DNA from: Candidatus Zhuqueibacterota bacterium
Lineage (GTDB): Bacteria; Zhuqueibacterota; Zhuqueibacteria; Residuimicrobiales; Oceaniaggregativiventaceae
Assembly (NCBI GenBank): GCA_014728085.1
Contig: WJMF01000034.1
Span: forward strand, 1 to 36,076
DNA length: 36,076 bases
Direction: 5' to 3'
A model generated the notes under the pieces. That model had not been told where the DNA came from and ran no database searches. It worked only from the letters and a program-made list of their open reading frames with translations. Position 1 is the stretch's first letter. Each line of letters starts with the position of its first letter. Below, piece by piece: positions 1 through 36,076 of the stretch. Both the position numbers and the translations under genes were made by a program.

Positions 1-49
1 TCGTGTTCAAAATCATATCAAGAAAAGCACTAAAAAACAAGATAAATAT

Positions 50-78
50 TTGCATATTGCAAAAAAAAGCATTATTGT
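50..78 (+). promoter_or_regulatory. Possible sigma-70-type promoter of dnaG
   Basis: TTGCAT (50-55) lies 17 bases before TATTGT (73-78), a partial match to the -35/-10 consensus. The -35 overlaps a small inverted repeat, TTGCA-TAT-TGCAA (50-62). Transcription would begin about 7 bases before the dnaG ATG, so the mRNA would have almost no leader. No Shine-Dalgarno sequence is visible before that ATG, which fits. Bases 1-91 hold no gene. Confidence 0.3.
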
Positions 79-91
79 TGATTGAACGACT

Positions 92-1888
92 ATGGTCAAA
101 ATATCACCTGAAAAAATCGAAGAGATTCGTGAGGCCAGCGACATCGTGCAGGTCGTATCGGGTTATCTGACGCTGCAGCAGCGAGGCAAGAATTATTTCG
201 GCCTTTGTCCCTTTCATCAGGAAAAGACACCCTCTTTCAGCGTTAATCCCGCCATGCAGATTTTCCACTGTTTTGGATGTGGTGCCGGCGGCAACGTCTT
301 TACTTTTGTCATGCGCATGGAAAAGTTCAGCTTTCCCGAAGCGGCGCGGCAACTGGCCCAGGCTGCCGGTATTATCATACCCGAGGACGATGAAGATGTC
401 GATAAATTGCGGCATCGCGAAGCCCTGATCTATGTGCACAAAACTGCACAGGAATTCTACCAGCACATCCTGCTCACTGCGGCGGAAGCAGAAGCGGCGC
501 GGCAATATCTGGTTAAACGGGACCTGGATGAAAAGGCAATTAAACGCTTTGACCTCGGCTATGCTCCGGATGAATGGGACAGTCTGCTTAAGCTGAGTCG
601 CAAAAAGGGCTTTAATCCCGATCTGTTACATCAGGCCGGCCTGGTGGTGGAGCGCAAGGAGGGAGGAGGGTATTACGACCGTTTTCGCGGCCGTATTACC
701 TTTGCCATCCACAATCAGAACGGCCATGTTATTGCGTTTGGCGCCCGTCGTATTGTGGAAGATGATTCACCCAAATACATCAACTCACCCGAATCGGATA
801 TCTATCAGAAGCGGTTTGTCCTTTACGGCCTGGACTGGGCACGGCAGGCGATTCGTGAAAAAGATCAGGTCGTGATTGTCGAGGGATATACCGATGTCAT
901 GAGTCTGCATCTGGCCGGCATCGGGAATGCGGTTTCCACCTCCGGAACATCGCTAACCGAAGAGCACGCCCGCGTTTTACGTCGTTATACGCGCAATGCG
1001 ATACTGCTCTATGACAGCGACTCTGCCGGTGCTGCTGCCGCTTTGCGCGGTGCCGATATTTTAATGGAAAACGGCATGGAGGTGAAAATTGTCGATCTGC
1101 CGGCAGGGCAGGATCCCGATGATTTTTGTCGTCAGAACGGCAGAAAAGCACTCGAGGAGCTCTTCGGCAACGCTCAATCCTTACTTGATTTTAAACTGCA
1201 ACGACTGCAAGCGGAGAACAAGCTGGCCACAGCCGCGCAACGCGCGGAGGCAACCCGGGAGTTACTGGCTTTTATTCACAAGATCAGTGATAGCATACAA
1301 CAATCCTTTCTCGTCACCGAACTCTCCAAAAAGTTGAAAATCGATGAAGGCGTTTTGTGGAATGAGATGGCCCGGTTCAGGGTAAGGCGACCCTCGCCGG
1401 TTCGAACCGATGAGAAAAGGAGCGTTGATACGGATTATCACCAGACCAAACGGGGTGCTGCAGAATTTGCCCTGCTCAGCGTTATTTTAAACGCCCCGGA
1501 ACTGGCGGATAAAATTATTTCCGTTATTCCGCATAATCGCATACGGCACCGGGAAATCGCCTCTATTTTTCGCCGTATCGATAATGACATTTTGTATTTT
1601 GGCCGTTTTCAACCTCAATCCTATATCGCCACCATTTCAGATCCTGTGCTGGCGCAATACATCACGCAATACCTCGAGCAGAAAAACACCGAAATCTTGA
1701 AAAAGCAGGCGATCGATTGCATTGTCAGATTGAACATGGTTCATGTTGAAGAACAAATGCGCCAGGTGCGCAACCAAATGCGCCAGGACCGCTCTGAAAC
1801 ATTACTGGCCAAATACAGAGAGCTGATTATACAAAAACGCCATGTTGAAAAGAGAACTTTTATCAACGAAAAAGAGTTTTTTGAATAG
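92..1888 (+). CDS. dnaG: DNA primase DnaG
   Basis: This primase makes the RNA primers for lagging-strand synthesis at the replication fork, working with the replicative helicase. The 598-residue length is normal for the family. The N-terminal CHC2 zinc ribbon has ligands Cys39, His42, Cys60 and Cys63. The catalytic TOPRIM core follows at about residues 255-345, with the acidic motifs VIVEGYTDVMSL and LLYDSDSAGAA. The remaining C-terminal third is helical and matches the helicase-interaction region. The ATG at 92 gives the expected N-terminus, although no Shine-Dalgarno sequence precedes it. The usual partner rpoD is not in the window; a regulator-like gene follows after a 258-base gap. Identification is certain. 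Confidence 0.97.
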   Translation: MVKISPEKIEEIREASDIVQVVSGYLTLQQRGKNYFGLCPFHQEKTPSFSVNPAMQIFHCFGCGAGGNVFTFVMRMEKFSFPEAARQLAQAAGIIIPEDDEDVDKLRHREALIYVHKTAQEFYQHILLTAAEAEAARQYLVKRDLDEKAIKRFDLGYAPDEWDSLLKLSRKKGFNPDLLHQAGLVVERKEGGGYYDRFRGRITFAIHNQNGHVIAFGARRIVEDDSPKYINSPESDIYQKRFVLYGLDWARQAIREKDQVVIVEGYTDVMSLHLAGIGNAVSTSGTSLTEEHARVLRRYTRNAILLYDSDSAGAAAALRGADILMENGMEVKIVDLPAGQDPDDFCRQNGRKALEELFGNAQSLLDFKLQRLQAENKLATAAQRAEATRELLAFIHKISDSIQQSFLVTELSKKLKIDEGVLWNEMARFRVRRPSPVRTDEKRSVDTDYHQTKRGAAEFALLSVILNAPELADKIISVIPHNRIRHREIASIFRRIDNDILYFGRFQPQSYIATISDPVLAQYITQYLEQKNTEILKKQAIDCIVRLNMVHVEEQMRQVRNQMRQDRSETLLAKYRELIIQKRHVEKRTFINEKEFFE

Positions 1889-2062
1889 GGTTCAAGTGGT
1901 GATTTTTTTCGGGGGTTGTGCCGGTTGCGGCCAAAATATTTGCTTTTACCAAATAGAGGATCTTTGCGGGGCAGGCTAACGTTTTTTTCTTCAGCCTGGA
2001 CGCGCAGCGGCATTGCACAGATGTCGTAAATATGTAAACAAAATTCAATGGTTATTGCGAAT

Positions 2063-2091
2063 TTGACAAAAAGTGCTTGATTCAGCATTGT
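2063..2091 (+). promoter_or_regulatory. Possible promoter before the AAA/Fis gene
   Basis: A perfect TTGACA (2063-2068) lies 17 bases before CATTGT (2086-2091), a weak -10. It sits in the 258-base gap between dnaG and the regulator-like gene. The gap is otherwise featureless to me, and no sigma-54-type GG...GC promoter was seen. Confidence 0.3.
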
Positions 2092-2146
2092 GGATTTTGT
2101 ATTTTTAGAGTGACCTGGCAAACCACTCATAAATTCAGAGGAACAT

Positions 2147-3079
2147 ATGAATGCTTCAGCAAACCGTGAACTCAAGTTATTGGGAAAGAGTCCGGAAATT
2201 GCGCAGGTGCGCAAGGCGATCAAACGACTGGCCAAATACGATGCCTCCATTTTGATCGTCGGAGAGACCGGTACCGATAAAGCGTTTATTGCCGAGCACA
2301 TTCATCTTTTGAGTATGCATAAGGATAAACCTTTCGTCAAGATAGAGTGCGGTGCTATTGGTGATACCCTGGATCCGAAGGTGGTTTTTCGCCTGCCTCA
2401 GGAGAGAACAAAGCCACAAACGGAAGGGTTGGTTTCTGCTGATCAGGGAACGGTTTATCTGAACCGTATCGACAAGCTCGAGCCTGATTTTCAGGATCGT
2501 TTATATAATTTTTGGGTTACCGCCCTTTCCCGGGAAGAGCCGGCATTCAGTGTGCGGTTTATTTCTTCAGCATTACCGGCCATTGAAAAGCTCGAAAAAA
2601 CGGGAGAGTTCCGGGAAGATCTTTTGCAAATGCTGTCTCATTTTCGCATTTCCACACCTCCTCTACGCCGGCGAAAACAGGATATTCCGTTTTTATTCGA
2701 CAACATTCTCAAAGAGTTTAGCCAAACGTACAACAAGAGTTATGATAACACGCCGGAAGAAATTTTTCAGGCCATTATCAATTACGGCTGGCCGGGCAAT
2801 GTTCGCGAATTGCGCAATTGCGTGCGCAATCTGGTCATCATGTCGCCGGAAAACAATCTGGATGCGCGTCATTTGCCTTTCTATACCAAACCCGATCCGC
2901 TGGAATTTATGTCCGATTATGATTTGCCGACGGCGGTTGAAGAGGTGGAAAAATTTTTGATCAAAAAAGCATTAACCCGTTACGAGGGAAATCAATCCAA
3001 AGCCGCCCGAATATTGGCGATTTCCGAGGCTGCGCTGCGCTACAAGATGAAAAAATACGGTTTTCCGTCGGCACGCTGA
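2147..3079 (+). CDS. Degenerate sigma-54-activator-like AAA+/Fis protein
   Basis: This 310-residue protein has the layout of a bacterial enhancer-binding protein without a receiver domain: a sigma-54-interaction AAA+ region (about 8-235) and a C-terminal Fis-type helix-turn-helix (about 265-308, QSKAARILAISEAALRYKMK). The ATPase motifs are broken. Walker A reads GETGTDKA instead of GETGTGKE. The GAFTGA loop that contacts sigma-54 is absent. Walker B reads VYLNRIDKL where LFLDEIGEL is expected, so both acidic residues are gone. The sensor-II motif YGWPGNVRELRN and the DNA-binding end are intact. It is therefore probably a DNA-binding regulator that no longer hydrolyses ATP or activates sigma-54. 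A good ribosome site (AGAGGAA) precedes the ATG, and lonB-like follows after 42 bases. Its target is unknown. Confidence 0.85.
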   Translation: MNASANRELKLLGKSPEIAQVRKAIKRLAKYDASILIVGETGTDKAFIAEHIHLLSMHKDKPFVKIECGAIGDTLDPKVVFRLPQERTKPQTEGLVSADQGTVYLNRIDKLEPDFQDRLYNFWVTALSREEPAFSVRFISSALPAIEKLEKTGEFREDLLQMLSHFRISTPPLRRRKQDIPFLFDNILKEFSQTYNKSYDNTPEEIFQAIINYGWPGNVRELRNCVRNLVIMSPENNLDARHLPFYTKPDPLEFMSDYDLPTAVEEVEKFLIKKALTRYEGNQSKAARILAISEAALRYKMKKYGFPSAR

Positions 3080-3121
3080 TTCGGCATCTTAACCTGAAAC
3101 GCGTTTACTGCATGAGGAATT

Positions 3122-5518
3122 ATGGATAAGAACGACTACCGCATACCCCCCAAGGCCCTGCGATGGAGCTGCGATATCGGCAATATCACGGGGGTATCCT
3201 CTGAAATAGAGGTTTTCGGCCAGAGCCGCGCTGTCAGTGCAATACAGCTCGGGCTCAGCATGGATCATCCCGGCTATCATATCTTTGTCAGCGGTGCTGC
3301 CGGAACCGGCCGTACCACGACCGTTCGGGAGTTGCTCAAAAAAGTCAAAGGCGGGCCTCCATCGGATATCGTTTTTGTGCATAATTTCGACCAGCCGGAC
3401 AATCCTCTTTGTCTGGTGCTGGAGGCCGGCAAGGGAAATCGCCTGAAACGGGAGATGGATGCTCTGATCGAACAGTTGTCCGCTGTCATTCCCAAAGTTC
3501 TGGAAAGCGATACGTATCAGAACCGGAAAACAAAATTGATCGAATCGCTGCGCTCGGAATATGAAAAAATCATCCAGGATTTTGATAAAAAAGCGCAAAA
3601 GCAGAATTTCCGCCTCGTGCAGGTACAGATCGGTCCCTATACCAAGCCGGATATTTTTCCGGTGGTCAATAGTGAACCCGTTCAACCGGATAAACTCGAC
3701 GAGCTGGTTCAGCAAAACGTCATTACCTCCGAACAGGCGGAAACGTTTGTCGAAAACTACAAGGCGCTCTATGCAGAGCTCAAAAAGATCACCAAAAGCA
3801 CGCAAAAGCTGGAAAGAGAAATTCGAAACAAGGTGGAGGAATTTCGCAAAAATGCCGTCAAACCGGTGATCGAGGATACTTTGCAGGAGATACGCGATCA
3901 ATTCCAATCAGACAAAGTCCGGCTCTATCTGGATCGCGTTCTCGATGATTTGCTGGAGAATCTTGATCTTTTCCAGGTGGATGAGGCAAAACAGCAGGAT
4001 CAAAAAGCCGTTCCCGGCGATCCGTTTCTGCCCTACCGCATCAATGTTCTTGTCGATCACTCGAGGTCCAAAGGGGTACCGGTTATTTTTGAAACGTCGC
4101 CGACCTTTAGCAAATTGTTCGGCAACATTGATAAAAACATGGACCAGAATGGACGAATTTACAGCAATTTTACCAATATTCGCGCCGGTTCTCTTTTGCA
4201 GGCCAATGGCGGTTATCTGGTGCTCTATGCCCGCGATGTGCTCAGTGAAGTCAATGTCTGGAACAAGCTCAAGCGCGTTCTGAAGAGCAAATCACTCGAC
4301 ATTCAGGGCTTTGATCCCTATCATCCGGGCGCGGTTTCGGCGCTAAAACCGGAAGCGGTTGAGATTAAACTAAAAGTGATTTTCATCGGCGATCCTGTTA
4401 TTTACCGTCTTCTTTACAGCGCGGACGAGGATTTTTCAAAGATTTTTAAAATTAAAGCGGATTTTGATTATGAGATGACCAACCGCAGCGAAAACGTTCG
4501 CCATTATGTATCGTTTATCCGCCGTCTGTGCCGCCAGGATGACCTTCCTGCTTTTGATAAAAGCGGCATGACCGCCACGGTCGAATATGGCGCCCGTTTG
4601 TCCGGGAAAAACAACAAACTTTCGCTGCGTTTTAACCGGATTGCGGATTTGATTCGCGAAGCGGCGTTTTACTGTACTAACGCAAACAAGAAAAAAGTCA
4701 CGCGCCGGCATGTCGAGCAAGCCATTTCCGCCAAAAAGCACCGTCTGGGCCTGTACGAAGACAAGCTTCAGGAAATGATCAGCGAGAATTCCATTTTTAT
4801 TGATACAGCGGGGAGCAAGATCGGCCAGGTGAACGGCTTGTCGGTTTTGACGACCGGGGATTATACTTTTGGGCGTCCGTCGCGGATCAGCGCCCAGGTC
4901 TCCGCCGGCAGGGGAGGCGTTTTAAACATTGAACGCGAGGTGGCCCTCAGCGGACCGATTCACGACAAGGGGGTTTTGATTATCGCCGGCTATTTGCGCT
5001 CCCGTTTTGCCCACAATAAACCGATGGCCATAGATGCCAGTATTTGTTTCGAGCAATCCTATAGCGAAATTGACGGCGACAGCGCCTCATCAGCCGAGAT
5101 TTATGCGATTTTGTCCGGTTTGGGCAAAATCCCTCTGGATCAATCGATCGCGGTTACCGGTTCGGTTAATCAGTTTGGCGAGATTCAGCCTATCGGCGGT
5201 GTTAATGAAAAAATCGAAGGGTTTTTCCGTGTTTGCAAGCAAAAAGGCCTGAGCGGCAAGCAAGGCGTGCTGGTGCCCATGGAGAACCGTAAAGATTTGA
5301 TGCTGGATCAGGAGATCATCGATGCCGTTAAACAAGAAAAATTTCATATTTATGCGATTGAGCGCATAGATCAGGGTATGGAAATTCTCAGCGGTCGAGC
5401 CATGGGAGAGATGGATAAAAAGGGCAATTACCCGCCGGATACGGTCCTGGGGCTTTGCAATCACGCCTGTCAGCACTATGCCAATTTATTAAAAGAGTAT
5501 ATCAGATTTTCAGGTTAA
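3122..5518 (+). CDS. LonB-like ATP-dependent protease (AAA_32 / COG1067)
   Basis: This is a cytosolic AAA+ protease of the Lon superfamily, the type lacking the classical Lon N-terminal domain. The Walker A-like motif GAAGTGRTT (residues about 58-66) has the Arg typical of this subfamily. A long charged, coiled-coil-like insert spans about 120-260. LLQANGGYLVL is the Walker B region. The protease domain occupies about 570-770, with catalytic Ser654 in GDSASS and Lys697 in GGVNEKIEG, spaced 43 residues apart as in Lon. The 798-residue length is normal. ATG 3122 follows GAGGAATT. It probably degrades misfolded or specific regulatory proteins; substrates cannot be read from sequence. It shares strand and close spacing with the regulator upstream. 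Confidence 0.92.
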   Translation: MDKNDYRIPPKALRWSCDIGNITGVSSEIEVFGQSRAVSAIQLGLSMDHPGYHIFVSGAAGTGRTTTVRELLKKVKGGPPSDIVFVHNFDQPDNPLCLVLEAGKGNRLKREMDALIEQLSAVIPKVLESDTYQNRKTKLIESLRSEYEKIIQDFDKKAQKQNFRLVQVQIGPYTKPDIFPVVNSEPVQPDKLDELVQQNVITSEQAETFVENYKALYAELKKITKSTQKLEREIRNKVEEFRKNAVKPVIEDTLQEIRDQFQSDKVRLYLDRVLDDLLENLDLFQVDEAKQQDQKAVPGDPFLPYRINVLVDHSRSKGVPVIFETSPTFSKLFGNIDKNMDQNGRIYSNFTNIRAGSLLQANGGYLVLYARDVLSEVNVWNKLKRVLKSKSLDIQGFDPYHPGAVSALKPEAVEIKLKVIFIGDPVIYRLLYSADEDFSKIFKIKADFDYEMTNRSENVRHYVSFIRRLCRQDDLPAFDKSGMTATVEYGARLSGKNNKLSLRFNRIADLIREAAFYCTNANKKKVTRRHVEQAISAKKHRLGLYEDKLQEMISENSIFIDTAGSKIGQVNGLSVLTTGDYTFGRPSRISAQVSAGRGGVLNIEREVALSGPIHDKGVLIIAGYLRSRFAHNKPMAIDASICFEQSYSEIDGDSASSAEIYAILSGLGKIPLDQSIAVTGSVNQFGEIQPIGGVNEKIEGFFRVCKQKGLSGKQGVLVPMENRKDLMLDQEIIDAVKQEKFHIYAIERIDQGMEILSGRAMGEMDKKGNYPPDTVLGLCNHACQHYANLLKEYIRFSG

Positions 5519-5558
5519 TATTGTTTTACAGGCCTGGGGATCGGAAAAAGGAATCTGA

Positions 5559-6476
5559 ATGACCTACGCACTTTCGACATCGTGGCAGAGCACTGAACCC
5601 TTGTCGGGTATGGGGCTTGTGGATATTATCGAACAAACCGGCGTGGAGGCCATCGAGCTCGATTACCGCGTTACTGCCGAGCAGTGGCGGGAGATGCAAA
5701 AACCGTTGCGGCAAAGAGGGATTCGAGTCGCCAGCCTGCATGCCTGTACGCCGTTGCCGGAAAATTTTGACAAAAAAAAGGCTTCCGGTGATCTTTTTTT
5801 ACTTTCATCGAGGGACGAGGAAGAACGGCGTTTTGCGGTGAAAAAGGCGATACAGAGTCTACAGCTCGCTGCAGATCTGCAAACGCAGGCTGTTGTCTTT
5901 CATCTCGGCAGAGTTGAGATGGAGGATCAAACCAACGTGTTGAAACAGTTTTATCATGACAATGAAATCGAAAGTGAGGGCGCTGCTGCGTTTATGCAAC
6001 AAAAGCTGGCTGAACGCACCCGTCTGGCACCGCCTTATTTCGATCAGGTTTTAAAGAGCCTGGAGCGGATGAACGAAGAGGCGTGTCGTCTGGACGTTTA
6101 TATCGGTATCGAGAACCGCTATCGCTATCACGAAATTCCGTTTAAGAGCGAGTTTGATACGATTTTTACAGAGTTTACCGGCGGCAATTTACGTTACTGG
6201 CACGATACCGGCCATGGCGAAATTTTTCAGCGTCTGCGTGTTCTCGATGCCCGGGCGGATTTGCTGCAGCCCTATAAACCGCTCTTGCTCGGTATGCATC
6301 TGCACGACATAAAAGGATTAAAAGACCATCATGCCCCGGGAACGGGCGATTTTGATTTCAACCAGCTCAAACCCTTTTTCAGACCGGAAACCGTGCGGAT
6401 TCTGGAAATTCACAAACAGGCCTCCCTGGATGAGATTCAGCAAGGCGTGCAGCTGTTGCAGGAAATTGATCTATAG
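5559..6476 (+). CDS. Sugar phosphate isomerase/epimerase-like TIM barrel
   Basis: This 305-residue protein belongs to the xylose-isomerase-like / AP-endonuclease-2 TIM-barrel superfamily. Likely metal ligands lie in the usual strands: Glu in IGIENRYRYH, Asp/His in YWHDTGHGE, His in GMHLHDIKG and Glu in RILEIHKQAS. Members isomerise or epimerise sugars and inositols, or cleave abasic DNA; the pattern here fits the sugar branch, but the substrate is not recognisable. AGGAAT precedes the ATG by 4 bases. It sits 40 bases after the Lon-like gene. Its 3' end overlaps the convergent HAD gene by 6 bases. Confidence 0.8.
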   Translation: MTYALSTSWQSTEPLSGMGLVDIIEQTGVEAIELDYRVTAEQWREMQKPLRQRGIRVASLHACTPLPENFDKKKASGDLFLLSSRDEEERRFAVKKAIQSLQLAADLQTQAVVFHLGRVEMEDQTNVLKQFYHDNEIESEGAAAFMQQKLAERTRLAPPYFDQVLKSLERMNEEACRLDVYIGIENRYRYHEIPFKSEFDTIFTEFTGGNLRYWHDTGHGEIFQRLRVLDARADLLQPYKPLLLGMHLHDIKGLKDHHAPGTGDFDFNQLKPFFRPETVRILEIHKQASLDEIQQGVQLLQEIDL

Positions 6477-7232
6477 CTTGAAAAAGCCGATGGCGTTGAA
6501 TTGTTGATAGAATAGAAACAGGTCCATGACCGCAATATCCTGCTGCTTTGCCTTTTCGATCTGTTCTTCCGTGTTGTATCCCCACTTTGCCAAAACACAA
6601 TGAACCCCTGTAGGTTGACATTTGATCAGGGTATCGACCTGGTCGTCTACGAAATAAAACGATTCTTTGTCGATATGATGTTTTTTTAGCAGCTGCTCAA
6701 TAATTTCAGCTTTGGGATTTTCCGTGCCGGCATGAAAGAGATGATCGTCAATGCGTGTAATATGGTTCGCCTGCAGGATTTGCCGAATATAGCTGCTTTT
6801 TTTGGTGCTGATGACAAAGAGATTTTGCGCCGGAAAGTTTTGTAAAAATTTTTGCATACCGTCATAGAGCGGATTGAGGGCGATCCATTGCTCTTTGTGA
6901 TTTTGCAGGAACTCTTTACGGTTTCGGTAGAAAATCTCGAAAAAGATTTTTCTCAGACCTTCATAGCTTTCCGTAAAGGCATCAAAATCGTTTTGGTTGT
7001 TGATTTCAATATCCTGATCCAGCGCCATAAAGATATAGACATAATCCTCACCGGAACGAATATAGTTGCGGATGCGTTTGGCGTTATCAATGATTTTTTC
7101 CGGCAGTTCCTCTATCCGCGTAACCGGTCTGCCGTGATGGCTGTACGCATACCAGGCGTTGTTTCCCACAACCAGGCACTCCTGAATACTGTCGCTGATG
7201 ACACCGTCGAAATCAAGGGCGAGAAAATTCAT
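6471..7232 (-). CDS. HAD-superfamily hydrolase
   Basis: This 253-residue haloacid-dehalogenase-fold protein is probably a small-molecule phosphatase. Motif I is DFDGVISDS at residues 7-15, with nucleophile Asp7 and acid/base Asp9. Motif II is the ISTKK serine/threonine and motif III a Lys further on. Motif IV is YFVDDQVDTL, with the Asp pair that holds magnesium. A helical cap domain occupies about residues 20-120. The ATG at 7232 follows a good AAGGAG ribosome site. It is divergent from the trpB leader and convergent with the TIM-barrel gene. The substrate is unknown. Confidence 0.82.
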   Translation of the reverse strand: MNFLALDFDGVISDSIQECLVVGNNAWYAYSHHGRPVTRIEELPEKIIDNAKRIRNYIRSGEDYVYIFMALDQDIEINNQNDFDAFTESYEGLRKIFFEIFYRNRKEFLQNHKEQWIALNPLYDGMQKFLQNFPAQNLFVISTKKSSYIRQILQANHITRIDDHLFHAGTENPKAEIIEQLLKKHHIDKESFYFVDDQVDTLIKCQPTGVHCVLAKWGYNTEEQIEKAKQQDIAVMDLFLFYQQFNAIGFFKL

Positions 7233-7356
7233 AATTCTCCTTTATATGATTCGAGCATAAGGTAATCATTTTCCCTAAATGAATCAAGGGTATGGCCGAA
7301 TCGCCTTTGAAAGTCAATTTTTTTTGCCAAAAGGGATAAAAAATTTAATCAAAACC

Positions 7357-7385
7357 TTGACAAATTAAAAAATTATTTGTATAAT
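7357..7385 (+). promoter_or_regulatory. Consensus sigma-70 promoter of the trp leader
   Basis: TTGACA (7357-7362) and TATAAT (7380-7385) are both perfect consensus hexamers and are separated by the optimal 17 bases. The start would be near 7391-7393, so the leader-peptide ATG at 7409 lies 16-18 bases into the RNA. A very strong promoter followed by a conditional terminator is the expected design for attenuation. Confidence 0.9.
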
Positions 7386-7408
7386 TGGCATATAAACGGA
7401 GAATCAAA

Positions 7409-7507
7409 ATGCAATCACTGCGATACAAACAACCTGATCAAATGAGGGACAGCTGGTGGGGCTGGTGCAACGGTATAGTGTATCGTAGTGGGATTGGCAT
7501 GTTTTAA
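7409..7507 (+). CDS. Trp leader peptide (attenuator sensor)
   Basis: This 32-residue ORF reads MQSLRYKQPDQMRDSWWGWC followed by NGIVYRSGIGMF. Three Trp codons fall within four positions (codons 16, 17 and 19; 7454-7459 and 7463-7465). GGAG (7398-7401) lies 7 bases before the ATG, so the peptide should be well translated. It starts just after a consensus promoter, ends 24 bases before the attenuator stem, and precedes a tryptophan synthase beta gene. By the known trp mechanism, a shortage of charged tRNA-Trp would stall ribosomes at codons 16-19. Cys and Gly neighbours have no obvious role. It is too short for ordinary gene calling. Confidence 0.92.
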   Translation: MQSLRYKQPDQMRDSWWGWCNGIVYRSGIGMF

Positions 7508-7545
7508 AAGACCCTTATAGAGTTTAATTTCAGCCCGCTGCGGTA
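7412..7545 (+). promoter_or_regulatory. trp attenuator: pause and antiterminator pairings
   Basis: Two alternative helices can be drawn by eye. Segment 1 (7416-7425, CACTGCGATA) pairs over 10 bp, with one G-U, to segment 2 (7481-7490); CAAT (7412-7415) with ATTG (7493-7496) extends it past a two-base bulge. Segment 2 (7481-7492, TATCGTAGTGGG) instead pairs over 12 contiguous bp, three of them G-U, with 7534-7545, which contains most of the 5' arm of the terminator. A ribosome stalled at the Trp codons would leave segment 2 free to form this antiterminator. A ribosome reaching the stop codon (7505-7507) would cover part of segment 2 and allow termination. Confidence 0.85.
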
Positions 7546-7572
7546 ATCCTGCAGCGGGCTTTTTTATTTTTT
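7532..7572 (+). terminator. Intrinsic terminator (attenuator) before trpB2
   Basis: AGCCCGCTGC (7532-7541) and GCAGCGGGCT (7551-7560) form a perfect 10-bp GC-rich stem with a 9-base loop. A T-rich run, TTTTTATTTTTT, follows at 7561-7572. It lies between the leader peptide and the trpB2 ribosome site, so it must be conditional. Its 5' arm is shared with the antiterminator. Confidence 0.93.
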
Positions 7573-7606
7573 GGGTCGACACATCACACACAAACCAGGA
7601 GGACTT

Positions 7607-8977
7607 ATGGACGCAACAAAATTTATGTTGGACGAAAAGGACATGCCGAGGCAATGGTATAATTTGGCAGCGGATCTGCCGACACCGCCTTTGCCACCTT
7701 TGGGGCCGGACGGTAATCCCGTTTCCCCGGATATGCTCACTCCGATTTTTCCGATGGGATTGATCGAGCAGGAGGTCAGCCAGGAGCGATGGATCGATAT
7801 CCCGGAAAAGATACTTGAGATTTTGAGCTTGTGGCGTCCTGCACCCTTGTATCGTGCCCGGCGGCTGGAAAAATTGCTCAAAACGCCGGCCAGAATTTAT
7901 TACAAGCACGAAGGGAACAGTCCTCCGGGGAGTCACAAGCCCAACACGGCTGTGGCACAGGCTTATTACAATAAGGAGGCGGGTATCGAGCGCATCACCA
8001 CCGAGACCGGCGCCGGTCAGTGGGGCAGTGCGCTCTCCTTTGCCTGTTCTTTGCTGGATCTGGAGTGTAAGGTGTTTATGGTGCGGATCAGTTTTGATCA
8101 AAAGCCGTTCCGCCGTCTGATGATGCAGGCCTGGGGCGGTGTTTGTGTACCCAGTCCGAGTGAGGAAACTCAGGCCGGCCGTGCAATCCTGGCGGAAAAT
8201 CCGGATACGCCCGGCAGTTTGGGTATTGCCATCAGCGAAGCCATTGAAGCGGCGGTAACCGACAAGACGGGCAAGACGCGCTATTCGCTTGGCTCGGTGC
8301 TCAATCACGTCATGCTGCATCAAACCATAATTGGCCTGGAGGCGAAAAAGCAGCTCGAGCTCGCCGGTGAAAAGAAAGTGGATGTGGTGATCGGTTGTGC
8401 CGGCGGTGGCAGCAACTTTGCCGGGCTGGCGTTTCCGTTTGTCGCCGACAAGATCAACGGTGCGGAAATCGATATTTTGCCGGTGGAACCGACCTCGTGT
8501 CCGACCCTGACCAGGGCGCCGTTTCACTATGATTTCGGTGATACGGCTGAAACAACGCCATTGCTGCCCATGTATACACTGGGACACAAGTTCGTTCCGC
8601 CTCCGATTCACGCCGGCGGATTGCGCTATCACGGTATATCGCCTCTGGTCAGCCATGCGGTCAAGCACGGATTGCTGACACCAAAGGCTTATGATCAGCT
8701 CGATTGTTATGAAGCGGCGGTGTTGTGGTCCCGTACGGAGGGATTCATTCCCGCGCCGGAAACCAGTCATGCCATTGCTGCAGCTATTGAAGAGGCAAAC
8801 AAGGCCAAAGAGGAGGGCAAGGAAAAGGTCATCGTTTTTAACTGGAGCGGACACGGTTTGATGGATTTGACCGGTTATGATGCCTATTTCAGCGGCAAGC
8901 TGATTAATTATCCCTTGCCGGAAGAGGAGATCGAAAAATCAACCGCTGTACTGAAAAATTTACCCAAAGCAGACTAG
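7607..8977 (+). CDS. trpB: Tryptophan synthase beta chain, TrpB2 type
   Basis: This PLP enzyme makes L-tryptophan from indole and serine. It is the longer TrpB2 form, often encoded away from trpA, rather than classical TrpB1. The PLP lysine is Lys111 in GSHKPNTA and the phosphate-binding loop is [11 protein letters not shown]. The start was set at ATG 7607 because a perfect AGGAGG lies at 7597-7602, giving 456 residues beginning MDATKFML; an in-frame TTG upstream falls in the terminator tail. No trpA or other trp gene is near, so it may salvage indole or act with TrpA encoded elsewhere. The Trp-codon leader and attenuator upstream independently support a role in tryptophan supply. Confidence 0.95.
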
Positions 8978-8997
8978 ACATCGTTGAAGTGACGGGC

Positions 8998-9109
8998 AAC
9001 CGCAAAGGGCAATGCCGGCAAATGGGGTGACCTTGTCATCCTTCCGTTCCGAGTAATCGCCGGATGAACAGACGGATTGTTTGCCGGTGTGTCCTTTGCG
9101 GTTTATTTT
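8998..9109 (+). terminator. Long hairpin terminator after trpB2
   Basis: AACCGCAAAGG (8998-9008) pairs with CCTTTGCGGTT (9093-9103), and CCGGCAAA (9015-9022) pairs with TTTGCCGG (9080-9087) inside it. A T-rich tract, TTTATTTTT, follows. The interior is about 57 bases. It begins 20 bases after the trpB2 stop, so it is the likely operon end, though the large loop is unusual for an intrinsic terminator. Confidence 0.65.
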
Positions 9110-9218
9110 TACTGCCGGCACTTTTGCGGGGTTTGTTTCTTACTGCAGGCAAGAATCAAAGATATATTTTAAGATTTCTACTTGCTCGTTTATTACGTCT
9201 TGACGTTCAAAAGGAATG

Positions 9219-9252
9219 AAACCGCAGAGGGCGCTGAGGGACGCGGAGAAAA
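9219..9252 (+). repeat. Purine-rich dispersed repeat, copy 1
   Basis: This is a purine-rich stretch of repeating CGCAGAGG/CGCTGAGG/CGCGGAG units with a period of about 9-10 bases. Similar degenerate intergenic strings of this kind occur widely in environmental bacterial genomes. A related copy lies on the other side of the small Cys-rich gene. The function is unknown. Confidence 0.5.
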
Positions 9253-9339
9253 GCCTTGTACTATTTTTTCAGACTTGTAAATTATCATCGAACTGCTGAA
9301 TTATTTAAGCGCGCAGGTATATTTTATCAGGAGAAAGAA

Positions 9340-9600
9340 ATGATAGAGCAATATGATCAGGAGAAGCGGCGTTGTCCGATGCTGGGGCATCAGATTGCGT
9401 TTCACTATTGCCGCAGTTGTAACAGGGACCTGCCCTGCAGCAAGATATATGACTGCTGGTTTCAGAGTTTCCCGGTGGAAAAATTTATGCAGGAACATTA
9501 TGAAGAGGAGGTTCTGAAGAAAATTGCCGCCCCGCCCAAGCCCAAGATGATATCATTGCTGGAGCTGATCAACCGGGCGAGGGCGAATATGGAGGAATGA
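9340..9600 (+). CDS. Small conserved Cys-rich protein of unknown function
   Basis: This protein of 86 residues starts at ATG 9340, chosen because AGGAGA lies 5 bases upstream; the open frame extends back to a TTG at 9256 without a ribosome site. The core reads CPMLGHQIAFHYCRSC, then RDLPCSKIYDCW. Five cysteines (Cys-Pro at the start, Cys-x2-Cys, then Cys-x6-Cys) plus a His suggest zinc or an iron-sulfur cluster. I recall similar small CPxLGHxxxFxYC...PCxKIxDCW proteins in anaerobic Deltaproteobacteria, but know no function. It stands alone between the trpB2 terminator and a degraded region and is flanked by two related repeats. Confidence 0.7.
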   Translation: MIEQYDQEKRRCPMLGHQIAFHYCRSCNRDLPCSKIYDCWFQSFPVEKFMQEHYEEEVLKKIAAPPKPKMISLLELINRARANMEE

Positions 9601-9637
9601 GAAACAAAAGCTGATAGTTTGTGTTTGAAAACACCGA

Positions 9638-9665
9638 CTCGCACGGAGCCACCGAGCCACAAAGG
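9638..9665 (+). repeat. Purine-rich dispersed repeat, copy 2
   Basis: CGCACGGAGCCACCGAGCC followed by ACAAAGG is a diverged relative of the repeat at 9219-9252, in the same orientation, 38 bases after the small gene. Only a loose unit of about 9 bases is shared. Confidence 0.4.
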
Positions 9666-9689
9666 CTGGAAAGACTCTGACCCATGGGG

Positions 9690-10003
9690 TTATTTCTTAC
9701 AGAGATGAAATTTGTAATCATTTTTTTCAGGTGATTGAAAATTTTTTTTGTATTTCCTTTTTGGTTTATAAACATTACTGCATATCTGTAAAGGTTTCAT
9801 ACAAATTGTACCCAGTCCTGTTCCAATGGATTCATGTATATAGTCCTGCGTGGTATAGCCACTATATCCAGAAGCTGTAATTTTAAGGATATGATTTTTT
9901 TCGTATCCCACATAGTTATTCGATATTTTTATTTTAAAATCGCCTTGTTTGAAGAATGTTTACCGACATAATTTCCATTAAAATAAAAACATGCATTTGT
10001 GAC
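9690..10003 (-). pseudogene. Remnant of a surface-protein beta domain (PEGA/carboxypeptidase-regulatory-like)
   Basis: Read on the minus strand, one frame gives NACFYFNGNYVGKHSSNK and, after a one-base frameshift near 9943, another continues with KIKISNNYVGYEKNHILKIT, then ASGYSGYTTQ and GTICMKPL. Joined, they resemble the small beta-sandwich PEGA or carboxypeptidase-regulatory-like repeats of secreted proteins. There is no start codon or ribosome site, and stops interrupt the upstream part. I read it as the decayed end of a lost gene. The A+T-rich sequence at 10004-10140 shows nothing further that I recognise. Confidence 0.45.
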
Positions 10004-10140
10004 TGCCTAATGACCTTGAACATAGCAATTAACCAGTCTTCCCGAAATACATGGGAATTCATCTTCGGATGATGAAAAAGTATCCTTTGCTTAGTAATGT
10101 ATAAAGGCAGTACCAATACTGATACGACGATATTCTAAAA

Positions 10141-10330
10141 TTTGCCGCCGGCAAGGCTGGCAAAACTGGAGATTTATGATATCACCGGCAAACGGGTAGC
10201 TGTATTGGTTTTCGGGGCGTCAGCCTGCCGGCCGGTACCAGGTGCGCCGGCACGGCAGGCGGCAGGCGAGCGGGATTTATATTTATGTGCTGCGCAGAGT
10301 CTTTTGTGACGGTGAAACACATGGTGTTGT
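10141..10330 (+). pseudogene. Remnant of a type IX-like C-terminal sorting domain
   Basis: The plus strand reads AKLEIYDITGKRVAVLV, then in a shifted frame LPAGRYQVRRHGRR and QASGIYIYVLR. This matches the order of conserved parts of the secretion sorting tail: IYDxxGRxVxxLV, AGxYxxxWDG, SGIYFYxL. The frameshift near 10220, the missing NPFNP start and the lack of any upstream ORF show that only the last part of a dead gene remains. It faces the opposite way to the intact lipoprotein gene next to it. Confidence 0.65.
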
Positions 10331-10410
10331 TGAAATAAGGCCATATGACCTAAACGGAAATAGTGTTTTCCGGTATCACCTCTTTTATTTTTTGGCTTTT
10401 TTACCGCTTT

Positions 10411-12390
10411 TCAGGAATCCGATTTTAGGAGAATTTTTCCTGATGAGAGTTTGATTCCGATCTTTTTGTCGTCCAGTGTATAGACTATGCTATTTACAAC
10501 TCTTATCTGTTGTGGATCGACCGTAACCTGCCCGAGCAATGCGACCAGGACGTGATCTTCCTGCATTTCATTTTCTATGGAATTGCCGGCAATGGCGGGA
10601 TTTTTTGAATGGACGCCGACATACTCATCGCCTGGCCGGTACTTGCGGGCTTTGCCGCTTACCAGGTTAATGCCGATAAGGTCTCCGCTCAGCGTCTTTT
10701 CCTCTTTTTCGAACCATTCCGCATAATCCGCTCCGGGCATTGTCACGGTATGGCTGAAATAGGACTTGGCCCCATAAAAATAGCCGGCCCAGATGTTGGC
10801 AAAGTCGGTATTATTGATTACCCGAGCATGTACCGCAGCGCCGATGCCGCCAGTCTGGATAAATTCGGTTGAATTTTCAGCGTTTATATTGCCTGCAACG
10901 CCGCTGACCCAGCGAGCTTCGGTAACGGTTTGTGATTTTCCCAGCGATCCCTGGGCCAGGATGCTGTTGCCAGTGGAATTATAGGTTCTGCCGGCTACAC
11001 CGGCGTTGAAATATCCCTCTGTTGTTGTGTTGGGACTGTCGGTAAATCCCATGACCGCAAACTTGCCATTGGAGCTGGTAGTATTGTTCGTGTTTTCGGA
11101 AAATATACCAAAGCCGTGGTCCACCAGAACTCCGGTCAGACCTTTCACCTGGATAATATCCCCGAGATTCATCGAGTGTAAACGCCCGTCCGGTGCGGTA
11201 ATGCCGATACCGACATCATCACCAAGCGTGGCGGGGGCCACGGCATCGACATTGCGTTGCCAGTAATTTGTTCCCCCGGATGCGCTGATGGTTATGGTAT
11301 TGCCGCTTTCGCTGAGCGTAATATTGCTGCCCTCGGCCAGAGTCACATTACTGCTGCTGTTGCTTATATTAATTATGGATGTGGAGCCGCTGCCTGCGCC
11401 GACTGACAGGCTTTGATTGTCGCTCCAATCGCTCAGGGTACGTACCTCAACGTTGCCACTCGCATCCAGGGTCAGTACCAGAGTATTGCCCGACCCATCT
11501 CCGCCCAGGTTTTCGAGGCGAACCGAACCGTCCACGTGTAATTGTGTCGCCGGGGTGGACGTACCGATGCCGACCTGATCGGTTACCGTCAAGGGGGCGA
11601 GATCCCCTGTGGTGCTGTTGCGCTGCCAGTAGGTGCTTCCGCCGCCGCCGCTCGCTGTAATGGTAATGGTGTTGCCACTCTCGGCAAGAGAAACCCCGGT
11701 GCCTGCAGCCAGGGTCACATCGCTTGAGCTGCCACTGATGTTGATAATTGAAGTGGTGGCGCTTCCCGCTCCGACCGAGAGACCCTGATTGTCGCTCCAG
11801 TCACTGAGTGTTCTTTTTTCTACATTATTGCTTCCATCCATGGTCAGAACCGTCGTATTGCCGCTGCCATCGGGTAAATTGTCGAAACGAAGGGTACCGT
11901 CGACGTGCAGTCGCGTGGCCGGTAATCCCGTGCCGACGCCAAGTCGTTGTGCACTGATGTTCCAGCGCAAAAGTTGATCGTGACCGAGACTCGATTCTCC
12001 GGTCCAAAAGGCGACTCGTTCGGCGACACCGCCGGAAAGACCCTGTCCCGGCGGACCGGGAGGGCCGGGTATTCCAACCGGGGGATTGGCAATTTCCCAT
12101 TCACCGGCACTAATATTCCAGCTCAAATACTGTCCGGACTGCGACGGCTGGCGAGACCAGCGCAAATTTCCGTTGCCGTCTATTGAAAAAGGTACCTTAC
12201 CGAGAGTTGGCGAATCTCCCGAGATGGCCAAACGATTGGTGGTGGTTTTATTGCTGATCGTGGCATTGCCGCTGTTATCAACAGTCAGCAGATCCGTACC
12301 GCTGCTGTTTTTAACGATAAATTGGCCGAATACGACTCCCTGGCAGGATACAAGTATGAATATGCCTATCACTATTATCAGAGTTTTCAT
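10411..12390 (-). CDS. Putative lipoprotein with collagen-like segment and tail-fibre-like C-terminus
   Basis: This protein is 659 residues from ATG 12390, chosen because GGGAGG precedes it; another ATG lies 24 bases upstream. The N-terminus MKTLIIVIGIFILVSC fits a lipobox (LVSC, Cys16), though signal peptidase I cleavage is possible. A short collagen-like GPPGPPGQG follows. Next come two tandem copies, about 103 residues each, of a unit starting VGxGTxxPATxLHVDG and ending NTITIxASGG. Such units are typical of trimeric fibre shafts. The C-terminus (from ADYAEWFEKEE, about residue 553) resembles the autoproteolytic chaperone-type domain (Peptidase_G2-like) of phage appendages. It probably forms a trimeric cell-surface fibre. 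It has no type IX tail. It is 38 bases after, and co-directional with, the anchor-D gene. Confidence 0.7.
   Translation of the reverse strand: MKTLIIVIGIFILVSCQGVVFGQFIVKNSSGTDLLTVDNSGNATISNKTTTNRLAISGDSPTLGKVPFSIDGNGNLRWSRQPSQSGQYLSWNISAGEWEIANPPVGIPGPPGPPGQGLSGGVAERVAFWTGESSLGHDQLLRWNISAQRLGVGTGLPATRLHVDGTLRFDNLPDGSGNTTVLTMDGSNNVEKRTLSDWSDNQGLSVGAGSATTSIINISGSSSDVTLAAGTGVSLAESGNTITITASGGGGSTYWQRNSTTGDLAPLTVTDQVGIGTSTPATQLHVDGSVRLENLGGDGSGNTLVLTLDASGNVEVRTLSDWSDNQSLSVGAGSGSTSIINISNSSSNVTLAEGSNITLSESGNTITISASGGTNYWQRNVDAVAPATLGDDVGIGITAPDGRLHSMNLGDIIQVKGLTGVLVDHGFGIFSENTNNTTSSNGKFAVMGFTDSPNTTTEGYFNAGVAGRTYNSTGNSILAQGSLGKSQTVTEARWVSGVAGNINAENSTEFIQTGGIGAAVHARVINNTDFANIWAGYFYGAKSYFSHTVTMPGADYAEWFEKEEKTLSGDLIGINLVSGKARKYRPGDEYVGVHSKNPAIAGNSIENEMQEDHVLVALLGQVTVDPQQIRVVNSIVYTLDDKKIGIKLSSGKILLKSDS
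11264..11942 (-). repeat. Two tandem coding repeats in the fibre-like lipoprotein
   Basis: Two units with a period near 369 bases (approximately 11634-11942 and 11264-11572) encode the shared pattern PATxLHVDG...LSDWSDNQ(G/S)LSVGAG...TSIINIS...NTITI. DNA identity is high over the SDWSDNQ-to-INIS part, suggesting a fairly recent internal duplication. YWQRN follows each unit. Confidence 0.75.
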
Positions 12391-12428
12391 TTGAAAAAAC
12401 CTCCCCTTTTGCATTTAGTCTCTCTCTA

Positions 12429-14462
12429 TTATCTTACGTACAGAACTTTGATGGTTTTTGTTTGATGCCCTGCTTTTATTCGAATAAAATATAATCCCGC
12501 CGCTGTCGGTACACCCAATTCATTGCTACCATCCCAAACCGCCGAATAGCTTCCCGCCCTTTGGGAGCGGTTTAACAGAGTTTTGACTTTTTCTCCCCGG
12601 GTATTGTAAATCATGATCGACACATCAAGCGTTTGCGGCAGATCATAGCGAATAAGAGTGGTTGGATTAAATGGATTGGGGTAGTTTTGATACACCTCAA
12701 AAGTTGCCGGGATTTTCTCCTCTGTTTCGGTTTCGGCGGCAAGAAGGTCGAAGGAAGGCGGCGGAGGAGGTGTAAGCTGCAGCTCGGATGCAATCATATA
12801 CCCGGGTAGCGATTTTTGAGTTTCCGTCGACGGATTAGAGGCCTGGGCCGATAAATCACAGGTTCCATAGGCATAGACCCAATAACCGACAGTTTGTGCA
12901 AAAAAAGCCGCAATGGAATAATAAGGGACTCCCGTGCCGTCGTAAAGCATATGAGGAAAGTAATTGTCGGCAAACTCTTTAGCCGGATTACCGGCTGGAT
13001 CGCACTCCAGTATGGTCGAGCCGAGTGTATACCAGCCCTGGACGAGATTTTTTGTATAGGAAAATATCGGGGATCCGCTGACATTAACAGTCCCGGGGGT
13101 GTCCACGAATATCCAGAAACCGGTTCCTGCCTCCGATGCGGGTACGTGAGTGATAGATTCATAGGCTCCGTTCGTACCTGCTTCCGCTGAATATTTATAA
13201 CCATTGTATGGTGTGACGGCGGCAAAAATGGTTTTAATAGCGGTAATATCAGGTGTTACCGGCAGTGAAATCAAGTACCAGCCGCGGTAGTTGAAATCAT
13301 ACGATACCGTTGGTTCGGAGGATTGACCTCTTAAGGTAAAAGAATAGGGATCCGGTGACGCATTATTCGCAATCGTTACCGTAGCAGTACGGCTTCCGGT
13401 TCCCAAGGGCGTAAAGGCGATTTTAAAGGTGGTGTTGCCGCCCGGAACAACAGGAGAAACGGGATTTTGAGTTACCCAATATTCATCCAGCCCGCTGGTC
13501 GGAGTGACTTGAGGCGCGTTGAGAACCAGATTTATATTTCCGTCATTATAGATCGTAAAGGTAACCTCCATAATTATTCCGGGAGCGATGGTTCCATAAT
13601 CATAGGTGGTGTTATGAGGAATTTGAGTGCTTGCCTGTTGTAATCGAAGTATAGCTCCCTGAACGAAAGCGGTATAGGTAAAAGTACAAGTCGGGCTGTG
13701 GTCCCGGCTGTCGTTGGCCACGGCGACGTAAGCTTCTTTATTGCCGACTGATGTTGGGCGGAACATGACCTGCGTATTGAAATATTCACCGGCCTGGATG
13801 CTGGTGGGGAATGAAGAGGTAACCAGGTCGAATTCCGAGGCGTTTGGTCCTGAAATTTCAACCGGATTGGTTGGAAGACCCAAAGCCACATACCCGGTGC
13901 TTTTAATCAAAAAGTAGGCTTGCAGATCGGGATCGTAATAGCTTCTCGTACCCAGATCATAGGTGCCGCCATCCGGAATTAAATTTCCCGGCGGTCCGCC
14001 GCCTTCGAGATTTGTTTCCAGCTCGATATCGGAATAATTCAGCCCATTCCCGCGACCGGTAACCTCAAATAGATATTCCTGCGGTTCTACTGCCGAACCC
14101 TGATAACTGATATTGATGATCCCCGAAAAGGTTCCGTTAAAGGGCGGATCAAAACGAACCGTAAAATAATCGTTATTGTATGCCGGAATAGGGTCATTGG
14201 GGATATTTAGTACGCTAAAGGCATTATCTGTGTCGTTGGTAATAATGATACTGTTAATTTCAATCGATGTAGAAGATTCATTCCTGAGTTCAAAAACGCG
14301 GTCTACCGGCGGAGCGCTGATTGTGCCAAAATCATAAGACCCGGTTTTGTTGGGAATCAGAGTACCTTCCTGGTATACATTGAGATCTTGTGTCTGGGCC
14401 GGAGCGAATATACACAATAGTGTTATGGTGAGCAATAGAGAAAATATATTCCTGTTTATCAT
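12429..14462 (-). CDS. Secreted choice-of-anchor D protein with type IX-like sorting tail
   Basis: This 677-residue extracellular protein starts with a signal peptide (MINRNIFSLLLTITLLCIFA, cleaved near AQTQ). Three immunoglobulin-like choice-of-anchor D (ASPM/SPD-2/Hydin-type) modules follow, at about residues 35-135, 150-270 and 280-380. Each begins with a (T/S)YD(F/L/Y)GT motif. A GWYLISLPVTPD module comes next at about 390-550. The end is the sorting tail: NYPNPFNPTTLIRYDLP, then IYNTRGEKVKTL and GLYFIRI. The ribosome site GGAGGGG precedes the ATG. It should be exported by the type IX-like system and displayed on the outer surface; its role is probably adhesive or structural. It lies upstream of the fibre-like lipoprotein gene and may be cotranscribed with it. 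Confidence 0.88.
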   Translation of the reverse strand: MINRNIFSLLLTITLLCIFAPAQTQDLNVYQEGTLIPNKTGSYDFGTISAPPVDRVFELRNESSTSIEINSIIITNDTDNAFSVLNIPNDPIPAYNNDYFTVRFDPPFNGTFSGIINISYQGSAVEPQEYLFEVTGRGNGLNYSDIELETNLEGGGPPGNLIPDGGTYDLGTRSYYDPDLQAYFLIKSTGYVALGLPTNPVEISGPNASEFDLVTSSFPTSIQAGEYFNTQVMFRPTSVGNKEAYVAVANDSRDHSPTCTFTYTAFVQGAILRLQQASTQIPHNTTYDYGTIAPGIIMEVTFTIYNDGNINLVLNAPQVTPTSGLDEYWVTQNPVSPVVPGGNTTFKIAFTPLGTGSRTATVTIANNASPDPYSFTLRGQSSEPTVSYDFNYRGWYLISLPVTPDITAIKTIFAAVTPYNGYKYSAEAGTNGAYESITHVPASEAGTGFWIFVDTPGTVNVSGSPIFSYTKNLVQGWYTLGSTILECDPAGNPAKEFADNYFPHMLYDGTGVPYYSIAAFFAQTVGYWVYAYGTCDLSAQASNPSTETQKSLPGYMIASELQLTPPPPPSFDLLAAETETEEKIPATFEVYQNYPNPFNPTTLIRYDLPQTLDVSIMIYNTRGEKVKTLLNRSQRAGSYSAVWDGSNELGVPTAAGLYFIRIKAGHQTKTIKVLYVR

Positions 14463-14644
14463 ATCCCCTCCATGATGGATAATGGAATATAAAGTTAATA
14501 ATATATTATTTACTAAAATTCTCGCAAAATTCGTACCAAATAAATATTATTATTTATTAAAGTTAACCTCGGTTATTGTACTTTTTGCCGGAGTGTTGTA
14601 ATAAAAAAGTTACAATCCTTCATAGAATTATGACAATCGGTATG

Positions 14645-14902
14645 TTAATTGTAGATATGTTCTCGTTTATAAATGCATTTCGGTCTGAACAAGCTGATTT
14701 TTTCTCTCTTTTTACCAATTATTGGATTTGGTAGAAAAGGCGGTGTTCGACAGGTTTCTTCACTCCATACTCTGGAATTGTTTTTAAAAATATAGGCTGT
14801 ACCACCCCCTAATCCACTGACGGTACCACTTCTTGCTCCTATGATGGCATAGTCCCCTTCGATTACATGAGATCTGCCAAAATATGCGTATTCTGCTTCA
14901 TT
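14645..14902 (-). pseudogene. FG-GAP beta-propeller repeat remnant
   Basis: The minus strand has a frame reading NEAEYAYFGRSHVIEGDYAI, then IGARSGTVSGLGGGTAYIF, KNNSRVWSEE and on to a stop at 14645. This closely matches one FG-GAP_2 blade (YFGxSVAIxGDYAIVGA...GxAYIFxxxGxxWxEE) of integrin-like propellers. No start codon, signal peptide or further blade is present, so it is a fragment of a once longer surface protein. The A+T-rich stretch 14463-14644 between it and the anchor-D gene should hold that gene's promoter, but I cannot place one confidently. Confidence 0.65.
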
Positions 14903-14995
14903 TATTTACACCTGGATCAGGATTCTCTTTTCACTTGCAATTTTGAGCAGTTGTGTGTATACTGGAGAAATTGGTCCATTAGTTGGAGGAATGCT

Positions 14996-15490
14996 ATGGC
15001 TTATAATGACAGCAAACTCATGCCCGCCCTATGGGGGGGTATTTTAATCGGGGTGATCGATGGTTTCCCCGGTTTGGATTTAATCAATTGTTTTTGTTGC
15101 GCCGGCGTCATCGGGGGTGGTATTTTGGCAGTCTACCTTTATAGACGGCAAATCGGTGAGCAGGTTATCATCAGTAACAGCGATGGTATAATTCTTGGCG
15201 TATTGGCTGGTTTGATCGGCGCCTTTATCGGCTCTTTGCTCGGTTCGCTGTTCGGCGTCGCCATGCTCGATATGCTGGAACAAGTCAAACCTTATATCGA
15301 TGACCCGGAGGTTATCGAGTTTCTCAGACATTTCCAAAACAATGAACAGACCTGGACCTGGATGTTTTTCGCTCTCTCTTTTGGTCTGTCGGTGATTATC
15401 AATTCTATATTCGGTCTGATCGGTGGCCTGATCGGCGTTTCTTTATGGGGAACACCAAAAGAGATTCCCGACGCGACGGTTGAAGAATAG
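14996..15490 (+). CDS. Small Gly-rich integral membrane protein
   Basis: This 164-residue protein starts at ATG 14996, chosen because GGAGGA lies 5 bases upstream; an open frame extends back to 14867 through low-quality sequence. It has about four hydrophobic segments: residues 9-28 and 30-48, 62-85 (with glycine-zipper spacing GxxxGxxxG) and 116-150. An acidic loop lies between, and the tail is charged. Nothing catalytic is visible. The glycine spacing suggests helix packing or oligomerisation in the inner membrane. I do not recognise the family. It is 28 bases before the GIY-YIG gene and likely cotranscribed with it. Confidence 0.7.
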   Translation: MAYNDSKLMPALWGGILIGVIDGFPGLDLINCFCCAGVIGGGILAVYLYRRQIGEQVIISNSDGIILGVLAGLIGAFIGSLLGSLFGVAMLDMLEQVKPYIDDPEVIEFLRHFQNNEQTWTWMFFALSFGLSVIINSIFGLIGGLIGVSLWGTPKEIPDATVEE

Positions 15491-15518
15491 ACGGCAGTCT
15501 TACTCCGGACCATGATCT

Positions 15519-16832
15519 ATGCATGACCGAATTGTGGAATTTTTAAGAATGCATGACAGAGGGGCGAGTTCGCAGGAACTGGCGTTTAAAGTACTCAAGT
15601 TAAAAAACTGCCCACCCGAGCTTTGCGATAAACTGGTATCCGCTGCTGTTGCTGATGATCCGCGTCTCTTTCAGCGGCCTGATGGCGAATGGACGTTGCA
15701 CCGGAATCCGACTTTTTCTCCCCGCTATGCAGCGATCAGGAGTGTGCCGGCGAGGGTATCCCATTGGCGACAGTGGCAGGGAATGATTTTTTGGCTCGTC
15801 GATGATCGTAATTGCATTGTTCTGGACCGCAATCATTTCGATAAAGACCTCAAAGATGTTTTAAGGCGGTTGGAAGATAAAATTCTCATATTCGAAGGGT
15901 TTGGCAATCAATTAACGCTATTCAAACGCGCTTTTCAGGATCTATTGCACAGCGACTGTCCGAATCAAATTGTCATTTTAAAAGAGGTCTTGCAGACCAG
16001 GTTTAACGATCGCCGTTTCAACTCTTCACAGGATATCACCGCATTTTTTAAAACACCTCAGTTGGAAAACGCAACCTTGCAAGAGGAGGCGTCTGCATTC
16101 TGTGATCAGATAGACGCGTTTTTACAGCAGGTCCCGATGGACACAAAAGATGAAGACCCTCCGGCAGTTGATTTTTCCGGTTTTGGCTTTGATCAGGCGT
16201 TTATACGGAATTTGCCAAAATTTCCGGGTGTCTATCTGATGTATGATCGGGCCAATCAGCTGCTTTACGTCGGCAAAGCAAAAAATCTGCATCAGAGGGT
16301 TTCTTCTTATTTTCGGGCCAAAGCGGCACAAACGCCCAGGCTCGAGGTGTTGCTATCGAAACTTTATCGCATCGACTATATGACCAAAGGCTCTGAACTG
16401 GAGGCGCTGTTGTGCGAACAGCGTTTGATTCAGAAATTCAATCCACCGGTGAATCGTCAGATGGAGGTACAGGAACGACCGCATCGACGCAAACACCGCT
16501 ATGAACGCATCCTGATTCTGCCTTCAACAAATGAGAAAGTTCTTTTATATTGCATGCACCCTGAAAACGGCCTGTTAATGGTTTCGCTGCAGCAAAACCT
16601 GAGCAACAAAAATATCGTTACAAAAGTGATTCAGCGCTTTTTTTTCGATCAATTTCCTCAAAAACCCGGGGCCATAGAAGCGTATAAAATCGCCCTCAGC
16701 TGGCTGTCCGATCATGAAGAAGAGGTTAACAGCATCGACATGCGACAGGTCCCTACGGCGGAGCAAGCCATAAAGTTGATCGGAGATTATGTCAGATTTT
16801 CACTTGAAAGCAAAGCTATCCATCAATCCTAA
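15519..16832 (+). CDS. GIY-YIG nuclease, UvrC/Cho-like
   Basis: The 437 residues carry a UvrC-type GIY-YIG domain at about 233-320: FPGVYLMYDRANQLLYVGKA with the two tyrosines and glycines, an Arg in LHQRVSSYF, and the metal-binding Glu in GSELEALLCEQRL. The N-terminal 65 residues look like a winged-helix (FLRMHDRGASSQELAFKVL...DGEWTLHRN). The middle third (about 80-210) occupies the place where related fusion proteins have a DnaQ-type exonuclease, but its acidic motifs are not visible, so it may be degenerate; this part is inference. UvrC's UvrB-binding and RNase H-like domains are absent. A role in DNA repair is likely. No clear ribosome site precedes ATG 15519. Confidence 0.8.
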   Translation: MHDRIVEFLRMHDRGASSQELAFKVLKLKNCPPELCDKLVSAAVADDPRLFQRPDGEWTLHRNPTFSPRYAAIRSVPARVSHWRQWQGMIFWLVDDRNCIVLDRNHFDKDLKDVLRRLEDKILIFEGFGNQLTLFKRAFQDLLHSDCPNQIVILKEVLQTRFNDRRFNSSQDITAFFKTPQLENATLQEEASAFCDQIDAFLQQVPMDTKDEDPPAVDFSGFGFDQAFIRNLPKFPGVYLMYDRANQLLYVGKAKNLHQRVSSYFRAKAAQTPRLEVLLSKLYRIDYMTKGSELEALLCEQRLIQKFNPPVNRQMEVQERPHRRKHRYERILILPSTNEKVLLYCMHPENGLLMVSLQQNLSNKNIVTKVIQRFFFDQFPQKPGAIEAYKIALSWLSDHEEEVNSIDMRQVPTAEQAIKLIGDYVRFSLESKAIHQS

Positions 16833-16848
16833 TCCTGTGAGAATAATC

Positions 16849-18603
16849 ATGAGACGACTTTTTCCAATTGTAATGCTTTTTTTTGTCCTTTCTGTGTCGA
16901 GCGCGGAAGATCTCGGTTATACGCTTTCTGTTGATGATGAAATATACGATCACTTAAAAATCGAGCTTGAAATAGATGATGTACATGCTGACCGCTATGT
17001 TATTTCCATGCCCAGATGGATTCCCGGCACCTATTTTATCGGTGATTTTGGCAAGCATGTTTACAATTTCAGCGCCCGGGATGCTGATGACAATCCTCTT
17101 CCGGTGTTGCAGCTCAATCAAAATGAATGGGAGGTCAATAGCAGCGGCACCTGGAAAATCTACGCTTCTTATCATGTCGAAACGCGGCAGCGTGGATTTA
17201 TGGGCAATCCGCTCGACTCCACCGGCGCACTGGTACAGGGAGCAACCACCTGGATGTATGTCAAGGGGTTGGAACACTTGCCCTGCCGGGTCGAGATTCA
17301 AGCACCTGCTGGTTGGCAGGTGGCTACCGGTTTGACCGCAACCGAGTTTCCGCGCCATTTCCGCGCTCTCAATTATGACCAGCTGGCCGATTCACCGGTC
17401 ATGATGGGAGAACTGGAAACTTTGGAATTTAAAAAAGAGAATATTCCGCATGATGTTGTCTTTCGCGGCCGGGCCGATTTCGACAGGGATAAATTTGTTA
17501 CCATGGTGCGCGATATCGTTGACTATCAGATCGGTTTATTCGGTGATCTGCCTTTTGAAAAATATGTGTTTTTGTATACCTTGTCCAAAAGCCGGCATGG
17601 TGGTGGTGGACTGGAACATGCCAATTCTACAACCATTACTCTGTCTGCTCTGGATTTGATGGATAATATCTACTCTGCAGCCAACGTGACCGCACACGAG
17701 TTTTTTCACCTGTGGAATGTCAAGCGCATTACCGCAAAAGCGCTTATGCCGCTGGATTATAGCCAGGAGGCCAGAACCGAACTGCTGTGGTGGCTCGAGG
17801 GGGTAACCAGTTATTATGCCGATTTAACGCTGATGCGAACAGGCATCTGGACGCCTGAGGTGTTTTTGAACAATCAGGCGCGCCGCATAGAGCAGCTGCA
17901 GGAAAATCCTGATCGTTTGCAAACTCCGGTTTCTCAGGCGAGCTGGGATATATGGGAAGACGGCTTTATGAGCACGGGAATATCGGTATATAGCAAAGGC
18001 CAGTTATTGGGATTGCTCATCGATTTAATGATCCGGAAGAATACGGCGAACCGAATGTCGCTCGATGATGTTTTTCATTATTTGAATATCCATTACGGCA
18101 GGCGCGGCATCGGTATTTCCGAGCGGGAACTTGCACAGGCGTTGAGGCAGGTTTCAGAACTGGATTTTCAACCTTTTTTTGATCGTTATGTCACGGGTGT
18201 GGTGGAATTGCCTTATCACTCCGTTTTGGCACATGCCGGTCTGGATATCGATATTAATATGACATCCAAACCCAGCATCGGACACGTCCGTATCCTGGGA
18301 CCGCGAAACCGTGTTTTTTCCATCAGTCCGGAATCTTCGGCCGCCAAAGCGGGGCTGATGCGTAATGATTTTATCAAGGCGGTGGATAGCCTGGAGATAG
18401 ATAACAGGAAACAGTTTACCGATTGTATACGTAAACAAACCATAGGGGATACGACCCGGATCAAAATTGAGCGCGATGGTGTGGACCTGGTTTTAAGGGT
18501 TCCTGTGGAATCCTATGAAAGATCGAGCTGTACCTTAAGTGAAAATCCTTCTGCTTCCGCAGAGGCGGTAACCCTTCGGCGGAAATGGATCGAGGGCAAA
18601 TAG
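16849..18603 (+). CDS. M61 family metallopeptidase with PDZ domain
   Basis: This exported zinc aminopeptidase belongs to the glycyl-aminopeptidase (M61) family. I chose ATG 16849 (584 residues) because it places the signal peptide RRLFPIVMLFFVLSVSSA at the N-terminus; an earlier ATG at 16789 would overlap the previous gene. The N-terminal beta domain spans about 20-190. The zinc site is HEFFH (His283, Glu284, His287) with the third ligand Glu317 in WWLEGVTSYY. A PDZ domain lies at about 480-560 (SAAKAGLMRNDFIKAVDSLE). The length fits the family. It probably trims peptides in the periplasm. It lies 22 bases before the next gene on the same strand. Confidence 0.92.
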   Translation: MRRLFPIVMLFFVLSVSSAEDLGYTLSVDDEIYDHLKIELEIDDVHADRYVISMPRWIPGTYFIGDFGKHVYNFSARDADDNPLPVLQLNQNEWEVNSSGTWKIYASYHVETRQRGFMGNPLDSTGALVQGATTWMYVKGLEHLPCRVEIQAPAGWQVATGLTATEFPRHFRALNYDQLADSPVMMGELETLEFKKENIPHDVVFRGRADFDRDKFVTMVRDIVDYQIGLFGDLPFEKYVFLYTLSKSRHGGGGLEHANSTTITLSALDLMDNIYSAANVTAHEFFHLWNVKRITAKALMPLDYSQEARTELLWWLEGVTSYYADLTLMRTGIWTPEVFLNNQARRIEQLQENPDRLQTPVSQASWDIWEDGFMSTGISVYSKGQLLGLLIDLMIRKNTANRMSLDDVFHYLNIHYGRRGIGISERELAQALRQVSELDFQPFFDRYVTGVVELPYHSVLAHAGLDIDINMTSKPSIGHVRILGPRNRVFSISPESSAAKAGLMRNDFIKAVDSLEIDNRKQFTDCIRKQTIGDTTRIKIERDGVDLVLRVPVESYERSSCTLSENPSASAEAVTLRRKWIEGK

Positions 18604-18625
18604 GCAAACACAGAGGACGGACACT

Positions 18626-19339
18626 ATGGAACAAAAAACCAGCCGTTTTGTTACATCCAGCAAACCCTGGATCATGAGAAAAAGCTTTGCAGAGTTTTTC
18701 AGGGCGAAAAATCTCTTTAAAAATCTTGACCGTGAGGTAAGGCGCAATCGTGAAATCCCCTTTAGCGGCCTGAAAAATCTGACCGATTTGCTTTTTTCGA
18801 TCAAGGAGGATTTACACCTTGTTTTCAAGCGCGTTATCGAGCCTCAGAAACGGCAATTCGAACGATCGGAAAAGTATATCCCCGGGACCGATGAGATTGA
18901 ATTTATCAATATCATTGGTCTGCTGTTTCATAAATCCATGGTTGCACGCGAATTGAAATATGTTATGGAACATTATGCAACCGATAGCGAGGATTACAGT
19001 GAAAGCAAGGAGTCTTTGCAGACCTATTGGTCCAAATTAAAGAATTTATTTTCAGATGGAACAGAGTGTATCAAAAAGCTGTTACAGGATTATGTAGAGT
19101 ATGATGTTATTTTATGGTATATTTTGGAAAACAGCCGCTATGTTGAGGATGCTCTGGATGACTCTATCGATCAGTTACTGATGCACAACACAAGACTGGA
19201 GGTGGATGAAGCCTATGTCTGTGCCGCGAATTACTGTTTTTTAAGCGGCTGGCCCGAAAAGGCCAAACGTCTATATAGCGAAGCGCTTAAATATAATCCT
19301 GATAACCACGAGGCGACAAACCTCTTGCGGGAGCTTTGA
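18626..19339 (+). CDS. Hypothetical helical protein with C-terminal TPR-like repeat
   Basis: This 237-residue cytosolic protein has no signal peptide or membrane segment. It is strongly charged and helical. The C-terminal 45 residues fit a TPR-type helix pair (AYVCAANYCFLSGWPEKAKR, then LYSEALKYNPDNHEA). The N-terminal half has no family I recognise. It lies between an M61 peptidase and a STAS protein on the same strand and may take part in signalling with the latter, but that is only positional. ATG 18626 is preceded by AGAGGACGG, a usable ribosome site. Confidence 0.75.
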   Translation: MEQKTSRFVTSSKPWIMRKSFAEFFRAKNLFKNLDREVRRNREIPFSGLKNLTDLLFSIKEDLHLVFKRVIEPQKRQFERSEKYIPGTDEIEFINIIGLLFHKSMVARELKYVMEHYATDSEDYSESKESLQTYWSKLKNLFSDGTECIKKLLQDYVEYDVILWYILENSRYVEDALDDSIDQLLMHNTRLEVDEAYVCAANYCFLSGWPEKAKRLYSEALKYNPDNHEATNLLREL

Positions 19340-19435
19340 TAAATTCGAAAGTATCACTGTTCAAAATGATGTTGCGAATGGACAGATAAAACCGTATTTT
19401 AAAAATTGAACAAACCAGCTTCAAGGAGGCAAACT

Positions 19436-19777
19436 ATGCAGATCAAAGAACAACTGAAAGATGATGTTGCGGTTCTGGAGCTCAAAGGAAAGCTTATGGG
19501 CGGTCCGGAAACCATGGCCATACATGAAAAGATTAAGGAATTAATCGGACGAGGACATAATAAAGTGGTCATCAACCTGAGCAAGGTTGCCTGGATGAAC
19601 AGTACCGGTTTGGGCGCCCTGATGAGTTCTCTTACTTCTCTCAAGAATGCCGATGGTGATCTGAAACTGGTCGGTGTGACTGAAAAAGTGAAAAGTTTGC
19701 TCATGGTCACAAAATTAATCACAATATTTGATCATTTTGATACAGAAGAGCAGGCCATTGAGGCTTTTAAATCCTGA
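19436..19777 (+). CDS. STAS-domain anti-anti-sigma factor
   Basis: This single STAS domain of 113 residues is of the SpoIIAA/RsbV type. The start is ATG 19436, with AAGGAGG at 19423-19429. The conserved phosphorylation site is Ser56 in WMNSTGLGALMS. In known systems the unphosphorylated protein binds an anti-sigma kinase and frees its sigma factor; a partner kinase then phosphorylates the Ser. No kinase, phosphatase or sigma factor is in the window, so the partner lies elsewhere. Confidence 0.93.
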   Translation: MQIKEQLKDDVAVLELKGKLMGGPETMAIHEKIKELIGRGHNKVVINLSKVAWMNSTGLGALMSSLTSLKNADGDLKLVGVTEKVKSLLMVTKLITIFDHFDTEEQAIEAFKS

Positions 19778-19802
19778 TTATTTGAACTAAAATGGAAATA
19801 TC

Positions 19803-22211
19803 ATGCGTCGTTTTTTCTTATGGGGATTATGGGTCGGTTTATTGATTACCAGCACCGGTGTTTATGCAGCGATTGACCGCGATATGGATTATGCAATTGT
19901 TCAGGGTTCGGAATTGCTTTCTTTCTGGAGTCTGAACCTTCATATTCCGGTAGATGAGCTTCGGTTATACCGTTATGATCAGGCGGCGGATACCTGGCAG
20001 GCGATACCGTTTCAAATAGATGAACGGGACAACGGCACATTCTTCACCGATACCGCGGGAAATGTCGATATCGGATACAAGAACGGACTTTTGGATCAAA
20101 GGGATGAATTGGTTTTTATGGTTTCCGATCTCGGCGATGAAGAGTCCACCGGCAGTAGCTGGCCGGATGACCCGGTTGCCGCCCGGCGGCAACGTTGGCA
20201 AATCGAGATCAGAGACGCTTCTCAGTCACCGGCGCAGACCGGTTATGCCTATCTCTTCTGGTCTTCGAGCCTGGCAGGGGTGAACCATTCCTATGTCAGC
20301 TATAAATCTGCGAGCACCGATACGGTTCGCGGCGCCACTTATACCGTCGCTCACCGTCCTTCCGAAGCCAGCGGCCTGCCGACCGCTATCTGGGTGCCTA
20401 CGGATGCGGGTGGCGACAGTATTGATTTTTTTAAATACCATCGGCTGCGAATTACCCTTACGCTCAATGTTCCCGGACTTGGTCAGCAATCTATAGACAT
20501 CAAAGAGAATATGGATGAAACGATTTTTTATGTCGGACGTCTGCACGTTTTTCAATCCGGCTCTCCGGATGTGGTTTCCGGTCCCATTCGAATATTGCGG
20601 CGCAATATTATCAAAGTCGAAATCGAATTTCCCGGTTCACCGATCCGCTATTTCGATATGCCGGTTGAGCTGGTTTATTACCCGCATCTTTATGTCTTTG
20701 ATCTCAGCGGCCTCGCCTTTAAACTGGATATGCTGGCCGATTATGATGGCAAAGTGACCAAGATCAAGCTCACCCAGGCGCTGAGTCCGGAAGGATTCGG
20801 CATGATCTATTATAACAGTTTTATTCCTGAAAAGAGCGCAGCTATCCGCATTAATGATGAACACCACACCGGCACCCCGGGCTTCAAGGGTGTCGATTTA
20901 ACAGCAACGGACTGGCCGGGAAAACACTGGTATGCAGAGGTGGCGGATCCGGCATATTCGAAGAATGGTAAAAGCAGCGTGCTTGAAAACAACGCCACCC
21001 TTTTTACCCTGCTCGATTTGCGCGGCGAACCGGTCGGAGACGGTCAGGTGCTCTATTTCATCGAATTCGACTATGAAGACAATGCACTGGTATACGGAGA
21101 TGCCGGATTATGGCTGAACGGATATCCGCCGGACTATATCGGCGGTCCCGGTAATGACATCAATATGGATTTGATCTTTAATCATTACGTTCTCAACCAG
21201 AATTTGTCACTGGAAGCGCTGCGATCTCTTTTTACTATTTATTCGGTAGCGTTGCAGAAAAGCGTCACTGTCTATAATCCCGATACCACACCGCCGGATC
21301 AAATCACCACATTATCGGTAACCGATACAACCGACAACAGCATTTCGCTGAGCTGGCTTGCCGTAGCCGATGACGGTTCCAGCGGCGATCCGGTTGCGGT
21401 CTATTATGTGCGGTACAATACCGAGCCCTATGATGAGGAGAATAAATGGGACTGGTGGGCCGGCTCAACGCCGGTTTTATCGTCGCCGACGCCGTCCGAG
21501 CCCGGGCAACTGCAAACCCTGACCGTGGATGGATTGCAGGAAGGACAGCTCTACTATTTTGCGGTTCGCGCCGGGGATGAAGAGAACAATTTTTCCGAAA
21601 TATCCGTGGTAGCATCAAGCGCGACGACGCCGGTTGAACTGGTTGGCTTTTCCGCCGGAGCGGAACAAAATCGGGTTTATCTGCACTGGAGCACGGCTTC
21701 TGAAACCAACAATCACGGCTTTGAAATCGAACGCAAACTGGATAAAAACGGGACATGGGAACGCCTTGACTTTGTAAACGGTGCCGGAACCACCACGTCC
21801 CGTCACGCCTACAGCTGGCAGGAACGCATTGACAGGGTGGGGGAGATTTATTATCGATTGCGCCAGATCGATACGGATGGTTCCTTTACCCTCAGCGATG
21901 TCGTGACCGTTACGCTTGCTGCTCCGGCGCAATACAGGCTGGAACAGAATTATCCCAATCCATTCAATCCCTCGACGACAATAGCCTATCAGCTTCCGGT
22001 TACCGTCAGCGGCCGGGTAACCCTTACGGTTTATAATATGCTGGGGCGGAGGATTCGCACCCTCGTCGATAAAGAGGCCAAACCGGGATATCACAAGGCC
22101 GAATGGGATGGAAAAGATCAGGCCGGCATGGAAATGCCGAGCGGCGTCTATTTTTGTCTTTTATCAACTGACGGATATCGCACTGTCGTCAAGATGGTCA
22201 AAATGGAATAG
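19803..22211 (+). CDS. Large secreted FN3 protein with type IX-like sorting tail
   Basis: This 802-residue protein opens with a signal peptide (RRFFLWGLWVGLLITSTGVYA). Residues about 25-490 are a beta-rich region I cannot assign. A fibronectin type III domain follows at about 500-610 (TPPDQITTLSVTDTTDNSIS). Next is the VELVGFSAGAEQNRVYLHWS/YYRLRQIDTDG module common before sorting tails, at about 613-705. The sorting tail is EQNYPNPFNPSTTIAYQLP...YNMLGRRIRTLV...SGVYF. It should reach the cell surface through the type IX-like system. The upstream gene is the STAS protein, 25 bases away. The function of the N-terminal half is unknown. Confidence 0.87.
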   Translation: MRRFFLWGLWVGLLITSTGVYAAIDRDMDYAIVQGSELLSFWSLNLHIPVDELRLYRYDQAADTWQAIPFQIDERDNGTFFTDTAGNVDIGYKNGLLDQRDELVFMVSDLGDEESTGSSWPDDPVAARRQRWQIEIRDASQSPAQTGYAYLFWSSSLAGVNHSYVSYKSASTDTVRGATYTVAHRPSEASGLPTAIWVPTDAGGDSIDFFKYHRLRITLTLNVPGLGQQSIDIKENMDETIFYVGRLHVFQSGSPDVVSGPIRILRRNIIKVEIEFPGSPIRYFDMPVELVYYPHLYVFDLSGLAFKLDMLADYDGKVTKIKLTQALSPEGFGMIYYNSFIPEKSAAIRINDEHHTGTPGFKGVDLTATDWPGKHWYAEVADPAYSKNGKSSVLENNATLFTLLDLRGEPVGDGQVLYFIEFDYEDNALVYGDAGLWLNGYPPDYIGGPGNDINMDLIFNHYVLNQNLSLEALRSLFTIYSVALQKSVTVYNPDTTPPDQITTLSVTDTTDNSISLSWLAVADDGSSGDPVAVYYVRYNTEPYDEENKWDWWAGSTPVLSSPTPSEPGQLQTLTVDGLQEGQLYYFAVRAGDEENNFSEISVVASSATTPVELVGFSAGAEQNRVYLHWSTASETNNHGFEIERKLDKNGTWERLDFVNGAGTTTSRHAYSWQERIDRVGEIYYRLRQIDTDGSFTLSDVVTVTLAAPAQYRLEQNYPNPFNPSTTIAYQLPVTVSGRVTLTVYNMLGRRIRTLVDKEAKPGYHKAEWDGKDQAGMEMPSGVYFCLLSTDGYRTVVKMVKME

Positions 22212-22223
22212 ATATTTTGTTGC

Positions 22224-22252
22224 TTGATTTTATTTGATACAAGCATTATATT
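22224..22252 (+). promoter_or_regulatory. Likely promoter of radC
   Basis: TTGATT (22224-22229) and TATATT (22247-22252) are separated by 17 bases. The expected start point is 22259-22260, which coincides with the ATG of radC at 22259. No Shine-Dalgarno sequence lies in between, so the message may be leaderless. Confidence 0.5.
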
Positions 22253-22258
22253 ACCCGC

Positions 22259-22963
22259 ATGGTTGATGGCCAATACCGACATAAAATTCCGGATTGGCCA
22301 ATGGATGAGCGCCCGCGCGAACGATTGTTCAAACATGGGCCTGAGACCCTCTCCGAGGCAGAGTTACTTGCCATTCTCCTGCGCACAGGCAGTGGTGGCG
22401 ATACAGCAGTGGATATGGCCAGGGCATTGTTACAAAAATTCAAGGGTTTACGCGGTCTGGATCAGCAACCGGCGCAAACTCTGAGCCAGGTTAAGGGTAT
22501 TGGTCAGGCCAAGGCCGCGCAAATCAAGGCAGCTTTTGAATTGGCCAAACGAGTTGTTCAGGAAGCCTATGCCGAACGTCCCCGCATTAGATCGTCCGAG
22601 GATGTTTACCGTATGGTCAAATTACAGATGCGCGACCTGGGCCGGGAAGAATTCCGATTGATCTTTTTAACCGGCCGCAATGAGATCCTGTCTCAAAAAC
22701 GGCTGTTCGAGGGAAGTTTGTCTGAAAGTGTGGTTTCTCCGCGGGAAATTATCTTAACCGCCATACAACAGGCCGCGGCGTCGGTGATTATGATCCATAA
22801 TCATCCCAGCGGTGATCCTGAACCGTCACCGGAAGACCGCAATATTACACAGAAAATCGTGCGTGCCTGTCATTATTGCGATATTTCCGTTCTGGACCAC
22901 CTGATCATCGGCAGGGAGTCTTATTTCAGCTTTGCCGATCACGGGCTGATCGAGAGTGTATAG
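22259..22963 (+). CDS. radC: RadC-family JAB/MPN-domain protein
   Basis: This 234-residue RadC homologue has the family's usual layout. An N-terminal helix-hairpin-helix region (about 15-85) begins with DWPMDERPRERLFKHGPETL. The C-terminal JAMM metal-binding domain (about 110-234) has the signature HNHPSGDPEPSPED. Family members are common and were once linked to DNA repair; the biochemical role remains unclear. ATG 22259 gives the expected N-terminus. It heads a run of close genes with the microcompartment vertex proteins, the first of which is 56 bases downstream, but a functional link is unlikely. Confidence 0.93.
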   Translation: MVDGQYRHKIPDWPMDERPRERLFKHGPETLSEAELLAILLRTGSGGDTAVDMARALLQKFKGLRGLDQQPAQTLSQVKGIGQAKAAQIKAAFELAKRVVQEAYAERPRIRSSEDVYRMVKLQMRDLGREEFRLIFLTGRNEILSQKRLFEGSLSESVVSPREIILTAIQQAAASVIMIHNHPSGDPEPSPEDRNITQKIVRACHYCDISVLDHLIIGRESYFSFADHGLIESV

Positions 22964-23019
22964 ATAGAGCTCCGGCAAAATGGTATAAAAAAGCAATTAT
23001 CAATTTTAGGAAAATTGTC

Positions 23020-23319
23020 GTGGAATTAGCGCAAGTTGTTGGAACCGTCGTCTCTACCGCCAAAGATGCAAAACTGAATGGTAAAAAACTGCTTTTGGTC
23101 AATATCATCGAGGCGGATCAGACGCCCACCAAAACGCATGTGGTCGCGGTGGACACCGTGGGAGCAGGGGTCGGGGAGGTTGTGATCATTGTACGCGGAA
23201 GTTCGGCGCGCCAGGCCGGCAACCTGTCGTCCGTTCCGACCGATACGAGCATTATAGCCATCATCGATTCTATCGAAAAAGAGGGCAAATTACTGTTTCA
23301 AAAGTCAAAGCGGAAATAG
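23020..23319 (+). CDS. Microcompartment vertex protein (BMC-P), copy 1
   Basis: This 99-residue protein is of the EutN/CcmL family, which forms the pentamers that cap the corners of icosahedral protein shells. The domain runs the whole length: AQVVGTVVSTAKDAKLNGKK at the start, LLVN...AVDTVGAGVGEVVII in the middle, DTSIIAIIDSI at the end. It starts with GTG at 23020, preceded by AGGA 8 bases upstream; the open frame extends back into radC but the family begins here. It lies 2 bases before copy 2. The three copies differ clearly, so they are not recent duplicates. Confidence 0.92.
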   Translation: MELAQVVGTVVSTAKDAKLNGKKLLLVNIIEADQTPTKTHVVAVDTVGAGVGEVVIIVRGSSARQAGNLSSVPTDTSIIAIIDSIEKEGKLLFQKSKRK

Positions 23320-23321
23320 AT

Positions 23322-23633
23322 ATGAAGCTGGGCAGGATACAGGGTAAAGTGTGGGCGACCAAAAAGGATGCTCAATTAACCGGCATCAAACTCTATTTGA
23401 TGCAGCCTTTGGATAAAAATTTAAACCCCATGGGCCGGGAAATTGTTGCCGCAGACGCCATTGGTGTCGGCGAAGGCGATTTGGTCTACTGGGTCGGCTC
23501 ACGGGAAGGTACCTTTGCTGTGCCGGGAAAACGCATTCCTTCTGATGCGTCGATCGTCGGATTCGTCGATTCCGTACATGTTGCCGTACCTTCAAAAGTC
23601 AAAAAGAACGATTATATCAATTATATAGATTGA
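23322..23633 (+). CDS. Microcompartment vertex protein (BMC-P), copy 2
   Basis: This 103-residue EutN/CcmL-family pentamer has GRIQGKVWATKKDAQLTGIK at the N-terminus, AADAIGVGEGDLVYWV centrally and DASIVGFVDSV near the C-terminus. Copy 2 has the longer middle loop (LDKNLNPMGREI). It is 2 bases after copy 1 and 4 bases before copy 3, so translation is likely coupled. Different BMC-P paralogues in one shell may occupy different vertices or alter cargo exit. Confidence 0.92.
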   Translation: MKLGRIQGKVWATKKDAQLTGIKLYLMQPLDKNLNPMGREIVAADAIGVGEGDLVYWVGSREGTFAVPGKRIPSDASIVGFVDSVHVAVPSKVKKNDYINYID

Positions 23634-23637
23634 ACAC

Positions 23638-23934
23638 ATGGAACTGGGACTGGTTATCGGAAATATCGTTTCGACCATCAAGCAAAAAAATTACCACGGT
23701 CGAAAATTGCTGTTGGTGGAATCCCTGGATGCGGAACTGAATCCGATCGGTACCACCACCGTTTGCGTCGACACGGTTGATGCAGGAGAAGGAGACGTCG
23801 TTCTGGTGGCGCGTGAAGGCCGAGCCGCCTCCGAAATCCTCGGTGAAGAGACGATTCCGGTACGCAGTCTGGTCATCGGTGTTATCGATCACAAAGGTAT
23901 CTCAATTTTGAAACCAAAACACAATCAAGGGTAA
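23638..23934 (+). CDS. Microcompartment vertex protein (BMC-P), copy 3
   Basis: This 98-residue EutN/CcmL-family pentamer reads LGLVIGNIVSTIKQKNYHGR, then CVDTVDAGEGDVVLVAREGR and PVRSLVIGVIDH. The GxGEGD glycine turn is kept. It is 9 bases before the aldolase gene, placing all three vertex genes and the aldolase in one transcription unit. No hexamer (BMC-H) or trimer (BMC-T) shell gene is present in the window. Confidence 0.92.
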   Translation: MELGLVIGNIVSTIKQKNYHGRKLLLVESLDAELNPIGTTTVCVDTVDAGEGDVVLVAREGRAASEILGEETIPVRSLVIGVIDHKGISILKPKHNQG

Positions 23935-23943
23935 GATAAGATT

Positions 23944-24741
23944 ATGGCTGATTCGATTTACAAGATAAAAAAAGATATTGTTGAAATCTGCAGACGGGTT
24001 TACGAACGGGGTTATGTCGCCGCAAATGACGGTAATGTCAGTGCCAAACTGGATGAAGACCATTTTGTAATGACCCCGACCGGTATGAGCAAAGGGTTTT
24101 TACAAACCAGCGACCTCGTGGTTGTCGATGCCGAAGGCAATCAAATCGGCGGCACCCGCAAACCGTCCTCAGAGGCCAAAATGCACCTGACCATTTACAA
24201 GACGCGCCCGGACATCAGGGCCATTGTTCACGCCCATCCCCCCACAGCCACCGGCTTTGCGGTTGCCAAAATTCCCCTGACCCAGTGCGTTTTGCCCGAG
24301 GTGATCGTTTCCGTCGGATCCGTACCCATCGCTGAATACGCAACCCCCGGGACACAAGCTCTCGGCGATGTGGTTTCAAAATATCTCAAAGATTATGATG
24401 CGTTGTTGCTGGAAAATCACGGTGCCATCACCGCCGGTCATTCGGTTGAAAACGCACATTTTAAAATGGAAACGATGGAGCACTTTGCCAAAATTATTTT
24501 TGTCGCTTACCAGCTCGGTACCGTTAATGCCCTGAATCAAAATCAGGTTGAAGAGCTGATGCAATTGCGAAAACGACTCGGCATCCGCTCCGATGCCCCG
24601 GTTTGCGATATCAGCTGTGCCATCAATCAAAACAAGCCTGCAACTGATTCCGGCGCTGAGCCTGCTTCCGAGGAGAAAAAAACCGACAGTAAAATAATTG
24701 AAGCGGTCACCACAGAGGTACTCAATCAGTTAAAAAAATAG
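23944..24741 (+). CDS. Class II aldolase with microcompartment-targeting tail
   Basis: This zinc-dependent class II aldolase/adducin-family enzyme of 265 residues is of the fuculose/rhamnulose-phosphate aldolase kind, splitting a deoxyketose-1-phosphate into DHAP and lactaldehyde. Visible active-site parts are NDGNVSAK, Glu77 in PSSEAKMH, His96 and His98 in HAHPP, and His159 in LLENHGAI. The catalytic domain ends near residue 222. It is followed by a low-complexity linker (about 226-246) and a short amphipathic helix, SKIIEAVTTEVLNQLKK (249-265). That layout is the classical encapsulation peptide of microcompartment cargo. Together with the three vertex genes directly upstream, this supports a fucose/rhamnose-type compartment. 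The exact substrate is inferred. Confidence 0.9.
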   Translation: MADSIYKIKKDIVEICRRVYERGYVAANDGNVSAKLDEDHFVMTPTGMSKGFLQTSDLVVVDAEGNQIGGTRKPSSEAKMHLTIYKTRPDIRAIVHAHPPTATGFAVAKIPLTQCVLPEVIVSVGSVPIAEYATPGTQALGDVVSKYLKDYDALLLENHGAITAGHSVENAHFKMETMEHFAKIIFVAYQLGTVNALNQNQVEELMQLRKRLGIRSDAPVCDISCAINQNKPATDSGAEPASEEKKTDSKIIEAVTTEVLNQLKK

Positions 24742-24810
24742 AGGCTCTTTTTTGCCCCGTCACTATTTCTGCACCACTTGCGGCCACTCAGGGGTACCCC
24801 GTACGCCATT

Positions 24811-26955
24811 ATGTGCAAACAAATGATCATTACCCGGTTAAAATTGTTTTTTATTCTTCTCTTGTTACCCCTCTTATCGCAGGCGATGACAGGCAAGCGT
24901 ATTGTACGGGTTTATATAGATGACCCGGGCCAGCGCAGATGGATCGAGCAGCAGGTTTTTGATGTTGCGGGCAGGGGAATGTCCGCTTACGTCGATCTTG
25001 TGGTTAATGCCGCAGAGTTGCAGCAACTACAGCAACGCGGTTTGCGGACAGAGATGCTGCATGATGAGTCGCTTTATAAACGCACCTGGTCACCCGGTAT
25101 GGGCGTTTTTTTGACGGTCGATGAGATCGAATCCGGTCTGCATCAGCGCACCGATCAGTATCCATCCATAACATATCTGACCTCCATCGGCAAAAGCATT
25201 GAAGGGCGCGACATTCTGGCATTAAGACTTTCTGCTAATTCGCCGGGTGTTGAAGGGAGGGCAAGCCTTTTGTGCTTTGGCGGCATTCATGCACGGGAGG
25301 TCATCTCTCCGCTCGCGGTAATGCGGTTTCTCGACTATCTTCTTGACAATCAGCACGATCTTGCCGTGCAGGAAATTTTGGATCAGGCGGATATATGGTT
25401 CATTCCCTGTTTAAATCCGGATGGTCTCTATTACGTCGAGCATGTCGACAATATGTGGCGTAAAAACCGCCGCGATAACGGAGACGGCACCTTTGGCGTT
25501 GACCTCAACCGCAATTTTTCCTTTCAGTGGGGATTCGATAATGTAGGGTCGTCTCCTTTACCCTCCCGGGAAACCTTTCGCGGCGCCGGCCCGTTTTCCG
25601 AACCGGAAAGCCGGGCATTGCGGGATTTTTTACAAGAACATGATTTTGTTGCTTCTCTTTCTTTTCACAGCTATGGGGATCTGGTACTTTTTCCCTGGGC
25701 ATATGCAGCGGCCAACACGCAACACCATTCCGTATTTATGAACCTGGCTTCGGCCATGACGGCCGAGAATGGATATGGATATGGGAATTTCAATCTGGGT
25801 AGTATTTATCGCGTAAACGGAGATTCCGAGGATTATATTTACAGCCATCGGGGTGAGGATAATCCGGTTTTTGCCTTTACGGTCGAAGTCGGGGATTCGT
25901 TTTTTCCGGCGGAAGAGGAGGTTGAATCCCTTCTCGCAGAGACTCTGCAGGCCAATATTAACCTGGCCCGCGTTGTCGACCTGCTCGGGATCAATCCGCA
26001 GCTCATTCTTCCCCCCCGACAGCCCGGGTTGATTTCCAGCCGGCCCGATGATAATGGCTGCTTTTATTTGTATGTGATCGATTCGGATTCGATTAACCCT
26101 GCTGTCGATTATGCGCTCTCTGAACTGCAGGTTCTCAATCAAAGCACGGATGCCTCCGGACCGGAAAACGCATTATGGCGTCTGCAAGGATTTGTTCGTA
26201 TGCCCGAGACGCCGGGTAGTGACGAAATGGTATATAAAAGCGATTGCCGCAATCGTCTGCCGGTCAAAATGACCACCACCATCCCCATCGAGGTCGATTC
26301 CGGCATGGTTTTTCATATGAGAACAAGGTATTTTCTCTACACCGATTTGAATTTCGCCTATCTGCAGGTTTCAACCGATAGCGGCAACACCTTTCAAAAT
26401 ATTGCCGGCAATCTCACAACCCAACGTAACACGTATCAAAAAAACAAAGGGGATGGTATTACCGGTATTTCACCAGGTTGGTTGCAGGCTGAATTCGATC
26501 TCTCAATGTTTGCCGGCCGGCGGATTATCCTGCGCTTTCTCGTGGAGCCCAATATTCACAATGAAAACACATGGGTAATGATCGATGATCTTTCGCCGCT
26601 GCCGGGGGCTGAGCGCGCTGCCCCTATTATGCTTTCCACCCCCTCATCGCCCCTGTTTCAGGTTTATCAACCACAGCGGCTCTATTATCAGGTCCGCAGC
26701 CGGGACAACCAGTCGCATCTGTCCGCCTGGAGTGCCGTTTGTACGGTAGACATCGATTTTGGCGATAAAGGGGATGTCAACCGCGATCAAATTGTCGATG
26801 ACAACGACCTCTTTCTGTGTGAGGATCTGGCACTGCACCGGCTGCAGGATGCAACAGCGGGACAGATTTATCGCAGCAATATAGCTGCTGATGGCGACAG
26901 TTCCATCAACATCGTTGATATCATTGCCTTGAATAAAAGGATGCAAACGCCATGA
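24811..26955 (+). CDS. Secreted M14 zinc carboxypeptidase with dockerin-like tail
   Basis: This protein is 714 residues from ATG 24811 (24823 is an alternative; neither has a clear ribosome site). A signal peptide lies in LKLFFILLLLPLLSQA. The M14 domain (about 100-400) has zinc ligands His160 and Glu163 in GGIHAREV and His286 in FHSYGD, catalytic Glu359 in FTVEVG, and LNPDG and DLNRNFSFQWG typical of the family. A beta-rich segment follows. The last 60 residues hold two calcium-loop motifs, DVNRDQIVDDND and ADGDSSINIVD, as in a dockerin. There is no type IX tail, unlike other secreted proteins here. The stop codon overlaps the next start by 4 bases (ATGA). Confidence 0.87.
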   Translation: MCKQMIITRLKLFFILLLLPLLSQAMTGKRIVRVYIDDPGQRRWIEQQVFDVAGRGMSAYVDLVVNAAELQQLQQRGLRTEMLHDESLYKRTWSPGMGVFLTVDEIESGLHQRTDQYPSITYLTSIGKSIEGRDILALRLSANSPGVEGRASLLCFGGIHAREVISPLAVMRFLDYLLDNQHDLAVQEILDQADIWFIPCLNPDGLYYVEHVDNMWRKNRRDNGDGTFGVDLNRNFSFQWGFDNVGSSPLPSRETFRGAGPFSEPESRALRDFLQEHDFVASLSFHSYGDLVLFPWAYAAANTQHHSVFMNLASAMTAENGYGYGNFNLGSIYRVNGDSEDYIYSHRGEDNPVFAFTVEVGDSFFPAEEEVESLLAETLQANINLARVVDLLGINPQLILPPRQPGLISSRPDDNGCFYLYVIDSDSINPAVDYALSELQVLNQSTDASGPENALWRLQGFVRMPETPGSDEMVYKSDCRNRLPVKMTTTIPIEVDSGMVFHMRTRYFLYTDLNFAYLQVSTDSGNTFQNIAGNLTTQRNTYQKNKGDGITGISPGWLQAEFDLSMFAGRRIILRFLVEPNIHNENTWVMIDDLSPLPGAERAAPIMLSTPSSPLFQVYQPQRLYYQVRSRDNQSHLSAWSAVCTVDIDFGDKGDVNRDQIVDDNDLFLCEDLALHRLQDATAGQIYRSNIAADGDSSINIVDIIALNKRMQTP

Positions 26956-27629
26956 TGAACAGGCTCCTGCTGCTGTGCATATTTTTTACAATGCCGGGCT
27001 GTCTGCTTGCGACTCAACCCGTTACCCTTTATCTGACGTCACAAGCACCGGTCGCTGCTTTCCAGGCAGATCTGAGCGTAAGCGGCGGGTCTGCGGGAAT
27101 CGATTCTGTTGTTCTCTCTCCGTCGCTGGCCGGATTCCGGCTCCTGCACCATGAAAACCGCCTTATTTGTTATGACCGCACCGGTAGAAACATTGCGGCA
27201 GGATATACAGCTCTTTTACATCTTTATCTCAATGAGGACTATAACGGGGCACCGGTTGTCCTGAAAAACCAGATTGTTGTCGATTCGCTTTTGCAACGGA
27301 CAGAGCATGGCGCGCTTTCCATCGGCGAGGCCACGTCTGTTCAAGCCGACAGAGAGGCAAAGCCGATGGATTTGCGGATTCATCCGCTTTATCCCAATCC
27401 CTTAAACGGACATACGGTTCTCCGTATCGACTTGCCGCAGCAATTGCCGGTAAAAGTTGTTCTTTATAATCTTTTGGGACAACGCCTGAAAACCATAGTG
27501 GATGAATCCCTGCCGGCGGGCAATCATACAATCCATGTCGATGTCACCACCCTCGCTTCAGGCGTCTATTTTGCTTTTGTTCAGGCCGGTACGATCACCG
27601 CGCGACAAAAGATCGTCTTGATCAGGTAA
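26952..27629 (+). CDS. Secreted cohesin-like protein with type IX-like sorting tail
   Basis: This 225-residue protein starts with a signal peptide (MNRLLLLCIFFTMPGCLLA; the GC might also be a lipobox). A beta domain (about 22-130) has the look of a cohesin: VAAFQADLSVSGG, LAGFRLL, LICYDRTGRNIAAGYTALLH, LYLNE. It finishes with a sorting tail: PLYPNPLNGHTVLRIDLP, YNLLGQRLKTIV, ASGVYFAFVQAG. The first ATG overlaps the carboxypeptidase stop by 4 bases, so translation is likely coupled. The 3' end overlaps convergent hydE by 72 bases. Assignment as cohesin is by pattern and needs a profile search. Confidence 0.72.
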   Translation: MMNRLLLLCIFFTMPGCLLATQPVTLYLTSQAPVAAFQADLSVSGGSAGIDSVVLSPSLAGFRLLHHENRLICYDRTGRNIAAGYTALLHLYLNEDYNGAPVVLKNQIVVDSLLQRTEHGALSIGEATSVQADREAKPMDLRIHPLYPNPLNGHTVLRIDLPQQLPVKVVLYNLLGQRLKTIVDESLPAGNHTIHVDVTTLASGVYFAFVQAGTITARQKIVLIR

Positions 27630-28724
27630 CTCAAGTTTTCGCTGGTAAAAGTGCGGCGAATCTCCCCACTGGTTATAGCCGATGGATTCATCGATTTTTT
27701 TTATCCTTTTTTCCAGACAGGAGCGGCAAATCCCTGAATTTTCGTCGAGGCAGGGTTTGTTTTCATAGAGCTGATAAGCGGCGCGGTATTTGGTATCTGT
27801 GATATTCGGCATGATGATATTTGCACCGGCCAGCAATCCTTTTTCGCGACCCAGCGGGTCCAGCGCCTGCAAGGCTGTTGTGGCGGCGATATTGACATTG
27901 CGAAGATATAGACGGGTAACCGCGATCATTTTCAGGGCTTTGTTGAGCTGCTCTCCTGCATCGATTTCGCCGGCTGTTTGTGCCATCGGCGTCTGATTGT
28001 GAACAATATAGGGCCCCATTCCGATCATATCGATATCCTGTTTTTCATAAAAAAGAATATCGTCGGCCAGGTCACCGGCGCTTTGGCCCGGCAATCCGAT
28101 CATAACACCGGTTCCCACCTGGTAACCGGCATCGCGTAAATGGTTTAAACAGGCTATTCTCTGCTCCATACCGGATTCTGCCGGATGGATATTTTTATAG
28201 AGATGCGAATTTGACGTCTCTATGCGCAACAGATAACGGTGCGCGCCGGCGTCGAACCAGCGCCGGTAGGTCTTCGGACTCTGTTCACCCAGAGACAAGG
28301 TAATTCCGAGCTCTCCGTGAGAGAGATCTTTTATTTTTCTGCATAGAGCGGTGATGCGGTCGACAAAGGGGCTATCGTTGCGTTCTCCGGATTGCAGAAC
28401 GATGGACCCATAGTGGTTCTCCCAGGCCCATGTGGCTGCAGTGAGAATTTCTTCGTCGCTCATGTTAAACCGTTTGCTGTGGAAGTTGCTTTTGCGTATG
28501 CCGCAATAGTAACAATCCCGGCTGCAAATATTGCTGAATTCGATGATGCCGCGGAAATAGACGCGTTTGCCGACCTCGGCGCTTTTGACGTCATAGGCTT
28601 TGCGGCAGAGTTTTTCCATCTGCCCGGGGAGGTTGCTTTGTAAAAGTTCGACAAGGTCGGATCGATCCAATTTCCCCCGGTTGTCTATTTTTGAAAAAAT
28701 TTTATCCATATCGGGGTTGCTCAC
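27558..28724 (-). CDS. hydE: [FeFe]-hydrogenase maturase HydE (radical SAM)
   Basis: This radical SAM enzyme is needed to build the [2Fe] subcluster of the [FeFe]-hydrogenase active site. The CX3CX2C motif is Cys67, Cys71 and Cys74 (ICSRDCYYCG), which binds the catalytic [4Fe-4S] cluster. A second CX7CX2C motif near the C-terminus (PCLDENSGICRSC) matches the accessory cluster found in many HydE proteins. The length of 388 is a little above usual. It begins with GTG at 28724, with AGGAG upstream, 3 bases after the hydF stop. The last gene of the operon, its end overlaps the opposite-strand cohesin-like gene. Confidence 0.95.
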   Translation of the reverse strand: MSNPDMDKIFSKIDNRGKLDRSDLVELLQSNLPGQMEKLCRKAYDVKSAEVGKRVYFRGIIEFSNICSRDCYYCGIRKSNFHSKRFNMSDEEILTAATWAWENHYGSIVLQSGERNDSPFVDRITALCRKIKDLSHGELGITLSLGEQSPKTYRRWFDAGAHRYLLRIETSNSHLYKNIHPAESGMEQRIACLNHLRDAGYQVGTGVMIGLPGQSAGDLADDILFYEKQDIDMIGMGPYIVHNQTPMAQTAGEIDAGEQLNKALKMIAVTRLYLRNVNIAATTALQALDPLGREKGLLAGANIIMPNITDTKYRAAYQLYENKPCLDENSGICRSCLEKRIKKIDESIGYNQWGDSPHFYQRKLELPDQDDLLSRGDRTGLNKSKIDA

Positions 28725-28727
28725 GGT

Positions 28728-29993
28728 TCAGCTCTCCTGTTGAATGGCATTAAGCGAATTGACGGTAAGCAGATTTTTTTTATAAATCTCGCTGGCAGCG
28801 GCAAAGGGTTCGAGGGCGCGTTCAAAAATGCCGAGCGAATAGGCGATCGTAAGGCCGTAATTGGTCATGGGAACGCCCTGCCTGCGGCATTGCATCAGGC
28901 GCGACAGCACCGCTCTGCGGTTGAACATGCAGGCACCACAGTGAATGACCAGTTTGTATTCATTGAGATTTTCGGGAAAATCGCGTCCCTGCATAATGTT
29001 GATATCGAGTTTTCCGCCGACGTACTGGGTCAACCAGCGGGGTATTTTTACACGACCGATATCCTCGGCAATGGGGTGATGCGAACAAGCTTCGGCGATT
29101 AATATCTTGTCGCCGCTTTTTAAGGAATCGATGGCCATAGCACCCCGGACCATTTCATTCAGATCACCCTGATAACGGGCAAAGAGAATGGAAAACGATG
29201 TGAGCGGAATTTCCCGGGGCGTATCAGCATCGGCTTTGAGAAAGGCCTGCGAATCGGTGACCACCAGTGCGGGAGGGGGACTGGTACGGTTTAAAACCGA
29301 ACGTAACTCTCGCTCCTTGGTAACGGTGCAACAGGCATCATGATCGAGAATATCCCGAATGGCCCGTACCTGAGGTAAAATCAGCCGCCCTTTGGGGGCT
29401 TCTTTATCTATTGGTACGACAAGCACGACCATGTCTCCGGGTTGAATGAGATCGCCGATCAGCGGCGGACTGTTGATAAAATCCTCCGGCGCGTTGTCGA
29501 GCAAGGCCTGGCGCAGATCGGTAATGCCTTCACCCCGGTCGGCGACAGTTTTTACGACGGTAATTTTTTTCTCTTCAATCGCTTTCAGAAGAGCCGGATT
29601 CGGATCATCAAGGTCGGTCTTGTTCATCACAACAACAACCGGAATCTCGCGTTCTTTGAGCGACCGGAGTATCTGTTCTTCAAATTCACCCCATCGATGC
29701 GGTTCGGTGACGATAACGCCGATATCTGTGCGATCAAACGCCTGTCTGGTCTTTTTTACCCGCATTTCGCCGAGGGCGCCGATATCATCTATACCGGCCG
29801 TGTCGATGAAAAGCACCGGACCGAGCGGTAACAGCTCCATCGGTTTTTCCACCGCGTCTGTTGTGGTGCCGGCAAAATCAGACACAATCGAGACCTGTTG
29901 CCGGGTCATTGCATTGAGCAGACTTGATTTTCCGACATTGCGGCGTCCGAAAAAACCGATATGACAGCGCATGCTTTTGGGGGTTCCCTTCAC
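28728..29993 (-). CDS. hydF: [FeFe]-hydrogenase maturation GTPase HydF
   Basis: This scaffold GTPase receives the [2Fe] precursor and delivers it to apo-hydrogenase. The N-terminal GTPase domain has P-loop GRRNVGKSS, DTAGIDD (G3) and NKTD (G4). The C-terminal cluster-binding signature CXHX46CXXC is complete: CSH in EACSHHP, then HCGAC 46 residues later. The start was set at GTG 29993 because GAGGAG precedes it and it overlaps the upstream stop as GTGA; this gives 421 residues starting VKGTPKSMRCHIGFF. An in-frame start at 30032 would lie within the aspartase-family gene. Confidence 0.95.
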   Translation of the reverse strand: MKGTPKSMRCHIGFFGRRNVGKSSLLNAMTRQQVSIVSDFAGTTTDAVEKPMELLPLGPVLFIDTAGIDDIGALGEMRVKKTRQAFDRTDIGVIVTEPHRWGEFEEQILRSLKEREIPVVVVMNKTDLDDPNPALLKAIEEKKITVVKTVADRGEGITDLRQALLDNAPEDFINSPPLIGDLIQPGDMVVLVVPIDKEAPKGRLILPQVRAIRDILDHDACCTVTKERELRSVLNRTSPPPALVVTDSQAFLKADADTPREIPLTSFSILFARYQGDLNEMVRGAMAIDSLKSGDKILIAEACSHHPIAEDIGRVKIPRWLTQYVGGKLDINIMQGRDFPENLNEYKLVIHCGACMFNRRAVLSRLMQCRRQGVPMTNYGLTIAYSLGIFERALEPFAAASEIYKKNLLTVNSLNAIQQES

Positions 29994-31408
29994 GCTTTTC
30001 TCCTCTGTATAGTGGCCGAGCCCAGGCGGCATATCGCTTCCGGGGTCAGCAGGTCATTGAATTCTTTTTCTGTTATATAATTGAGTTCAGTAGCGATCTC
30101 TTTGATCGATTTACCGCTTTTTTGGGCCTTGTCGACGAGTTCGCTCGTCTTTGTATATCCGAGCACGCCGATCAGGGCTGTGGCAACGGCAGTAGCGTTT
30201 TCCGCCTGTTGGCGACAGCGCTCCTCATTGGCGCGCATTCCTTCCACGCAATCCTGTCTCAGCCGGATGCAGCTGCGGTTGAGATAGTCGATATTACCCA
30301 GAATACAATCCGCTACCAGTGGTAAAAACGAATTCAGCTCAAGACTGCCGTTAGCGACCGCCATGGAAATAACCTGGTCACGGCCGATGACCATCATAGC
30401 CGCCTGAGCGATTGCTTCCGGAATCACCGGATTGACCTTGCCCGGCATGATGGAAGATCCTGCCTGTTTTGCCGGCAATTGAATTTCCGCCAGACCGGCA
30501 TCCGGTCCGGACGATAGCAGGCGCAGATCACCGCTGATTTTCCACAAGGTCGTTGCCAGTGCCTTGAGAATTCCCGAAACCTCGACAAAAACATCATTGT
30601 TCTGGGTGGCGTCTGTCAAATTTTCCGCCCGTGCAAAGCCGATACCGGTGTTCTCGCGCAGCTTGTTGACCGCTCTGAATATATAGGTTCTTGAGGCCCC
30701 CAGACCGCTGCCGATAGCGGTGCCGCCGAGATTGACGACGCGCAGGCGTTCAAAACACTTGTAAATACGCCAGCGGTCGCGAGAAAGGACTTCGGCATAG
30801 GCGCTCATTTCACGTCCGAGTGTGGTAAGTACCGCGTCCTGCATTTGAGTCCTGCCGATTTTGATAATATGCGCAAATGCTTTTTCCTTGTCCTGAAAAG
30901 CCTCCTGCAGGGAGACGACACTCTTCTCGAGATCCTGAATTTTCCAAATAACCGCCAGGCGCAAGGCTGTCGGAAACGTATCGTTTGTGGATTGTTGAAA
31001 ATTAATATCATCCAGAGGGGAGACGGCGTCATATTCTCCCGGCTCCTTTCCCAGGAGTTGTAAAGCACGGTTGGCAATCACTTCGTTGACATTCATGTTC
31101 AGCGATGTTCCGGCACCGCCCTGAAGGCGATCGACAACGACGTGGTGGTTCAATTTACCTTCGGCCATCTCTTTACAGGCAGTAACAATAACGTTTGCCT
31201 TTTCCTGCCGCCAAACCCCGAGCTCCTGATTGGTCAGGGCACAGGCGAGTTTAACGCTGCCAAAGGCGCGAACAAGAGTCCTGTCCACCGGTTGCCCGGC
31301 AAGATCAAAATTATTCAGCGCCCGCCTGGTATGGATGCCATACAGACAAGAGAGCGGTAGTTTTACATTACCGAGATTGTCTGTTTCGATGCGATAAGTA
31401 TCATTCAC
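29990..31408 (-). CDS. Aspartase/fumarase-family lyase in the hyd operon
   Basis: This 472-residue member of the aspartase/fumarase superfamily carries the signature GSSIMPGKVNPV; GGTAIGSGLGA and NDTFPTA are also conserved. It starts with GTG at 31408, overlapping the previous stop by 8 bases. Aspartate ammonia-lyase genes occur in hydEFG operons of several anaerobes, where aspartate deamination is thought to supply ammonia for the dithiomethylamine bridge of the H-cluster. That makes AspA the likeliest identity. Fumarase activity cannot be excluded from sequence. Confidence 0.88.
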   Translation of the reverse strand: MNDTYRIETDNLGNVKLPLSCLYGIHTRRALNNFDLAGQPVDRTLVRAFGSVKLACALTNQELGVWRQEKANVIVTACKEMAEGKLNHHVVVDRLQGGAGTSLNMNVNEVIANRALQLLGKEPGEYDAVSPLDDINFQQSTNDTFPTALRLAVIWKIQDLEKSVVSLQEAFQDKEKAFAHIIKIGRTQMQDAVLTTLGREMSAYAEVLSRDRWRIYKCFERLRVVNLGGTAIGSGLGASRTYIFRAVNKLRENTGIGFARAENLTDATQNNDVFVEVSGILKALATTLWKISGDLRLLSSGPDAGLAEIQLPAKQAGSSIMPGKVNPVIPEAIAQAAMMVIGRDQVISMAVANGSLELNSFLPLVADCILGNIDYLNRSCIRLRQDCVEGMRANEERCRQQAENATAVATALIGVLGYTKTSELVDKAQKSGKSIKEIATELNYITEKEFNDLLTPEAICRLGSATIQRRKA

Positions 31409-31727
31409 CTCTGTTTTCCTCCCTGATCAGATATTTACAGCACTTGCGCAGGGCCCGGATTGTTTCATCGGGAAGGGAATGTTTGCCATCCTGAGATTGC
31501 AGCAGCAACCCCAAAACAGGCGAGAGAATGATTCTTTCCTCCGCATAGAGCAAATCAGTATCACCGCTTATATGCGACCAGCGATTGCCATGGATTTCGC
31601 AAAAGGCGTTTTTCAGCTTGTGGTGTTTGGAAATCCAGCTGCTCAGCACTTGCAGGCGGGAGCTGTCGTTATCCTCCTCTTGCAGTAATTGCTCGAGTTG
31701 TTTAGATATAGATGTCTCTTTCTCCAT
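31401..31727 (-). CDS. Unknown small protein in the hyd operon
   Basis: This protein is about 108 residues from ATG 31727 (an alternative ATG at 31754 adds 9 residues inside hydG). It has no signal peptide, membrane segment or motif I know. It is helical and acidic in the middle, with a C-terminal RALRKCCKYLIREENRGE containing a Cys pair; a third Cys lies in NAFCEIHGNRW. It overlaps hydG by 26 bases and the lyase by 8, so it is an integral part of the operon. Its function could relate to maturation, but nothing in sequence proves this. Confidence 0.75.
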   Translation of the reverse strand: MEKETSISKQLEQLLQEEDNDSSRLQVLSSWISKHHKLKNAFCEIHGNRWSHISGDTDLLYAEERIILSPVLGLLLQSQDGKHSLPDETIRALRKCCKYLIREENRGE

Positions 31728-33270
31728 TGGCCACTTTCCTGTAATAGGATTCAAAGGTTTGCAAAAGCTTGCCTTTTTGAAAAAACGGCATTGATTTGAT
31801 TTCAGCCATCTCTTTTTCGATCAATTTTTCTCCGATTTTTCGGGTTTCTTCCAAGGCATAGTCGTCCAGATATTCTCTAAACGTCAAAACGGCGTTTAGT
31901 TTGCAGAATTTTCCTTCGACGCAATTTTTCAGCAATCCCATGATTTTATCGCCGGTTCGGCCGCAGCGATAACCCGCTGTACAGAAAGAGGTGATCATGC
32001 CCATCTCTGCCAGTTCACGTATAACCGCATCGAGACTCCGCGTATCGCCGAGACGAAATTGCTGTTTTGTCTCATCCTGGTCCTTGTCTTTGTTTTGTAT
32101 TTTTTTCAGCTCCTTGAGCGCTTCGGTATAACCGCCGATACCGATCTTGGTCGACGCATCGGTTTGGGTACATCCGACTTTAATAACCTCTTTTTTCAGC
32201 TCCGGATTTTCTCTGGCGGTGATGATCAGCCCGGTGTAGGGGACCGAAAGCCGGATAATCGTTACCAGTTTTTTAAAGGTATCGTCATCGACCCGGTAAG
32301 GAGAGTGGGTGCTGAGAGTAGAGCCGCCTGCCGGTGTCAGGCGGGGAAAGGAGATGGTGTGCGGTCCAATGTCGAATTGTTTTTCCAGGTCAATGGCATG
32401 GTATAACAACCCCATGACTTCAAAGCGCCAGTCTGCGAGTCCGAAAAGGGCGCCAATGGCGAGGTCGTCGATGCCCGCATCCATGGCGCGGTGCAGGGCA
32501 TAGAGGCGCCAGCGGTAATTCGCTTTGGGACCGGATGGATGCACCTGGTAATAGGTGGGTTTATGATAGGTTTCCTGAAAGACCTGATAGGTACCGATAC
32601 CCACTTGCCAGAGTTTTTTAAGATCGGCAATGGACATGGGAGCGGCATTGACATTGACCCGGCGAATGGCGCTATATCCGTTCCTGGCTTTGCCTTTAAC
32701 GCCGTACATGGTCTTGATGCTGTCGACCATGTAATCTACATCGGTTGTCGGGTGCTCTCCGTAAACGGCAATCATGCGTTTATGGCCCTTCGAAATCACC
32801 GCTTTGGTTTCCGCCTCGATTTCCTGCATCGACAAGACCCTGCGTTTTTCGCTTTTGTTTTCATGGCGAAAGCCACAATATGCACAGTTGTTAATACAGA
32901 GATTGCCGCAATAGAGCGGGGCGAAAAAGACGATGCGGTTATCGTATACTCTTTGTTTAACCTTCAGGCCGGTTTCGTACATTTCCTGCCAGAGGTCTGC
33001 ATCGGTTACGTGTATCAATGCCGCTGTTTCATCAGCATCGAGGCGTTCGATATCGAGTGACTTTTGCATGATATCACGGATGCGCTGTTTGTCCGGCTGT
33101 TGATTTTGTTCCAGGTGATTCAGGATTCTTTTTTCATCGATAAAATCTTTTCCATCGACAAGATATTTATCAATTTCGTCCTGTTTAATCACCTCTTTGC
33201 CCCATTGCCCCGGTGTCGGGAGGGGCGATTGTGCTTCGATGCCGTGATTGTCGATGAGGGTGGATTCCAT
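31702..33270 (-). CDS. hydG: [FeFe]-hydrogenase maturase HydG (radical SAM), altered C-terminal Cys motif
   Basis: This tyrosine lyase makes the CO and CN ligands and the Fe(CO)2(CN) synthon of the H-cluster. It is 522 residues from ATG 33270, chosen for the GGAG 6 bases upstream (another ATG lies 12 bases before). The radical SAM motif is CINNCAYC, and the His of GPHTISFPRLTPAGG is present. The C-terminal auxiliary-cluster motif is normally CTACYRxGRTG followed by Cys after 22 residues. Here it reads CTAGYRCGRTG with the final Cys in place (EGKFCKLN). The second Cys is Gly, and a new Cys stands three residues later. There is also a charged insert (KDKDQDETKQQ). Confidence 0.95.
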   Translation of the reverse strand: MESTLIDNHGIEAQSPLPTPGQWGKEVIKQDEIDKYLVDGKDFIDEKRILNHLEQNQQPDKQRIRDIMQKSLDIERLDADETAALIHVTDADLWQEMYETGLKVKQRVYDNRIVFFAPLYCGNLCINNCAYCGFRHENKSEKRRVLSMQEIEAETKAVISKGHKRMIAVYGEHPTTDVDYMVDSIKTMYGVKGKARNGYSAIRRVNVNAAPMSIADLKKLWQVGIGTYQVFQETYHKPTYYQVHPSGPKANYRWRLYALHRAMDAGIDDLAIGALFGLADWRFEVMGLLYHAIDLEKQFDIGPHTISFPRLTPAGGSTLSTHSPYRVDDDTFKKLVTIIRLSVPYTGLIITARENPELKKEVIKVGCTQTDASTKIGIGGYTEALKELKKIQNKDKDQDETKQQFRLGDTRSLDAVIRELAEMGMITSFCTAGYRCGRTGDKIMGLLKNCVEGKFCKLNAVLTFREYLDDYALEETRKIGEKLIEKEMAEIKSMPFFQKGKLLQTFESYYRKVANGERDIYI

Positions 33271-33412
33271 ATTTTTCTCCATAGATTTTAGGAATTTTTA
33301 TTATATTTTACGACAACCTTCAACTGATTGTTTTTCAGCCGCTGAACCATTGCCAATCGGACAACAGCCGGATGAAAACGATCGATTGAAAGATTTTGGA
33401 ATTGGGAAAAGG

Positions 33413-33724
33413 TCAATCCATTTTGGCAAAGGCGGTTTTTACCGTCACATCAGCGAGTTGACCTATTTTGCCGGTCATGGCCCCGATTTCATCGGTGTTG
33501 CCATCTACAATAAGCGAAATGATGCTCAGATTGCGTTCGCGATAAGGAAGCCCGAGCCTGCCGACAATAATATGAGAATAGTTGTGAAGCAGATCGTTCA
33601 AGCGATTGTAGGATTGATCCGGGTTTTTAACGATGATGGCAACCACCCCGAGGCGATGGTCGTTTTGTGAAGATTTTTGCGGAATAATGGTCACCTCCTG
33701 AATGTTAGGGTAAATCCCCTTCAT
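33413..33724 (-). CDS. TM1266-like hydrogenase-system protein (ACT-like)
   Basis: The first gene of the hyd operon is a small protein of the iron-only hydrogenase system regulator family named after TM1266. The core LGVVAIIVKNPDQSYNRLND, HIIVGRLGLPYRERNLSIIS and LIVDGNTDEIGAMTGKIG is characteristic; the fold is ACT/NikR-like. The family normally begins only about ten residues before LGVVAI. The ATG at 33724 has no ribosome site, whereas a perfect AGGAGGTGA (33699-33691) lies just before two ATT codons (33688 and 33685). The true start may thus be a rare ATT, giving about 91-92 residues. The role, regulatory or maturation-related, is not established. Confidence 0.9.
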   Translation of the reverse strand: MKGIYPNIQEVTIIPQKSSQNDHRLGVVAIIVKNPDQSYNRLNDLLHNYSHIIVGRLGLPYRERNLSIISLIVDGNTDEIGAMTGKIGQLADVTVKTAFAKMD

Positions 33725-33871
33725 CTTAGAGTTTACATTGGATTGAGGCGTAATTTAGCGAAATATTATTGCGATTGCAAGCCTAAAATGCATAGGAAGG
33801 TAGAAATAGAAGAAACTATTCCGTGGTAACGGGGTTAAAAGTAAAAACACAACCAGATCCGGAGTTGAATT

Positions 33872-36001
33872 ATGAAGCTAAAGATTTTGCTTATGGTAAC
33901 TGTTTTGGTCGGGCCGCTTTGGGCTGAAACGTCAGCGGAAAAACAGCAACAGATAGAGAGAGAGATTGCTCAAAAGGGGTCTGACTGGCAGACTGCAGAG
34001 AGCTGGGTGACTGAACTATCGATTGAAGAGTTGAAAACATTATGTGGTGCGCCTTTATCGCTACCCTCTTCCCGGCCGCATAGCGAGATATCTATTCCCC
34101 GCATGACCGACCTCCCCGTTTCATTTGACTGGCGCAACAATGATGGTAACTGGGTTACGCCCCCCCGGGATCAGAGCACCTGTGGCAGCTGTGTTATTTT
34201 TGCCGCCCTGGCGCAGATGGAATCCGTACTCAAAATTCAGAGCAAAAATCCGCTCTCCGATTTTGATCTTTCCGAGCAATTTCTGGTATCCACGCTGGAG
34301 GGAAGCTGCGAGGGAGGCTGGGAACGCGGCAGAGTCTTTGATTTTATGCGGGATGTCGGAGTTCCCTATGAATCCTGCTTTCCCTATTCAGCGAATGATA
34401 CCCTGCCGGCGTTCATGGTCTGCGATGATTGGCAGCAACAGGCCCATAAAATAGCCGGCTGGAATTATATCAGCAAAGAAGAAATCGATATCGGGCTGAT
34501 TAAAAGCGCGGTTTACCGCCATCCGGTATCGGTGTTTATGAATGTGTATGCGGATTTTTCCTATTATTCGGGAGGTGTCTATGAGCACGTTTGGGGAGAG
34601 AGCGTGGGAGGACACGGCATTCTTTTGGTCGGCTGGAATGATAGCGAGCAGAGCTGGATTTGCAAAAACAGCTGGGGGACAGAGTGGGGTGATGAGGGCT
34701 ATTTTCGTATAAAGTGGAATGAAGGCAACATTGGTACCAATATGGTTTTTATCTGGAACCAGGCTTCCCGGGGACCGGCTCTGACCGCAGAGCCCTCTGA
34801 ACTCGATGTTTTTATGGATATGGACACCTCTGTAGAAAAAAACCTGGTGATTCAAAACAACAGTCCGGATACCGTTGAATTTGCCGCCATGGATTTTAGT
34901 GTGCCTATCGCGTTTCATCCTTCCGCTTACAATGCTTATGACGATAGCTCCTGGTGGTGTGCCGATCCGGACATTATGGGATACAATAACCATTGGTTGC
35001 AATATCTGGATACGCCGGTTATCGACCTCAGTTCGACACAAAATCCCCACTTAAGCTGGATGGGATATTGGAGCATTGAGAATACTGCGGGGGCAGATGC
35101 ACCCTGGGACGGCTGGGATGGATGTAATGTCTGGGTGTCCACCGATAGCGGCGAAACGTTTAAAGTGATGCAACCCGAGTATCCTGCTTATAACAGCACG
35201 AGCCTGTGGAGTTTCGGACACGATGAGCAGGGATGGGACATGGGCACCGGCATTCCGGGGTGGGGCGGAAAAAGCAACGGCTGGACAACGGTGGAATTTG
35301 ATCTTTCATCCTATAAGAGTAAAGAGACTGTGATCCGTTTTGCTTTTGCATCGGACCTGGCTTTTTGCACCCGGGACGACAGCACCGTAAACGGTTTGTT
35401 TGTCGATGAAATCAAGGTATCTGATGGCGGCAGCGTTCTTTTTTATGATTCGGGAAATAATTTTAATCAAATGAACGTAAGCGGATTTGGTGAAGAAAAA
35501 TCCCTGTGGTTCGAGTTTACGGATCTGACCAGCAGCATTATACCACCACAGTCGACACTGACGTTCCCATTTCGTCTGCATTCAACCCAATTGGAAAAGG
35601 GTAAGCATCAAGGTATGATTGAAATTGCAACGAATATTGTCGGCGAATCGCCACTGCAGATTCCCATCCATATTCGGGTTGGACTTTCTACAGACTTGCC
35701 GTCCGATCGATTGGCGATGCCCGGCGAATGGCAATTGCGACAGAATTATCCAAATCCCTTTAATCCCGTGACGACGATAGAGTATTTTGTTGCGAAACCA
35801 TCCCGCGTAACCATTTCTCTTTATGATCTCCTCGGCCGAAAAGTTGCTGATTTGGTGGATACCTATCGAACGACCGGTCTCTATTCAATTCAGTGGGATG
35901 GACGGGATGAGAACGGCAGGAAACTCTCCTCCGGCGTTTATGTTTACCATATGACGGCAGGAGGATTTACAGAACATAAAAAGATGATTATGGTCAAATA
36001 G
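33872..36001 (+). CDS. Secreted papain-family (C1A) protease with type IX-like sorting tail
   Basis: This 709-residue extracellular cysteine protease has a signal peptide (KLKILLMVTVLVGPLWAE) and a short pro-region (about 20-85). The catalytic domain is at about 86-295, with oxyanion Gln101, catalytic Cys107 in STCGSCVIF, His248 in GGHGILLVGW and Asn266 in CKNSWGTEWGDEGYF. The Trp that normally follows the catalytic Cys is Val. C-terminal to it is a DUF-like beta region and a jelly-roll-like module (WSFGHDEQGWDMG...FDLSSYKSKETVIRFAFASD). The tail is RQNYPNPFNPVTTIEYFV, YDLLGRKVADLV and SGVYVYHMTAGG. GGAG lies 8 bases before the ATG. It probably degrades proteins outside the cell. It is divergent from the hyd operon. 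Confidence 0.92.
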   Translation: MKLKILLMVTVLVGPLWAETSAEKQQQIEREIAQKGSDWQTAESWVTELSIEELKTLCGAPLSLPSSRPHSEISIPRMTDLPVSFDWRNNDGNWVTPPRDQSTCGSCVIFAALAQMESVLKIQSKNPLSDFDLSEQFLVSTLEGSCEGGWERGRVFDFMRDVGVPYESCFPYSANDTLPAFMVCDDWQQQAHKIAGWNYISKEEIDIGLIKSAVYRHPVSVFMNVYADFSYYSGGVYEHVWGESVGGHGILLVGWNDSEQSWICKNSWGTEWGDEGYFRIKWNEGNIGTNMVFIWNQASRGPALTAEPSELDVFMDMDTSVEKNLVIQNNSPDTVEFAAMDFSVPIAFHPSAYNAYDDSSWWCADPDIMGYNNHWLQYLDTPVIDLSSTQNPHLSWMGYWSIENTAGADAPWDGWDGCNVWVSTDSGETFKVMQPEYPAYNSTSLWSFGHDEQGWDMGTGIPGWGGKSNGWTTVEFDLSSYKSKETVIRFAFASDLAFCTRDDSTVNGLFVDEIKVSDGGSVLFYDSGNNFNQMNVSGFGEEKSLWFEFTDLTSSIIPPQSTLTFPFRLHSTQLEKGKHQGMIEIATNIVGESPLQIPIHIRVGLSTDLPSDRLAMPGEWQLRQNYPNPFNPVTTIEYFVAKPSRVTISLYDLLGRKVADLVDTYRTTGLYSIQWDGRDENGRKLSSGVYVYHMTAGGFTEHKKMIMVK

Positions 36002-36076
36002 GCGGGGTGATGATCTTAAAACAGGAGAAACCGGGAAGGGCGTTGTATCAAAAGAGTGGATAAAAAGAATTAACAA

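Follow-up and report, generated by a model that had tools for sequence, protein, structure and literature searches.

A predicted ribosome-mediated tryptophan attenuator upstream of stand-alone trpB2 in a bacterium related to candidate division KSB1

Classical trp attenuators, represented by Escherichia coli trpL, the Rfam family RF00513 and the leaders of Corynebacterium and Streptomyces (PMC1262725), have in common a leader peptide with Trp codons, three mutually exclusive helices, an intrinsic terminator and a Trp-pathway gene downstream. In a 2010 survey (PMC2965389), leader-peptide trp attenuation was known only from Proteobacteria and Actinobacteria, with a his example added from Bacilli. 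However, such attenuation has already been suggested for Flavobacterium and Bacteroidetes (PMC9723704; Rfam Bacteroid-trp), so the mechanism is not unprecedented in the broad FCB group. The Bacteroid-trp RNA RF01692 (PMC2864571) and the Flavobacterium psychrophilum candidates (PMC9723704) are, like the element described here, suggested FCB-group cis-regulatory RNAs of amino-acid biosynthesis genes. In Corynebacterium diphtheriae, a Trp attenuator has been predicted before trpB2A (PMC1262725), that is, before a gene named trpB2 as in our case, but there trpB2 heads an operon with trpA. The trpB motif RF04312 (PMC11109978) also consists of a hairpin followed by an intrinsic terminator and occasionally precedes trpB; it differs in being found in Firmicutes and Fusobacteria, mostly before an ABC transporter, and in having no described Trp leader ORF.

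The initial annotation of the window, by which we mean the whole analysed stretch of 36,076 nt, had proposed classical trp logic, known mainly from proteobacteria and actinobacteria, in control of a lone TrpB2 in an apparent FCB-group bacterium. The affiliation fits, the nearest named relatives being candidate division KSB1 MAGs; the phylum distribution leaves out the suggestion made for Bacteroidetes. Conservation and coevolution support the classical logic, although trpB2 is not the only unit with a putative Trp attenuator: the host trp operon is preceded by a leader of its own. Whereas classical trp attenuators control the trp operon and carry the Trp codons within segment 1, the element analysed here precedes a stand-alone trpB2 and places its Trp codons downstream of segment 1. 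The mechanism is classical, while the target, the lineage and the geometry are new. We found no paper describing Trp attenuation for a stand-alone TrpB2 gene or for KSB1, in a search of mostly non-subscription literature that is weak evidence of novelty.

The perfect-consensus promoter, the Shine-Dalgarno-led ORF of 32 codons with its three Trp codons and the perfect 10-bp intrinsic terminator of the initial annotation were all recovered (Table 1). Taken on their own, promoter and terminator counts in the scans are about at background, so significance rests on their combination and conservation. The region combines the testable sequence features of a classical trp attenuator: an ORF with Shine-Dalgarno sequence, start codon and clustered Trp codons; a terminator and an antiterminator that are mutually exclusive, share segment 3 and are backed by covariation; a protector or pause helix 1:2 competing with 2:3; and an intrinsic terminator with U-tract ahead of a Trp-synthesis gene. 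Elsewhere in the window, minus-strand ORFs at 27558-33282 resemble, by eye, genes for the [FeFe]-hydrogenase maturases HydE, HydF and HydG; between them is an ORF that, again by eye, looks like an aspartate ammonia-lyase gene.

Table 1. Coordinates of the features of the trpB2 leader region and of related loci (window positions unless a locus is named).
Feature	Position	Strand	Basis or remark
sigma-70-type promoter	7357..7385	+	TTGACA 7357-7362, 17-nt spacer, TATAAT 7380-7385; 12/12 consensus
leader Shine-Dalgarno GGAG	7398..7401	+	sequence
trpB2 leader ORF, 32 codons, MQSLRYKQPDQMRDSWWGWCNGIVYRSGIGMF	ATG 7409 to TAA 7505-7507	+	translation; Trp-rich leader at same position in order relatives
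Trp codons 16, 17, 19 (TGG TGG GGC TGG), predicted stall site	7454..7465	+	sequence
segment 1, 5' arm of pause/protector helix 1:2	7415..7427	+	MFE fold; swap test
segment 2, 3' arm of 1:2 and 5' arm of antiterminator 2:3	7479..7492	+	fold, swap test, compensatory changes
segment 3, antiterminator 3' arm 7534-7545 and terminator 5' arm 7532-7541	7532..7545	+	
segment 4, terminator 3' arm 7551-7560, then U-tract 7561-7570	7551..7570	+	terminator scan; 3:4 covariation
terminator AGCCCGCTGC/GCAGCGGGCT	7532-7541/7551-7560	+	perfect 10 bp, then TTTTTATTTT
trpB2 Shine-Dalgarno AGGAGG	7597..7602	+	sequence
trpB2, 456-aa TrpB-like PLP enzyme, predicted regulated gene	7607..8977	+	profile scores
host trpEGDCFBA leader MILFYKNMIQNWWWPAAFDAM	L114 about 7390-7180 (G000:C101)	-	own promoter, WWW run, terminator-like hairpins
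SbnI/SerK-like genes	L107 2907-3794, L108 2899-3726, L105 3247-4101	-	also L101, L102, L104, L106, L110-L112

TrpB2 relatives were collected by protein search, and their upstream regions were then read. A leader with a Trp run precedes trpB2 in 18/18 genomes of the same order with the trpB2 5' flank in the sequence examined (G000-G004, G006-G014, G016, G017, G020, G021). The runs vary (e.g., NWWGWWF, HWWGWWWH, NWGWWWF, LWWSWWWR, NWWWWR), with in-frame TGG runs of varying spacing in 21 leaders, and in most cases (H/R)SG comes next. Apart from the Trp run, the only conserved part of the peptide is this (H/R)SG, which is explained by segment 2: its codons (AGTGGG) are segment 2, in the window as in the relatives. 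Promoters resembling TTGACA-17-TATAWT lie 17-42 nt ahead of most leader AUGs in the relatives, and the order leaders have the same terminator downstream (GCCCGCT...AGCGGGC-U). Similar leaders, with WRWRWW or WRWWW runs and matched segment pairs of their own, precede trpB2 in nine Bacteroidota MAGs; they are absent from the upstream regions read for TrpB2 relatives in Planctomycetes, Omnitrophota, Spirochaetes and Desulfobacteria. The fetched loci (1.5 Mb, read on both strands) contain 58 Shine-Dalgarno-led short ORFs with three or more Trp within five codons, almost all of them immediately upstream of trpB2, of an SbnI-like-trpB2 pair or of trpE; as the loci were picked around those genes, the remaining flanks serve as the control. 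The initial annotation had looked to orthologues lacking the Trp-rich ORF and hairpins as evidence against an attenuator. Within the lineage, all 18 keep the leader, pairings coevolve, and the alignment of orthologous upstream regions shows conserved Trp codons and covarying helices.

Coevolution of the helices was assessed by a swap test, in which duplex energies of segments 1:2 and 2:3 were compared between cognate and swapped partners for 17 order leaders, segment 1 being taken as the region 5' of the Trp run. Cognate 1:2 pairs reach -24.6 kcal/mol against -17.2 kcal/mol for swapped ones (gain 7.4; p 5e-5), and cognate 2:3 pairs -21.1 against -17.9 kcal/mol (gain 3.2; p 5e-5). For both helices, 0/20,000 permutations were as good as the cognate pairing, in a test that kinship among the leaders makes conservative. 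The nine Bacteroidota leaders point in the same direction, with p values of 0.008 and 0.004. In alignment A1, two-sided changes occur in 9 cells of 2:3, a count lowered by the misregistration of one or two rows (L103, L098) at segment 2, and in 14 cells of 3:4, where 91.8% of cells are paired; 0/500 shuffles were as high in either case.

Folding of the RNA 7393-7606 gave a minimum free energy (MFE) of -64.5 kcal/mol, compared to -51.6 +/- 4.4 for shuffles (z -2.9). Helices 1:2 and 3:4 are both in the MFE structure, and 2:3 is available as an alternative. The competing helix that the initial annotation had placed at 7481-7492/7534-7545 is indeed present with 12 bp, 4 of them G-U, and the pause helix it had placed at 7416-7425/7481-7490 gains further pairs in the MFE structure and reaches 13 bp (7415-7427/7479-7491). 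In the same fold, AUGC 7409-7412, which includes the leader AUG, pairs with GCAU 7497-7500. Decision-point folding was then modelled on a transcript with segment 3 made and segment 4 still absent. The probability of 2:3 in the window is 0.08 for the unoccupied RNA. It is 1.00 when a ribosome is halted on any one of the Trp codons and pairing across it is disallowed, and 0.00 when the ribosome has reached the stop codon. When only the footprint is masked, it is mostly at most 0.2 at codons 16 and 17, and between 0.01 and 0.96 at codon 19 depending on the assumed footprint and transcript end. These low values arise because the ribosome sits within the loop of 1:2; a second ribosome at the leader AUG, covering segment 1, brings the probability back to 1.00. 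The switch would therefore need either that 1 and 2 do not pair across the ribosome or that a second ribosome occupies segment 1. In the same model, the unoccupied RNA already favours 2:3 in several relatives (L084, L088, L089, L090, L092, L145); equilibrium folding therefore gives no more than an approximate picture.

The initial annotation was right about the unusual position of the Trp codons in the loop between segments 1 and 2, and this holds throughout the family: the stretch coevolving with segment 2 precedes the Trp codons, unlike in E. coli trpL, leuL and hisL. For the E. coli leaders, masking alone and disallowed cross-pairing give nearly the same probability of 2:3 at one or more regulatory codons (trpL 0.80/0.83, thrL 0.80/0.80, leuL 0.58/0.58, hisL 0.63/0.63), with only 0.36 at trpL codon 10 under the mask alone. 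The leader geometry is a real and conserved difference from the E. coli attenuators; the mechanistic weight of the shift is a prediction of the folding model.

A covariance model of the terminator half and the Trp run was searched against 63 whole genomes of the class. It detects the leader in each of the 18 order genomes, although training rows match by construction, and its strongest matches lie before trpB2, an SbnI-like-trpB2 operon or trpE. Matches independent of the training rows include those in G002, G003, G023, G028, G034, G037, G049 and G052, and independent matches before trpE were obtained in G026, G036, G039 and G045. The host genome has one weak second match (C9, E 2.7e-4); a TGG-run pattern search of the same genome was uninformative, with 324 matches against 286 in the reversed control. 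At Rfam gathering cut-offs, no family was found in the window or in 26 related loci, and permissive scans returned only weak matches. In the window region, RF00513 (Trp_leader) scored 17.5 bits, below its cut-off of 41, and RF04312 scored 28.3 bits, below its cut-off of 59. RF01692 differs from the present element, with no match in the window region at E 10 nor in the Bacteroidota trpB2 loci at E 5.

Three other readings of the region have to be set against attenuation by a translating ribosome. Terminator/antiterminator logic is compatible with any ligand, and the same hairpins could serve a metabolite riboswitch or a TRAP-like RNA-binding protein, with the TGG run acting as an RNA motif, for example a G-rich one, and not as codons; the similar two-hairpin layout of the trpB motif, a riboswitch candidate in PMC11109978, and its weak match here lend this some weight. 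However, that motif comes from Firmicutes and Fusobacteria and scores far under its cut-off, and what the leaders share is no fixed RNA sequence or aptamer but Trp codons in frame with an upstream start codon, which in most leaders has a Shine-Dalgarno sequence; spacing and intervening codons vary (WWGW, WGWWW, WSWWWW, WRWRWW). A ligand-sensing RNA is very improbable. It is very improbable, too, that the leader acts mainly by translational coupling to trpB2 or as a trans-acting peptide in the manner of Sinorhizobium peTrpL: a trans-acting Trp leader peptide is reported in PMC7298713, but here roughly 100 nt, including an intrinsic terminator, separate the leader stop from trpB2, and the lack of peptide conservation described above, with (H/R)SG accounted for by segment 2, speaks against a function in trans. 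Finally, near-background promoter and terminator counts in a single sequence would allow a constitutive intergenic terminator next to a chance Trp-rich ORF, without any regulation. This reading is refuted by leader conservation in every order genome with an examined trpB2 5' flank, together with the coevolving pairings, the compensatory changes and the genome-wide specificity of the covariance model, and its probability is negligible.

The sequence evidence thus makes it very probable that the element is a ribosome-mediated transcription attenuator that would switch trpB2 on when charged tRNA-Trp is scarce. From the arrangement of its parts we infer the following course of stalling, read-through and Trp response. 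Transcription would start just past 7385, and helix 1:2 would fold first, probably pausing RNA polymerase until a ribosome loads at the leader AUG. With ample Trp-tRNA, the ribosome would reach UAA 7505, cover segment 2 and release, whereupon 3:4 would form and RNA polymerase would terminate at the U-tract. With scarce Trp-tRNA, it would stall at UGG 16, 17 or 19 and 1:2 would be blocked, so that 2:3 could form before segment 4 exists, pre-empting the terminator and allowing transcription of trpB2. A leader left untranslated would fold into 1:2 and 3:4 and lead to termination. The TrpB2 produced would then synthesise Trp; its likeliest substrates are indole, either scavenged or spilled, and O-phosphoserine or serine.

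The TrpB2 of the window scores 717 bits with NF009057 (cut-off 366) and 641 bits with TIGR01415 (cut-off 519), is far below the cut-off for TIGR00263 trpB, and has 6hul, 4qys and 6hte as its closest solved chains. Its gene is stand-alone and of TIGR01415 type, with no trpA adjoining. The host (genome of 5.19 Mb, 97.9% complete) additionally encodes a full trpEGDCFBA operon (L114) behind an independent WWW leader. This would make trpB2 a second, separately attenuated Trp unit and indicates that the lineage makes use of Trp attenuation; many genomes of the class have trpE leaders with runs of WWW or WWWW. By contrast, eight genomes of the order that are estimated to be 90% complete or better (G002, G003, G004, G008, G009, G011, G013, G016; loci L144, L088, L094, L145, L095, L097, L096, L146) have no TrpE, TrpA or TrpC match, yet carry trpB2 behind a Trp leader. 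G018 likewise lacks these matches; it is not counted among the eight because its trpB2 start is off the contig. With no TrpE, TrpA or TrpC, TrpB2 in the eight genomes could only use supplied indole for Trp. This makes these genomes candidate indole-dependent Trp prototrophs and suggests that trpB2 encodes a Trp-starvation-induced, indole-salvaging Trp synthase.

In 13 sister-family genomes, an SbnI/SerK-like gene lies directly 5' of trpB2. The SbnI match is weak but consistent, with E values from 1e-16 to 1e-20 that do not reach the equivalog cut-off, and SerK is also matched; in several genomes (L105-L108, L110) a Trp leader stands ahead of the SbnI-like-trpB2 pair. No SbnI-like gene was found in the order of the window, host genome included. 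SbnI is an O-phospho-L-serine synthase and SerK an O-phosphoserine-forming ParB-like kinase (PMC5120207, for SerK), and TrpB2 enzymes have been reported as O-phosphoserine-dependent Trp synthases (Busch 2014, cited in PMC11917138). The sister-family operon thus matches the in vitro use of O-phosphoserine by TrpB2 enzymes, a use that the window TrpB2 may share.

On the TrpB2 tree, the enzymes of the order group in one clade (SH-aLRT 96), separate from both the SbnI-linked sister-family TrpB2 and the Bacteroidota TrpB2. The idea that leader presence tracks one TrpB2 clade was rejected, as at least six label changes are forced on the tree, although a few genomes labelled 'no leader' do have one that had been overlooked (G043, G046). 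The order TrpB2 and those of other class families are distant, yet both stand behind Trp leaders, which we take as a sign that the gene may have been replaced under a kept or regained regulator. G002 has two TrpB2 genes of different clades, at C33 (L144) and C63 (L100), with a Trp leader only at C33.

We tentatively extend the proposed attenuator to a new and widespread KSB1-class family, an extension for which the odds seem somewhat short of even. In such a family, indole-salvaging TrpB2, or in the sister families an O-phosphoserine synthase-TrpB2 operon, would be under Trp-starvation control independent of the de novo pathway, and the stalled ribosome, placed in the 1-2 loop, would insulate the segments or let a following ribosome cover segment 1 and not cover it itself.

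The in vivo role of stand-alone TrpB2 has long been uncertain, and the lone trpB2_o of Pyrococcus horikoshii, which lacks the trp pathway, was credited with another, not yet identified function (PMC1854888). A dedicated Trp attenuator bears on this question: its retention in genomes without other Trp genes would indicate that cells rely on TrpB2 to supply Trp under shortage, with indole from the environment as the presumed source. The finding would also extend leader-peptide trp attenuation to a deep FCB lineage, and provides a natural set of leaders with shifted geometry that may be useful for understanding how a stalled ribosome blocks helix 1:2.
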